Positions 1-64,000 of a DNA stretch of 64,000 nt are shown piece by piece (position 1 is the first letter of the stretch; every line of letters starts with the position of its first letter). The stretch lies in the NCBI GenBank assembly GCA_016869765.1, contig VGES01000001.1:124001-188000 (forward strand), read 5' to 3'. The stretch comes from Alphaproteobacteria bacterium. Lineage in GTDB: Bacteria > Pseudomonadota > Alphaproteobacteria > SHVP01. The notes beneath the pieces are model-generated. The model was not told the origin of the DNA, made no database searches, and was given only the letters and a program-made list of their open reading frames with translations. The translations under genes were made by a program, and so were the position numbers.

Positions 1-896
1 GCGAGGTGTCCAAGCTCAAGAACACCTACACCGACAAGCTGCCCGAGGAGATCAATCCGGCGACCGGCCGAATTCACACGACCTTCGACGTGGCCGTCGC
101 CAACACCGGTCGGCTTTCCTCAAACGACCCCAACCTGCAGAACATCCCGATCCGCACCGAGGAAGGACGCAAGATTCGTCGCGCCTTCGTTCCCGATCGC
201 GGCCACCAGTTGCTGTCGGCCGACTACTCGCAGATCGAACTTCGGCTCCTCGCGCACATGGCCGACATTCCGCAACTGACGCGCGCCTTCCAGGACGGGA
301 CGGATATTCACGCGCTGACCGCGAGCGAGGTGTTCGGCGTTCCGGTCAAGGGCATGGATCCAGCGGTGCGTCGTCGCGCCAAGGCGATCAACTTCGGCAT
401 CATCTACGGCATCAGTCCGTTCGGTCTCGCCCGTCAGCTGGGGATCGCCCAGTCCGAGGCGCGTGACTACATCAACGCCTACTTCCAACGCTTCCCCGGC
501 ATCCGGGGTTACATGGAGGAGCAGAAAGAACTCTGCCGCAAGAACGGCTGGGTCAAGACGATCTTCGGGCGGCGCGTCCATCTCCCGGGTATCCGCGAGA
601 AGAATCCGGCGGCCCGCGCCTTCGCCGAACGCCAGGCCATCAACGCCCCGTTGCAGGGCGCGGCAGCCGACATCATCAAGCGCGCCATGATCCGGCTTCC
701 CGAATCCCTGGGCACGGCCCAGCTCCGCGCCAGGATGCTGCTGCAGGTTCACGACGAGCTGGTGTTCGAGGTTCCGGCCGGTGAAACCAAGGAGACGGCC
801 GACCTCGTCAAGCAAGTGATGGAAGGGGTCGCCCACCTCAAGGTTCCCCTGGTCGTCGAGACGGGCATCGGCGGCAACTGGGACGAGGCCCACTGA
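1..896 (+). CDS. polA: DNA polymerase I, C-terminal part (5' truncated by window edge)
   Basis: Family A polymerase motifs in translation: DPNLQNIPIRTEEGRKIRRAF, LLSADYSQIELRLLAH, RRRAKAINFGIIYGIS, QVHDELVFEV. Confidence 0.97.
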   Translation, partial: EVSKLKNTYTDKLPEEINPATGRIHTTFDVAVANTGRLSSNDPNLQNIPIRTEEGRKIRRAFVPDRGHQLLSADYSQIELRLLAHMADIPQLTRAFQDGTDIHALTASEVFGVPVKGMDPAVRRRAKAINFGIIYGISPFGLARQLGIAQSEARDYINAYFQRFPGIRGYMEEQKELCRKNGWVKTIFGRRVHLPGIREKNPAARAFAERQAINAPLQGAAADIIKRAMIRLPESLGTAQLRARMLLQVHDELVFEVPAGETKETADLVKQVMEGVAHLKVPLVVETGIGGNWDEAH

Positions 897-899
897 GAC

Positions 900-1601
900 A
901 TGGCCAGGGAGCCGGTCGACCGGGACCTGCTCGACGAACAGTTGGCGTACTATCGGGCTCGAGCACCGGAATACGACGAGTGGTTTCTGCGCACCGGGCG
1001 TTACGACCGTGGGGTGCAGGCGACACGGGATTGGTTCGCCGAGGTGGCCGAGGTCGAGCGCGCGCTCGACCGTTTTGCGCCGCGCGGTCAGGTGCTGGAG
1101 CTGGCCGCCGGCACGGGCTGGTGGACCGCGCGACTCGCGCGCTACGCCGGGGCGCTCACCGCGGTCGACGCTTCGCCGGAAACGATCGAGCGCAATCGCG
1201 TGCGAATGAAGGCGATGAACCTCGCCCTGCCAACCTACGTCCAGGCGGACCTTTTCGCGTGGCAACCCGTTGTCGCCTACGACGCGGTGTTCTTCGGCTT
1301 TTGGCTCAGTCATGTCCCGGAAGAACATTTTGCCGCATTCTGGCAATTGGTTCGGAACGCGCTGGCGCCGGGTGGCCGGGTCTTTTTCGTCGACAGCCGC
1401 CGCGATCCGCAGTCGACCGCCCATGACCATGTTCTCGACGATGGCGACGTCCAGTGGCGTCGGCTGAACGACGGTCGTCGGTTTCGCGTCGTAAAGCGCT
1501 TCTACGACCCGCTCGAACTCGAAGAAACCCTTCGACGCTTGGGCTGGCAAGCGGTCGTGCGGACCACGGCGCGCTACTTCCTGATCGGCGAAGCCTCCTG
1601 A
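900..1601 (+). CDS. Class I SAM-dependent methyltransferase
   Basis: VLELAAGTGWWTARLARYAGALTAVDASPETIERNR (motif I/II); immediately downstream of polA. Confidence 0.85.
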   Translation: MAREPVDRDLLDEQLAYYRARAPEYDEWFLRTGRYDRGVQATRDWFAEVAEVERALDRFAPRGQVLELAAGTGWWTARLARYAGALTAVDASPETIERNRVRMKAMNLALPTYVQADLFAWQPVVAYDAVFFGFWLSHVPEEHFAAFWQLVRNALAPGGRVFFVDSRRDPQSTAHDHVLDDGDVQWRRLNDGRRFRVVKRFYDPLELEETLRRLGWQAVVRTTARYFLIGEAS

Positions 1602-1605
1602 CGGC

Positions 1606-2370
1606 TCAGCCGCCGACGATCGTCCGACCAGCGCCCGGGCTTATGGTTTGACCGGTCACGGCACTCGCCGCCGGCGAGGCAAGGAAAGCCACGACCGCTG
1701 CCACCTCCTCGGGCGTCGGCAGCCGGCCCATCGGGGCCTTGGCAGCCTCGGCTTCGATGAACGCCGGACCGACCGAGGCCAGGGTCAATTCGCTTCGCAT
1801 CAACGTCGGCGCCACGGCGTTGACGCAGATCTGCCAGGGAGCGAATTCCTTGGCCCAGGCCTTGGTCAGGCCGAGGAGCGCCGCCTTGGCCGCGGTGTAG
1901 TGCGACGCGGCGGGACTGCCCGCGAGGGCAAAATCCGAGGCGATCAGGACGATCCGCCCCCAGCGCTGGGCCTTCATCGCCGGCACCAGGAGTTGGGTGA
2001 GAAAGAACGTCGCTCGGACGTGGACCGCGAACATGCGATCGAAAAACGCCGCATCGATCGATTCGAACGGCGTATTGCGGCCGGAAATCCCCGCGTGGTG
2101 AACCACAATGTCGATGACGCCGCGTCCGGTGAGGCGTTCGCGAACGCGCGGCAGGAAGCGATCGAGGTCGGCGATGTCGCCGATCATGGACTCGGCCTTT
2201 CCGCCGCTCGCGCGCAGGGACCCGACGACCGCGTCCGCCTCGGCTTGGCGCACATCCTGAACGATGACGTGCGCTCCGGCGCTCGCCAAGGCATGGCAGT
2301 GGGCGCTGCCCATGCCCGGGCCGCCACCGCCTGTGACGAGCGCGGTGCGGCCCGCGAGCGGCCGGCTCAT
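1606..2370 (-). CDS. SDR family NAD(P)-dependent oxidoreductase
   Basis: MSRPLAGRTALVTGGGGPGMGSAHC, YTAAKAAL (YxxxK), TISPGAGRTIVGG; internal ATG at 2370 chosen over longer ORF to 2625. Confidence 0.9.
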   Translation of the reverse strand: MSRPLAGRTALVTGGGGPGMGSAHCHALASAGAHVIVQDVRQAEADAVVGSLRASGGKAESMIGDIADLDRFLPRVRERLTGRGVIDIVVHHAGISGRNTPFESIDAAFFDRMFAVHVRATFFLTQLLVPAMKAQRWGRIVLIASDFALAGSPAASHYTAAKAALLGLTKAWAKEFAPWQICVNAVAPTLMRSELTLASVGPAFIEAEAAKAPMGRLPTPEEVAAVVAFLASPAASAVTGQTISPGAGRTIVGG

Positions 2371-2380
2371 CGTGTTGGAG

Positions 2381-3820
2381 CTACTCGGCCGCCGCCCGTG
2401 CCACCCCGTCCCACTGCAGCAGGCGCTCGCCCAGCAGCCGGCCGAAGGTAAGTGCCGGCGTGAGCGACATGCCGTTGACGAATGCCTGGCCTGACAGCCT
2501 GGCAAAGCCCAGGATTTCGCCGGCCGCGTAGAGGCCCGGGACCGGGGTTCCGTCGTTCTTGACGACCTGCAGGCGTTCGTTGGCGTTGAGGCCACCGGGG
2601 CTGACGACGCTGAGGCCGCCGGCATGGATCGCGTAGAACGGCCCCTTCTCGATGCGCCGGAAGAGGTTCAAGCGGCCGAACTCAGGATCGTGCTGGCTGT
2701 CGACGGCTTTGTTGTACTTGGCGACCGTCGCTTCGAGATTGCCCGCCGGAACGCCAAGGCGTTGGGCGAGGCCGGCCAAGGTGTCGGCTTTGCTGTAGCT
2801 CGGGTGGTTCCCGAACAACTCGACCGCCTGGGCCCCCCGCACGGGATCGATCGCCGGGGCGTTCTGACGAATGCCTTCGTCGAAGACGACGAACATCGCG
2901 GTGTCTTTCTGTTTGAGCAGTGCGTGTTCACGATGATCGACGCTGGGGTGATCCTCGCGGACGAAACGTTTGCCTACGTGGTTGACGAAGATTTCCCAGG
3001 GCATGCGGCGTTGCGGCGCCAAAACGACGGCCGCCATGGCCGACAGCGGATCGTTCGGGTTGTCGAGCACGCCGGCGAACGAGCACAACAACTTGTCGCC
3101 GCCGTCGACTTTGGCGCCGATGGCGCGAGCCGCCCTGATGCCGTCGCCCCGGGAATAGGGATTGCAGCGAGAGCGCAACGGATAGCCCGGCGTGAGTTCC
3201 TTCCACAGCTCGGGATTGGCGGCGTAACCCCCGGTCGTGAGCACGACATTCTGCCCACGGAAGGTTTCGCGCACGCCGTTCTTTTCGGCCACGATGCCCG
3301 TCACGCGCCCGCCCTCGTGGAGGAGTTCGACCATCTTCGTGGCCAGACGCAGATCGATCTTGCCCGCGGCGACGAGCCGCTCGTGGACGGGACGGATCAC
3401 CTCGAGGATCGACACCGCCAGATTGTTGCCCCAGTAGTAGCGGCGCGTTCGATAAGGTTCATGGCCCATGCTGGTGAGCGGCGTTTCCGGCGCCGGCTTG
3501 AAGCCGATGTCGATCAGCCACTCGAACGTGTCGGAGGCGTGCTGCACCGCCAATCGGCCGAGCGTCGGGTCGACCGTATTCTTGGCGATGCGCTGGACAT
3601 CCTCGTAATGCTCTTGCCAGCTGTCCTCGATACCGAGCGACTTCTGCAACCGCGTGCCCGCGGCACTGATCTGGCCCGACGACCAGAACAAGGTGCCGCC
3701 CACCCGTCCGTCGGCTTCGATCTGCAGCACCCTGGCGCCGCGTTTGGCGGCGAAGATGGCCGCGGGCAACCCCGCCGATCCGGCACCGACGATGATCACA
3801 TCCCAAGAACTGGACGTCAT
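2381..3820 (-). CDS. FAD-binding dehydrogenase (fumarate reductase/succinate dehydrogenase flavoprotein-like)
   Basis: N-terminal WDVIIVGAGSAGLPAAIFAAKRGARVLQIEA Rossmann motif; GLYAAGEILG C-terminal FAD motif; paralogous to 3961..5397. Confidence 0.88.
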   Translation of the reverse strand: MTSSSWDVIIVGAGSAGLPAAIFAAKRGARVLQIEADGRVGGTLFWSSGQISAAGTRLQKSLGIEDSWQEHYEDVQRIAKNTVDPTLGRLAVQHASDTFEWLIDIGFKPAPETPLTSMGHEPYRTRRYYWGNNLAVSILEVIRPVHERLVAAGKIDLRLATKMVELLHEGGRVTGIVAEKNGVRETFRGQNVVLTTGGYAANPELWKELTPGYPLRSRCNPYSRGDGIRAARAIGAKVDGGDKLLCSFAGVLDNPNDPLSAMAAVVLAPQRRMPWEIFVNHVGKRFVREDHPSVDHREHALLKQKDTAMFVVFDEGIRQNAPAIDPVRGAQAVELFGNHPSYSKADTLAGLAQRLGVPAGNLEATVAKYNKAVDSQHDPEFGRLNLFRRIEKGPFYAIHAGGLSVVSPGGLNANERLQVVKNDGTPVPGLYAAGEILGFARLSGQAFVNGMSLTPALTFGRLLGERLLQWDGVARAAAE

Positions 3821-3907
3821 GTTATTCCTCCCCCGAGGTGGCTTTTCGGCGCGGCTGGGGCGCCGTTTCCGGCATCCTGCCAGAGCATGCCCGATGAGTC
3901 AGGCGAG

Positions 3908-3937
3908 AAAAAAAGACGGGGCCGCGAACGGCCCCGT
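3908..3937 (-). terminator. Rho-independent terminator downstream of the 3961..5397 CDS
   Basis: Minus strand reads ACGGGGCCG-TTCG-CGGCCCCGT-CTTTTTTT: 9-bp perfect stem, TTCG loop, T tract. Confidence 0.9.
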
Positions 3938-3960
3938 TCCCAACGTCTATCGATCGTCGG

Positions 3961-5397
3961 TTACTCGGCGGCAGCCCGGGCCGTGGCCGACCATTGCAGC
4001 AGGCGCTGGCCCAGCAGCCTCCCGAAGGTCAGTGCCGGCATCACCATCATGCCCCCGACGAAGGCGCCACCCATGGTTTGGGCGCTGCCAAGCACTTCGC
4101 CCGCCGCATAGAGGCCGGGAATAGGCTTCCCCTTGGCGTCGGTGACCCGCAATTGCTCATCGGCCCCGAGGCCGACGGTCGAGGAGATCGAGGTGCCCTG
4201 GACGCGGATTGCGTAGAACGGGGCCTTCTCGATCTTCACCGGTTTGTGCTGACGACCCAGCACGTCGAATCCGCTGGCCACGGCGTCGTTGTAGGCGGCG
4301 ACGGTCGCTTCGATGTTGGCGGGGTCGAACCCGGCCGCGCTGGCGAGCGCCCTGAGAGAGTCCGCCTTCTTGAACATCGGATGGTCCTTGGCGAAATGCG
4401 CGGCGATCTGCTCGCGCGTGTGATCGACGAGGACCGGTGGGGCGGCGGCAAAGATGGCGTCATCGAAAACGAGCCAGTGCCGCAGGTTGGGCTGGCGCAG
4501 CAGCGCGTGCTCGCGGATGTCGACGCTGGGCACGTCCTCGCGGACGAAACGCTTGCCGTGAGCGTTGACGGAAATTTCCCACGGCAGACGTACCTCGGGA
4601 TGGTGGATCGGGCGAGCGAGGATCTTGGCGGGAATGGTGTCGGTCTGCAGCACGGCGCCGAACGAGCACAGGTACTGCTCCGCGCCGCGCCACGTGGCGC
4701 CGACCGACTTGCCGAGGTTCAGGCCGTCGCCCAGGGCATATTTCCAGGCGGCATCGCAATACTGCGGGTGTCCACTCAGTTCCTTGAACAGCGCGCCGTT
4801 CGAGGAATAGCCGCCGGCGGCGAGAACAACGTTCTTGCCCTCGTACACGATCTCCTTGCCGTCCTTGCCCTTGGCGCGCACACCGGTGACGCCGCCGCGG
4901 GCATCGGTCACGAGTGCGGTGACCGTCGTCTCGAGCTGCAGTGTCACGCCGCCCTTCTTCACCTCGGCCTGGAACAGCGGCAACAGCGTCTTGAGGATCG
5001 AGCGTCCCATATCCGGACCCCAGTAGTAGCGCCGGGTGCGGTAGGGCTCGTGCGCGTGGCCCAACACGGGATGTCCTTCGATCGGCACGAAGCCTTCCTG
5101 TTCGAGCCAATCATAGGTCTCTGCGGCATGGTCGACGGCCAATCGCACCAGGGTGGGGTCGGCCGTGTCTTTGCAGATGCGCATCACGTCGTCGTAATGA
5201 TCGTCGGCCGAGTCCTGGATACCGACTTTGGCCTGGCGTTTGGTCCCGGCCGCACTCATCTGTCCCGACGACAAATGAAGCGTACCGCCGAGTTCATCGG
5301 CGCGTTCCAGCACCAGCACCTTGGCGCCCCGCCGCGCGGCGAAGATCGCCGTTGGCATTCCGGCGGTGCCGCCGCCGATCACGATTACGTCCCACAT
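3961..5397 (-). CDS. FAD-binding dehydrogenase (paralogue of 2381..3820)
   Basis: MWDVIVIGGGTAGMPTAIFAARRGAKVLVLE; GLYAAGEVLGSAQTMGGAFVGGM; shares C-terminus RLLGxRLLQWxxxARAAAE with neighbour. Confidence 0.88.
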   Translation of the reverse strand: MWDVIVIGGGTAGMPTAIFAARRGAKVLVLERADELGGTLHLSSGQMSAAGTKRQAKVGIQDSADDHYDDVMRICKDTADPTLVRLAVDHAAETYDWLEQEGFVPIEGHPVLGHAHEPYRTRRYYWGPDMGRSILKTLLPLFQAEVKKGGVTLQLETTVTALVTDARGGVTGVRAKGKDGKEIVYEGKNVVLAAGGYSSNGALFKELSGHPQYCDAAWKYALGDGLNLGKSVGATWRGAEQYLCSFGAVLQTDTIPAKILARPIHHPEVRLPWEISVNAHGKRFVREDVPSVDIREHALLRQPNLRHWLVFDDAIFAAAPPVLVDHTREQIAAHFAKDHPMFKKADSLRALASAAGFDPANIEATVAAYNDAVASGFDVLGRQHKPVKIEKAPFYAIRVQGTSISSTVGLGADEQLRVTDAKGKPIPGLYAAGEVLGSAQTMGGAFVGGMMVMPALTFGRLLGQRLLQWSATARAAAE

Positions 5398-5424
5398 GTG
5401 GTTCTCCCCCGGATGGAGGCGGGA

Positions 5425-5676
5425 TCAGGCGAACTGACCCCGCCGTTTGGTGCTGGCGCCCCGTCCCGACGGTTCGACACGGCGAACGATTTGTTCGCCG
5501 CGCTGGCGGGCGAGAACGCGGTTGAGTTGCTGGCGAAACGTGACCGTCGGGGCCAAACCGAACTCGGCGACGAGGTCGGCGTGCTCCTTCAAGAGATCTT
5601 CAATGCGACGGAGTTGTTCAGTCGAAGGGACGCTGCGGCTACCGCTACCGCCGCCGACACTGCCCGGCGTAGACAT
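5425..5676 (-). CDS. Small hypothetical protein (83 aa, basic C-terminus)
   Basis: ORF between FAD gene and motB-like gene on the same strand; no family recognised. Confidence 0.4.
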   Translation of the reverse strand: MSTPGSVGGGSGSRSVPSTEQLRRIEDLLKEHADLVAEFGLAPTVTFRQQLNRVLARQRGEQIVRRVEPSGRGASTKRRGQFA

Positions 5677-5826
5677 TGGGCCTCCCTGGCCATTCGAAGC
5701 GCGGTGCGGATCGTTCTTCGTTCTTGACCGCGCGCTTTGCCCGGTGTTCGCCGGGACTTGGTGTTTTGGGCCCGATTGACCGCCGGACCGCGCGTACGAC
5801 CGCTGGGATCGCCTTGTTATCCTAGC

Positions 5827-6501
5827 TCATCGATCGATCTTGATCACCACGCGGCGGTTCTTCGCCCGGTTTTCCTGCGAAGCGATCAGATTCTGGCGCA
5901 AATCCAATGTTTCCTGGAGAGGCTGCGTATCGGCAAGGCCGACCGCGGCCAACCGCTTGGGCTCGACGCCACGCGAGATCAGATAGCGCGCGACCGAGGC
6001 GGCGCGCGCCGCCGACAGCTCCCAGTTCGAGGGGAAGCGGGGGCTATTGATCGGGGCATCGTCGGTGTGGGCCTCGATCGTGATCTTCGCGTTGGTGCGG
6101 GCAAAGTTGATGCTGACCAATTGCGCGATCCGATCGAGCGATTCTTCGGCGTCCGGCAGGATATCGGCCGAGCCCGGACCAAAGAGGCGGTCGCTCGCAA
6201 ACGGCAGTGTCTGACCACGCTGCGCCGCCGGGGTGTTTGAGGATTGTTCGCCCGATTGACCGGATTCCATCGTGACGGTGTTCAGTTGCTTGCGTATGTC
6301 GACGAATGGAGTCGAGATTTCCTTGCGTGTGAATCCCTCGACGATGCCCTTCGAGACCGCCTCGAATTTTTCGGTGTTGGGCTCGGACACCGAATAAATC
6401 AGGACGAAGAAGCACAACACCAGCGTGATCGCATCGCCGTAGGTGCCGAGCCACTCGTCTTCGTTCGAGGGTGGGGGTTGAATCCTGGGGGCGCTGGCCA
6501 T
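5827..6501 (-). CDS. MotB/OmpA family protein (flagellar motor stator-type, peptidoglycan-binding)
   Basis: DEWLGTYGDAITLVLCFFVLIYSVS N-terminal TM helix; TIEAHTDDAPINSPRFPSNWELSAARAASVARYLISRGVEPKRL OmpA/MotB domain. Confidence 0.88.
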   Translation of the reverse strand: MASAPRIQPPPSNEDEWLGTYGDAITLVLCFFVLIYSVSEPNTEKFEAVSKGIVEGFTRKEISTPFVDIRKQLNTVTMESGQSGEQSSNTPAAQRGQTLPFASDRLFGPGSADILPDAEESLDRIAQLVSINFARTNAKITIEAHTDDAPINSPRFPSNWELSAARAASVARYLISRGVEPKRLAAVGLADTQPLQETLDLRQNLIASQENRAKNRRVVIKIDR

Positions 6502-6520
6502 GGTCGGTTCGTCGTTCTAG

Positions 6521-7361
6521 CTAGGCCGCTTGGCGACGGGCCTGCTGTCGCCCGCCCTGGCGTCCGCCACCCTTTTCCACCGAGTAGTGGATGGCCGGGT
6601 CGAGGAAGCTGTTCATGCGATCCTGGATGTAGCGCGGGCTCTTGTGCTCGGCCAGCATGGCGAACCCCTCGGACACCAGGAAGTTGCGGAAGCGCAAAAT
6701 GCCATGACGCTGCGTGAGCTTCGAGGCGGTCGGCGAGAAGATCAGGCGCTGCAACAGGATGCCGTAGAACGTGGTGATCAAGGCGACCGCCATGGCTGGG
6801 CCGAGCTGCGAGGAATCCCCGCCCAGGCTCTTGAGCATGATCACGAGGCCGATCAGGGTGCCCACCATCCCGAAGGCCGGCGCCAGAGAGGCGAGGGCTC
6901 GAAGGATTGTCGGCGTTGACGCTGGCGCGAGCCAACGTCCCGTCGGCGGCGGCGCTCAGCATCGAACGGACTTCATCGCCGGAATAACCGGTGATCACCA
7001 ACTCGACGCCGTAGTTGAGAAAGTGGTCCTGTTCCTTCTGGGTCTTGATCTCGCGCTCCAGCGCCAGGATGCCGTGCTTCTTCACGAGGTAGCCCCAACG
7101 GATGATCTTGCCGGTTTCGAGGGTCAGGGTCTCGCGCGTGATCTTCGGTCGGATGACCAGATTGAGAATCTCTTTGAGCGCGAGCAAGACGTAGCGCGGC
7201 TCATAACCGATGAAGCCGGCGGCAAGGGTACCGCCCACGACGATCGCCACGGACGGTCCGTCCACGAAGATCGAGAGATCGTCGGTGGCAAAAAGAATGC
7301 CACCGATAACCATCGCGAACCCCGCGACGACCGCAAAGATGGTCGAGATCGAAATGCGCAC
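6521..7361 (-). pseudogene. motA: MotA/TolQ/ExbB proton channel family protein, interrupted by a frameshift near 6904-6911
   Basis: N-terminal half MRISISTIFAVVAGFAMVIGGILFA... in one frame, C-terminal half ILRALASLAPAFGMVGTLIGLVIMLKSLGGDSSQLGPAMAVALITTFYGILLQRLIF in another; adjacent to motB-like gene. Confidence 0.8.
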
Positions 7362-7502
7362 GATCGAACCTCCCGAACCCGCCTGAATCCGGTGACTACA
7401 GGCCCAAGGCCGCGGGGATTATACACAGAACCTCACCCGTTAGGGCAAGCCCTTGATAGTAAATAGAAAACTTCCGTTCAACGCCGACGGGTGGTGGCCG
7501 GG

Positions 7503-9128
<1,626 letters not shown>

Positions 9129-9172
9129 AGAGGCGCCACGTTAGGGGGCGAACCGGCGGACTGCAAAGGGCG

Positions 9173-9904
9173 TCATGCCGCGGTCCGTCGGATGAGGGCG
9201 ATGAAGGTCGTTCGAACCGCCTCGAGAGTTCGCACCGGACTCGGGAAGTCACCCCGGAAGTGTTCGCCCTCGCGCGCAAGATCGTATCCTTCGGGGTCGC
9301 AGCCGGTGATGCGCCAACCCGTGCCGCGACCCCCCAACTGCGCCGCGAGGGCGTCGATCCCCGCGGCATGGTCGTCATTCATATGGGTGCAGATGTCGGG
9401 TTCGGCGTCGATGACCGCGCCATACCCCTCGGCGTCGAAGCGCATCAGGTTCCCGTCGATCCAATGGATTTTGCCGAAGCCCGCTACAAGATGGGCACTG
9501 GTGGCATGGACCCGATAGAACGCGAAGTCTCCGAAGTCGGCATAGCTCGCCGCATCGCCATGGCGCGCCAGAAAACGGCGCCGCGCTATGGCGGCCTCGC
9601 CGCCACAACGTTCGATGCGGCCCTGCATGCTAAGCCTAGTGCCTGTCAGCCGGCTCTTGAGACCGGTCGTCCCGTCGAACAGCAGCGACACCCTGGGGTC
9701 GGCCGCGAAGTTCCTCGTGTGTTCGGCCAGCCGCGACAACAGCAGGATCGGCGCCCCGTTCGGCAGGCAGGCGGTCAACACGAGGGAGGCATAGGGCGAT
9801 CCCGGGCCCGCCTCCGCGCCGGCGGCAATGGTCGCGAGAGCCGCCGTCGGGCAACGGCGAACCAAGTGTCGAGCCGGTCGATCCAGCGGGATGTCGGGCG
9901 CCAT
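9173..9904 (-). CDS. HugZ-like pyridoxamine 5'-phosphate oxidase-related FMN-binding protein with C-terminal DUF2470-type domain
   Basis: PNGAPILLLSRLAEHTRNFAADPRVSLLFD; C-terminal THMNDDHAAGIDALA. Confidence 0.8.
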   Translation of the reverse strand: MAPDIPLDRPARHLVRRCPTAALATIAAGAEAGPGSPYASLVLTACLPNGAPILLLSRLAEHTRNFAADPRVSLLFDGTTGLKSRLTGTRLSMQGRIERCGGEAAIARRRFLARHGDAASYADFGDFAFYRVHATSAHLVAGFGKIHWIDGNLMRFDAEGYGAVIDAEPDICTHMNDDHAAGIDALAAQLGGRGTGWRITGCDPEGYDLAREGEHFRGDFPSPVRTLEAVRTTFIALIRRTAA

Positions 9905-10039
9905 AGCGAGCGGAAAGCCTAACACAGGTCGGAAACGCCGGGCTTGGCGCCAACGTCATGGGAGAGATTGGAAAATAGCAACACAACCCCTAGATTCGGC
10001 CCTCGATTCTCGGGCTGTACCTGCCCAGGAGGGGCGCCA

Positions 10040-10744
10040 GTGCCCAATGCCTCGATCGCGCTCGTCGATGACGATCGCAACATCTTGACGTCCGTGTCGA
10101 TCGCCCTCGAAGCCGAGGGTTACGCCGTGAGGACCTTCGGCGATGGCCAGGAGGCGCTCGACGGGTTGACCCGCCAACCGGCCGACCTCGTCATCTTGGA
10201 TATCAAGATGCCGCGCATGGACGGAATGGAGCTGTTGGGCCGGCTGCGCCGCTCTTCCGACGTCCCGGTGATCTTTCTCACCTCGAAGGACGACGAAATC
10301 GACGAAGTGCTCGGCTTGAAGATGGGGGCCGACGACTATGTCCGAAAGCCGTTCTCGCAACGCCTGCTGATCGAGCGTGTCAAGACGATCCTCCGCCGAT
10401 CCGATGCGCGCAGCGGCAAACTTCCGGCCGGCAGCGAGGAAAAAACCATCGTGAGGGGGCCGATGACCCTCGACCCGGCCCGGCATACCTGCCTGTGGCA
10501 GGAGAGACCGGTTGCGCTGACGGTGACCGAGTTCCTGATCCTTCAGGCACTGGCGACGCGCCCTGGCCTCGTGAAGAGCCGCGATCAATTGATGGACGCA
10601 GCTTACGACGATCAGGTCTACGTCGATGACCGCACGATCGACAGCCACATCAAGAGGTTGCGACGCAAGTTCCGCGAGGTCGACGGCGAATTCGACGCGA
10701 TCGAGACGCTCTACGGCCTTGGCTATCGCTTTCGCGAAAAATAG
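10040..10744 (+). CDS. chvI: Response regulator ChvI, OmpR/PhoB family
   Basis: [39 protein letters not shown], winged-helix [18 protein letters not shown] start at 10040; chvI-chvG-hprK synteny. Confidence 0.93.
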
Positions 10745-10750
10745 TCGATC

Positions 10751-12415
10751 ATGAGTCCCGCCACGCCTCCGCGGGCGGCACCAAATCAGGCGACGGGCGG
10801 CTCACGGCCAGCGGCCGGAACCCGAGGTTTCCCATCGATCACGTTTCGCATCCTGGTTCTCAACCTGCTGGCGTTGCTCGTGCTGGTCGGCGGCCTCCTG
10901 TATCTCGATCAGTTTCGCAACGGCCTCATCGTCGCCAAAATCGGCGCGTTGCGGACGGAAGGGGAGATCATCGCCGGTGCACTCGGCGAAACCGCGGTCG
11001 CTGACGAAAGCGGTGAAGTGGCCCTTGATCCGGCACAGACCCGGAACCTGCTGCGCCGCCTGTCCGAGCCGACACTCGATCGTGCTCGCGTGTTTTCGCT
11101 CGACGGGGCAATGATCGCCGACAGTCGTTCGCTGTTTCAAGCGGGCCGCGAGGTGCAGTTCGACATCCTGCCGGTCGAAGTGGAGCGGACCCTGGCCGAA
11201 GCCGTCTATGGCCGGTTGAACGATCTCTATCGCCGGATACTGCCCGAAAGCCAGCGTCTCCCCGAGTACATCGAATACGTCGAGCAACGGGCCGATCACT
11301 ACGAAGAGGTCGCCGTCGCGCTCGGCGGCGAGTTCTCCTGGGCGCTGCGCGATCGCGGCGGTACGCCGGTGATCAGTGTCGCGATGCCGGTGCAGTCGTT
11401 CAAGCGCGTGCTGGGCGCCCTGATGCTGATGAGCGATGCCAGCGATATCGAAACCAGCGTCCGCGACGTGCGCCTGGCCATCCTCCAAGTGTCGGGTGTG
11501 TCGCTCGCGATCACGGTGCTGTTGTCGTTGTACCTCGCAGGCACGATCGCGCGACCCGTCCGACGTCTGGCGGCAGCGGCCATGTCGGTGCGCCGTCGCC
11601 GTGGCGAACAGGTCACGATTCCGGATTTCTCGGCACGGCGCGACGAAATCGGCGAGCTGTCTCGATCCCTTCGCGACATGACCGAGGCGCTCTATCAACG
11701 GCTCGACGCCATCGAGTCGTTTGCCGCCGACGTTGCCCACGAGATTCGCAATCCCCTGACCAGCGTGCGAAGCGCGGTCGACGCTTTGGACAAGGCGCGT
11801 GACGACGGGCAGCGTCAGCGCCTTCTCCAGATCATTCGCGACGACGTCAGTCGCATGGACCGGTTGATCACCGACATCGCAGCTGCGTCGCGTCTCGACG
11901 CCGAACTGTGGCGAAGCCAAATGGCGCCGATCGATCTCCGGGCCCTCGTCTCCGGATTGATCGAGGTGCGAGCAGCAACGGTCGAGTCCGGCCAACCGCG
12001 TCTCTCCCTGTCGGCGCCCGAGGGCGAATCTTACGTGGTCGAGGGTTTGGCCGAGCGTTTGGGCCAGGTGTTGCGCAACCTGGTGAGTAATGCCGAATCG
12101 TTCAGCCCGCCCGGGGGAACTATCGCAATTACCCTGCGCCGCGACGGGCTATGGGTCGAGCTCTGTTGCGACGACGAGGGTCCGGGGTTCCCGCCCGACG
12201 ATGTCGACAAAGTGTTTGCACGGTTCTACACGCGGCGCCCGGCGGGCGAGGCCTTCGGCAAGCACTCCGGCCTCGGGCTCAGTATCTCGCGGCAGATCGT
12301 CGAGGCCCATGGCGGATCGATTCGGGCCGAGAACCGGGTGGACGCCAAGGGTCAAGTGGCTGGGGCGCGCCTGATCGTGCGGCTGCCTCGTGATCAAAGC
12401 GGCCCGCCACGTTGA
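10751..12415 (+). CDS. chvG: Sensor histidine kinase ChvG
   Basis: HAMP region, FAADVAHEIRNPLTSVRSAVDAL H-box, N- and G-box; follows chvI. Confidence 0.93.
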   Translation: MSPATPPRAAPNQATGGSRPAAGTRGFPSITFRILVLNLLALLVLVGGLLYLDQFRNGLIVAKIGALRTEGEIIAGALGETAVADESGEVALDPAQTRNLLRRLSEPTLDRARVFSLDGAMIADSRSLFQAGREVQFDILPVEVERTLAEAVYGRLNDLYRRILPESQRLPEYIEYVEQRADHYEEVAVALGGEFSWALRDRGGTPVISVAMPVQSFKRVLGALMLMSDASDIETSVRDVRLAILQVSGVSLAITVLLSLYLAGTIARPVRRLAAAAMSVRRRRGEQVTIPDFSARRDEIGELSRSLRDMTEALYQRLDAIESFAADVAHEIRNPLTSVRSAVDALDKARDDGQRQRLLQIIRDDVSRMDRLITDIAAASRLDAELWRSQMAPIDLRALVSGLIEVRAATVESGQPRLSLSAPEGESYVVEGLAERLGQVLRNLVSNAESFSPPGGTIAITLRRDGLWVELCCDDEGPGFPPDDVDKVFARFYTRRPAGEAFGKHSGLGLSISRQIVEAHGGSIRAENRVDAKGQVAGARLIVRLPRDQSGPPR

Positions 12416-12447
12416 CAGTCGCGGCGCCAACCCACATTTTTTTGGCC

Positions 12448-12912
12448 ATGGCGCTGATCCACGCGAGTTGTATCGACGTTCAGGGAGCCGCCGTGTTGCT
12501 TCGCGGCGCGCCCGGCAGCGGCAAATCCGATTTGGCCCTGCGCTTGCTCGATGGCGGGGCGCGCCTGGTTGCCGACGATCAGGTCGAGATCGCGGCCGTC
12601 CGCGGGGAACTGATCGCCAGCGCGCCAGAGGCTCTCCACGGCCTCCTCGAGGTTCGCGGCATCGGAATCCTGCGTTTGCCGGAGTCGCGCATAACGCCGC
12701 GTGCACGGGTTGGCTTCGTCGTCGACCTGGGGCCGGGCGCCGTGGTCCCGCGTCTGCCCGAGGATACGACGTGCACCATCGAGGGGGTGATCCTGCCGCT
12801 CCTGGTGCTGGCGGCCCTCGAGGCTTCGACCCCGGCCAAGATCCGATTGTTCGCCGCCGGCGTCGAGCGGATCAGTGCGGTGAAGCGCATGCCGCGTTCG
12901 CGTCGGCGCTGA
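12448..12912 (+). CDS. hprK: Short alphaproteobacterial-type HPr kinase/phosphorylase
   Basis: ALIHASCIDVQGAAVLLRGAPGSGKSDLALRLLDGGARLVADDQVEI Walker A; truncated C-terminal-domain form; ATG at 12448 preferred over TTG at 12412. Confidence 0.9.
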   Translation: MALIHASCIDVQGAAVLLRGAPGSGKSDLALRLLDGGARLVADDQVEIAAVRGELIASAPEALHGLLEVRGIGILRLPESRITPRARVGFVVDLGPGAVVPRLPEDTTCTIEGVILPLLVLAALEASTPAKIRLFAAGVERISAVKRMPRSRRR

Positions 12913-12917
12913 CGCCG

Positions 12918-13811
12918 ATGACCAATACGACACGCGTCATGCTCGTGACCGGGATGTCGGGTGCCGGAAAATCGACCGTGCTCCACCTCCTGGAGGACCT
13001 CGGGTACGAGGCGATCGACAACATTCCGCTCGCGTTGTTGCGCAACCTGCTGACGCCGGTCGGCGACAGTCCGTTGACGCGTCATGATGCGATCGCCGTC
13101 GGAATCGACATTCGTACCCGGGATTTCGGCGCCGACCGCGTGGCAGAAGAAGTCTATGCGCTTCGCCAGCGTTCCGATCTTTCGGTTCAGCTCGTCTTCA
13201 TGGATTGTGACGAAGACGTCCTGGCGCGACGCTACACCGAGACTCGTCGCCGGCATCCGCTCGCCGAAGACCGGCGGCTGGTCGATGGTCTCCATCTCGA
13301 ACGCGAACGGATCGGAAGCCTGCGCGATCGCGCCGATGTCGTCATCGACACCACCATGCTGTCGGTGACCCAGCTTCGCCAGTTGATCGGCGAGCGGTTC
13401 CGGCTGCTGGCCGGCCCCGGACTCACTGTCACGGTGATCTCGTTTGCCTATCGGCGAGGCCTGCCGCGGGAAGCCGATCTCGTGTTCGATGTGCGCTTCC
13501 TCGCCAATCCGCACTACGATCCCGCCTTGCAGCCCCTCACTGGTCTCGATGCCGCGGTGGGCCGGTTCGTCGAGGCGGATCCCGCCTACGCGGCCTTCTT
13601 TGCTTCGCTTTCGGCTCTGCTCGGAACGTTGCTGCCCAACTACACGCAGGAAGGAAAGACCTACCTGACGATCGGTGTCGGATGTTCGGGCGGCCAGCAC
13701 CGATCGGTCCACGTGGCGGAACGGGTCGCGGCCTTCTTGCGTGATCGTGGGGTCGCTCCAGTCGTTCGACATCGCGACCTGCCCGAGCCGGTGAGGGACT
13801 CGAGCGGATGA
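12918..13811 (+). CDS. rapZ: RNase adapter protein RapZ / GlmZ-type nucleotide-binding protein
   Basis: MLVTGMSGAGKSTVLHLLEDLGYEAIDNIP; VSFAYRRGLPREADLVFDVRFLANPHY; GVGCSGGQHRSVHVAE. Confidence 0.96.
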   Translation: MTNTTRVMLVTGMSGAGKSTVLHLLEDLGYEAIDNIPLALLRNLLTPVGDSPLTRHDAIAVGIDIRTRDFGADRVAEEVYALRQRSDLSVQLVFMDCDEDVLARRYTETRRRHPLAEDRRLVDGLHLERERIGSLRDRADVVIDTTMLSVTQLRQLIGERFRLLAGPGLTVTVISFAYRRGLPREADLVFDVRFLANPHYDPALQPLTGLDAAVGRFVEADPAYAAFFASLSALLGTLLPNYTQEGKTYLTIGVGCSGGQHRSVHVAERVAAFLRDRGVAPVVRHRDLPEPVRDSSG

Positions 13812-14218
13812 TCGGCGTTGTCGTCGTCACCCACGCCCGTCTCGGCGCCGAGTTCGTCGCCGCGGTCGAGCACATCGTCGGTCCGCAGGCGCAAATGCGG
13901 GCGATCCACATCGCCCCCGATGGCACGATCGATCGACAGCGCGAGGAAATCGCTGCTGCCGTGGCCGCGGTCGACAGCGGCGATGGGGTGATCGTGTTGA
14001 CCGACATGTTCGGGGGCACGCCGTCCAACCTCGCGATCGCGGCCATGAATCGCTCGGCGATCGAAGTGATCGCGGGGGTCAACCTGCCGATGCTGGTGAA
14101 GTTGGCCCAAATTCGCGCTCGAGTCGGGCTCGAGGAAGCGGTGCGCGCCACCCAGGACGCGGGTCGCAAGTACATTCAGGCCGCGTCGCTGCTGCTCGCC
14201 AACAAGGAGCGAGCGTGA
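13808..14218 (+). CDS. manX: PTS system mannose-type IIA component
   Basis: MIGVVVVTHARLGAEFVAAVEHIVG; VLTDMFGGTPSNLA; 4-nt ATGA overlap with rapZ. Confidence 0.93.
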   Translation: MIGVVVVTHARLGAEFVAAVEHIVGPQAQMRAIHIAPDGTIDRQREEIAAAVAAVDSGDGVIVLTDMFGGTPSNLAIAAMNRSAIEVIAGVNLPMLVKLAQIRARVGLEEAVRATQDAGRKYIQAASLLLANKERA

Positions 14219-14496
14219 GCGAACCCGGGGTGATCAGGCGCGTCGTCAAAGTCGTCAACGAACGTGGCCTCCATGCCCGCGCCGCGGCGGCCTTCGTCAA
14301 GCTGGCCGGTACGTTCGAGGCGGAATTGACCGTGGCCCAGGGCGAGACGGCCGTTTCGGGCGGCTCGATCATGGGGCTGATGATGCTGGCCGCGGCCCCC
14401 GGCACCGAACTGTCGATCAGCGGCAAGGGCGCGGATGCCGAGCGCGCCGTCGCGGCGCTGACGGCCTTGGTCGAGGCCGGTTTCGGCGAGACCTGA
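14215..14496 (+). CDS. ptsH: HPr family phosphocarrier protein
   Basis: VNERGLHARAAAAFVKLA (His phosphorylation site), GGSIMGLMMLAAAPGTEL (HprK Ser site region). Confidence 0.95.
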   Translation: MSEPGVIRRVVKVVNERGLHARAAAAFVKLAGTFEAELTVAQGETAVSGGSIMGLMMLAAAPGTELSISGKGADAERAVAALTALVEAGFGET

Positions 14497-14505
14497 CCGA
14501 ATTCA

Positions 14506-14523
14506 TATAAAGATATCTTTATA
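14506..14523. promoter_or_regulatory. 18-bp perfect palindrome TATAAAGATATCTTTATA, putative operator upstream of ahcY
   Basis: Perfect self-complementarity over 18 bp in the intergenic region between ptsH stop and ahcY start; AT-rich in a GC-rich genome. Confidence 0.65.
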
Positions 14524-14595
14524 CTTGCATGTGAAAGGGCGAGTTGGTATGAGACCCCCGCGCCCAGGTTCTTTCTGCCCGCCGAGGAGACTGCC

Positions 14596-15894
14596 ATGCC
14601 GGCCGCCGCCAACGATTTCAAAGTCAAGGACATGTCCCAGGCCGAGTGGGGTCGCAGCGAGATCACGATCGCCGAAACCGAGATGCCCGGGCTGATGGCG
14701 CTACGCAGCGAATACGGCGTCAGCAAGCCTCTCAAGGGCGCCCGCATCGCCGGGTGCTTGCACATGACGATCCAGACGGCGGTGTTGATCGAGACCCTGC
14801 AGGCGTTGGGGGCCGAGGTCCGCTGGAGTTCCTGCAACATCTTTTCGACCCAGGACCAGGCGGCCGCGGCCATTGCGGCGCGGGGCACGCCGGTGTTCGC
14901 GTGGAAAGGCATGTCCGAGGAGGAGTTTTGGTGGGCCATCGATCAGACGATCTTTGGCCCCAACGGCTGGCGTCCGAACATGATTCTCGATGACGGCGGG
15001 GACCTGACGCAGGTCATGCATCAGAAGCACGTCGATCTGCTCAAGGATGTTCGCGGGATCAGCGAAGAGACCACGACGGGCGTGCATCGCCTCTACGAGA
15101 TGGCGAAGGCGATGACGCTGCGTGTGCCTGCGATCAACGTCAACGATTCGGTGACCAAGTCGAAGTTCGACAATCTTTACGGCTGTCGCGAGAGCCTCGT
15201 CGACGGAATCAAGCGGGCGACCAGCGTCATGATGGCGGGTAAGGTCGCCGTGGTTTGCGGCTTCGGTGACGTCGGCAAGGGCTCGGCGGAATCGTTGCGC
15301 GGCCAGGGCGCCCGCGTGTTGGTGACGGAAATCGACCCGATTTGCGCGCTGCAGGCGGCGATGGAGGGTTATCAGGTCTCGACGATGGAAGAGGCCGCTG
15401 CGGTCGGCGATATCTTCGTCACGGCGACGGGCAATGTCGATGTGATCACAATTGATCATATGCGGCAGATGAAGGATCGCGCGATCGTCTGCAACATCGG
15501 GCACTTCGACTCCGAGATCCAGATTGCCGCATTGCGCAACCTGCGTTGGCACAAGGTCAAAGATCAGGTGCACGAAGTCGAGTTCCCGAACGGCAAGCGG
15601 TTGATCGTGCTGGCGGAAGGGCGCTTGGTGAATCTCGGGTGCGCGACCGGACACCCCAGCTTCGTCATGAGCGCGTCGTTCACCAATCAGGTGTTGGCCC
15701 AGATCGAACTGTGGAGCAACGCGGCCAAATACGAGCGCAAGGTCTACGTACTGCCCAAGAAGCTCGACGAAAAAGTGGCGGCGCTCCACCTCGACAAGTT
15801 GGGCGTCAAGCTGACGAAGCTCAGCGCCAAGCAGGCGGCGTACATCGGCGTGAACGATCAGGGCCCGTACAAGCCGGATTACTACCGCTACTAA
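14596..15894 (+). CDS. ahcY: Adenosylhomocysteinase
   Basis: [70 protein letters not shown]-terminal PYKPDYYRY. Confidence 0.98.
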
Positions 15895-15963
15895 CCAAGC
15901 GCGTTTTCGCTTGCGATCAAGGGCGGCATTGCCGCCGACCGATCCCGTCATTAGAAAAGGGTC

Positions 15964-16464
15964 ATGCCTTCGGCATCGCCCGTGGCGCCCATGTCGGGGC
16001 CGCTCACGGTCATCGACCTCGCGGACTTGGCGGCGACCGAGCGTTTGGCCCGGCGGCTCGCCAAGGCGTTGCGTCCGGGCGACTTCATCGGCCTCACGGG
16101 TGATCTCGGGGCGGGCAAAACGACGTTTGCCCGGTACGTCATTTCGGCTGTCAGCGGCCGAGCGGAAGAGGTCCCGAGTCCAACGTTCAACTTGGTGCTG
16201 GTCTACGCTTTTCCTCATCTCATCCTCTGGCACGTCGATCTCTACCGCCTGCGGACTCCCGAGGAGGCCTATGAGCTCGGCATCGACGATGCGCTCGCGG
16301 AGGGCGTCGCCTTGGTGGAATGGTCCGAACGTCTCGGGCATTTCCTCCCCGAGGATTGGCTCGAGTTGCGCTTCGAGGAGGCGGCGGGACAGACACGCCG
16401 GGTCCACGTCCGGCCCCATGGCCGTTGGATCGGCCGATGGCGCGTGCTGTCGGACTCGCTATGA
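15964..16464 (+). CDS. tsaE: tRNA threonylcarbamoyladenosine biosynthesis ATPase TsaE
   Basis: GDFIGLTGDLGAGKTTFARYVI; PSPTFNLVLVY; HVDLYRL. Confidence 0.95.
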   Translation: MPSASPVAPMSGPLTVIDLADLAATERLARRLAKALRPGDFIGLTGDLGAGKTTFARYVISAVSGRAEEVPSPTFNLVLVYAFPHLILWHVDLYRLRTPEEAYELGIDDALAEGVALVEWSERLGHFLPEDWLELRFEEAAGQTRRVHVRPHGRWIGRWRVLSDSL

Positions 16465-17471
16465 GCGCGGATCGCGACGCCGTGCGAGCCCGTCTTCTGG
16501 CCGACGCGGGCTGGTCGGACGCCGAAATCGCCCCGCTTGCCGGTGATGCGTCGTTCCGGCGCTACTTTCGGCTCCGTCGCGGCGAAGAGACGGCCGTCCT
16601 CATGGATGCGCCACCGCCGCAGGAAAATGTTCGACCGTTCCTTTCCGTGGCGGAGCGGCTCGTAGGCTACGGCTATAGCGCGCCCCGCGTGCTCGCCCGA
16701 GACGTCGCCCAAGGGTTCCTGCTGCTAGAGGACCTGGGCGACGATTCGTTCAACCGGGTGCTGCGGTCCGGCGGCGACGAAGGGTCGCTCTACGCCGCGG
16801 CCATCGATGTTCTCGTCGATCTCCGGCGTCGACCGCAGGCTCCGGGACTGCCGCCCTTCGACGAGGCCCGGATCCTGCGCGAGGTCGGGCTCGTGCTCGA
16901 TTGGTTCTGGCCGGCGCAGTCGGGCCGGCCAGCCGATCCCGCCATGAACGAGGAGTACCGCTCGTTATGGCGATCGGTCGTTCCGGCGATGCGGGGCGAC
17001 CAGGACACCATGGTCCTGTTCGACTATCACGTCGATAACCTGATGTGGCTGCCCGACCGGTCCGGCGTCCGTCGCGTGGGCTTGCTCGACTTCCAGGATG
17101 CCGTTTGGGGGCCGGCCGCCTACGACGTTGTTTCGCTGCTGGAGGACGCACGACGTGACGTTCCTGACGCGATCGTCGGGGCCATGCTCGAACGGTACGG
17201 GCGCGCGGTCGACGATCCGGCGGCATTCGCCGCGGCCTACGCCGCGGTCGGGGCCCAGCGCAACGCGCGCATCGTCGGCGTCTTTGCCCGTCTCTGGCTG
17301 CGCGACCGGAAACCGCAATACCTAGCGCTGTTGCCGAGGGTTTGGCGCCTGCTCGAACACGACCTCGCCCATCCGGCGCTGGCCACGCTTCGTGCCTGGT
17401 TCGACCGGCACGTCCCGTCCTCGGCGCGCCACCAGGCGCCCACTCCCGACCGCTTTCGGCTGCCCTCATGA
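16461..17471 (+). CDS. amgK: AmgK-like anomeric N-acetylmuramate/N-acetylglucosamine kinase (aminoglycoside phosphotransferase family)
   Basis: AGDASFRRYFRL; DYHVDNLMWL...VGLLDFQDAVWGPAAYDVVSL; ATGA coupling to tsaE and to murU-like gene. Confidence 0.88.
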   Translation: MSADRDAVRARLLADAGWSDAEIAPLAGDASFRRYFRLRRGEETAVLMDAPPPQENVRPFLSVAERLVGYGYSAPRVLARDVAQGFLLLEDLGDDSFNRVLRSGGDEGSLYAAAIDVLVDLRRRPQAPGLPPFDEARILREVGLVLDWFWPAQSGRPADPAMNEEYRSLWRSVVPAMRGDQDTMVLFDYHVDNLMWLPDRSGVRRVGLLDFQDAVWGPAAYDVVSLLEDARRDVPDAIVGAMLERYGRAVDDPAAFAAAYAAVGAQRNARIVGVFARLWLRDRKPQYLALLPRVWRLLEHDLAHPALATLRAWFDRHVPSSARHQAPTPDRFRLPS

Positions 17472-18190
17472 GCCCGTCGATCGACACCGCCATGGTATTG
17501 GCCGCCGGGCTGGGGCGACGCATGCGCCATCTCAGCGAGCAACGCCCCAAACCGCTGACCGAAGTGGGAGGCAAGGCGTTGATCGACCACGTGCTCGACG
17601 AATTGGATCATGCGGGCACGCGGCGTGCCGTGATCAACGTCCATTACCGGGCCGACGACGTGCTGGCACACCTCGATCGACGTCGCGGACGTGGCCCCGC
17701 CATCACGATTTCGGATGAACGGCTTCGCCTGCTCGACACCGGCGGCGCGCTGGTCAAAGCCCGCCCGCTGCTCGGTGCGGGAGCGATCTTCGTCGCCAAC
17801 TCCGACGTCGTTCGCTACGGAGGGCGTCGACCGGCGCCGTTGGCCCTTCGCGACGCATTCGATCCAACGCGCATGGATGTATTGTTGCTGCTCTACCCCG
17901 TCGAGCGCGCGATCGGGTTCGAGGGACCAGGAGACTTTTTCCTCGGTCGCGATGGTCGGCTGGAACGACGCGGGCACGCCGAACGGGCGCCGTTTCTTTT
18001 CGCCGGGCTCTATGTGCTTGCGCTCGACGCGATTGCCGGCATCACGGACGAAGTGTTTTCGGCCAACCGATTGTTCGATCAAGCGATCGCGCGGGGCCGC
18101 CTGTTCGGAATCCTCTACGACGGCGATTGGATGCACGTCGGCAGCCCCGAAGCCCTCGCGGCGGCCGAACAGGCCCTGATCCGACCATGA
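17468..18190 (+). CDS. murU: MurU-like N-acetylmuramate-1-phosphate uridylyltransferase (nucleotidyltransferase)
   Basis: AMVLAAGLGRRMRHLSEQRPKPLTEVGGKALIDHVL; FVANSDV; adjacency to amgK. Confidence 0.88.
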   Translation: MSPSIDTAMVLAAGLGRRMRHLSEQRPKPLTEVGGKALIDHVLDELDHAGTRRAVINVHYRADDVLAHLDRRRGRGPAITISDERLRLLDTGGALVKARPLLGAGAIFVANSDVVRYGGRRPAPLALRDAFDPTRMDVLLLLYPVERAIGFEGPGDFFLGRDGRLERRGHAERAPFLFAGLYVLALDAIAGITDEVFSANRLFDQAIARGRLFGILYDGDWMHVGSPEALAAAEQALIRP

Positions 18191-21165
18191 CGGCAAACTT
18201 GCGGCAGGGCGACCTCTTCGCGCCGATCGCGCGGGGTCGACCTGCACCCGCGGTCTACACGTTGCCGGCACAGCGGCCATTCGTCGATCATCTGGCGCGC
18301 GGCCTCCTGCACCGCTATCCCGGCGAGCAACTGACCAAGGTCCTGGTGCTCCTGCCCACGCGTCGGGCGGTCCGCAGCCTGCTCGATGCGTTCCTCCGTG
18401 TCGTAGAGGGAAAGGCCCTCTTGCTGCCGATGATTCGCCCGATCGGCGACATCGATGAAGAAGACCTGCCGTTTGCCGTGGACGTCGGCAATCCCGAGGA
18501 CGCGATCGGGCTGCCGCCCGCCATCTCCCGTCTCACGCGACAGGTGATCCTCGGGCAATTGATCGAGCGGTGGATGGGCCGCACTCTGCCGATGGGAACG
18601 GCCCATGCCGTCGAACTCGCGGTTGCCCTCGGCGATCTGATCGATCAGGTCTACACCGAACGCCTGGATTTCACGGCGTTGCGTTCGCTCGTTCCAGCGG
18701 ACTACGCCAATCATTGGCAGAAAACGGTCGATTTCCTGACCGTGGTCACCGACCACTGGCCGCGAATCCTCGAGGAACGCGGCGAGCTCGATCCGGCGGA
18801 TCGGCGAAACCGCCTGATCGATCTTCAGATCGCCCGGTGGCGAGCAGACCCGCCGGCGACGCCCATCGTCGCGGCGGGATCGACCGGCACGGTCGCAGCC
18901 ACGGCCGGCATGCTGGCGTTGATCGCGCGCTTGCCTCAAGGGGCCGTCATTCTGCCGGGATTGGACAGCGGGCTCGACGAGGTCTCGTGGCGCCAGCTCG
19001 ACCCGGGTCATCCGCAATTTACGATGAAACAACTCCTCGAACGTCTTCAGGTGGCACGCGGCGAGGTCCTGCCCTGGGACGATGTCGACGAGCCATCGCC
19101 GCGCTTCGTGCTGTTGCGCGAGGCGTTGCGCCCCGCCGCCACGACCGAACGGTGGCAGCACTTGACGCTGGACGCGGCCGACTTGACCCGCGATCTGACG
19201 CGCATCGCCTGTGCCGGCCCGCGCGACGAGGCCATCGTCGTGGCGTTGATCCTGCGCGAAGCGCTCGAGACTCCGGGGCGCACCGCCGCCCTGGTCACGC
19301 CCGATCGCAACCTCGCGCGTCGCGTCGCCTGCGAACTGACGCGCTGGGGCATCGCAATCGACGATACAGCCGGGGTCCCACTCGCCAACACCGCGGCCGG
19401 CACGTTCCTCCGCCTGTCGGCGCGGGCCGCGGCCAATGCGCTGGCGCCGGTCGATCTCCTGGCGCTACTCAAACACCCGTTCGCCGCCGCGGGACAGGCG
19501 CCCGGGACATTCCGCAGCATGGTCCGCCGGTTGGAGCTGGCCGCCCTGCGCGGGCCCCGCCCGAAGCCGGGCATCGAGGGGCTGCGGGCCGCGGTCGACC
19601 GCGATGCGGAACTGAAGCCTTGGCTCGACCGCTGGTATGCGATGGTCGAGGCCCTCGTACGCGCGTTTCGCCAGCGCCGCGAGACGGTCGCTGATCTCCT
19701 TGAAGCCCATGTCGGCGCATGTCGCGCCTTGGCCGCGACCAACCAGGAAACCGGCGACGAACGCCTTTGGCGCGGCGATGACGGTGAAGCGCTGTCGTTG
19801 TTTGTCGATGAACTGGCGGCGGCGGTCGAAGACGGTCCCCTGATCGCGACGGCCGACTACCCCGACCTGCTCGACCGTTTCCTCATGCAACGCGCGGTCC
19901 GTCCGCGGTTCGGCCGTCACCCGCGGCTGGCGATCTGGGGACCGCTCGAGGCCCGCCTGCAAGCCGCCGACGTGGTCGTTCTCGGCGGACTCAACGACGG
20001 CACGTGGCCGACCCACCCCGAGGTCGATCCGTGGATGAGCCGACCGATGCGCCACGCCTTCGGCTTGCCGCCGCCGGAACGTCGTATCGGCCAGTCGGCG
20101 CACGACTTCGTGCAGGCGGCGTGCGCACCGACCATTTTCCTCACGAGGTCGGAGAAGGTCGATGCCGCGCCCACCGTCGCCTCGCGGTGGTGGCTCAGGA
20201 TCGACACCGTGTTGGGCGAGCCGGTCGCCGCGGAGAAAGAACGTGCCAATCGTTATCGCGCCTGGGCGGCGGCGATCGACTTGCCCGAGGGCTCGGTCCG
20301 GCCGGTAGCGCCACCCGCGTTCGCGCCGCCGCTGCGCTATCGCCCCCGTGGGCTCTATGTCACCGACGTCGAGACACTGGTGCGGAACCCTTACGGCGTC
20401 TACGCCAAGCACGTTCTCAAACTGCGCAAACTCGATGCGATCGACGAGGACGCGCAGATGAGCGATCGCGGCACGTTCGTTCACCGGGCGCTCGAGGCGT
20501 TCGGCCGGGAACTGCCGGACATCTTGCCCGATGACGCGTTCGAACTGCTGCTGGAGCACGGTCGCAGGGCGTTCTCCGGGTTTGTCGGGCGGCCATCGCT
20601 GAAGGTCTTCTGGTGGCGGTGGTTCGAACGCGCCGGTCGCTGGTTCATCGACACGGAACGGGAGCGCCGCCAGCACCGTCGGCCGATCGCGGCCGAAATC
20701 ACAGGCACGCTGAACCTGGATGCTCCCGGCGGGACCTTCACGCTTAACGCCAAAGCCGACCGTCTCGATCGTTTCACCGACGAGTCGCTTGCCATCGTCG
20801 ACTACAAGACGGGTGGTCTTCCCACACAGCGCGACATCAAGAATGGCTTGGTTCCCCAGCTCGTCCTCGAGGCGCTGATCGCGCGGGCGGGTGGTTTTCC
20901 GGATTTGGGCCACGCGGCGGTATCGGTCCTCGAATATCTGAAGTTCGGCGGGGCGGATGGCGGGCAGACCCTTGCCGTTCAAAGGGTCCTGGATCGCATG
21001 ACGGAGGCAGAAGCGGGGCTCGCCAGACTCATCGCCGCGTTCGATGACGAGAAGACGCCTTACCTCGCCGTTCCCCGCCCGCAGGCCGCGCCACGTTTCG
21101 ACGACTACGAGCACCTCGCGCGAATCAAGGAGTGGACCGCTCAGGGGGATCGTGAGGCGTCATGA
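18187..21165 (+). CDS. addB: Double-strand break repair protein AddB
   Basis: VYTLPAQRPFVDHLARGLL; VLVLLPTRRAVRSLLDAFL; C-terminal nuclease DRLDRFTDESLAIVDYKTGGLP. Confidence 0.95.
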   Translation: MTANLRQGDLFAPIARGRPAPAVYTLPAQRPFVDHLARGLLHRYPGEQLTKVLVLLPTRRAVRSLLDAFLRVVEGKALLLPMIRPIGDIDEEDLPFAVDVGNPEDAIGLPPAISRLTRQVILGQLIERWMGRTLPMGTAHAVELAVALGDLIDQVYTERLDFTALRSLVPADYANHWQKTVDFLTVVTDHWPRILEERGELDPADRRNRLIDLQIARWRADPPATPIVAAGSTGTVAATAGMLALIARLPQGAVILPGLDSGLDEVSWRQLDPGHPQFTMKQLLERLQVARGEVLPWDDVDEPSPRFVLLREALRPAATTERWQHLTLDAADLTRDLTRIACAGPRDEAIVVALILREALETPGRTAALVTPDRNLARRVACELTRWGIAIDDTAGVPLANTAAGTFLRLSARAAANALAPVDLLALLKHPFAAAGQAPGTFRSMVRRLELAALRGPRPKPGIEGLRAAVDRDAELKPWLDRWYAMVEALVRAFRQRRETVADLLEAHVGACRALAATNQETGDERLWRGDDGEALSLFVDELAAAVEDGPLIATADYPDLLDRFLMQRAVRPRFGRHPRLAIWGPLEARLQAADVVVLGGLNDGTWPTHPEVDPWMSRPMRHAFGLPPPERRIGQSAHDFVQAACAPTIFLTRSEKVDAAPTVASRWWLRIDTVLGEPVAAEKERANRYRAWAAAIDLPEGSVRPVAPPAFAPPLRYRPRGLYVTDVETLVRNPYGVYAKHVLKLRKLDAIDEDAQMSDRGTFVHRALEAFGRELPDILPDDAFELLLEHGRRAFSGFVGRPSLKVFWWRWFERAGRWFIDTERERRQHRRPIAAEITGTLNLDAPGGTFTLNAKADRLDRFTDESLAIVDYKTGGLPTQRDIKNGLVPQLVLEALIARAGGFPDLGHAAVSVLEYLKFGGADGGQTLAVQRVLDRMTEAEAGLARLIAAFDDEKTPYLAVPRPQAAPRFDDYEHLARIKEWTAQGDREAS

Positions 21166-24100
21166 TCGTCGAACGCAGTCCCGCCCAGCGCCGCGCAGCC
21201 GATCCGACCCACAACGCTTGGGTCTCGGCCTCCGCCGGTTCCGGAAAAACCAAGGTGCTGGTCGACCGTTTTCTCCGACTGCTGCTGGCCGGGACCGCAC
21301 CCGACCGAGTTCTCTGTCTCACCTTCACCAAGGCGGCCGCCGCGGAGATGGCGGACCGGCTGCTGACAGAACTCGCCGCGTGGGTCACGGCGGACGATCG
21401 GGCGCTGGCGGCGAGCCTGCTGGCCCTTACAGGCAGCCCGCCCCGGCCGGAAGACTCGCGTCGGGCGCGACAGCTGTTCGCCGCCGCACTCGACGTGCAG
21501 GGCGGCCTGCGGATCCAGACCATCCACGGGTTCTGCGAAACGCTGCTCGCCCGGTTCCCGATCGAGGCCGGTCTGCGGCCGAATTTCGCGGTGCTCGACG
21601 ATCGCGGCGCGCGCGAGCGGCTCGACGACGCGCAAGATGTCGCTTTGCTCCAGGCCGAACACGACTCGGGCCTTGGGGCGGCCCTCGCTCGCTTCGCCGG
21701 ACGCGTCGCCGAGACGCGGTTCTCCGATCTTCTCGTCAAGCTGGCGGCCGAGCGGGCGAGGTTTGCGCGAGTTCTGGCGCGTGGTCCGGAGCACGCGGCG
21801 CGACGGGTCCGAAACTTCCTCGGCGTCGCACCGGGAGAAACCGCCGAGTCGATTGTTGACGCGGCCTGTCGCGACGAGTCCTTCGACATGAAGGCGCTTC
21901 GGCGGGCGGCGCAGACCTTGGGCCGAGGGTCCAAATCCGATGCGGCGGCCGGGCATAGCCTCGCCACCTGGCTCGATTCGCCGCGGGAGCGCGGTCGTCG
22001 TTTTGATCGCTATCTTCTCGTCTACTTGACCGAAGAGGGCGAGCCGCGCAAGCGCCTGGCGACCAAGCAATCGATCGCCGCCATGCCCGATATCGTCGAA
22101 GTCCTGGAGCGCGAACGGGCGCGCCTCATGGTGGTGCTCGAGAAGCGCCGGGCGGCTCTGGTGGCGGAGGCGACCGAAGCGCTGATCGTGGTCGGCGATG
22201 CCATTCTGCGGTCCTACCAGGACGAAAAGCAGCGGCGCAACCAACTCGACTACGACGACCTTGTGATCGAGGCGGTCAATCTCCTGCGCCAACCGGCCAT
22301 CGCGCCGTGGATTCTCTACAAGCTCGACGGCGGTATCGACCACGTACTGGTCGATGAAGCCCAGGACACGAGCCCCGACCAATGGTCGGTGATTGCGGCG
22401 CTGGCCGAAGAATTCTTCGCCGGTGTCGGCGCCCGCGACGCCGTGCGGACCCTGTTCGCGGTGGGTGACGAAAAGCAATCGATCTTCAGCTTCCAGGGGG
22501 CCGACCCGGCGACGTTTGCCGAAATGCGCGGCCACTTCCAGGGCCGCATCAAAGGCAGCCAGCGACTCTGGCAGGACGTGCCGATGATGCTGTCCTACCG
22601 TTCGGTGCCCGCGGTGCTCAGCTTCGCCGACCGTCTGTTCGGCGGAAGTCCAGCAGCCGGCGATGGCGTGACGGCGGACGGTCGGTGGGTGGCCCACCAG
22701 GCGACGCGCCTGGGGCAGGCGGGGTTGGTCGAACTTTGGCCGACGGTTGCCCATGACGAACAGACGATCGAATCCTGGGGCCTGCCGCTGTCGCAGAACC
22801 TGTTGGCCACGGCCGAGTCACGATTAGCCCGACGGATTGCCGGCGTCATCCGGCGATGGCTCGACTCGCGCGAAATGCTGACGGCGCGTGCCCGCCCGAT
22901 CGCACCGGCGGACATCCTGATCCTGGTGCGTCGGCGCAATCTCTTCTTCGAAGAAATGATCCTGGCGCTCAAGCAAGCCGGGGTCCCCGTCGCCGGCGCC
23001 GATCGCATGGTGTTGATCGAACAGCTCGCCGTGCAGGATCTGATCGCTTTGGCCCGCGTCACCCTGTTGCCGGAGGACGATCTCGTCCTGGCCACCGTCC
23101 TCAAGAGTCCTTTTGTCGGGCTCACCGAGGAACAGCTCTTTCACCTCGCCGCCGATCGCGGTGCCCGGCGCCTGTGGGAGGCGCTGCGTCAGGAAGCGGA
23201 CCGGGATCCCGCCTACGGCGCGGCGTGGCGCTTCCTCAATACTCTGATGGCGCGCGCCGACTTCATTCCGCCCTACGAGTTCTTCGCGCAGGTGTTGAGC
23301 CAGGGCGGCCGGGAACGGCTGCTGGCCCGCCTCGGTCCGGAGGCGAGCGACCCGATCGACGAATTCCTGGCGCGTACGATCGCCTATCAGCGCGAGAATC
23401 CGCCGTCCCTCGAGGGCTTTCTGCACTGGATCGAGGGTGACGAGGTCGAAATCAAGCGTGACATGGAGCAGTCGCGTGACCAGGTTCGGGTCATGACCGT
23501 GCACGGGGCCAAGGGCCTCGAAGCCCCGATCGTCTTTCTGCCCGACACGTGCACCAACGCGCGCGACGACCGTTCGTACTTCTGGACACACGATCCGGAG
23601 GGTGGCGACCTGATGCTCTGGCCACTCACCAAAGCGAGTGACGATCCGGTCTCGGCCCGGGTTCGGATCGAGACTCGTCGCGAGATCGATCGCGAGTACC
23701 GTCGCCTGTTTTACGTCGCGGTCACGCGCGCGGCCGACCGGCTCTACATCTGCGGCTGGGAGACGGGTCAGGGTCGTGGCGACGGCTGCTGGTATGAATT
23801 GGCGCGTCCGGTGATGGAGGCCATGGGTCGATCGACCGAAGTCGATTTGGCGGGAACCGTGGAAACGGTCTGGCGCTACGAAGAGCATCAGCAAACCGCG
23901 ACCGAACAACTGAAGCTCGCCGCGGGAGCCGCCGTCGCCCCGGTTCAAATGCCCCTGTGGCTTCGCCAGCCGGCCCGACCGGAGGCGGGGACCCAACGGC
24001 CGCTCGCGCCGTCGCGGCCCGCCGGGAGCGAGGCGCCCGTGCGGCGGCCGCTGCTTCAAGCCAATGCCAGATTTCGCCGCGGTCGGATCGTCCATCGTCT

Positions 24101-24557
24101 GTTGCAGTCGCTCCCCGCAGCCGCGCCGGATCGGCGCGCCGAAGCCATGGCGCGGTATCTCGCGCTCCCCGGCCTCGCGCTCTCGATGGAGGAACGCGAG
24201 GCGATCGCGGCCGAGACCGTCGCTGTCCTGGACGATCCGGCCTTTGCCCCCATCTTCGCCGCGCACGGCCTCGCCGAGGTTCCGATCACGGGCGTCGTCG
24301 GTGCCACGGTCGTCTCCGGGCAGGTCGACCGTCTGCTGGTCGAGACGCACGAGGTCCTGGTCGTCGATTTCAAGTCCGACCGCGATCCGCCCGACGATGG
24401 TTCGACACCGGAATCCTATGTCCGGCAAATGGCGGCCTACCGCGCGGTGCTGCGGGGCGTGTATCCGAGCCGCGCGATTCGCTGCGCGTTGTTGTGGACC
24501 GCGGTGCCGCGCCTCGTGGAAATCGGCGCAGACCGCCTCGATGCCGCGGCGCCTTGA
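21162..24557 (+). CDS. addA: Double-strand break repair helicase/nuclease AddA
   Basis: UvrD-type motifs: AWVSASAGSGKTKVLVDRFLRLLLAG, VLCLTFTKAAAAEMADRL, LVDEAQDTSPDQW, VHGAKGLEAPIVFLPD; nuclease VVDFKSDRDPP. Confidence 0.97.
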   Translation: MIVERSPAQRRAADPTHNAWVSASAGSGKTKVLVDRFLRLLLAGTAPDRVLCLTFTKAAAAEMADRLLTELAAWVTADDRALAASLLALTGSPPRPEDSRRARQLFAAALDVQGGLRIQTIHGFCETLLARFPIEAGLRPNFAVLDDRGARERLDDAQDVALLQAEHDSGLGAALARFAGRVAETRFSDLLVKLAAERARFARVLARGPEHAARRVRNFLGVAPGETAESIVDAACRDESFDMKALRRAAQTLGRGSKSDAAAGHSLATWLDSPRERGRRFDRYLLVYLTEEGEPRKRLATKQSIAAMPDIVEVLERERARLMVVLEKRRAALVAEATEALIVVGDAILRSYQDEKQRRNQLDYDDLVIEAVNLLRQPAIAPWILYKLDGGIDHVLVDEAQDTSPDQWSVIAALAEEFFAGVGARDAVRTLFAVGDEKQSIFSFQGADPATFAEMRGHFQGRIKGSQRLWQDVPMMLSYRSVPAVLSFADRLFGGSPAAGDGVTADGRWVAHQATRLGQAGLVELWPTVAHDEQTIESWGLPLSQNLLATAESRLARRIAGVIRRWLDSREMLTARARPIAPADILILVRRRNLFFEEMILALKQAGVPVAGADRMVLIEQLAVQDLIALARVTLLPEDDLVLATVLKSPFVGLTEEQLFHLAADRGARRLWEALRQEADRDPAYGAAWRFLNTLMARADFIPPYEFFAQVLSQGGRERLLARLGPEASDPIDEFLARTIAYQRENPPSLEGFLHWIEGDEVEIKRDMEQSRDQVRVMTVHGAKGLEAPIVFLPDTCTNARDDRSYFWTHDPEGGDLMLWPLTKASDDPVSARVRIETRREIDREYRRLFYVAVTRAADRLYICGWETGQGRGDGCWYELARPVMEAMGRSTEVDLAGTVETVWRYEEHQQTATEQLKLAAGAAVAPVQMPLWLRQPARPEAGTQRPLAPSRPAGSEAPVRRPLLQANARFRRGRIVHRLLQSLPAAAPDRRAEAMARYLALPGLALSMEEREAIAAETVAVLDDPAFAPIFAAHGLAEVPITGVVGATVVSGQVDRLLVETHEVLVVDFKSDRDPPDDGSTPESYVRQMAAYRAVLRGVYPSRAIRCALLWTAVPRLVEIGADRLDAAAP

Positions 24558-24626
24558 CCCCCCGGAGGGGCCTACCTACATTTCGGGTCTTTCTCGGCGC
24601 GCCGCGCCGCCAGCGCAGGAATCTCC

Positions 24627-24947
24627 ATGACCACCACCAAAGTCACCGACCAATCGTTCGACGCCGACGTGTTGAAGGCCCAGGGCCCGGTGCTCGTCGA
24701 CTATTGGGCGGAGTGGTGCGGCCCCTGCCGGATGATCGCGCCGGCGCTCGAAGAGATATCGAAGGAGATGCAGGGCAAGCTCACGGTCGCCAAGCTCAAC
24801 ATCGACGAGAACCCGCAGACGCCGTCGAAATACGGCGTTCGTGGCATTCCCACGCTGATGCTGTTCAAGAACGGCAGCGTGGCGTCGACCAAGGTCGGGG
24901 CATTGCCCAAGAGCAAGCTCGTCGAGTGGATCAACTCGACGCTCTGA
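24627..24947 (+). CDS. trxA: Thioredoxin
   Basis: [36 protein letters not shown]. Confidence 0.98.
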
Positions 24948-24957
24948 GCCGCGCCGC

Positions 24958-26274
24958 TCACGCGACCGGCTCGCCGTTGGTGGCGAGCACGGCGCCCGCA
25001 AGATAGATCGAGCCGCAAATGACCACGCGCGGCGCTCTGGCGCCGGCTCGCGCGATGCTGTCCAACGTCGCCGCCACCGACTCGCCCGGTCGTGCCTCGA
25101 GGCCGACGCTGGCGGCGGAGGCGGCCAGGGCCTCGGCCGCAAAGCTCGTCCCCTCGTTGGGGATCGCGACCGCCCAGAGCCGGGGGCGAAGGGTCACGAA
25201 GTGGCCGAGGAAGCTCGCGGCATCCTTGGTCTGCATCATCCCGACCACGACGTGGAGGGGGCGCGGGTCCCGCGTCTGCCATTGGGCGAGGGTCGCCGCC
25301 AGGGCTTCTCCGCCCGCCGGGTTGTGCGCGCCATCGAGCCAGACCTCGGCATCGGGCGGCAGGCGGCCGACGAGAGGGCCAGCGCCGAGTCGCTGGAGAC
25401 GTCCGGGCCACACGACGCGCGTAAGCCCCGAGGCGATCGCGTTCCAGGAGATTCGGAACTCGCGCGCGCGTCGCGCCGCCACGGCTGCTGTCGCCGCGTT
25501 GGTCGGCTGGTGAACGCCGACGAGCGCCGGGGCCGGGAGTCCTACGGTTTCGCCATCGAGTGTGAGTTCCAGGCCGCTTTCGGTCGCGCGATGACGCCAG
25601 TCGCCGGGGCCGGTTCCCCAAACGGTCAACGGTGCCGCGACGTGCGCGCCCTGGGTGCGAATCACCTGCGCGGCCTCGGAGGTTTGCGGCGCGATCACGG
25701 CATGAACGCCGCGGCGCAGGATGCCGGCCTTCTCGAAGGCGATCTTGGCGATCGTCTCGCCGAGGAATCCCGTGTGGTCGAGCGAGATCGGCGTGATCAC
25801 CGAAACCGCCGCGCTCGGGATCGTGTTGGTCGTATCGAGGCGGCCACCGAGACCGACCTCGAGGACCAGGGCGTCGGCGGGCGTTCGCGCAAAGGCGAGA
25901 AACGCGGCGACCGTCGTGATCTCGAAAAAGGTGATCGGCTCGCCGGCGTTCACCCGGTCGCATTCCTGCAACAGGGCTAGCAATTCGGCGTCTCCGATCA
26001 GTTGCCCGGCCAGGCGAACCCGCTCGTTGAACCGGATCAGGTGCGGCGAGGTGTAGACATGAACTCGGTGGTTGGCGGCTTCGAGAATCGCCCGCAGGTA
26101 GGCCGTCACCGAACCCTTGCCGTTGGTTCCAGCGACGTGGAACACGGGCGGAAGCTTCGCCTCCGGATGATCGAGGCGCGCCAGCAAGCGCCAAATGCGA
26201 TCGAGCGAAAGGTCGATCGCTTTGGGATGCAGCAACGTCAGTTGCTTCAAATAGGTGTCGATCGCTGACGCCAC
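24958..26274 (-). CDS. folC: Bifunctional folylpolyglutamate synthase/dihydrofolate synthase
   Basis: VFHVAGTNGKGSVTAYLRAILEAA; YTSPHLIRFNERVRLAG; LDGAHNPAGG. Confidence 0.96.
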   Translation of the reverse strand: MASAIDTYLKQLTLLHPKAIDLSLDRIWRLLARLDHPEAKLPPVFHVAGTNGKGSVTAYLRAILEAANHRVHVYTSPHLIRFNERVRLAGQLIGDAELLALLQECDRVNAGEPITFFEITTVAAFLAFARTPADALVLEVGLGGRLDTTNTIPSAAVSVITPISLDHTGFLGETIAKIAFEKAGILRRGVHAVIAPQTSEAAQVIRTQGAHVAAPLTVWGTGPGDWRHRATESGLELTLDGETVGLPAPALVGVHQPTNAATAAVAARRAREFRISWNAIASGLTRVVWPGRLQRLGAGPLVGRLPPDAEVWLDGAHNPAGGEALAATLAQWQTRDPRPLHVVVGMMQTKDAASFLGHFVTLRPRLWAVAIPNEGTSFAAEALAASAASVGLEARPGESVAATLDSIARAGARAPRVVICGSIYLAGAVLATNGEPVA

Positions 26275-26346
26275 GGAACGCCGCTCTTGTTCGACTAGAT
26301 CATCGCCTCGACAACGCTGGGCGAATTGCGGGGTTGAGAGGCCAAC

Positions 26347-27231
26347 TCACGAAGTGGCAGCGCGCGGGATATTGTCGGTCGTGGTTCGCTTCATCAGGAG
26401 CGACAGAATACGCCCCAACGTTTCGCGCAGCTTGTGGCGGTGGACCACCATATCGATCATGCCATGGGCGAGCAGATACTCCGCCCGCTGAAAGCCTTCG
26501 GGGAGCTGTTCGCGGATGGTGTCCTCGATGACCCGTGGTCCGGCGAAACCGATCAGGGCTCCCGGCTCGGCAATCGCGATGTCCCCCAGCATGGCATAGG
26601 ACGCCGTGACGCCGCCCGTCGTCGGGTCGGTCAACACGACGACATAGGGCAGGCGCGCCTCGCGCACCATATCGACCGCGACCACGGTGCGGGGCATCTG
26701 CATCAGCGACAGAATGCCCTCCTGCATGCGGGCGCCGCCCGCGGCCGCGATCACGATCAGCGCGGCGTTGCGATCCACCGCCTCACGGGCGGCGGTGATG
26801 AGGGCTTCGCCGGCCGCCAATCCCATCGATCCGGCCATGAAGGCGAAGTTCTGCGCCGCGATCACCGCCGGCTGACCGACGATATTGCCGTGAGCGACGA
26901 TCACCGCCTCGTCGTCCCCGGTCTTGGAGCGGTTCTCCTTCAAACGGTCGGCATAGCGCTTGGTGTCGCGGAAGCGCAGCGGGTCGGTGGGCACCTCGGG
27001 GAGCGCGATGCGCTCGTGCGCGCCGTCGTCGAACAGGTTGGCGAAACGATCGTTCGGGCCGATCCGCAGGTGATGGTCGCAGTTCGGACAGACGCTCTGG
27101 TTCTTGGCGAGGTCGCGGTGGAAGATGATCTGCCCGCAGCTCGGGCACTTGGTCCACAGGTTCTCGCGGCTCTCCCGTTTGCGCACGAGCGAGCCGATCT
27201 TCGGGCGAACGAAGTTGGTGAGCCAGTTCAT
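26347..27231 (-). CDS. accD: Acetyl-CoA carboxylase carboxyltransferase subunit beta
   Basis: Zinc-binding [62 protein letters not shown]. Confidence 0.97.
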
Positions 27232-27269
27232 GCTGTCAGGTTAGCACACCGCTGCGACGCGGCCACCGA

Positions 27270-28093
27270 CTAGGACCTTCGCGCGTTTCGCACGCCTGAG
27301 GCCAATTCCCGCACCAGGCCGGCCACCTTGTCGATGAGCCCCGTGGTCGGTCGTCCAGCACCGTCGAGGTTCTCGGCAATCCGCGACACGATCGCGGAAC
27401 CCACCACGGCGGCATCGGCGTGGCGCGCGATCGCGGCGGCTTGCGTGGCGTTGCGAATGCCGAACCCCACGGCGATCGGCAACGACGTGTGCTTGCGCAG
27501 GCGCGCGACCGCATTGGCGACCGCCTGATCGTCGGCGCTCCGGGTTCCCGTGATGCCGGCGATCGCGACGTAGTAGACGAAGCCCGAGGTGTTGGTCAGC
27601 ACCTTGGGCAGGCGCCGGTCATCCGTGGTCGGCGTGGCGAGGCGAACGAAGTGAATCCCGGCTGTGATCGCCGGCAGGCAGAGCTCATCGTCGTGCTCCG
27701 GCGGCAGGTCGACGACGATCAGGCCGTCGACCCCGGCCGCCCGCGCGTCGGTGAGGAACGCTGGAACCCCATAGCGGTAGATCGGGTTGTAATAGCCCAT
27801 GAGCACGATCGGCGTCGCTTTGTCGTGTCGGCGGAACCCTTCGACCATGGCGATCGTCTTGCGCAAGGTCGTGCCGGCGCGGATCGCCCGCAGGCTCGAG
27901 GCTTGGATAGCGGGTCCGTCGGCCATCGGGTCGGAGAACGGCATGCCGATCTCGATCAAATCGGCGCCGGCGGCGGGGAGCGCCTCGAGCAGTTCCGCTG
28001 AGACGATCGGATCCGGATCGCCCGCGGTCACGAACGTCACGAGGCCGGACCGTCCCTCCCGATGCAAGTCGGAAAAGCGTTGCTCGATACGGC

Positions 28094-28097
<4 letters not shown>
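27270..28097 (-). CDS. trpA: Tryptophan synthase alpha chain
   Basis: [45 protein letters not shown]. Confidence 0.97.
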
Positions 28098-29305
<1,208 letters not shown>

Positions 29306-29307
29306 CC

Positions 29308-29955
29308 CTAGGACTCCAAATGCCGCACGGCGGCGAGAAACGCCTCGATCTTGGCCGGGCTCTTGATCCCGCGACGCTCTTCGACGCCCGAGGACACATC
29401 GACGAGGCGGGCACCGGTTCGCCGCACCGCCTCGCCCACATTGTCGGCCGTCAAGCCGCCGGACAACATCCAAGGTCGCCGCCACCCGCGACCCGCGAGC
29501 AGGCTCCAATCGAAGGCCCTGGCATTGCCGCCGGGGATGACGCTGCCCTCGGGCGCCTTGGCATCGAACATCAGCATGTCGGCACACTCCTCGAACGCCT
29601 CGGCGCTGTCGAGATCGCGCGGTGCACTCACCGACAGGGCCTTCATCACGGGCACCCCGAACTGTTGCCGAATCGCCGCAAGGCGCCGGCAATCTTCCTC
29701 GCCGTGACACTGCCAGAGATCGATCGGGATCTGGTCGCGGATCGCGGCGAGTTCCTGATCCCCGGCGTCGACGACGACGGCCACTTTCCTGACGTGGCGG
29801 GGGACGTTTTTGGCGAGCGCGCCCGCCTGCACGGGCGTGACATAGCGAGGCGAGGGCGGGAAGAACACGAAGCCGACGTAGTCGGCGCCACCGCGTACCG
29901 CGGTCGCCACGGTCTCGGCCGTGCTCAAGCCGCAGATCTTGGCCTGGATCGCCAC
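29308..29955 (-). CDS. trpF: Phosphoribosylanthranilate isomerase
   Basis: [51 protein letters not shown]. Confidence 0.96.
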
Positions 29956-29959
29956 GGGC

Positions 29960-30667
29960 TCATGCCGCCCGCGCGAGGCCGTCGCGGATCGTGCGTGCGG
30001 CTTGCGCCGGATCGGCGGCTCCGGTGATCGGCCGACCGATGACCAGCACGTCGGCGCCCAACGCGAGCGCTTCGGCCGGCGTCATGGTGCGCTTCTGATC
30101 GCCGAGCGCCGCGCCATCGGGTCGGATCCCCGGAACGACCAGCTTGAAATTGGCGCCGCACTCCCGGCGCAAGCTGGCGATCTCGTGGGCCGAGCAAACG
30201 ACGCCGTCGATGCCGGAGGCCTGGGCGAGCGCGGCCAGGCGCCGAACGTTGTCGCCGGCGCTGCCGCTGTAGCCCACGGCCGCGAGATCGGCATCATCGA
30301 GGCTGGTCAGAACGGTAACGGCGATGACCCACGGGCGGCTCGCCCCGCCGGCTTTCGTCGCGGCGTCGACGGCGGCTTTCATCATGGCGCGGCCGCCGGC
30401 GGCATGGACGTTGATGATGGCGGGCTTGAGGGCGCAGGCGGCGCGCACCGCGCCCGCCACCGTGTTCGGAATGTCGTGGTACTTGAGGTCGAGGAACACC
30501 GGCATGCCGCCGGCCGCCACCGCCCGCACGCCCTCCGGACCGTGCGCCGTGAAGAACTCCTTGCCGATTTTGACCCCGCCGACGCTGCCGCCGAGACCGC
30601 GCGCCAGCGTCACCGCGCGGTCGCGGTCGGTGGTGTCGAGGGCGCAGAAAATCGGGTTTCGGGTCAC
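29960..30667 (-). CDS. pyrF: Orotidine 5'-phosphate decarboxylase
   Basis: IFCALDTTDRDRAVTLA; FLDLKYHDIPNTVAGA; VPGIRPDGAALGDQKR. Confidence 0.97.
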   Translation of the reverse strand: MTRNPIFCALDTTDRDRAVTLARGLGGSVGGVKIGKEFFTAHGPEGVRAVAAGGMPVFLDLKYHDIPNTVAGAVRAACALKPAIINVHAAGGRAMMKAAVDAATKAGGASRPWVIAVTVLTSLDDADLAAVGYSGSAGDNVRRLAALAQASGIDGVVCSAHEIASLRRECGANFKLVVPGIRPDGAALGDQKRTMTPAEALALGADVLVIGRPITGAADPAQAARTIRDGLARAA

Positions 30668-30729
30668 GGTGCGGCGTTGGTTCGTTGGCGGCGCTGTTTA
30701 TACCAGATCGCCGGCCGCAACAACGTCGC

Positions 30730-31071
30730 CTACTCGTCGAGGGCGAGCATGCGGGTTGGTGGTGCCGACTTCGCTGCCTGCGCGGGCAGCGCGGCTGCGG
30801 CCCGCTGACGTTCGATCTCGGCCCGCAGTCGCGCGTTGTCGCGATCGAGTTGGCGAAGGCGCCGAATCCGCCGCGCGCTCGACCAGCCGATCACGAACGA
30901 AGCGAGCAGCACGCCCAGGGCCCCCGAAACGAAGACCACCAGATAGACCGGCATTTCCAGGGTGTAGGGCATCGGGTCGAGCGAAATCAGCGCCGTCTGC
31001 CGGTTGCCGACCGCGAACACGGTGGCGCCGACGAGCACCAGCGCGAATACCAGCCACTTAAAGGTCTTCAT
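30730..31071 (-). CDS. LapA/DUF1049-type membrane protein
   Basis: Two predicted TM segments (WLVFALVLVGATVFAVGNR; PVYLVVFVSGALGVLLASFVIGW) then coiled coil; conserved position next to pyrF and ihfB. Confidence 0.75.
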   Translation of the reverse strand: MKTFKWLVFALVLVGATVFAVGNRQTALISLDPMPYTLEMPVYLVVFVSGALGVLLASFVIGWSSARRIRRLRQLDRDNARLRAEIERQRAAAALPAQAAKSAPPTRMLALDE

Positions 31072-31105
31072 CGGGTCACCCGCCCGGAGCGGGAGGGGGC
31101 ACGGC

Positions 31106-31405
31106 CTATTTGGTCTCGGCCGGACGCGGTTGATTGAGCGCCGCGCGCAGTTCCTTGCCCGTCTTGAAGAATGGAACGTGCTTTTCTTCGACGCGGACGG
31201 CGGCGCCGGTGCGCGGATTGCGGGCGACGCGGGCCGCCCGCCGCTTCACCGAAAATGCTCCGAAGCCGCGCAGTTCCACGCGATCCCCCCGCGCCAGGGC
31301 GGCCGAAATCTCGTCGAAAATCGTCGTGACGATGCGCTCGATATCACGCTGGTAGAGATGGGGATTCATCTCGGCCAGACGCATGATGAGTTCGGATTTT
31401 ACCAC
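31106..31405 (-). CDS. ihfB: Integration host factor subunit beta
   Basis: [62 protein letters not shown] start inferred at 31405. Confidence 0.95.
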
Positions 31406-31464
31406 GCGGTCGGCCTCCCCCCGGCATTCCGCGGACCGGCCCTCGTCTGACCGACCGGCGAACG

Positions 31465-32382
31465 TCAGCGAGGGTGCCAAACCGACACTACACCGTCAAG
31501 CCTAAGTCGTTCAGATAACGACACTTTTTTGACCAGCCCGGTCACCAGGTCGAAAAAATCCATGGCCGGGACCGGGCGCTCGAGGTCGACGATCGGCAGC
31601 GCGGCGCTGATGTTCATCTCGGTTTCCAGCCAATCGAGCGCCTCGGCTTCGGTGCCGATACCGTCGATCAGCCCTTGGGCCATCGCCTGGCGTCCGCTGA
31701 AGATCCGGCCGTCGGCCAGGGTGAGCGCCCGCTCGCGTTCGAAGCCGCGGCGCTGGGCGAACAGGTCGACGAACCAGGCGTAGACATCGTCGATTACCGC
31801 CTGCGTCGCCTGGCGTGCCGCCTCCGGCGTCGGTTCGAAAAGGGAGGGCTGCCCCTTGAGCGGTGCGCTGCGATACGTCTCGGAGGAGATTCCGAGGGTC
31901 TTCAGGAGACCGCTGATCTCGGCCGTTTCGAGCGCGACGCCGATCGAGCCGGTGATCGAGGTTTCGAGCGCGAAGATGCGATCCGCCCCGAGCGCCACCA
32001 TGTAGCCGGCCGAGGTGCCGAGCGTGCCGATCACGGCGATCACGGGCTTGCCCGAATCCGACACCCGTCGCAGATCGCGGTAGAGCGACTCGCCGCCGGT
32101 CGTGGTGCCGCCCGGGCTGTCGATCACGACGAGGAGCGCCTGGGTGCGCGGCGAACGGGCGACCGCCTCCAGCATCTCGTGGCGATCGCGGTCATCGAGG
32201 ATGGGCCCGCGGACGGTGAGGCGCGCGATGTGATCGTGCGCCGTGAGCGCGCGAATCTCCGGAATGTTGAACGCCGCGGCCACGGCGGCGCCGGCGATCG
32301 CGATCACGGCGAGCGCCCGCCACCATGTCAAACGGCGCTTCAGGCGCCGCCGATCGATCTGATAATCCGCGTCAAGCGACAT
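31465..32382 (-). CDS. sppA: Signal peptide peptidase SppA (S49)
   Basis: N-terminal [45 protein letters not shown]. Confidence 0.94.
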
Positions 32383-32457
32383 CGGCCTCTGCCCACTCGC
32401 TCGCGTCCGACATCGAACGAGGGCGCCGCGACGATGCGGTCACGGCGCCCCCTCCGA

Positions 32458-34185
<1,728 letters not shown>

Positions 34186-34310
34186 TGGTCCTCTCTGTTC
34201 CGGGTCGGTCCACCGCCCCTCATGGGCGGGCTAACGCCTTGGACCGCCCCAAGCGGTCGCCAGCGCGCGGGATGCAACCAAACCCTTCGTGGGAATACAG
34301 CGGGTGGGTC

Positions 34311-34952
34311 TCACCCGTTACGCGAACGGCGGGAAATAAACGCCACCGCCGCTGCGAAGGCGCTGTCTATATCCAATTCCGTGGTGTCCAGCAAGTAAGC
34401 GTCCGCGGCGGGAACGAGCGGCGAGATCGTCCGCGTACGGTCGCGATGGTCCCGTTCCTTGAGTTCGCCGAGCACGGTCGCGTAATCGGCGGCCTCGCCC
34501 CTCTGGCGCAACTCATCCAGACGCCGCCGGGCGCGAACCTCGGGCGATGCATCGACGAATATCTTGTGGTCGGCATCGGGGCAAACCACTGTCCCTATGT
34601 CTCGACCCTCGATGACGGCCCCGCTACGACCGCCCGGGGGGTACGCTGCGAACTGCCGCTGGTAGTCGAGCAGGGCCTCGCGGACGGGGGGGTAGGTCGA
34701 GACCGTCGAGGCCGCCGCCCCGGTTGTCTCGTCCCTCAGGGCGGGGTCGCCAGCGTTGATCTCGCCCACGCGCTTGGCGGCGGCCAGCGCGGCGGCCGGG
34801 TCGTTGGGCCGATCGCCGGCGCGCAACATGAGAAGCGCCACGGCCCGGTAGAGGGCGCCGGTGTCGAGGTGGGCAAGACCGAAGTGGTCGGCCAACCGGC
34901 GCGCCAGGGTTCCCTTGCCGGCGGCGGCGGGACCGTCGATGGCGATGATCAC
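34311..34952 (-). CDS. cmk: Cytidylate kinase
   Basis: [60 protein letters not shown]. Confidence 0.97.
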
Positions 34953-36289
34953 GACGGCGCGATGCTCCCGCCGATCCCGTTCACGAGGTCGGCGAAGCCG
35001 GGAAAGCTGGTTGCGATCATCTCGGCTTCGTCGACCGTAACCGGGCTACCGGCTGCCATACCCATGACCAGGAACGCCATGGCGATGCGATGGTCACCTT
35101 CGGTCTGCACGGTGGCGCCCTGAGGCCGGCCACCGGACACGATCAGGCCGTCGTCGAGTTCTTCGACCGCGACGCCACCGGCCTGGAGTCCGCGCGCGAT
35201 CGCCCGCAGGCGATCGCTTTCCTTGACGCGCAGCTCCGCCAAACCCCGCATCGTCGTTTTTCCGCGAGCGAACGCCGCCGCCACCGAAAGAATCGGATAC
35301 TCGTCGATCATCGACGGCGCCCGTTCTGCCGGCACCTCGATGCCCGTGAGCGCGCTCGAACGTACGACGATATCGGCGACCGGCTCGCCGCCGACGTCGC
35401 GCGGATTGGTGAACGTGAGGTCGGCCCCCATATCCCGAAGCGTCGTGAACAGACCGGCGCGGAGCGGGTTCAAGCCGACGGCCTCGATCGTCAATTCGGA
35501 GTCGGGGGTGATCGCGGCTGCCACGGCGAAGAACGCTGCCGATGACGGGTCGGCGGGCACACGGATCGCGCAGCCCGTCAGCTCCGGTTGGCCTTCGATC
35601 ATGATATGGCGGCCATCGGCTTGGTCCTCGACGACGACCTTCGCACCGAAGTGACGGATCATCCGCTCGGTGTGATCGCGTGTGGCGGCGCTCTCGATGA
35701 CGGTCGTCCGCCCAGGTGCGTGCAAGCCCGCGAGCAGCACCGCCGACTTCACCTGGGCGCTCGGCACCGGCAGCCGGTATTCGATGGACAGCGGCATCGC
35801 GCTTCCCGTGATGGCGAGCGGCAGTCGATCCCCGGAGCGCGCGACATAGCTGATCCCCATCCGGGCTAGTGGCTGGACGATCCGCCCCATCGGCCGGCGG
35901 CAGAGCGAGCGATCCCCGGTGAAGAACGTGGTGAACGGATGCCCGGCGGCCACGCCCATCAACAATCGGACTCCTGTGCCGGAGTTGCCGAGGTCTTGGA
36001 CGCACGCGGGTTCGGCGAGGCCGCTGACGCCGCGACCATGGATCGACCAATGGCTTGGCCCGAGCCGCGTGACCTCGGCACCGAAGTTGCGCATGGCCTC
36101 GGCGGTCCGCAGGACGTCGTCCCCCTCCAATAGGCCGTGCACGACCGTCTCGCCGACGCTCAGTCCTCCCAAAATGAGGGCCCGATGCGAGATCGATTTG
36201 TCGCCCGGTACCGAAAGTCGCCCGCGCAAGCGGCGCGTCGGCGTCGAACGGAGTCGGGCGACAGCAGGCGAAGATTCTGAGGCAGTCAT
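34949..36289 (-). CDS. aroA: 3-phosphoshikimate 1-carboxyvinyltransferase (EPSP synthase)
   Basis: [55 protein letters not shown]. Confidence 0.97.
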
Positions 36290-36424
36290 GGCGGGTGTCG
36301 GCCTCTCTAGCACAGCCTTCGCGGTGATCGCCATCACGGCGGATTGCTGACAAAGCTTTTGACAGCGCTGGTCGGCCGTGGCATTGGGGGCCCCGCGAAA
36401 AACGCAAGGTAGCGGAGGCTGCCC

Positions 36425-36754
36425 GTGGCCAAACCGGAATGGGGCAACAAGCACGTCTGTCAGAATTGTGGGGCGCGATTCTACGACCTCCGCAAAGATA
36501 CTCCCGTGTGCCCGTCGTGTGGCACGACGCAAGATACGAAGGTGCGAACGACGACACGCAAGGCCAAGGCCGAACCGCCGAAGCCGGTGAAGGAGCGTCG
36601 TCCGCCGCCGGCACCCGCGGCCGAGACGCCGGAGCCCGAATTCGCCAGCGAGGCTGAAGAGGACGAGAAGGACGACGCGCTCGAGGACACCTCCGACCTC
36701 GGAGAAGACGAGGACATCGGCGAGGTGATCGAGCCCGAGAGCGAAGAGCGCTGA
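36425..36754 (+). CDS. TIGR02300 family protein (zinc-ribbon-like N-terminus, acidic C-terminus)
   Basis: [32 protein letters not shown]; conserved position divergent from aroA. Confidence 0.88.
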
Positions 36755-36840
36755 GCGCCGACTGGTGCTTTCCCCTTGATTTGGCCCAGGCCGGGCCCTA
36801 GCTTCCGACCCGCGAGCGCGAGCTCGTCCCAACACATTTC

Positions 36841-36916
<76 letters not shown>

Positions 36917-36927
36917 GACCACGCGAG

Positions 36928-36960
36928 AGGGGGCTAGCCGTACGGGCTGGCCCCTTTTTT
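36928..36960 (+). terminator. Rho-independent terminator after tRNA-Ala
   Basis: GGGGGCTAGCC-GTAC-GGGCTGGCCCC-TTTTTT. Confidence 0.88.
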
Positions 36961-36984
36961 CTTGGGGCGAGAGGGCGGCCGGCG

Positions 36985-37596
36985 CTAACCCAGCACGACC
37001 TCGAAGAAGGCCTTGCGCGCGCCACGCTCGATCTCCTCGGCCGTGACGAGGGAAACGGCCACGCGCTCGCGATCCTCGGCGCTGAGCGATCGGAATAGGC
37101 CGTCACGGGCGTTTTGCGGATGCCCAGCAACATACATTTGCGTCACCAGCCGTTGGCCGCGCGGCGGAATCACGGCAACGTGGATGTGCGGCGTGCGGCC
37201 GGGATAGGGAACCGGGACGATGGTTCGGAAGCGATAGGTGCCGTCGGAGGCCGTCGTTGCCGATCCGAAGCCTTGGAAGTCGGGATCGGCGGGACCGCGG
37301 GAATCGCGCGGGTGGTGGTAACGCCCCGCCGCATCGCACTGCCAGATTTCGACGCGGGCCCCCGCAATGACACGTTCGTCGCGATCGACCACGCGCCCCA
37401 ACAGATGCAGGAGATCCCCGTTCGCCCGCGCAGAGCGACCGGCGACCTGAACCAGATCACTGTCCGAATCGAGCGGCAGGGTCGTCGGGTAGAACGGTCC
37501 TTCGGTTTGGCGTGGCGTGGGCTCCAGTGCCCAGGCCGGCAACGGGAGACCCGAGGCGAGCCCAGCCAACAACACGTGGCGGCGTGAGAAATTCAT
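36985..37596 (-). CDS. Intradiol ring-cleavage dioxygenase-like protein with Tat-like signal
   Basis: [23 protein letters not shown] leader; [38 protein letters not shown] (Tyr/His Fe ligands). Confidence 0.85.
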
Positions 37597-37677
37597 CGGT
37601 CGTCCTCCTGGTCTCCAGCACGGCGCAACGGTCGCGATTCCGTCGCCGGCCCGCCAGCGTATCCGAACGTTGCCGAA

Positions 37678-40194
37678 CTAGCGCGCGATCGCCAGCGTTC
37701 GCGACCCGCCCAGGACGAAGCCGCCGTAAACCGCCGGAGGCAGGCCGCGGGTGCGGGCGGCATTACGGGCCGTGAGCCACGCCTGGCCGAGGTCGCCCTT
37801 TTCGGCCGCCTCGTGGAACACGGTCATGAACAGGCGCGTCCCTTCGTCCTCGACCGGCCACAGGCTATTGAGCAGGGCGCGGGTGCCACCGAGATAGAAG
37901 CTGCGCGCGAGGCCGAGAAAATCTTCGCCCGCCTCGGCGGTTCCCAATCCCGTCTCGCAGGCGGACAACACGACGAGGTTGGCGGCAATTGGTCGATCGA
38001 AAAGGTTTGCCGCCGTAAGCGCACGAACCTCGGTCGGCCCACTCAGATAGATCGCCGAATCGAGTGGGCGCTCGGCGTCGAATGCGCCGTGGGTTGCGAG
38101 ATGCAGGATCGTCGTTCCCTGCCCCACGGTCTGGCGCAGCCGTTCCTCGGTCGCCGCGCCGCCGATCAGGGGCTCCACCTGGTAGCGCCCGGCGACCTCG
38201 CCCGCCTCGGCGCGGGCGCCCGGCAACGCGGGAAGTCGGCCCCGAAAGTCGGGATCACCGACGATGGTGGGCCTACCGCCCGCTGCGGAAGCGTCCTCTC
38301 GCTGGAGCCAGCCGCCCGTCGGCAATACCACCACCGGAATCTCGATCGATAACGCGCCCCACGGCACGAAATGAAAATCGCCGCTCGGCACGACGTAGAG
38401 CGTGTTCGTGGCGCCCCACTGCTTCACGCCGAGCGCGGCATCGAGCGCCTGGACGGAGGCGGTCATCGCCGCCGTGTCCAGGTTGGTCATGCCCTCGGCA
38501 AACGCCTTGAGCAGGGCGCGCAAATCTGCGGTGCGCAGGGTCAGGGTTTGCAGGCGCGCCTGTTGGGAATCGGCGAGGAGGACGCGCACCTCATCGCTGG
38601 CGCGACCGGGGAACGCGTAGGCCAGCACGTCACCGGGCTTCAGAGACCGACGCACGTCGGCCAGCGTGTGGGTGGCAATGTCGAGCGTATCGGCGAGTTC
38701 GGGTGCCCGCGCCCGCAGGGCCTGCATCAGGGTCTCGCGTTGGCGGCGCAGATCCGTTTCGCGCTGGGCGGCTTGTGGGCTGGCGCCCAGACCCGTCGCC
38801 GCGATCCGTTCCTGGCGAATTCGGCGATCCAAGTCCCTCACCTGCAACAGTGTTGCGCGCTCCTGCGCCACGCCCGCGCTGCGATCGGCGAGCAGGTCGA
38901 CGAACGCGCGAGCGCGTCCGCGCTCGAGGCTTTCGAACAATTGGTCGGGATCGTTTCGGGCAGCAGCGATCGCCGCCAGGCGATAGGTGATGTCCTCCTT
39001 GCTGACGCCGAAGCGACGCTTCGAACGATCGGTCGCCAGGCCGCCCGACACGGTATCGACAGCGACCTGGGCGCGGCGAAAGGCCTGTTCGGCGTCGGCG
39101 GCGCGGTTGAGTGCCAGCAACGCCTCGCCACGGGCGGCTTCGACGCGCCAGACCAGGTCGATCAGTCCGATGGCGTTGGCCTGTTGCACGGCCTGGGCTG
39201 CTATCGGTTCACCCTCGGCCATTCGACCGATGGCGAACAGCGACCAGGCCCGGAAGGCATCGGTCGTCGCCGATCCTGCCGCAAAACCGATGGCCTCGAA
39301 GAAGCGCCGTGCCGCATTGAACGCGCTGTCGCCCGCCGCCGGGTCGCGGCGCACGATCGTGCGGGCCGTTCCAACGAACACGAGGTTCTGGGCCCGTCCG
39401 ACCCAGCTATCGCCGTGGACGGGCAACACGCCCTGGGCATCAGGCATGGCCGCTACGAAGTGCACGTCGTTGAAGCGTTGTTCGGCTTCCTCGGCCCACG
39501 GCAAAGCGACATCGGCTTGGCCGCGCAACAGGTGGGCACCCGCCAGAATGGCATAGGCCCTGAGCTGGGCTGTGGTTTGCCAGACCATGTGCAGAATTTC
39601 GTTGTCGCTCGGGCGATTGGAATACGACGTCGGCAATCGCCACCGTTTGGTTTCTTCGGCGACGAGCGAGGCATCTGCAATGGCGCCGTCGAGGTCGCCG
39701 AGCCACAGGCGTGCTTCCGCCCGCAGCGCCCGCGTGTCGAGCGACTTACCGAAGGCCGCAATCTCGAGGCGTGCCGCGTTCTGCAGTTCTTCCTCGGCAT
39801 CGGCCGCTCGCCCCATCATGATCATCGCGTGGGCGCGCAGGGAATTGTGGACCCACCGGATATCGGGGCGACTGGGCGCCGAAGCCCGGGCCAGCGCCGC
39901 GAGGGTCCGCTCGCCGTCATTGGCCAGGAAGGCGGCATAAGCTTCCGCGAGCTCCGGGGTAACTCGCAAGCCGTAGGAGTTCCGCTCGCCCGCCCGCGGA
40001 GTCGTGACTTTGCCGGTCGGGAGCGGAATTGGCCGTTCGTTTCGGCGTCCATCGGGAGGGCGGACGTTCTTGACCACGGCCGCGGGGGCCTCAGGCAGCG
40101 GGTTCCCGTCGTTCTGGGCCCCGGCGTCCGTCGTGATCACCGCGACCGAAAGAAGACCCGCCGCGACTAGCCGAAGCCGATTTCCACCAGCCAT
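37678..40194 (-). CDS. TPR-CHAT domain protein (caspase-like), predicted exported
   Basis: N-terminal signal-like GNRLRLVAAGLLSVAVITTDAGAQ; TPR-like repeats; CHAT motifs TTILHLATHGAFDAERPLDSAIYLSGP (His) and ANLVVLSACETGLGTAEAGEDFLGLARSFYLGGTRALLNSLWPVED (Cys). Confidence 0.9.
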   Translation of the reverse strand: MAGGNRLRLVAAGLLSVAVITTDAGAQNDGNPLPEAPAAVVKNVRPPDGRRNERPIPLPTGKVTTPRAGERNSYGLRVTPELAEAYAAFLANDGERTLAALARASAPSRPDIRWVHNSLRAHAMIMMGRAADAEEELQNAARLEIAAFGKSLDTRALRAEARLWLGDLDGAIADASLVAEETKRWRLPTSYSNRPSDNEILHMVWQTTAQLRAYAILAGAHLLRGQADVALPWAEEAEQRFNDVHFVAAMPDAQGVLPVHGDSWVGRAQNLVFVGTARTIVRRDPAAGDSAFNAARRFFEAIGFAAGSATTDAFRAWSLFAIGRMAEGEPIAAQAVQQANAIGLIDLVWRVEAARGEALLALNRAADAEQAFRRAQVAVDTVSGGLATDRSKRRFGVSKEDITYRLAAIAAARNDPDQLFESLERGRARAFVDLLADRSAGVAQERATLLQVRDLDRRIRQERIAATGLGASPQAAQRETDLRRQRETLMQALRARAPELADTLDIATHTLADVRRSLKPGDVLAYAFPGRASDEVRVLLADSQQARLQTLTLRTADLRALLKAFAEGMTNLDTAAMTASVQALDAALGVKQWGATNTLYVVPSGDFHFVPWGALSIEIPVVVLPTGGWLQREDASAAGGRPTIVGDPDFRGRLPALPGARAEAGEVAGRYQVEPLIGGAATEERLRQTVGQGTTILHLATHGAFDAERPLDSAIYLSGPTEVRALTAANLFDRPIAANLVVLSACETGLGTAEAGEDFLGLARSFYLGGTRALLNSLWPVEDEGTRLFMTVFHEAAEKGDLGQAWLTARNAARTRGLPPAVYGGFVLGGSRTLAIAR

Positions 40195-40257
40195 CGAGAC
40201 CTTCTCTGAGGCGTTCGAATCGTAGCAGTCAGTCTAGAACCGTGCCGCACGGGAAGG

Positions 40258-41391
40258 TCATAGGGAAAACGTCGGTCCGCGCGCATTCCGGGCCGCCGCT
40301 TCGTTGCTCAAGAACGTCAGCAGCATGAAGCGTGTCCCTCGGGTGACGTCGGTCACTTCGTGCAGCACTGAGCAACTGAACACCAGGGCTTCGCCGGCGC
40401 TGGCGCGATAGGTCTCGGGTCCGTACTCGGGAAACCGCAACATCCCGCCGTCGTATTCGCTGGCATCGTTGAGGAAGAGGGAAACGGCAAAGCGGCGGTG
40501 GGCAGAGATCGGCGATATGTTGTCGCGATGCGCCCGGAAGTAGCCGCCGGTCGAGTGCTGATCGAGATAGGCCGCGATCTTGAACCCGGTCGTTCGCGTC
40601 GCGAGGAATTGGTAGGCCTTGGCCACCTCCGGAACGATTCGGCGTCGGAAGAGATCCGCGAGATTCGCGTTGAGGGCGGGGTCGACGATTTCGTGGTCGC
40701 GCCGGCGTTTCGCCGTTTGTGCGTAGGCGTCTATCTCCGCGTTCGCCCGGTTGTCGATCGTCCCAGAGGCTTCGTTCCCTTTGCTCCGCCACCATTCGGT
40801 CAGTTCGCGACATTGATCACGGCTCATCACTCTGGGGATCCAGAGGACTGGGGCCGACCGTGGTACCGAAAACGCGGCGCCGGGGTCGAGGATCTCGCGC
40901 GCGCCACTTAGGACACCCTCGACATGATCGCGCGCCGGGCCACCACGATCGACACGCCGCACGCGCAGGCCGATGTCGAGCACGTAAGTCGTCAGGGCGG
41001 GCCTCGGTCGGTCGGCTCCGCAGAACGCGTAGAACGCTGTCGTGTCTCCGGCGGTGTCGGCAAGGACGCCCCACGGCAGGACGACCCGCTGCGCCAATGC
41101 TGCGTTCTCGGCCGGCGCCAATCGCGTCACGATGAACAGGTCGACGACCTTCAGGGCGTCGGCCGCCGCTGCGAAGGGACGGAGGTTCACGTCGTAATCG
41201 CGGTCGCAGAATACGAGCACGATGGGCTTGCCGCGCGAGTGTATGACGGGGCTCGTCGCCTGGCCGATCACGTCCGGCAGCGCAAAATTGGGGATGGCAT
41301 CGCCAGGCTCCAACACGTACGGGGTCATCGCCATCGCCGCTCTTCCCTGAGGTTTCGGCCCTAGCATCGGCGGCCTCGCGATCGATCGCAA
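40258..41391 (-). CDS. Fusion of peroxiredoxin/AhpC-TSA-like thioredoxin fold with prolyl-4-hydroxylase-like 2OG-Fe(II) oxygenase
   Basis: N-terminal LEPGDAIPNFALPDVIGQ...KPIVLVFCDRDYDVNLRPF; C-terminal GGYFRAHRDN...FLNDASEYDGGMLRFPEYG...GEALVFSCSVLHEVTDVTRGTRFMLLTFL (HxD..H..R). Start codon may lie downstream of 41391. Confidence 0.85.
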   Translation of the reverse strand: MRSIARPPMLGPKPQGRAAMAMTPYVLEPGDAIPNFALPDVIGQATSPVIHSRGKPIVLVFCDRDYDVNLRPFAAAADALKVVDLFIVTRLAPAENAALAQRVVLPWGVLADTAGDTTAFYAFCGADRPRPALTTYVLDIGLRVRRVDRGGPARDHVEGVLSGAREILDPGAAFSVPRSAPVLWIPRVMSRDQCRELTEWWRSKGNEASGTIDNRANAEIDAYAQTAKRRRDHEIVDPALNANLADLFRRRIVPEVAKAYQFLATRTTGFKIAAYLDQHSTGGYFRAHRDNISPISAHRRFAVSLFLNDASEYDGGMLRFPEYGPETYRASAGEALVFSCSVLHEVTDVTRGTRFMLLTFLSNEAAARNARGPTFSL

Positions 41392-41454
41392 GCGAACCAG
41401 GACTCGGTGCTCCGGCTTGCGCTATCGTCGCCGCAACGACGGGGGGGGAAGCCC

Positions 41455-42441
41455 ATGAATCGTGTCAGTCCGTTGCAGCGTGTCTCCGTATTCGTTCGCG
41501 ATACCGAGCGATCGTTGGCGCTCTATCGTGATGTCCTTGGTCTCACCGTGGTCGATACGCGCAGCTTGCAGGGGCCGGTAATCGCCAAGATGCTCGGCCT
41601 CAAGGACTGCAAGATCCGCGTGACCTACCTGACGTCTGAAAACAGCGAGATCGCCCGCGTCGGACTGTTCGAAGTCTCCGATCCACGCCCCCCGGTCCTG
41701 GCGCCTCCCTCGCGGCACAACGTCATCCACTCTGGCCAGATGATCATGGTGTTCGACACCGCCCATATTCCCGAAATCCACGCTGCGGCGAAAAAAATGG
41801 GATTGCCCGCGCTGTGCGAGCCGATGGCAATTCGTGGCTCCAAGGGTGGAACCTACGACGAGTACATCTTCTTCGATCCGGACGGGGCCCTGGTCGACAT
41901 GATCCACTATACGCCCGACCCCGGTGGCAGCAGCGGCGACTCGGCAGCGCGAGTCGGGGGACCCTCGGGTCCGACGTCGAACCGGACGTCACCGATCCTG
42001 CGTGCCTCGATCTTCGTGCGCGATCTCGAACGCTCGCTTGCGCTCTATCGCGATATCCTGGGGCTTTCGGTGATCGATCGCCGCGAGTTCGGCGGACCTC
42101 AAGTGGGCGCCATCCTGGGCCTCGGGGACTGCAAACTCCGGGTGGCCTACCTCACCGCCAAGGATTCGCCCATCGGGCGGATCGGCCTGTTCGAAGTCAC
42201 TTCGCCGCGACCACCGGAGTTGGCACGACCGGCGACCAATACCATCCATATCGGCCAAGCGGCGATCATCCTGAGCACGAGCCAAGTCCAGGCGCTTCAT
42301 GGGGATCTCAAGCGCGCCGGATTTTCGTTCCTGTGCGAGCCCATCGGGTTCACCCGACCTGGCGGCGGCACCTTCACCGAGATGTTCTTCTTCGATCCGG
42401 ATGGCGTGACGATAGGCGTGATTCAGCTCACGCCGGCTTAG
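41455..42441 (+). CDS. Tandem VOC (glyoxalase/bleomycin-resistance) domain protein
   Basis: Two homologous halves: SVFVRDTERSLALYRDVLGLTVVD... and SIFVRDLERSLALYRDILGLSVID... Confidence 0.9.
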   Translation: MNRVSPLQRVSVFVRDTERSLALYRDVLGLTVVDTRSLQGPVIAKMLGLKDCKIRVTYLTSENSEIARVGLFEVSDPRPPVLAPPSRHNVIHSGQMIMVFDTAHIPEIHAAAKKMGLPALCEPMAIRGSKGGTYDEYIFFDPDGALVDMIHYTPDPGGSSGDSAARVGGPSGPTSNRTSPILRASIFVRDLERSLALYRDILGLSVIDRREFGGPQVGAILGLGDCKLRVAYLTAKDSPIGRIGLFEVTSPRPPELARPATNTIHIGQAAIILSTSQVQALHGDLKRAGFSFLCEPIGFTRPGGGTFTEMFFFDPDGVTIGVIQLTPA

Positions 42442-42925
42442 TTGTCCCGGACTTCACCGCATCCTCAGACACCGCTTTCTCGGCCGAGGCCGCTCCGTTT
42501 GTCGCCTCGCCACTCCCCTCCTCGGCGCGAAAGACGTCGGCGTAGCTCTTCTGCGCCTTTCGCTTCATGAACTCGTCCGTCATGCTGCGAACCCGTCCGA
42601 CCATGATGACGAGAATTCGTCGCATCACCGGGTTCATTTCCTCGAGACGTTTGACGAAATCCTCGCGTGGGACGGCGACAAGTTCACATTCCGTGGTGGT
42701 GACGGCGCTCGCCATGCGCGGCCGGTCGTCGAACAGCGCCATTTCACCGCAGATGTCGCCGGGCCCAAGGGTCGACACGACTTTGGGGTAGGAGCTCCGA
42801 ACGCCGCGACGAATCTCCACCTGACCCTTCATGATCAGGTAGGCTGCGTCCCCCTTGTCCCCTTCATCGAACAGTATCTTTCCCGGTCCGATGTTCGTCC
42901 GTTCGAACGACTTGATCTTGTCCAT
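42428..42925 (-). CDS. Cyclic nucleotide-binding domain protein
   Basis: FDEGDKGDAAYLIMKGQVEI...LGPGDICGEMALFDDRPRMASAVTTTECELVAV. Confidence 0.88.
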   Translation of the reverse strand: MDKIKSFERTNIGPGKILFDEGDKGDAAYLIMKGQVEIRRGVRSSYPKVVSTLGPGDICGEMALFDDRPRMASAVTTTECELVAVPREDFVKRLEEMNPVMRRILVIMVGRVRSMTDEFMKRKAQKSYADVFRAEEGSGEATNGAASAEKAVSEDAVKSGTTKPA

Positions 42926-42993
42926 CGTTACGCCCCCTCTCACCTTCTAGTCCTAACACGTCCCTAGACCCGCGCGGCAAGCCCCTCCAGGTC

Positions 42994-43728
42994 ATGTCCG
43001 ACAATTCATCCGTCACCGGCCAGCGTACCACCCAGCCTTGGTATCGCGATGTGATCACCGGCACCGTCGTGACGGTGCCAGTCCTGCTCGTCTATTTCGC
43101 GATGGGCGTCACCTACGGGGTTCTGGCGCTCGAACGCGGGTTCTCCGACTTCAACACGGTGCTGATGTCCGCTCTGGTTTACGCCGGAACGGCCCAGCTC
43201 GTTGGAGTCGAAATGATGGCGAGTGCCGTTCCGGTCAGCTCCGTCTTGATCACGACGTTGGTGATCAACTCGCGGTTCTTCGTCATGGCCGCGAGCCTCA
43301 CGCCCAATCTTGAAAACTACTCGCTCGGTCAACGGGTGTTCTATGGCCTGCAGCTGACCGATGCGACGTTTGCGTTGAACACCGCCCGCTTTGCCGCGGG
43401 TCGGCCGAGCAAGATCGAGATCTTCACGACCGCGATCACCGGCCATCTGGTCTGGATCGGCTCGACGATGGCTGGCGTCGTGATCGGGCGAACCGTCGGA
43501 AACCTCAACGCCTATGGCGTCGATTTCGCCATGCCGGCCATGTTCATCGCGCTGATGACGCCGCTGATCCGAAGCCGGACCCAAGTAGTGGTGGCCGTTG
43601 CGGCGGGCGCAGCGACGTTGGTTTGCTTTGCCCTAGGGTTTGCCTACTGGACCATCCTATGCGCGACGCTCGTCGGGGTCCTGGTAGGATTTGTGAGGGA
43701 ACGATGGACCAAGACGTTGTCAGCCTGA
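42994..43728 (+). CDS. AzlC family (branched-chain amino acid export) permease
   Basis: VYFAMGVTYGVLALERGFSDFNTVLMSALVYAGTAQLVGVEM; paired with AzlD. Confidence 0.9.
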   Translation: MSDNSSVTGQRTTQPWYRDVITGTVVTVPVLLVYFAMGVTYGVLALERGFSDFNTVLMSALVYAGTAQLVGVEMMASAVPVSSVLITTLVINSRFFVMAASLTPNLENYSLGQRVFYGLQLTDATFALNTARFAAGRPSKIEIFTTAITGHLVWIGSTMAGVVIGRTVGNLNAYGVDFAMPAMFIALMTPLIRSRTQVVVAVAAGAATLVCFALGFAYWTILCATLVGVLVGFVRERWTKTLSA

Positions 43729-44030
43729 CCATTCTCGGAATGGCCGCAGTCACCTTGGCGCTCAAAGCCGTGCCGTTGGTCGCCCTTGCTCGGCGCTCGC
43801 TGCCGCCGGTGGTGCACGACCTGTTGCGCCACCTGCCGATCGCTGTGCTCTCGGCTATGACCGTCCAGCTGGTTGCGGTGAAGGATGGGGCGCCGTTCCT
43901 CGCCTTCGACAACATCGCCTTGATCGCGGCGATTCCGACGGTCATCGTGGGGGTCGTGAGTCGGAATCTGTTCTTGACCATCGCGTTCGGGGTCGGGTTT
44001 CTCGCTGCCATGCGCGCGTTTTCGACGTGA
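43704..44030 (+). CDS. AzlD family protein
   Basis: MAAVTLALKAVPLVALARRSLPPVVHDLLRHLPIAVLSAMTVQL; overlaps azlC-like gene. Confidence 0.85.
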   Translation: MDQDVVSLTILGMAAVTLALKAVPLVALARRSLPPVVHDLLRHLPIAVLSAMTVQLVAVKDGAPFLAFDNIALIAAIPTVIVGVVSRNLFLTIAFGVGFLAAMRAFST

Positions 44031-44452
44031 TGAGCGCGTCGCCGCCGCGCGTCGCAATCCCCGACGAAGAGCTCCACGTCGAGTTCGTGCGCGCCTCGGG
44101 TCCCGGAGGCCAGAATGTCAACAAGGTGGCGACGGCCGTGCAGTTGCGCTTCGATGCACGCCACAGCCGCGTGGTCTCGCCGTCCGTGTTCGCGCGGCTC
44201 GCCAGCCTCGCCGGACGGCGCATGACCAAGGATGGGGTCGTGGTCATTCACGCGGTTCGCCATCGCACGCAGGAACGCAATCGGGCCGATGCCTTGGCCC
44301 GGTTGGAAGCGCTGCTGGCGGCGGCGATGGTCGTTCCGCGGGAGCGTCGGGCGACGCGCCCGTCCAAGGGGTCCAAGCGCCGGCGGCTCGAAAGCAAACG
44401 CCGCCGTGCCCAGATCAAAAGCGCGCGAGGTCGGGTCGGTGTCGACGAGTAG
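44027..44452 (+). CDS. arfB: Alternative ribosome-rescue peptidyl-tRNA hydrolase ArfB
   Basis: IPDEELHVEFVRASGPGGQNVNKVATAVQLRFD (GGQ); basic C-terminal tail SKRRRLESKRRRAQIKSARGR. Confidence 0.93.
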   Translation: MMSASPPRVAIPDEELHVEFVRASGPGGQNVNKVATAVQLRFDARHSRVVSPSVFARLASLAGRRMTKDGVVVIHAVRHRTQERNRADALARLEALLAAAMVVPRERRATRPSKGSKRRRLESKRRRAQIKSARGRVGVDE

Positions 44453-44481
44453 GTGCGGTCAACGATTGCGTCACCGGCGGC

Positions 44482-45108
44482 ATGCGTCATAATTCCCCAA
44501 TGCGCTCCCTCCGTCGCGTGTTGGTCGCCGCGTTGGCCGTGCTTGGACTGGGCTTGGCGTCGAAGGCCCCCGCCGCGCATCCCCATGTCTGGATCGAGGC
44601 CTGGATCGACGTGCGGCTCACGACGGCCGGCATCGAGGCTGTGCGGATCCATTGGCGCTTCGATGAGTTCTTCAGTTCCCTCGCGATCACGGACTTCGAC
44701 GGCAACAAGAACGGCAGACTCGATCCGCCGGAAATCGACCGTTTGGTCTCGGCCACCATCGAAGCATTGCGAGAGGGGAACTTCTTCACGTTCGTGCGCA
44801 TCGGGAACGACACCCAGAAACTCGACAAGGTCGACAATTTCGTTGCGAAGATCGTCGAGCACTCTCTGGTCTACGAATTCACGGTCAAGCTCGATCGTCC
44901 CGTCGATCCGACAAAGGTCGATGTCAGCGTGTCGCTCTACGACGAAAGCTACTACATCGACGTGACGCTACTGGAGCGCGAGCCGGTTCGCTTCAGCGGT
45001 GCCTCGCCACTGTCCTGCCGACCCGATATCAAACCCGATCGTGAACGGGCGTTCTATTTCGGCATGGTGCAGCCTCTGAAGATCCGGATGCAGTGCGGCG
45101 GTGCGTAG
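44482..45108 (+). CDS. DUF1007 family protein (periplasmic, metal-transport associated)
   Basis: Signal peptide; AAHPHVWIEAWIDVRLTTAGIEAVRIHWRFDEFFSS; next to NicO-family transporter. Confidence 0.88.
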   Translation: MRHNSPMRSLRRVLVAALAVLGLGLASKAPAAHPHVWIEAWIDVRLTTAGIEAVRIHWRFDEFFSSLAITDFDGNKNGRLDPPEIDRLVSATIEALREGNFFTFVRIGNDTQKLDKVDNFVAKIVEHSLVYEFTVKLDRPVDPTKVDVSVSLYDESYYIDVTLLEREPVRFSGASPLSCRPDIKPDRERAFYFGMVQPLKIRMQCGGA

Positions 45109-46126
45109 GGTCCTCCTCGCGGTTGTGTTCGCCTGTCTGGTATTCGGGTCGACGGCGCTGACCGCCCAGGAAAATCGACCGTTGTTGGGGCCGCGAACCA
45201 CGGCGCCGGCAGCGGCGACGACCCCCGAGCGCGAGCCCGATGCGATCGACCGAACGTTGCGGGCGCTGAGAGCGTTGCAGTTCGACACACAACGTCGTTT
45301 GGCGGGGGCGGTTCGGGCGCTCAAGAACGATCGGGCCGCGGTCTGGACGCTCCTGTTCCTGTCGTTTCTTTACGGCGTCTTGCACGCGGTTGGCCCTGGT
45401 CACGGCAAGGTCGTGATCGCGTCCTATCTCGCGGCGACCAGAGACCGCCTACGACACGGTCTCGCACTGTCGTTTGCTTCGTCCCTTGTTCAAGCAATTT
45501 CGGCCGTCGCTCTGGTCGGGGGCCTCGCCGTGATACTGCAAGTGTCGCAAATGCAGACCCAGGCCAACGTTCGCGTTCTCGAAATCGCGAGCTATGCCCT
45601 GATGGTGGCGATCGGGCTTTGGATGACGGCAAGTGCACTTCGCGGGGGACGCCACCATCACCACCATCATAATCATCATCATGGGCTGGATGGTGCGGCG
45701 GGTCTCGGGCACGGCGCTCACGATCACCAGAATGCGCACCATGAGCATGCCCTTGCCCAGCGCGGCGATGAGGACAAATCGCGGCCGGGGCGGCGGCGAT
45801 TTCTGGCGCTCACGCTTGCGATTGGCATTCGGCCGTGTAGTGGCGCCGTACTCGTCCTGTTGTTTTCCTTCGCGCAAGGACTGGTATTGGCGGGAATTGG
45901 CGCGACGTTCGTGATGGCCGCCGGTACCGCGCTGACGCTGTGTGCCTTGGCGGCGCTCACGGTCGTGGCCCGCCAGACCTTGCTTCGCGTTGCCGAAGGG
46001 CGGCGCGGTCGGGCCGGCGTGTGGGTCGGTCGCGGGTTGGCCATCGGTGGTTCGCTCGCCGTGACAGGATTCGGGGTGCTGTTGCTGGCGGCGGCCCTCG
46101 GCCAACCGGGCTCGGTCGGCGGCTAG
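45101..46126 (+). CDS. NicO/RcnA-like nickel/cobalt transporter with His-rich loop
   Basis: VGPGHGKVVIASYL; GRHHHHHHNHHHGLDG...HDHQNAHHEH; IGIRPCSGAVLVLLFSFAQGL. Confidence 0.9.
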   Translation: MRRVLLAVVFACLVFGSTALTAQENRPLLGPRTTAPAAATTPEREPDAIDRTLRALRALQFDTQRRLAGAVRALKNDRAAVWTLLFLSFLYGVLHAVGPGHGKVVIASYLAATRDRLRHGLALSFASSLVQAISAVALVGGLAVILQVSQMQTQANVRVLEIASYALMVAIGLWMTASALRGGRHHHHHHNHHHGLDGAAGLGHGAHDHQNAHHEHALAQRGDEDKSRPGRRRFLALTLAIGIRPCSGAVLVLLFSFAQGLVLAGIGATFVMAAGTALTLCALAALTVVARQTLLRVAEGRRGRAGVWVGRGLAIGGSLAVTGFGVLLLAAALGQPGSVGG

Positions 46127-46140
46127 GGCGACAGACGAGG

Positions 46141-46752
46141 ATGGTGTCAACGATGACGGCCCACGGTCCAGAGGTTCGACTCGATTCCCCCGCCTACATC
46201 CACCCGAGCGCGCAACTCTATGGGCGCGTGAGCATCGGACGCGGTTCCTCGGTGTGGCCGTTCGTCGCGATGCGGGCCGAGATGCACGAGATCCGCATCG
46301 GGGCGCACACGAACGTCCAGGACTTCGTCATGATCCACGTCGGCGCGACGACGCCCACGGTGATCGGCGATCACTGCTCCGTCACGCACCATTGCACGAT
46401 CCACGGTTGTGCGATCGGCGACAACTGCTTGATCGGGATCAACGCCACGATCATGGACGGCTGTGAGATCGGCGAGAACTCGATCGTGGCCGGTGGCGCA
46501 TTTCTCAAGGAGAACACGCGGATTCCCGCCAACTCCGTCGTCATGGGCCTGCCGGCGAAAATCGTGCGCACGCGCAACAACTGGATCGCCAATCGCATGA
46601 ATGCGTTCATGTACGAACAGAATGCCGCCGCCTATGCCGAGGGAAACTACCGCGTGTGGTCGAGCCCCGCGCTGAGCGCGGCCATGCAACGCAAGGCGGC
46701 CGAGCTGGCCGAAGAATTCGCCAAACGCTATCCCGGCGCCGAACCGGGCTGA
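46141..46752 (+). CDS. Gamma carbonic anhydrase family / hexapeptide-repeat protein
   Basis: SSVWPFVAMRAEMHEIRIGAHTNVQDFVMIHVG...HHCTIHGCAIGDNCLIGINATIMDG. Confidence 0.93.
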   Translation: MVSTMTAHGPEVRLDSPAYIHPSAQLYGRVSIGRGSSVWPFVAMRAEMHEIRIGAHTNVQDFVMIHVGATTPTVIGDHCSVTHHCTIHGCAIGDNCLIGINATIMDGCEIGENSIVAGGAFLKENTRIPANSVVMGLPAKIVRTRNNWIANRMNAFMYEQNAAAYAEGNYRVWSSPALSAAMQRKAAELAEEFAKRYPGAEPG

Positions 46753-46826
46753 TCGCCGGGCGGTGCCGAGCGGCGCAGAACCACGATTCTGCGCAGTTTC
46801 CATCGCCGTTTCGGGCGGCCTGGGCC

Positions 46827-46855
46827 CTTGAACCTTCGCGCGCGCTATCCCATAT
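46827..46855 (+). promoter_or_regulatory. Candidate heat-shock sigma (RpoH/sigma32-type) promoter of hsp20
   Basis: CTTGAA at 46827-46832, 16-bp spacer, CCCATAT at 46849-46855; about 65 bp upstream of hsp20 ATG. Confidence 0.7.
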
Positions 46856-46895
46856 CTTTTCGGCAAGCGGGTGCCTTCGTGGGCCCGCGACGCCG

Positions 46896-46912
46896 CTCGC
46901 TCATTCGAGGAG
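46896..46912 (+). promoter_or_regulatory. Candidate ROSE-like RNA thermometer hairpin masking hsp20 Shine-Dalgarno
   Basis: CUCGCUC-AUUC-GAGGAG: 6 bp with one bulged G; UCGCU opposite AGGA; SD lies 8 nt before ATG at 46921. Confidence 0.55.
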
Positions 46913-46920
46913 ACGTGACG

Positions 46921-47388
46921 ATGGCGCGACTGACGCTATTCAATTCACCGATGTTGCTGGGCTTCGACGAAATCGAGCGCACGCTCGATCGTCTTACCAA
47001 GTCCGCGACGGACGGCTACCCGCCCTATAACATCGAGCAACTCGACGACGACCGGATGCGCATTACACTCGCCGTGGCCGGCTTTGCCGGCGACGACCTG
47101 TCCGTCGTGGTCGAGGACAATCAGCTGATCATCCGCGGCAAACAGAAGGACGAAGAAAGCGAACGCGTTTTCCTGCATCGCGGAATTGCCGCACGCCACT
47201 TCCAGCGCGCGTTTGTCGTCGCCGATGGCATCGAGGTGGTGGGAGCGTCGCTCGACAACGGATTGCTGCATGTCGATCTGGTTCGCCCCAAAGCTCAGAG
47301 CACGGTGCGTTCCATTCCGATCAAGACCGGCGAGGGCACGAAGGTGCGGAAGTTGTCCGAGGTCGCGGTCGACAAGCGGGCGTCCTAA
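46921..47388 (+). CDS. Hsp20 family small heat shock protein
   Basis: PPYNIEQLDDDRMRITLAVAGFAGDDLSVVVEDNQLIIRGKQ...RVFLHRGIAARHFQRAFVVADGIEV alpha-crystallin domain. Confidence 0.95.
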   Translation: MARLTLFNSPMLLGFDEIERTLDRLTKSATDGYPPYNIEQLDDDRMRITLAVAGFAGDDLSVVVEDNQLIIRGKQKDEESERVFLHRGIAARHFQRAFVVADGIEVVGASLDNGLLHVDLVRPKAQSTVRSIPIKTGEGTKVRKLSEVAVDKRAS

Positions 47389-47411
47389 GCGCCAACAGGA
47401 GTGGTGAACCA

Positions 47412-47630
47412 ATGAACCATCCCAGCACGGAACGAAAGAAGATGTCGGCGGAGGCCTTTGCGGCGCTCGGTGCCCCACTGCTGGCTTACATCAAACCGGT
47501 GAAGGTCGACGGGACGTTCGCCTACGCGGTGCACGCGGCCGATGGCCGTGAGTTGGCGGTATTCGCCGATCGCAGTCTGGCGATCGCTGCCGCGGCGCAG
47601 AACGACTTGGCGCCCGTCTCGGTACACTGA
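47412..47630 (+). CDS. DUF1150 family protein
   Basis: LGAPLLAYIKPVKVDGTFAYAVHAADGRELAVFADRSLAIAAAAQNDLAPVSVH; conserved position after hsp20 gene. Confidence 0.85.
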   Translation: MNHPSTERKKMSAEAFAALGAPLLAYIKPVKVDGTFAYAVHAADGRELAVFADRSLAIAAAAQNDLAPVSVH

Positions 47631-47637
47631 CCCGGGA

Positions 47638-49254
47638 TCAACGACGCGTCAGCCAGGCGACGCCCGAAAGCGCCAGCAGAGCCCCGACGAGCACCGCGAC
47701 CGCCATCCACAGGGGTGGTCCCTTGCGTTGATCCGTCCCTGGCGGCAGCACCCGCGCCGCGGCCGCCGTCGCCGCGCGTTGAACGGCATTGGCCACTTGC
47801 GCCGCTTCCCCGAGGGTTGAACTGACGAGCGAGGCCTGACGCTGCTCCGGTGCCGCGTCTTGACGACCAGGCGATGGTGGCGGTGCGGCCGGCCCGCGCT
47901 CTGCCCCGGGAACCGACGGAGACGGGGTGGCGGTCGTCGTGGTCCCCGCCGGCGGCGGGCTTGCGACGGCCGCGCTGGCCGGCGGCACGGTGAGCGCCGG
48001 AGTGCTCGGTCCAGCGGCGGCACGATCAGTAGGCGTCAGTCCGGCCGGAGTTGTGTCGGCGCGAGCTGGGGCGGCAAATGGCGAGCGGATTTCCATCGTG
48101 CGAGCGATCGACACCAGGGACTCCCACTTGTCGTCGTCGCTCTTGCGCTCGAGCACGTACTCCCCGCGGTAGGTGCCGATCGGCCAGGCCACCCGGTTCT
48201 GCAGCGTCACCACCATGTGCGTGAGGGATCGGGCCTTATGGCCGCCGGTCGCCTCACGCGTTGCCTGGGCGAGGATCTCGCCGCTCGGCTGCCGCACCAC
48301 GAAGCGCTCGCGGTCGCCGTCGTTGCGGCCATAAATCTCGGTCCAGAAATAGATGCGCTCGGCGTTGGGAAGGAAGTTCACCTGCTGCTGCTTGCCGTCC
48401 AGAACCTGATCGGATTTGGGTTCGCTGCTGGAAAAACCGGCGTTGAGGAGCCCCGACGGGCGATAGGCCAGGGCCTCGAGCGCTGGCTTGGCGAAGATCG
48501 GGTTCTTCGGCACGTCGCAGCCGCTGCCGACCGTGGCTCCGGTGAATGGATCGACCGGGGTGCCGCGGTAGCGCACCTCGAAATGGACGTGGGGAAATTC
48601 GGCCTTGCCCGACATGCCGACGAAGCCCAAGCGGTCTCCGACCTTCACCTCCTGACCGTTCTGCACGACGATGCTGTCCTTGCGCAGATGGCAGTACTGG
48701 CTGACCCAGCCGTCGTTGTGATTGATCAAGACGCCGTTGCCACACTCCTTACCGCGCACCGCCTCATCGCCGATCTCGCGAAAATTGACGTCCTCCAATC
48801 CGTCGCGCACGCCACGCACGACACCCGGGGCCGAGGCGATGACCGGAATGCCTCGCCGCACGATCTCCATGTTGGCGACCCGGACATCGACCCCGGTGTG
48901 CCGATCGTAGGTCAATCGACCACAGCTGTAGTCGCGGGCATCGGGAGTCGAGTCGACGTCGATGTAGTTCTGCACGAAGCATTCCCCGTCGGCGCAACGC
49001 ACCGGCATTTCGAACCGCGGAGCGGTGGCCAGAGGTGGTGTCACCACCGCGGGCGGCACGACCGTCGTCGGCGCGGCCACCGGCGGGCGCGAAACCGTTG
49101 GCGGTCGCGGCGGGGCCGTACCGGCGGGCTGGGCGGGGGCCTCGAGGGAAACGAGGAACGCGACCGACGCACCGAAGAATGCGGTGACCAGGAATCGCGG
49201 AATCAATCGGTGCTTCCGCAACGTCGTAGGCAACCTGGGCTGATCGTCCGCCAT
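47638..49254 (-). CDS. M23 family metallopeptidase with C-terminal TM anchor
   Basis: SCGRLTYDRHTGVDVRV; GNGVLINHNDGWVSQYCHLRKDSI; FPHVHFEVRYRGTPVDPF; C-terminal LWMAVAVLVGALLALSGVAWLTRR. Confidence 0.88.
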   Translation of the reverse strand: MADDQPRLPTTLRKHRLIPRFLVTAFFGASVAFLVSLEAPAQPAGTAPPRPPTVSRPPVAAPTTVVPPAVVTPPLATAPRFEMPVRCADGECFVQNYIDVDSTPDARDYSCGRLTYDRHTGVDVRVANMEIVRRGIPVIASAPGVVRGVRDGLEDVNFREIGDEAVRGKECGNGVLINHNDGWVSQYCHLRKDSIVVQNGQEVKVGDRLGFVGMSGKAEFPHVHFEVRYRGTPVDPFTGATVGSGCDVPKNPIFAKPALEALAYRPSGLLNAGFSSSEPKSDQVLDGKQQQVNFLPNAERIYFWTEIYGRNDGDRERFVVRQPSGEILAQATREATGGHKARSLTHMVVTLQNRVAWPIGTYRGEYVLERKSDDDKWESLVSIARTMEIRSPFAAPARADTTPAGLTPTDRAAAGPSTPALTVPPASAAVASPPPAGTTTTATPSPSVPGAERGPAAPPPSPGRQDAAPEQRQASLVSSTLGEAAQVANAVQRAATAAAARVLPPGTDQRKGPPLWMAVAVLVGALLALSGVAWLTRR

Positions 49255-49285
49255 CGAGCTATCCTCGTGGCGGACCGCCGTCGGA

Positions 49286-49753
49286 TCAAGCCGCCTGAGA
49301 GGAGGTGGTCGGCTCGGTGAGGATCGCGTATAGCGCATCGCGTGACTCCGAAGCCCGCAACTTCTCGCAGATACCGCGATCGCGCAGAAGCCGCGATACC
49401 CGCGCCAGCGCCTTCAGGTGGTCCGCGCCTGCGACGTCGGGCGCCAGCAGCAGGAACACGAGATCGATCGGCGCGTCGTCGATCGCGTCGAAGGCGACGG
49501 CCTCGTCCATACGGACGAACAGGCCATAGAGTCGCTTGAGGCCGGGAAGCCGGCCATGCGGGATTGCGACTCCGTTGCCGACCCCTGTGGTCCCGAGCCG
49601 CTCCCGCTCGAGGAGAACATCGAAAATCTTGCGTTCCGGTTCGCCCGTGATCCGCGCGGCTCGGGCTGCCAATTCTTGAAGCAACTGCTTCTTGCTGGTC
49701 GCTTTCAGACTCGGGACAACCGCTTCGAGGCTAAGGATTTCGGTAATTTCCAT
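49286..49753 (-). CDS. ptsN: PTS IIA-like nitrogen regulatory protein PtsN
   Basis: LLQELAARAARITGEPERKIFDVLLERERLGTTGVGNGVAIPHGRLPGL. Confidence 0.95.
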   Translation of the reverse strand: MEITEILSLEAVVPSLKATSKKQLLQELAARAARITGEPERKIFDVLLERERLGTTGVGNGVAIPHGRLPGLKRLYGLFVRMDEAVAFDAIDDAPIDLVFLLLAPDVAGADHLKALARVSRLLRDRGICEKLRASESRDALYAILTEPTTSSQAA

Positions 49754-49982
49754 TGCCGCCAACTAGACACGATCCTGGTGCGCCGAGGTTTCCGCCAGGA
49801 ACGCCGGACACAGGATTGCACAACCGGGGGTATTGCGAAGGGCCAACAGTATTTCGGGGTTCTCAGGTTGCGGCGGTCCACCGAGGAATCCGCGGCCAAC
49901 AAAAGATGCGGGAACATAGGCCCACGACCCGGCGAAGTCAACGGATCGGGCCAGCGAGCATTTTTCTTTTGAGTTCAAATCT

Positions 49983-51512
49983 TTAACGGGACTTCCAGGT
50001 GCTGGAGGCGCGCTGCCGGCGGCGATCGACCGACGAGGGAATCCCCATGGCTTCCCGGTACTTGGCGACCGTTCGGCGCGCGATATCCACGTTCGCAGCC
50101 CGCAGGATTTCAACGATCCGGTCGTCCGACAGGACGGCGTCAGCGGCCTCGCCATCGACCAATTCTTTGATGCGGTGCCGTACCGTTTCCGCGGACAGCG
50201 ACTCCCCACCACTGGCGGAGGTGATGGCCGAGGTGAAGAAGTACTTGAGGGGAAACGTGCCGCGCGGCGTCGCGATGTACTTGTTCGCCGTCACCCGGCT
50301 CACGGTGCTCTCGTGCATCTCGATCGCCGTGGCGATGTCGCGCAGCGTCAGAGGGCGCAAGTGCTGAATGCCGCGGACGAAAAAGCCGTCTTGCTGGCGG
50401 ACCAGTTCCGTGGCCACTTTGAGAATGGTGGTGGCGCGCTGTTCGAGGGATCTGACGAGCCAGTTGGCCGAGTTCAATCGCTCGGTGATGAACAGCTTGT
50501 CGTCCTTGCTCTTGGCCCGACTGCCGAGGACCGCAAGATACTGCTGATTGACGAGCACGCGGGGCAGCGTGTCGGTGTTGAGTTCGACGATCCAGCCGCC
50601 CGCGGGTCCCTGGCGCACGAAGATGTCCGGGACGACCGTCTGGGCGATCTCGTGGCTGAAGGCGAGGCCCGGTTTCGGGTCGAGGGCCCGCAACTCCTGA
50701 ATCATCTCCGCGAGATCTTCGCCGTCGACGCCGCAGGCGGCAAGCAACGCCTTCTCGTCGTGCCGCGCCAGCAGGTCGAGGTTGCTCAAGAGCGCCTCCA
50801 TCGCCGGGTCGTAGCGATTGCGTTCCCGAAGCTGCAGCGCCAGGCATTCCCGGAGGTCGCGGGCGAGGATTCCCGGTGGGTCGAACGCCTGAAGTCGCTG
50901 CAACGTTTTTTCGACCAGCGCTGCCTCGCAGCCGATCTGCTCGGCAACGGCGGTGACGTCGACGGTCAGGTAGCCGGCTTCGTCGACCCCATGGACGAGA
51001 TGGTAGCCGATGGCGCGTTCGGTCGGATCGGTGACGTCGGTGTAAAGCTGTTCGAGCAGGTGATGGTGCAGGCTCGGCTTTTCCGAGACGGTCTCTTCGA
51101 TCACGTTGCCGCCGTCGTCGGATTCGCGGGCGCCGGAGCCGTAGGACGTGGTGGTGCCGGCGCCACCCGAAGGCGCAAGGCCTTCGCCGGGCCCGGCCTC
51201 GTCGTACATCTCGCCGTAGCTGACGTCGAGCGGCGCCTCGCTCTCGCTCGGGATGTCGCTCGCGGTGGTCGCCTGGGCGGTGTCCCGGGACTCGAGGGCG
51301 GCGTCTTTGTCGACTTGGGGCGAACCGCCGTCGCCGCGTTCCGCCTGGCCTGGTTCCTGGCGCTCGAGGAGCGGATTGCGCTCGAGCTCCTGGTCGACGA
51401 ACTCGGCCAGTTCGAGATTGGTCAGTTGCAGCAGCTTGATCGCCTGCTGCAACTGCGGCGTCATCACCAACGATTGGCCTTGTCTCAGCTCCTGCCGGGG
51501 ACCGATCGCCAT
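49983..51512 (-). CDS. rpoN: RNA polymerase sigma-54 factor
   Basis: RQGQSLVMTPQLQQAIKLLQLTNLEL N-terminus; RpoN box ARRTVAKYREAMGIPSS. Confidence 0.97.
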   Translation of the reverse strand: MAIGPRQELRQGQSLVMTPQLQQAIKLLQLTNLELAEFVDQELERNPLLERQEPGQAERGDGGSPQVDKDAALESRDTAQATTASDIPSESEAPLDVSYGEMYDEAGPGEGLAPSGGAGTTTSYGSGARESDDGGNVIEETVSEKPSLHHHLLEQLYTDVTDPTERAIGYHLVHGVDEAGYLTVDVTAVAEQIGCEAALVEKTLQRLQAFDPPGILARDLRECLALQLRERNRYDPAMEALLSNLDLLARHDEKALLAACGVDGEDLAEMIQELRALDPKPGLAFSHEIAQTVVPDIFVRQGPAGGWIVELNTDTLPRVLVNQQYLAVLGSRAKSKDDKLFITERLNSANWLVRSLEQRATTILKVATELVRQQDGFFVRGIQHLRPLTLRDIATAIEMHESTVSRVTANKYIATPRGTFPLKYFFTSAITSASGGESLSAETVRHRIKELVDGEAADAVLSDDRIVEILRAANVDIARRTVAKYREAMGIPSSVDRRRQRASSTWKSR

Positions 51513-51522
51513 TCAATGACCA

Positions 51523-52293
51523 CTACAGACTGAACCGTTCACCGAGATAAACCCGCCGCACGCCCTCGTGCGCGACGATCTCGCGCGGGGCGCCCTCCAT
51601 GAGCACGCGGCCCTCATGGAGGATATAGGCGCGATCGACGATTTCGAGCGTCTCCCGCACGTTGTGATCGGTGATCAGCACGCCAATGCCGCGGTCCTTG
51701 AGGTGAGCCACCAAGTCCCGGATGTCGCCGACCGCAATCGGGTCGATGCCGGCCAACGGCTCATCGAGCAGGATAAACGACGGCCGGGATCCGAGCGCGC
51801 GGGCGATCTCGACCCGTCGCCGCTCGCCGCCCGAGAGAGCGATGGCCGGCGTGCGGCGAAGGTGCGAGATCGAGAATTCGGCAAGCAGCGCCTCGAGCAG
51901 TTCTTCGCGCCGGGATTCGTCGTCTTCCGCGACCTCGAGCACGGCCCGCAGGTTCTGTTCGACGGTCATGCCGCGGAAGATCGACGCTTCCTGCGGTAGA
52001 TAGCCGATGCCGAGGCGGGCGCGCCGGTACATCGGCAAGTGTGTGATGTCATGCGCATCGAGTTGGATGTTGCCGTAGTCGGCCGCGATCAGCCCGGTAA
52101 TGATGTAGAAACATGTCGTCTTGCCTGCTCCATTCGGCCCGAGCAATCCGACGGCTTCGCCGCGCTGCACGGATAGGCTGACGTCGCGCAGCACGGGCCG
52201 TTTCTTGAACTCCTTGCCGAGGTTGCGCGCAATCAGGCCCTGGTTGGCTGCGACGAGCCGGGGCGTGCGGTTGGAGTGGACCTCCTCGCTCAT
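51523..52293 (-). CDS. lptB: LPS export ABC transporter ATP-binding protein LptB
   Basis: [50 protein letters not shown]. Confidence 0.96.
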
Positions 52294-53267
52294 GGTCGGG
52301 GGCCCCCCGGCGTGAACAAGCCTTGGACCCGGCCGCCGCCCGCGGCAGCGTCGAACTGACTCTGCCCGCTCACGAGATCGACGACCAGTTGGCGGCCGCG
52401 GATGACATTGCCTTCGCGCGTGAGTACGACGTCGCCGGTCAAGGTTACGAGGCCGCGCGCCACGTCATAGACCCCGTCGTCGCCCTTGGCCGTTTCCGTT
52501 CCCGTCGAGACGAACACATTGCCGTTGGCATCGATGCGCGATACCGCCTGCTGATTGCCACGATCCTGAGAATTGTAGTGGATATGCAGCACGTCGGCGC
52601 GCAACCGGAGGTCGGCCTGTTCGGCCTCGACGCTGCCGTAGAAACGCGCGGTCTGGCTGTTTTGCTGAACGTCGAGCGCATTGGCGTTGACCGATATCGG
52701 GCCCGAAGTCGCGGGACCCGTCGCCGGTCGGGCAGTCCGTCCGCTCGCCGCCGGCGTCGGGACAAAGCGACCCTGGATGCGCCCGCCGGAGAGGGTCGAG
52801 TATCCCGTGTTGCGATTGCTGACCAAGTGCCGGCCGCGAACGCTGTTGCCACGGCTCGTGATCTCGACGTTGCCCGTCATTACGATGGCGCCTGTTTCGA
52901 CACTGTAGGTCGCCTCGTCGCCCGACGCGGCTTCGTCGGCTGTGGTCATACGCACCTGGCCGCTGGCATCCAATCGCGAAATCGTCGGCCGAGCGCCCGA
53001 CTCCGTCGCCGCGTAGTACACGCGGAGTTTTTCGCTGCGCAGACGCCAGTCACCCTGGGCGGCATCGACATTGCCGTCGAACGTCGCCACGCGCTCGTTC
53101 TGCAATACCTCCAAGCGATCAGCCGAGATCTCGATCGGCGCACTGCTGTCGCCCTGCGAGGCCGGTAGGGCTGGGCCACGCGGCCCTTGGGCCGACGCCG
53201 TCCCCGCAATCGTGGGGAGCCAGACAACCGTCAAGATCAAGGCGGCGGTGGTGGCACGCACCGGCAA
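52290..53267 (-). CDS. lptA: LptA-like OstA-domain protein
   Basis: Signal peptide; two OstA-like repeats ([67 protein letters not shown]); between lptB and lptC. Confidence 0.9.
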
Positions 53268-53930
53268 TCAGCGACCTCCCTGCGGGCGAACGACCATGCG
53301 AACATTGCCAGCAAAACTCAGGGATTGCGCGTTCCGCTGCAATCGGAAACTGTCGGCACGGAGCTCGCCAAGGGGACCTTGGACGACGACCGGGTGTTCG
53401 CCCGTCGCCACACCACGGGTCAGGTCGACATCGGCGGCCGATGTTTGCAGGGCAAACCCGTCATCGGAATACACCGAGACCGACTCCCGTAGCGCCAGAC
53501 GCTGCTGGTTGCGATCGAACTCGCCGAAGGGCGATAGCAGCGTGATCCAGTTGCCGCGATCGAGGGTCAGGTCGGCCTGGATCGAACGCATCACCAGTCG
53601 ATTGGCGTCGCCCGCTTCCGGGCGAACCGTGTCGGCGGTGATCGTGAACGGTCGCTGCTGCTCGTCGGCTCCGACAAAGCGACCTCCTGTCATTCCGGTC
53701 GCCGCTTCGCCCGGCTTGCCTCCGGCGAAGTTCATCTTGAACGAATTGGTCGGTGTCGGTTGATCCCGCCACGCCAAAACAATGACCAAAAGGGTGAGCG
53801 CGACGGCGAGCCCCGGTAGCGCCACCTTGGCGATGCCGACAAACCGGGTGTAACGCTCGCTCAGACGCACCGATCGTGGAGTCGCCGCTTGTAGCAGAGC
53901 CATCATGCGCTCGGTCGCTGCACGGCTCAT
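53268..53930 (-). CDS. lptC: LPS export protein LptC
   Basis: Single N-terminal TM (KVALPGLAVALTLLVIVLAW), DUF1239-like body; position upstream of lptA; ATG at 53930. Confidence 0.87.
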   Translation of the reverse strand: MSRAATERMMALLQAATPRSVRLSERYTRFVGIAKVALPGLAVALTLLVIVLAWRDQPTPTNSFKMNFAGGKPGEAATGMTGGRFVGADEQQRPFTITADTVRPEAGDANRLVMRSIQADLTLDRGNWITLLSPFGEFDRNQQRLALRESVSVYSDDGFALQTSAADVDLTRGVATGEHPVVVQGPLGELRADSFRLQRNAQSLSFAGNVRMVVRPQGGR

Positions 53931-54919
53931 GCGACACCGGCCTGCAGGCAATCGTGCAGCCGCAGAATGCCGACGACGCGGCGCTCGTCGACGACGAAGA
54001 GGTTGGTGATTTTTCCCGCCATGATGCCGACCGCTTCGGCAGCGAGGGCGTCGGGGTGGATGGTTCGCGGATCGCGGGTCATGATGTCCCGGGCGCGGCG
54101 CTGCAGAAGATCGTCGGCCATGTGACGGCGGAGATCGCCGTCGGTGATGATCCCGACCAACCGATCCCGTTCTTCGACGATGCCGGCGCAACCGAAGTTC
54201 TTGGCCGACATGACCAGGACGACGTCTTTCATGTTGCTGCTGGCGTCAGAAAGAGGAACCTCTTCGCCGGTTCGCATCAAATCCGACACCTTCTTGAGAT
54301 GCCGGCCAAGGCGGCCGCCAGGATGAAACACCCGGAAGTGGTCCGCCGAAAAACCGCGTCGCTCGAGGAGGGCGACTGCCAGTGCGTCTCCGAGGGCCAG
54401 CATCATCGTCGTCGAGGTCGTCGGTGCCAGGCCCATCGGACAGGCCTCACGCACGTCGGGCAATTCGAGTACGACGTCGGCCACCTGCGCGAGCAGCGAC
54501 TTTCCATTGCCCGTCATAGCGACCAGTGGGATTGAGAAGCGCTTGCAGTAGCTCGCGAGGTCGGACAATTCGTCGCTCTCGCCCGATTTCGAGAGGATCA
54601 GCACAGCGTCGGCCGGCGTCACCATCCCGAGGTCGCCGTGACTGGCTTCGCTCGGATGCACGAACAGGGCCGGCGTTCCGGTCGAGGCGAGGGTCGAGCC
54701 GATTTTTCGCGCGACGTGACCGGACTTGCCGACGCCGGCGACCACCACGCGTCCCGGCACCTTGGCAAACAACTCGACGGCGGCCCCGAATCGGTCGTCC
54801 AGCGCGCGACCGAGCTCGCCGAGAGCGGCTGCCTCCGCGTCGAGCAGGCGACGCGCCACCACGAGGTCGTTCGTGGTTGAGGGCTTGCGTTTGCGGTCAG
54901 CCCGTCGGGCTGTCGTCAT
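53927..54919 (-). CDS. kdsD: Arabinose-5-phosphate isomerase (KpsF/GutQ family; SIS + 2 CBS)
   Basis: GRVVVAGVGKSGHVARKIGSTLASTGTPALFVHPSEASHGDLGM; CPMGLAPTTSTTMMLALGDALA; CBS repeats. Confidence 0.95.
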   Translation of the reverse strand: MTTARRADRKRKPSTTNDLVVARRLLDAEAAALGELGRALDDRFGAAVELFAKVPGRVVVAGVGKSGHVARKIGSTLASTGTPALFVHPSEASHGDLGMVTPADAVLILSKSGESDELSDLASYCKRFSIPLVAMTGNGKSLLAQVADVVLELPDVREACPMGLAPTTSTTMMLALGDALAVALLERRGFSADHFRVFHPGGRLGRHLKKVSDLMRTGEEVPLSDASSNMKDVVLVMSAKNFGCAGIVEERDRLVGIITDGDLRRHMADDLLQRRARDIMTRDPRTIHPDALAAEAVGIMAGKITNLFVVDERRVVGILRLHDCLQAGVA

Positions 54920-55081
54920 GGTGGGCCTTCGTCCGTTCGGGTCGGCGCCGCTCGGCGCGACGACCAAGGTACCATCACCGTGGCACCGCCTGCCGTGGCC
55001 GTCGACACACCTGGGGCGTCCCCGGACAGATTACCAGTATCCACGATTTCTCGTTGAAGAACAATTATCTAGAGCGATCGC

Positions 55082-55717
55082 CTAATGCGCGAAGATATCT
55101 TCGTCGGCCCATCCTCCGAGATCCAGGGCGGCGCGGATCGGGAGAAAGGCGAAGCACTCGCGGGAGAGGTCGAAGCGCCCCTCGCGCTGCAACATGGCGT
55201 CCAAACGCTCGCGCAGTCGGTGCAGAAAGAACACGTCCTGGGCGGCGTAGGACCGTTGCTCTGGAGTCAGGGCACTGGTGCCCCAATCGGAGGATTGCTG
55301 CTCCTTCGATAGCTCGACCCCAAGCAGCTCACGACAAAGATCCTTCAGCCCGTGGCGGTCGGTGTAGGTCCGGACCAACTTGGACGCGATTTTCGTGCAG
55401 TAGAAGGGCGGCGCGATTGGGCCGAATTGGCGCTGCAGCACTGCAATATCGAAGCGCGCAAAATGGAACAGCTTCGTGATGTGTGGGTTGGCGAGCAGGT
55501 TCCTCAGGTTAGGCGCAGCGAAGTCGGGGCCATCCTCGGCCGGAAACTGAACCAGGTGACACACGCCATCCGGCCCAGCGAGCTGCACAAGGCACAGCCG
55601 GTCACGCTTCAGGGACAGTCCCGTCGTCTCGGTGTCGATTGCCACGGCTCCGAGGAATACCGCGTCGTGCGGCAGGTCGTTGCGGTGTAGCTCGATCCGA
55701 TCAGGCTTGTTCGAGAT
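55082..55717 (-). CDS. rnd: Ribonuclease D family 3'-5' exonuclease; start codon uncertain (candidate ATC at 55717)
   Basis: VAIDTETTGLSLKRDRLCLVQLAG (DEDD motif I); FARFDIAVLQRQFG; DLCRELLGVELSKEQQSSDWG; SYAAQDV. Confidence 0.88.
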   Translation of the reverse strand: MSNKPDRIELHRNDLPHDAVFLGAVAIDTETTGLSLKRDRLCLVQLAGPDGVCHLVQFPAEDGPDFAAPNLRNLLANPHITKLFHFARFDIAVLQRQFGPIAPPFYCTKIASKLVRTYTDRHGLKDLCRELLGVELSKEQQSSDWGTSALTPEQRSYAAQDVFFLHRLRERLDAMLQREGRFDLSRECFAFLPIRAALDLGGWADEDIFAH

Positions 55718-55775
55718 GGCAGTGCTCCATGACGCCGGGCCTCCGCGCTTCGGGAGGAACGCAGACGGAGGACCA

Positions 55776-55862
55776 TGGTGCCCGGGAGAAGACTCGAACT
55801 TCCACGGCCGTGAGGCCACTAGTACCTGAAACTAGCGCGTCTACCAGTTCCGCCACCCGGGC
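55776..55862 (-). tRNA. tRNA-Leu (anticodon CAG), CCA encoded
   Basis: Minus strand GCCCGGGTGGCGGAACTGGTAGACGCGCTAGTTTCAGGTACTAGTGGCCTCACGGCCGTGGAAGTTCGAGTCTTCTCCCGGGCACCA: class II tRNA with long variable arm; anticodon arm CTAGT-TTCAGGT-ACTAG. Confidence 0.97.
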
Positions 55863-55881
55863 AATCCGGCGGAACTGGTAG
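55841..55881. repeat. 14-nt perfect inverted repeat (55841-55854 / 55868-55881, 13-nt spacer) spanning tRNA-Leu D-arm and its 5' leader
   Basis: CTACCAGTTCCGCC ... GGCGGAACTGGTAG, exact reverse complements. Confidence 0.95.
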
Positions 55882-55990
55882 GGCGGGGCGCCCGGGCTGT
55901 CAACCGACTTGTATCGCCGTGGCGCGACCTTTGCCCACCCAAGTCCCGTCGTTATGATGCGCCGACTTTTCGCAAGGCGGGCGCAGAACG

Positions 55991-56947
55991 ATGACGCAAG
56001 GTCTGATTACCATTTTCGGCGGGTCGGGGTTCGTCGGCCGGCACCTGGTCCGTCGTCTGGCCGCAGCGGGCTATCGGATGCGCATTGCGGTCCGCCGGCC
56101 GATGGATGCTCGACCCCTCCAGCCTCAGGGCGATGTCGGCCAGATTGTTCCGGTGCTGTGCAACGTGCGGAGCGATTCATCGGTCGCCGCGGCGATCGAC
56201 GGGGCCGAGGTGGTCGTCAACCTGGTGGGCGTGCTGCATAGCGGTGGCGAGCAGTCCTTCGAGGCCTTGCACGAGGAAGCCCCTGCACGAATCGCACGGC
56301 TGGCGGGAACGGCCGGTGTTCGCCGCGTCGTTCATGTCTCGGCGCTGGGTGCCGACCTCGAATCACCTTCGGCGTACGCGCGAAGCAAGGCGCGCGGCGA
56401 AGAGGCGCTGCGCAACGCGTTTCCTTCGGCGGTGGTCATGCGCCCGAGCGTCATCTTTGGCCCTGAGGACGGATTCTTCAATCGCTTTGCGGCGTTGGTC
56501 CGAATGTTGCCGGCCATTCCGATTTTTGGCGATGCGCCTGCCACGGCGGGCGCGACCAGATTGCAGCCGGTGTACGTCGGTGACGTGGGGGCCGCGATCG
56601 CGTCGGTGCTGCAGGCTTCGGCAAGCCCGGGGAAAATCCATGCTCTCGGTGGTCCCGACACGATGAGCGTTCGGCAGGTCTTCGAGTACGTCATGGCGTG
56701 CACCGGCCGGCGGCGGCCGTTCATGCCGCTGCCCTATGCGGTCGCCATGGCGCAAGCCACGTTCCTCGGAATGCTGCCCAATCCGCCGCTAACCCGTGAC
56801 CAAGTCCGGCTTCTGCGGATCGACAACGTCGTACCAGCGGGCGCCCTCGGCCTCGCCGATCTCGGGGTCGTGCCGACCCCGGTGGGCAGCGTCGTGCCGG
56901 GATACTTGGCGCGCTTCCGTCGCCACGCCGCGGTCGTTACGGCCTAG
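55991..56947 (+). CDS. NAD(P)H-binding protein, complex I NDUFA9-subunit-like SDR
   Basis: ITIFGGSGFVGRHLVRRLAAAGYRMRIAVRRP; VNLVGVLHSGGEQSFEALHEE; YARSKARGEEAL. Confidence 0.92.
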   Translation: MTQGLITIFGGSGFVGRHLVRRLAAAGYRMRIAVRRPMDARPLQPQGDVGQIVPVLCNVRSDSSVAAAIDGAEVVVNLVGVLHSGGEQSFEALHEEAPARIARLAGTAGVRRVVHVSALGADLESPSAYARSKARGEEALRNAFPSAVVMRPSVIFGPEDGFFNRFAALVRMLPAIPIFGDAPATAGATRLQPVYVGDVGAAIASVLQASASPGKIHALGGPDTMSVRQVFEYVMACTGRRRPFMPLPYAVAMAQATFLGMLPNPPLTRDQVRLLRIDNVVPAGALGLADLGVVPTPVGSVVPGYLARFRRHAAVVTA

Positions 56948-57768
56948 GACAACGACCCGCCGCCATAGACGTACACCCACGTCAGCAGCGCGCCACCAAG
57001 CAGCAGACGGTAGATCACGAAGGGCGTGAAGCCGGCGCGGCGTAGCCACGCCATCAGCCCGGCAATCGCAAGGACGCCGACGGCGGCGCTCATCAGGATC
57101 GCGATCCCGAGCTGCCCCAACATATCCGGTTGCGGGTTGGCCACGAGTTCGGCGCCCTCGAGGATCGCCGCCGCCAGGATCGTCGGGATCGACAACAGCA
57201 TCGAGAACCGTGCCGCGTCGGGCCGCTCGAACCCGAACATCCGAGCCGCGGTCATCGTGATGCCCGAACGACTGGTGCCTGGAACGAGTGCGATCGCCTG
57301 GGCGATCCCGATACACAGCGCCTGGACCCAAGTGATCTGGTCGAAGCGCCGGACACGCAGGAAGAAGCGGTCCGCAACAAACAGCACGAGGCCGAAAACA
57401 ATGATCGTCCAGGCCACGAGTTCCACGCTGCGAAGCACGCCCTCGAGTCCGGCGAACTTGAGCGCGCCTCCGGCCACGACGGCCGGAATGGTGCCGACCA
57501 CGAGCAGCACAATCAGCTTCGCCCCAGGATCACGTCGCCGACCCCGGGCCAGCATGCCGAGCCCGCGCGTCATCGCCCAGACGTCGCGCCAGAAGTAGAT
57601 GACGACCGCCGCCAGGGTCCCGACGTGCACCGCGACGTCCATGACCAGGCTTTGATCCGGCCAACCGGCGACGGCCGGCACGAGGATCAGGTGCCCGGAG
57701 GAACTGATCGGGAGAAACTCTGTGATGCCTTGGACGGCAGCGAGGACGGTGATCTGGAGGAGGGTCAT
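56944..57768 (-). CDS. uppP: Undecaprenyl-diphosphatase UppP (BacA)
   Basis: AVQGITEFLPISSSGHLILVP; ALVPGTSRSGITMTAARMFGFERPDAARFSMLLSIP. Confidence 0.97.
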   Translation of the reverse strand: MTLLQITVLAAVQGITEFLPISSSGHLILVPAVAGWPDQSLVMDVAVHVGTLAAVVIYFWRDVWAMTRGLGMLARGRRRDPGAKLIVLLVVGTIPAVVAGGALKFAGLEGVLRSVELVAWTIIVFGLVLFVADRFFLRVRRFDQITWVQALCIGIAQAIALVPGTSRSGITMTAARMFGFERPDAARFSMLLSIPTILAAAILEGAELVANPQPDMLGQLGIAILMSAAVGVLAIAGLMAWLRRAGFTPFVIYRLLLGGALLTWVYVYGGGSLS

Positions 57769-57866
57769 TCCTGCGCCGGGGAGGGCGCCACCAACACGCG
57801 GACAGCGGACGGGTCCCAATATCACGGCGATTCCGGAGCTTCCAGGCCACCGCTCTTACCAAGAAA

Positions 57867-57885
57867 TAGTACCGAAACGGTACTA
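57867..57885. promoter_or_regulatory. Perfect inverted repeat TAGTACCG-AAA-CGGTACTA in the divergent uppP/gltD intergenic region, putative operator
   Basis: 8-bp arms with 3-nt centre, located about 100 bp from uppP start and 150 bp from gltD start. Confidence 0.5.
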
Positions 57886-58034
57886 CTTTTGATGCTCTCC
57901 TTCCGTTCCGATTCGTGGTGATTTCAAAGCCGAATCAACAACCGAGAAATATGTCAGCATGTAGGACCTTTATGCTTGCACGGGGTTGGGACGGTCGCTA
58001 CGTTGCGACTTCCCCGCTTCGCAAGGGCCGTCCC

Positions 58035-59483
58035 ATGCCCGAGGCCATGCTCAAGTTCGTTTCGGTGGCGCAGCAATACCCGGCCAAGCGCAAGGCCGAG
58101 GCGCGGGCCAGGGATTTCGACGAAATCTACCAGGAGTACGCCCGGGCCAAGGCCGGCGAACAGGCGAGCCGCTGTTCGCAGTGCGGGGTCCCGTTCTGTC
58201 AAATTCACTGTCCGCTGCACAACAACATCCCGGACTGGCTGTTGATGACCTCGGAGGGCCGCCTCGAAGAGGCCTACGAACTTTCGTCGGCCACGAACAA
58301 CATGCCCGAAATCTGCGGGCGGATTTGTCCGCAGGACCGCCTGTGCGAGGGCAACTGCGTGATCGAGAAAGGATTCGAATCGGTCACGATCGGCTCGATC
58401 GAGCGATTCATTACCGATACCGCCTTTGCCCAAGGCTGGGTGAAACCGCCACGGCCGCGTCAGGAGCGCGAGCAGTCGGTCGGCATCGTTGGCGCCGGTC
58501 CTGCCGGATTGGCTGCGGCCGAAGAGTTGCGCCGGCACGGCTATCAGGTCCACGTCTACGACCGTTACGACCGTGTCGGCGGTCTGCTGGTGTATGGCAT
58601 CCCGAACTTCAAGCTCGAGAAGCAGATCGTGCAACGCCGCGCCAAGTTGCTGAGCGACGGCGGCGTCACCTTTCATCTCGACTGCGAGGTCGGGCGCGAT
58701 GTGACCCTCGCAGACCTCCGCGCACGCCATGCCGCGGTGCTGATCGCGACGGGCGTCTACAAGTCGCGCGACATCGCGATTCCCGGGGCGGGCCTGGGCA
58801 ACATCATTCAGGCGATGACCTATCTCACGGCCTCCAACCGCATCGGTTTGGGCGATCGTGTTCCGGAATTCGAATCGGGCGCCCTTAACGCCGAAGGCAA
58901 GCGCATCGTCGTGTTGGGCGGTGGCGACACCGCCATGGACTGCGTGCGCACGGCGATCCGGCAGGGGGCAAAGTCGGTCAAATGTCTCTACCGGCGCGAT
59001 CGCAAGAATATGCCGGGCTCGATGCGCGAGGTGAGCCACGCCGAAGAGGAGGGTGTCGCGTTCACGTGGCTCGTCGCGCCAGAGGCTTACACCGGGGACA
59101 CGATCGTCAAGGGCGTGCGGGCGGTGCGTATGCGCTTGGGGGCGCCCGATGCCACCGGTCGCCAAACTCCCGAAGAAGTCCCCAACTCGGCGCATGTCGT
59201 GAAAGCCGATCTCGTCATCAAAGCGCTCGGATTCGATCCCGAGGACCTGCCAGTTCAGTTCGCGCAAGCGGACCTCAAGGTCACCGGCTGGGGCACCGCG
59301 GCGATCGACTTCCGCAGCAAGATGACCAATCTCGACGGCGTTTTTGCCGCCGGGGACATCGTGCGCGGCGCCTCCCTCGTCGTTTGGGCGGTCCGCGACG
59401 GACGCGACGCGGCCGAAAGCATGCATCGATACATCCAGGCCAAGGCAGCAGCTGAGGCCAAGCCGCTGGCCCAGGCCTCCTAG
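58035..59483 (+). CDS. gltD: Glutamate synthase small subunit (beta)
   Basis: RCSQCGVPFCQIHCPLHNNIPDWL; CGRICPQDRLCEGNCV; VGIVGAGPAGLAAAEELRRHGYQVHVYDRYDRVGGLLVYGIP. Confidence 0.97.
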   Translation: MPEAMLKFVSVAQQYPAKRKAEARARDFDEIYQEYARAKAGEQASRCSQCGVPFCQIHCPLHNNIPDWLLMTSEGRLEEAYELSSATNNMPEICGRICPQDRLCEGNCVIEKGFESVTIGSIERFITDTAFAQGWVKPPRPRQEREQSVGIVGAGPAGLAAAEELRRHGYQVHVYDRYDRVGGLLVYGIPNFKLEKQIVQRRAKLLSDGGVTFHLDCEVGRDVTLADLRARHAAVLIATGVYKSRDIAIPGAGLGNIIQAMTYLTASNRIGLGDRVPEFESGALNAEGKRIVVLGGGDTAMDCVRTAIRQGAKSVKCLYRRDRKNMPGSMREVSHAEEEGVAFTWLVAPEAYTGDTIVKGVRAVRMRLGAPDATGRQTPEEVPNSAHVVKADLVIKALGFDPEDLPVQFAQADLKVTGWGTAAIDFRSKMTNLDGVFAAGDIVRGASLVVWAVRDGRDAAESMHRYIQAKAAAEAKPLAQAS

Positions 59484-59495
59484 GAGGGCGTGTCC

Positions 59496-62400
59496 ATGAC
59501 CACCGACATCGCGGCGAACGACGCCCAGGCCCTCGTCGCGCGTTATCGCGCCAACGCCGAACATCTGACGCGTAAGGGTCTCTATGATCCAGCGAACGAA
59601 CACGACGCATGCGGCGTCGGCTTCGTCGCCTCGATCGACGGCAAACCGCGTCGCGAAATCGTCGAGGCGGGGATCGCCGCGCTCAAGGCGGTTTGGCATC
59701 GCGGCGCCGTCGGGGCTGACGGCAAGACCGGCGACGGTGCCGGCATTCACGTCCAAATCCCGCAGGACTTCTTCAAGCGCCACATCAGCCGTTCGGGGCG
59801 CACGGCGTCGAAGGGGCTGCTCGCCGTCGGGCAGGTGTTCCTGCCGCGGACGGACTTTGCCGCTCAGGAGATCTGTCGTCAGATCGTCGAAGGCGAAATC
59901 CTGCGCTTCGGTCACCGCATCTATGGCTGGCGCCAAGTGCCGGTGAACACGGCGTTCGTCGGAGCGACGGCCAATGTCACCCGGCCCGAGATCGAACAGA
60001 TCATGATCGCCAACGGCCGTGGGGCGTCGGAGGAGGACTTCGAGCGCGACCTCTACATCATTCGCCGGCGCATCGAACGGCGGGTGCTGGAGGCCCACGT
60101 CCGCGGCTTCTACATCTGCTCGCTGTCGTGTCGCTCGATCATTTACAAGGGCATGTTCCTGGCCGAGCAGCTCACCAACTTCTACCCCGACTTGCTCGAC
60201 GTCAGTTTCGTGTCGAGTTTTGCGATCTACCACCAGCGCTATTCGACCAACACCTTCCCGACGTGGGAGTTGGCTCAGCCGTTCCGCATGCTCGCGCACA
60301 ACGGCGAGATCAATACCCTCAAGGGCAACGTCAACTGGATGCGCAGCCACGAGATTCGCATGGCCTCGGATGCGTTCGGTGACTACAGCCAGGACGTGAA
60401 GCCGATCGTCCAGTCTGGCGGCTCGGATTCGGCCAATCTCGACAACGTGTTCGAGGTGCTGGTCCGCGCCGGTCGCGACGCCCCGACGGTCAAGACGTTG
60501 TTGATCCCGGAGAGCTGGGCCAACCGCACGACGATGCCCGAGACCTGGCGGGCGATGTACGCCTACTCGAATTCGGTCATTGAGCCCTGGGACGGCCCCG
60601 CGGGGATCGCGGCGACCGACGGTCGCTGGGTGATCGGCGGCATGGATCGCAACGGCCTCCGGCCCATGCGTTACACGCTGACGCGCGACAATCTGATCTT
60701 CGTCGGCTCTGAGACCGGCATGGTGCCGATCGACGAGGCCCGGATCCTCGAAAAGGGTCGCGTCGGACCAGGACAGATGATCGCGGTCGACTTGGCCGAG
60801 GGCCGTTTCTATCGCGACCGCGAGATCAAGGATCGGCTCGCCTCCGCCCATCCCTACCAGGAGTGGGTCAAGGGCATCGTCAATATGACGAAACGCGTGG
60901 CCGCGTCGGCCGAGCCGCCCGCGATCGATCGCGACGAACTACGTCGCCGCCAGGTCTGCGTCGGGCACAGCGTCGAAGACCTCGAACTGATCCTCCACCC
61001 GATGGCGGAGGGCGGCAAGGAAGCGACCGGCTCGATGGGCGACGACACGCCGATCGCGGTGCTTTCGCGCGGTTATCGCGGCCTGCATCACTACTTCCGT
61101 CAGCAGTTCAGCCAGGTCACCAATCCGCCGATCGATTCCCTGCGCGAACGGCGCGTGATGAGCCTGAACACGCGGCTCGGCAACCTCGGCAACGTGCTCG
61201 ACCAAGACGCCGAACAGACGCGCATTCTGCTGCTCGAGTCGCCGGTCATGACATCCGGGGAGTGGCTGGGCTTGCGCGCGCATCTCGGCACCGCCGCCGT
61301 GACTTTCGACTGTACCTTCGACGTCGAGCGGGAGACCCTGCGCCAAGCCATCACGCGCGTGCGGGAGCAGGCCGAGGATGCCGTGCGGCGCGGGCCGGTC
61401 CACCTGTTCCTGACCGACGAGAATATCTCGGCGCAACGTGCCCCGATCCCCGCCATCCTTGCTGTGGGCGGCGTCCACCAGCACCTCATCGGTCAAGGGC
61501 TGCGCACGTTCACCTCGATCAACGTACGCTCCTCGGAGTGCCTCGATGTGCACTACTTCGCCGTGCTGATCGGCGTCGGCGCTACGACGGTGAACGCGGT
61601 TCTGGCCGAGCAGGCGATCGCCGATCGCCAGCGTCGCGCCCTGCTGGGCAAGGCCGATCTCAAGACGTCTCTGCAGCGCTATCGCGAGGCGATCGACGCC
61701 GGACTCCTGAAGATCATGTCGAAGATGGGCATCGCGGTCGTCTCGTCCTACCGCGGCGGCTACAACTTCGAGGCGGTCGGTTTGTCGCGCACTCTGGTCG
61801 CGGAATTCTTCCCGGGGATGCCGTCCCGCATCTCTGGTATCGGTCTGCCAGGGGTCGAAAAGGCGGTGGTCGAGCAGCATGCCAAGGCCTATCGCTCCGA
61901 TGTCGTGACGCTGCCCGTCGGCGGCCTCTATCGCTACCGCAACCGGGGCGAAGCGCACGCGTTCGAGGGGCGCCTGATCCATCTGTTGCAGTCGGCGGTC
62001 GCCAAGGACTCCTACGGCATCTACAAGAACTACTCGCAGGCGGTCCGCGACATGCCGCCGGTGAGCATCCGCGACCTCCTCGACTTCCAGTCGGACCGGA
62101 CCGCGATTTCGGAGGACGATGTCGAGTCGATCACCGAGATCCGCAAACGCTTCGTGACCGGCGCGATGTCCTTGGGTGCATTGTCGCCCGAGGCGCACGA
62201 AACGCTGGCGATCGCGATGAACCGCATCGGTGCCAAGTCGGATTGCGGCGAAGGGGGCGAAGACCCGGCGCGCTTCAAGCCGCGGCCGAATGGCGATTCG
62301 GGCAACTCCGAGATCAAGCAGATCGCTTCGGGGCGCTTCGGCGTCACGGCCGAGTACCTGAACAACTGCTCGGAGATCGAGATCAAGATCGCGCAGGGCG

Positions 62401-64000
62401 CGAAGCCGGGTGAGGGTGGCCAGCTTCCCGGAACCAAGGTCTCGGCGCTCATCGCGCGCCTGCGGCATTCGACGCCCGGGGTTACGTTGATCTCGCCACC
62501 GCCGCATCACGATATCTACTCGATCGAAGACCTGGCGCAGTTGATCTACGACCTGAAACAGATCAACCCCAAGGCTCTGGTCAACGTGAAGCTGGTCGCC
62601 GAGGCCGGCATCGGCACGATCGCGGCCGGGGTGGCCAAGGCCAAGGCCGACGTGATCATGATTTCGGGCCATTCCGGCGGGACCGGGGCATCGCCGCAGT
62701 CCTCGATCAAGTACGCCGGGGTGCCCTGGGAAATGGGTCTCACCGAGGTCAATCAGGTGCTGACCCTCAACCGCCTGCGTCACCGCGTGAAGTTGCGCAC
62801 GGACGGTGGCATCAAGACCGGACGCGATGTCGTCATGGCCGCCATGATGGGCGCCGAGGAATACGGCATCGGCACCGCCGGCCTGATCGCCATGGGCTGC
62901 ATCATGGTCCGGCAATGCCACTCCAACACCTGTCCGGTCGGGGTATGCACCCAGCGCGAAGACCTGCGTGAGAAGTTCGAGGGCACGCCGGAGAAGGTCG
63001 TCAATCTCGTGACGTTCATCGCCCAGGAGGTGCGCGAGATCTTGGCGGGCCTCGGCTATCGCGCGCTGGCCGATGTGATCGGTCGAACCGACCTCTTGCA
63101 TCAGGTCAGCCGCGGGGCGTCGCACTTGGACGACCTCGATTTGAACCCGCTGCTGGTGCAAGCCGACCCGGGGGATCTGCCGCGGGTGTTCACGGTCGAG
63201 GGCCGCAACGAAGTGCCCGACACGCTCGACGCCCAGATGATCAAGGATGCGTCCGAAGTGCTCGATCGTGGGCAGAAGATGCAGTTCGCCTACAACATGC
63301 GGAACACGCAGCGCGCCATCGGCACGCGGTTTTCTTCGATGCTGGTACGGCGCTTCGGGCCCGACGGCCTGAAGCCGGGCCACATCACGGTGCGCCTGCG
63401 TGGTTCCGCCGGACAGTCGCTCGGCGCGTTCGCGGTCAAAGGGCTCAAGCTCGAAGTGTTCGGCGATGCCAACGACTATGTCGGCAAGGGGTTGTCGGGC
63501 GGCACGATCGTCGTCCGGCCCTACCCGTCATCGCCGCTCAAGAGCAACGAAAACACGATCGTCGGCAACACCGTGCTCTACGGTGCGACATCCGGGAAGC
63601 TCTACGCCGCGGGCCAGGCCGGCGAACGTTTCGCGGTGCGCAACTCGGGTGCCCAGGCCGTGGTCGAAGGTTGCGGCGCCAATGGCTGTGAATACATGAC
63701 CGGCGGCACGGTCGTGATCCTCGGGCCGGTCGGCGACAACTTCGCTGCCGGCATGACCGGGGGCATGGCGTTCGTCTATGACCGCGACGGCATGTTCGAG
63801 AAGCGCGTCAACGGCGAGCACGTGCACTTTCAGCGCGTTCAGTCTTCGCACTGGGATTACGTCTGCCACAAGCTGGTCGAGCAGCATATCAAGGAGACGC
63901 AGTCGGCGTTCGCCGAAGATCTGCTCATCCATTGGGACCTCGAAGTCGGAAAATTCTGGCAGGTCGTGCCGCGGGAGGTCATCGACAAGCTCGAAGCGCC
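59496..64000 (+). CDS. gltB: Glutamate synthase large subunit (alpha), 3' truncated by window edge
   Basis: Own translation from ATG 59496: [53 protein letters not shown] (Ntn Cys); downstream of gltD; missing from ORF track because no stop occurs in the window. Confidence 0.96.
   Translation, partial: [1501 protein letters not shown]

Follow-up and report, generated by a model that had tools for sequence, protein, structure and literature searches.

The segment 46864-46920 of the window, i.e. of the whole stretch of 64,000 nucleotides analysed, is very probably a short two-hairpin RNA thermometer of the ROSE-like kind in the 5' leader of an hsp20 gene, behind an RpoH-type promoter, with hairpin II as the sensing element and hairpin I as a stable one. 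The comparison of leaders supports a combined heat control of hsp20, in which RpoH-type transcription and ROSE-like translational control would act together. Judged by its features, the leader is an unlisted alphaproteobacterial ROSE-like leader, of a kind already known and a member of no listed Rfam family. The ROSE-like leader is ordinary in kind, and the more interesting part is the hairpin I module that it shares with other leaders. The positions of the features are collected in Table 1.

Table 1. Positions of promoter, leader, and gene features at the hsp20 locus, numbered along the window
Feature	Position	Strand	Basis
-35 box CTTGAA, RpoH (sigma32)-type promoter	46827..46832	+	sequence; 15-16 nt spacer conserved class-wide
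-10 box CCCATAT, RpoH-type promoter	46849..46855	+	sequence
Hairpin I, GCGGGU-[G46873]-CC UUCGU GG-GCCCGC, bulged-G module YGCC/GGR, covarying outer stem	46867..46888	+	
Hairpin II, putative thermosensor, CUC-[G46899]-CUC AUUC GAGGAG	46896..46912	+	
Shine-Dalgarno GAGGAG, wholly within hairpin II, 8 nt before ATG 46921	46907..46912	+	sequence
hsp20 (alpha-crystallin small heat-shock protein, 155 aa)	46921..47388	+	Pfam PF00011 68.2 bits
DUF1150 protein, 72 aa, downstream partner of hsp20	47412..47630	+	Pfam PF06620 61.6 bits

The minimum-energy fold of the leader consists of exactly hairpins I and II. In hairpin I, GCGGGUGCC (46867-46875) pairs with GGGCCCGC (46881-46888). Hairpin II is built from CUCGCUC (46896-46902), the loop AUUC (46903-46906), and the Shine-Dalgarno sequence, and UCGCU (46897-46901) lies opposite AGGA (46908-46911) with a single bulged G. 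The initial annotation had described the same 3' hairpin with a GC-rich hairpin 5' of it, a fully paired Shine-Dalgarno sequence, and one bulged G in the UCGCU/AGGA pairing, and all of these details are correct in both the sequence and the fold. The fold is no more stable than those of shuffled sequences (z -0.38). The energy is thus uninformative, and the evidence for the leader is comparative and not energetic. The same value is what one would expect if the hairpins had arisen by chance in a GC-rich leader and the likeness to ROSE were accidental, but this explanation is contradicted by the conservation, the covariation, and the detection of held-out leaders described below, and its probability is negligible.

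The 101 orthologous leaders that we compared come from 21 loci in the genome of the window and in related genomes, with the window's own leader among them, and from 80 loci in named genomes. The core of hairpin II, YYGCU..AGGR at most 60 nt from the start codon, was found in 91 of them as compared to 4.1 after shuffling, and the strict UYGCU form in 81 as compared to 2.0; about 10% of the leaders have no recognisable hairpin II core. Hairpin I, defined as stem-Y-G-CC-loop-GG-R-stem, is present in 78 of the 101 leaders, as compared to 4.4 after shuffling and 0-6 in control stretches 400-1000 nt upstream.

The training alignment was made from 34 orthologous leaders, with the window's own left out. 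Its covariation score was 0.399 as compared to 0.224 for shuffled alignments, a value that none of 500 shuffles attained, and the score was much lower in every register to which the alignment was slid. Conservation of the core columns in this alignment is partly due to the selection of the sequences, that of the flanking pairs is not. The outer pairs of hairpin I swap among G-C, A-U, U-A, and C-G, and in hairpin II U-A changes to U-G, and C-G to U-A or G-C. In a held-out alignment of 39 matches, which was fitted to the covariance model R1, 94.6% of the cells were paired and the covariation score was 0.472 as compared to 0.219 after shuffling (0 of 500 reaching it). In these held-out relatives helix II was paired in 97.0% of the cells, with two-sided changes in four of its six pairs, and helix I in 92.9%, with two-sided changes in five of eight. 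The initial annotation had staked its reading on the UYGCU/AGGA pairing being kept in relatives; the pairing is conserved, and both helices covary. RNAalifold by itself predicted hairpin I and not hairpin II, as expected from the weakness of the latter helix.

The covariance model R1, built from the 34 training leaders, detected the leader in the window at 46864-46923 with 43.4 bits and an E-value of 4.4e-8. Over the whole genome the E-value for this leader was 2.7e-6, and the next match was at 0.35. When R1 was applied to 80 loci outside the training set, all 39 matches (E at most 0.1) were located at an hsp20 start. The searches were extended over about 600 proteobacterial genomes, made up of 39 relatives, 289 genomes of the class, and 299 of the phylum. 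Among the 48 best matches that were fetched (E below 0.005), 46 are found directly before a same-strand Hsp20 reading frame; of the other two, one precedes clpB (L179) and one ends at a contig edge (L182). The matches outside Alphaproteobacteria belong mostly to one family with IbpA-type proteins. Taken with the conservation and the covariation, the R1 match supports the earlier reading of a ROSE-like leader of a very short two-hairpin type. A weak R1 match, 16.6 bits, was also seen in the E. coli ibpB leader (L225:2896-2960).

The CTTGAA-N16-CCCATAT promoter first proposed is present at 46827-46855. Its two boxes, CTTGAA-like and CCCATNT-like and separated by a conserved spacing of here 16 nt, are those of an RpoH (sigma32) promoter, and it scores 13 out of 13, which makes the use of RpoH at hsp20 plausible. 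Promoters of this type with a score of at least 11 were found in 74 of the 101 orthologous leaders, as compared to 3.6 after shuffling, mostly with spacers of 15-16 nt. In leaders with a single module, hairpin I mostly starts 5-12 nt past the -10 box, and this predicts a transcript start just 5' of hairpin I; when the distance is longer, the leader often carries a second hairpin I module. The hsp20 transcript would thus probably start at about 46861-46864, ahead of hairpin I, which would give a leader of about 57-60 nt with two hairpins.

Such a position at the 5' end is also what would be expected if hairpin I mainly guarded the mRNA from 5'-end-dependent decay, while hairpin II fixed translation at a low level without sensing temperature. 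Stabilisation by a 5' hairpin has been proposed for Pseudomonas ibpA (PMC3669281). For such protection, however, any stable hairpin would suffice, yet the Y-G-CC/GGR core of hairpin I with its one unpaired G is fixed while the outer stem covaries. Moreover, the bulged G of ROSE is retained in hairpin II throughout the class, a feature that a stem acting by simple repression would not require. We therefore consider this explanation improbable.

In the thermometer reading, heat would induce transcription of hsp20 from the RpoH-type promoter. The conserved ROSE core points to hairpin II as the thermosensor that would mask GAGGAG: at low temperature its CUC-G-CUC strand would pair with GAGGAG through the ROSE core and limit ribosome binding, and warming would loosen the short helix and let more translation add to the RpoH-driven transcription. 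Hairpin I would be a stable 5'-terminal element that does not melt, and it may help to fold, protect, or regulate the leader. In the nearest-neighbour model the mean pairing of 46906-46911 goes from 0.76 at 25 C to 0.65 at 42 C, an opening that is only gradual, and removal of the bulged G of hairpin II gives a tighter lock. This model omits the non-canonical pairs of ROSE, and for that reason the gradual opening neither proves nor refutes sensing.

A ROSE-like element is defined as two to four hairpins in about 60 to over 100 nt before a small heat-shock gene, with U(U/C)GCU imperfectly paired, around a bulged G, with the AGGA of the Shine-Dalgarno sequence in the hairpin nearest the 3' end. 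The leader described here stands before a small heat-shock gene, has UCGCU/AGGA with a bulged G in its 3' hairpin, and, with the predicted transcript start, consists of two hairpins in about 60 nt. It is not a FourU thermometer; the anti-Shine-Dalgarno sequence is CUCGCUC, without a run of four U opposite AGGA. The initial annotation had pointed to the Rfam ROSE models as a check. The leader is ROSE-like by its features, but RF00435, RF01832, and RF02523 gave no match to it even at E-values up to 10, and it reaches none of their gathering cut-offs (45, 65, and 43 bits, respectively). The alphaproteobacterial leaders thus add an unlisted branch to the ROSE-like leaders, found cleanly by R1 and missed by Rfam.

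The closest relative is RF02523 (ROSE_3), a short two-hairpin ROSE-like element before IbpA-type genes in another proteobacterial class. Like the leader in the window, its elements have two hairpins in about 60 nt and UYGCU/AGGA with a bulged G beside the start codon, and they also carry the hairpin I core (GAUGCC..GGGUC), and R1 detects them; the leaders found by R1 in the family with IbpA-type proteins score 65-77 bits as RF02523. Unlike in RF02523, the genes here are of the Hsp20-DUF1150 type and not of the IbpA type, and none of the 289 alphaproteobacterial genomes had an RF02523 match over the cut-off. From three of the loci (L180, L189, and L190), the RF02523 family appears to correspond to the ibpA elements of Pseudomonas, where short two-hairpin leaders (61-62 nt, U(U/C)GCU, bulged G) have been shown to be thermometers (PMC3669281). 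If this identity is right, R1 joins the alphaproteobacterial leaders to those short ROSE-like elements.

The enterobacterial ibpA element, RF01832 (ROSE_2), resembles the leader in its UYGCU-type anti-Shine-Dalgarno sequence before an Hsp20 gene; it had no match in 41 genomes including that of the window, and the E. coli control was detected. The classical alphaproteobacterial ROSE element is RF00435, with Bradyrhizobium hspA as founding member. It has the same logic in the 3' hairpin, and its consensus opens with a ccGCC..GGgg hairpin, but it differs in having one more hairpin in the middle and in the greater length of its 3' stem. An element of this family (48.2 bits) is located before a different hsp20 of the window's genome (L035:1501-1595, G000:C46:6201-6295), at a locus that adjoins a second hsp20 copy. 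According to a review, ROSE elements are always tied to small heat-shock genes (PMC4166951), and ABC transporter genes have since been added to the genes associated with them (PMC11342760).

The geometry of hairpin I is that of the ROSE core in hairpin II (Y-G-CU/AGG), with C-G replacing U-A, and its core also occurs within the consensus sequences of RF00435 and RF02523. Several longer hsp20 leaders (L007, L008, L045, L057, L058, L083, and L104) have tandem copies of hairpin I 5' of the ROSE hairpin, and in some leaders from Acetobacteraceae (L080, L092, L093, and L103) hairpin I has the form GGGUGC-UUCG-GGUCC with a UUCG tetraloop. R1 also gave matches before clpB in several genomes, at 32.2 bits for L179/L226, 28.8 for L285, 27.4 for L261, 26.3 for L227, and 20.8 for L317, and the last of these scored 29.4 bits with RF02523, below the cut-off.

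We surveyed 124 alphaproteobacterial clpB leaders (L195-L330) for a broader form of the module, YGC[CU]/RG[GA], which takes in both YGCC and YGCU. It was found in 79 of them as compared to 5.2 after shuffling; 13 leaders had it over the Shine-Dalgarno sequence (0.65 shuffled; L198, L212, and L226 are examples) and 11 in both positions (0.05 shuffled). Since the module is often located off the Shine-Dalgarno sequence in clpB leaders, it need not act by masking alone. It was present in 33 of 659 leaders of other open frames and in one of 30 groES leaders, a few of which are possibly mis-oriented, and the groES count rules it out as a general feature of heat-shock leaders. A model of hairpin I alone (R2) was too short for a genome-wide search, with most of its matches inside coding sequence and no trustworthy list of further genes; of its five best places, three were those of hsp20 paralogues or of clpB.

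The clpB leader of the window's own genome (L210, G000:C20) has one module upstream and one over the Shine-Dalgarno sequence. The simple second hairpin over the Shine-Dalgarno sequence is absent from its minimum-energy fold, and we therefore claim no clpB thermometer for this genome. Nor was a clpB thermometer found among the titles and abstracts of the open-access papers that were searched for clpB. It is conceivable, as a tentative suggestion, that hairpin I, near the 5' end of hsp20 and clpB mRNAs, is a shared, recognised RNA module of the disaggregation pathway, and that a common factor, for instance Hsp20, or a common thermometer logic couples the synthesis of Hsp20 and the ClpB disaggregase. 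The enrichment before clpB is measured, and the function and the common factor are inference. The function of the 5' hairpins in ROSE-like elements is not fully understood (PMC3669281), and a bulged-G module common to hsp20 and clpB leaders makes their role testable. Should the leaders of clpB act as thermometers, or have a binding site in common with those of hsp20, two partners in disaggregation would be linked at the mRNA level.

An invariant bulged-G module in a covarying stem, which recurs before clpB, is also what would be expected of a motif recognised by a protein. The hairpins could chiefly be a binding site for Hsp20, which would repress its own synthesis as IbpA does in E. coli until heat draws it to aggregates and relieves the repression. 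Self-repression by IbpA acts through the 5' UTR and depends on R93 together with an aromatic side chain at position Y34 (PMC10474464). In the protein alignment Y33 and R92 of Hsp20 are aligned with these two residues and are invariant among 17 orthologues, a likeness in sequence only, and they may be kept for the fold of the protein. The sensing of temperature would then fall to the protein no less than to the RNA, and such a role is compatible with a thermometer. We regard this explanation as possible but rather doubtful, and keep to the thermometer as the preferred reading of the leader.

The hsp20 gene and the DUF1150 gene probably form one operon. The locus has a gene for a hexapeptide-repeat protein upstream, and downstream genes for an M23 peptidase, a PtsN-type EIIA protein, and RpoN. 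At the protein level the closest relatives are Rhodospirillales-type Alphaproteobacteria, and the genome (4.0 Mb in 164 contigs) has four Hsp20 matches. The hsp20 reading frame meets no stop codon as far upstream as a TTG at 46828, within the promoter, and an automatic gene caller could therefore begin the gene there and mask the leader.
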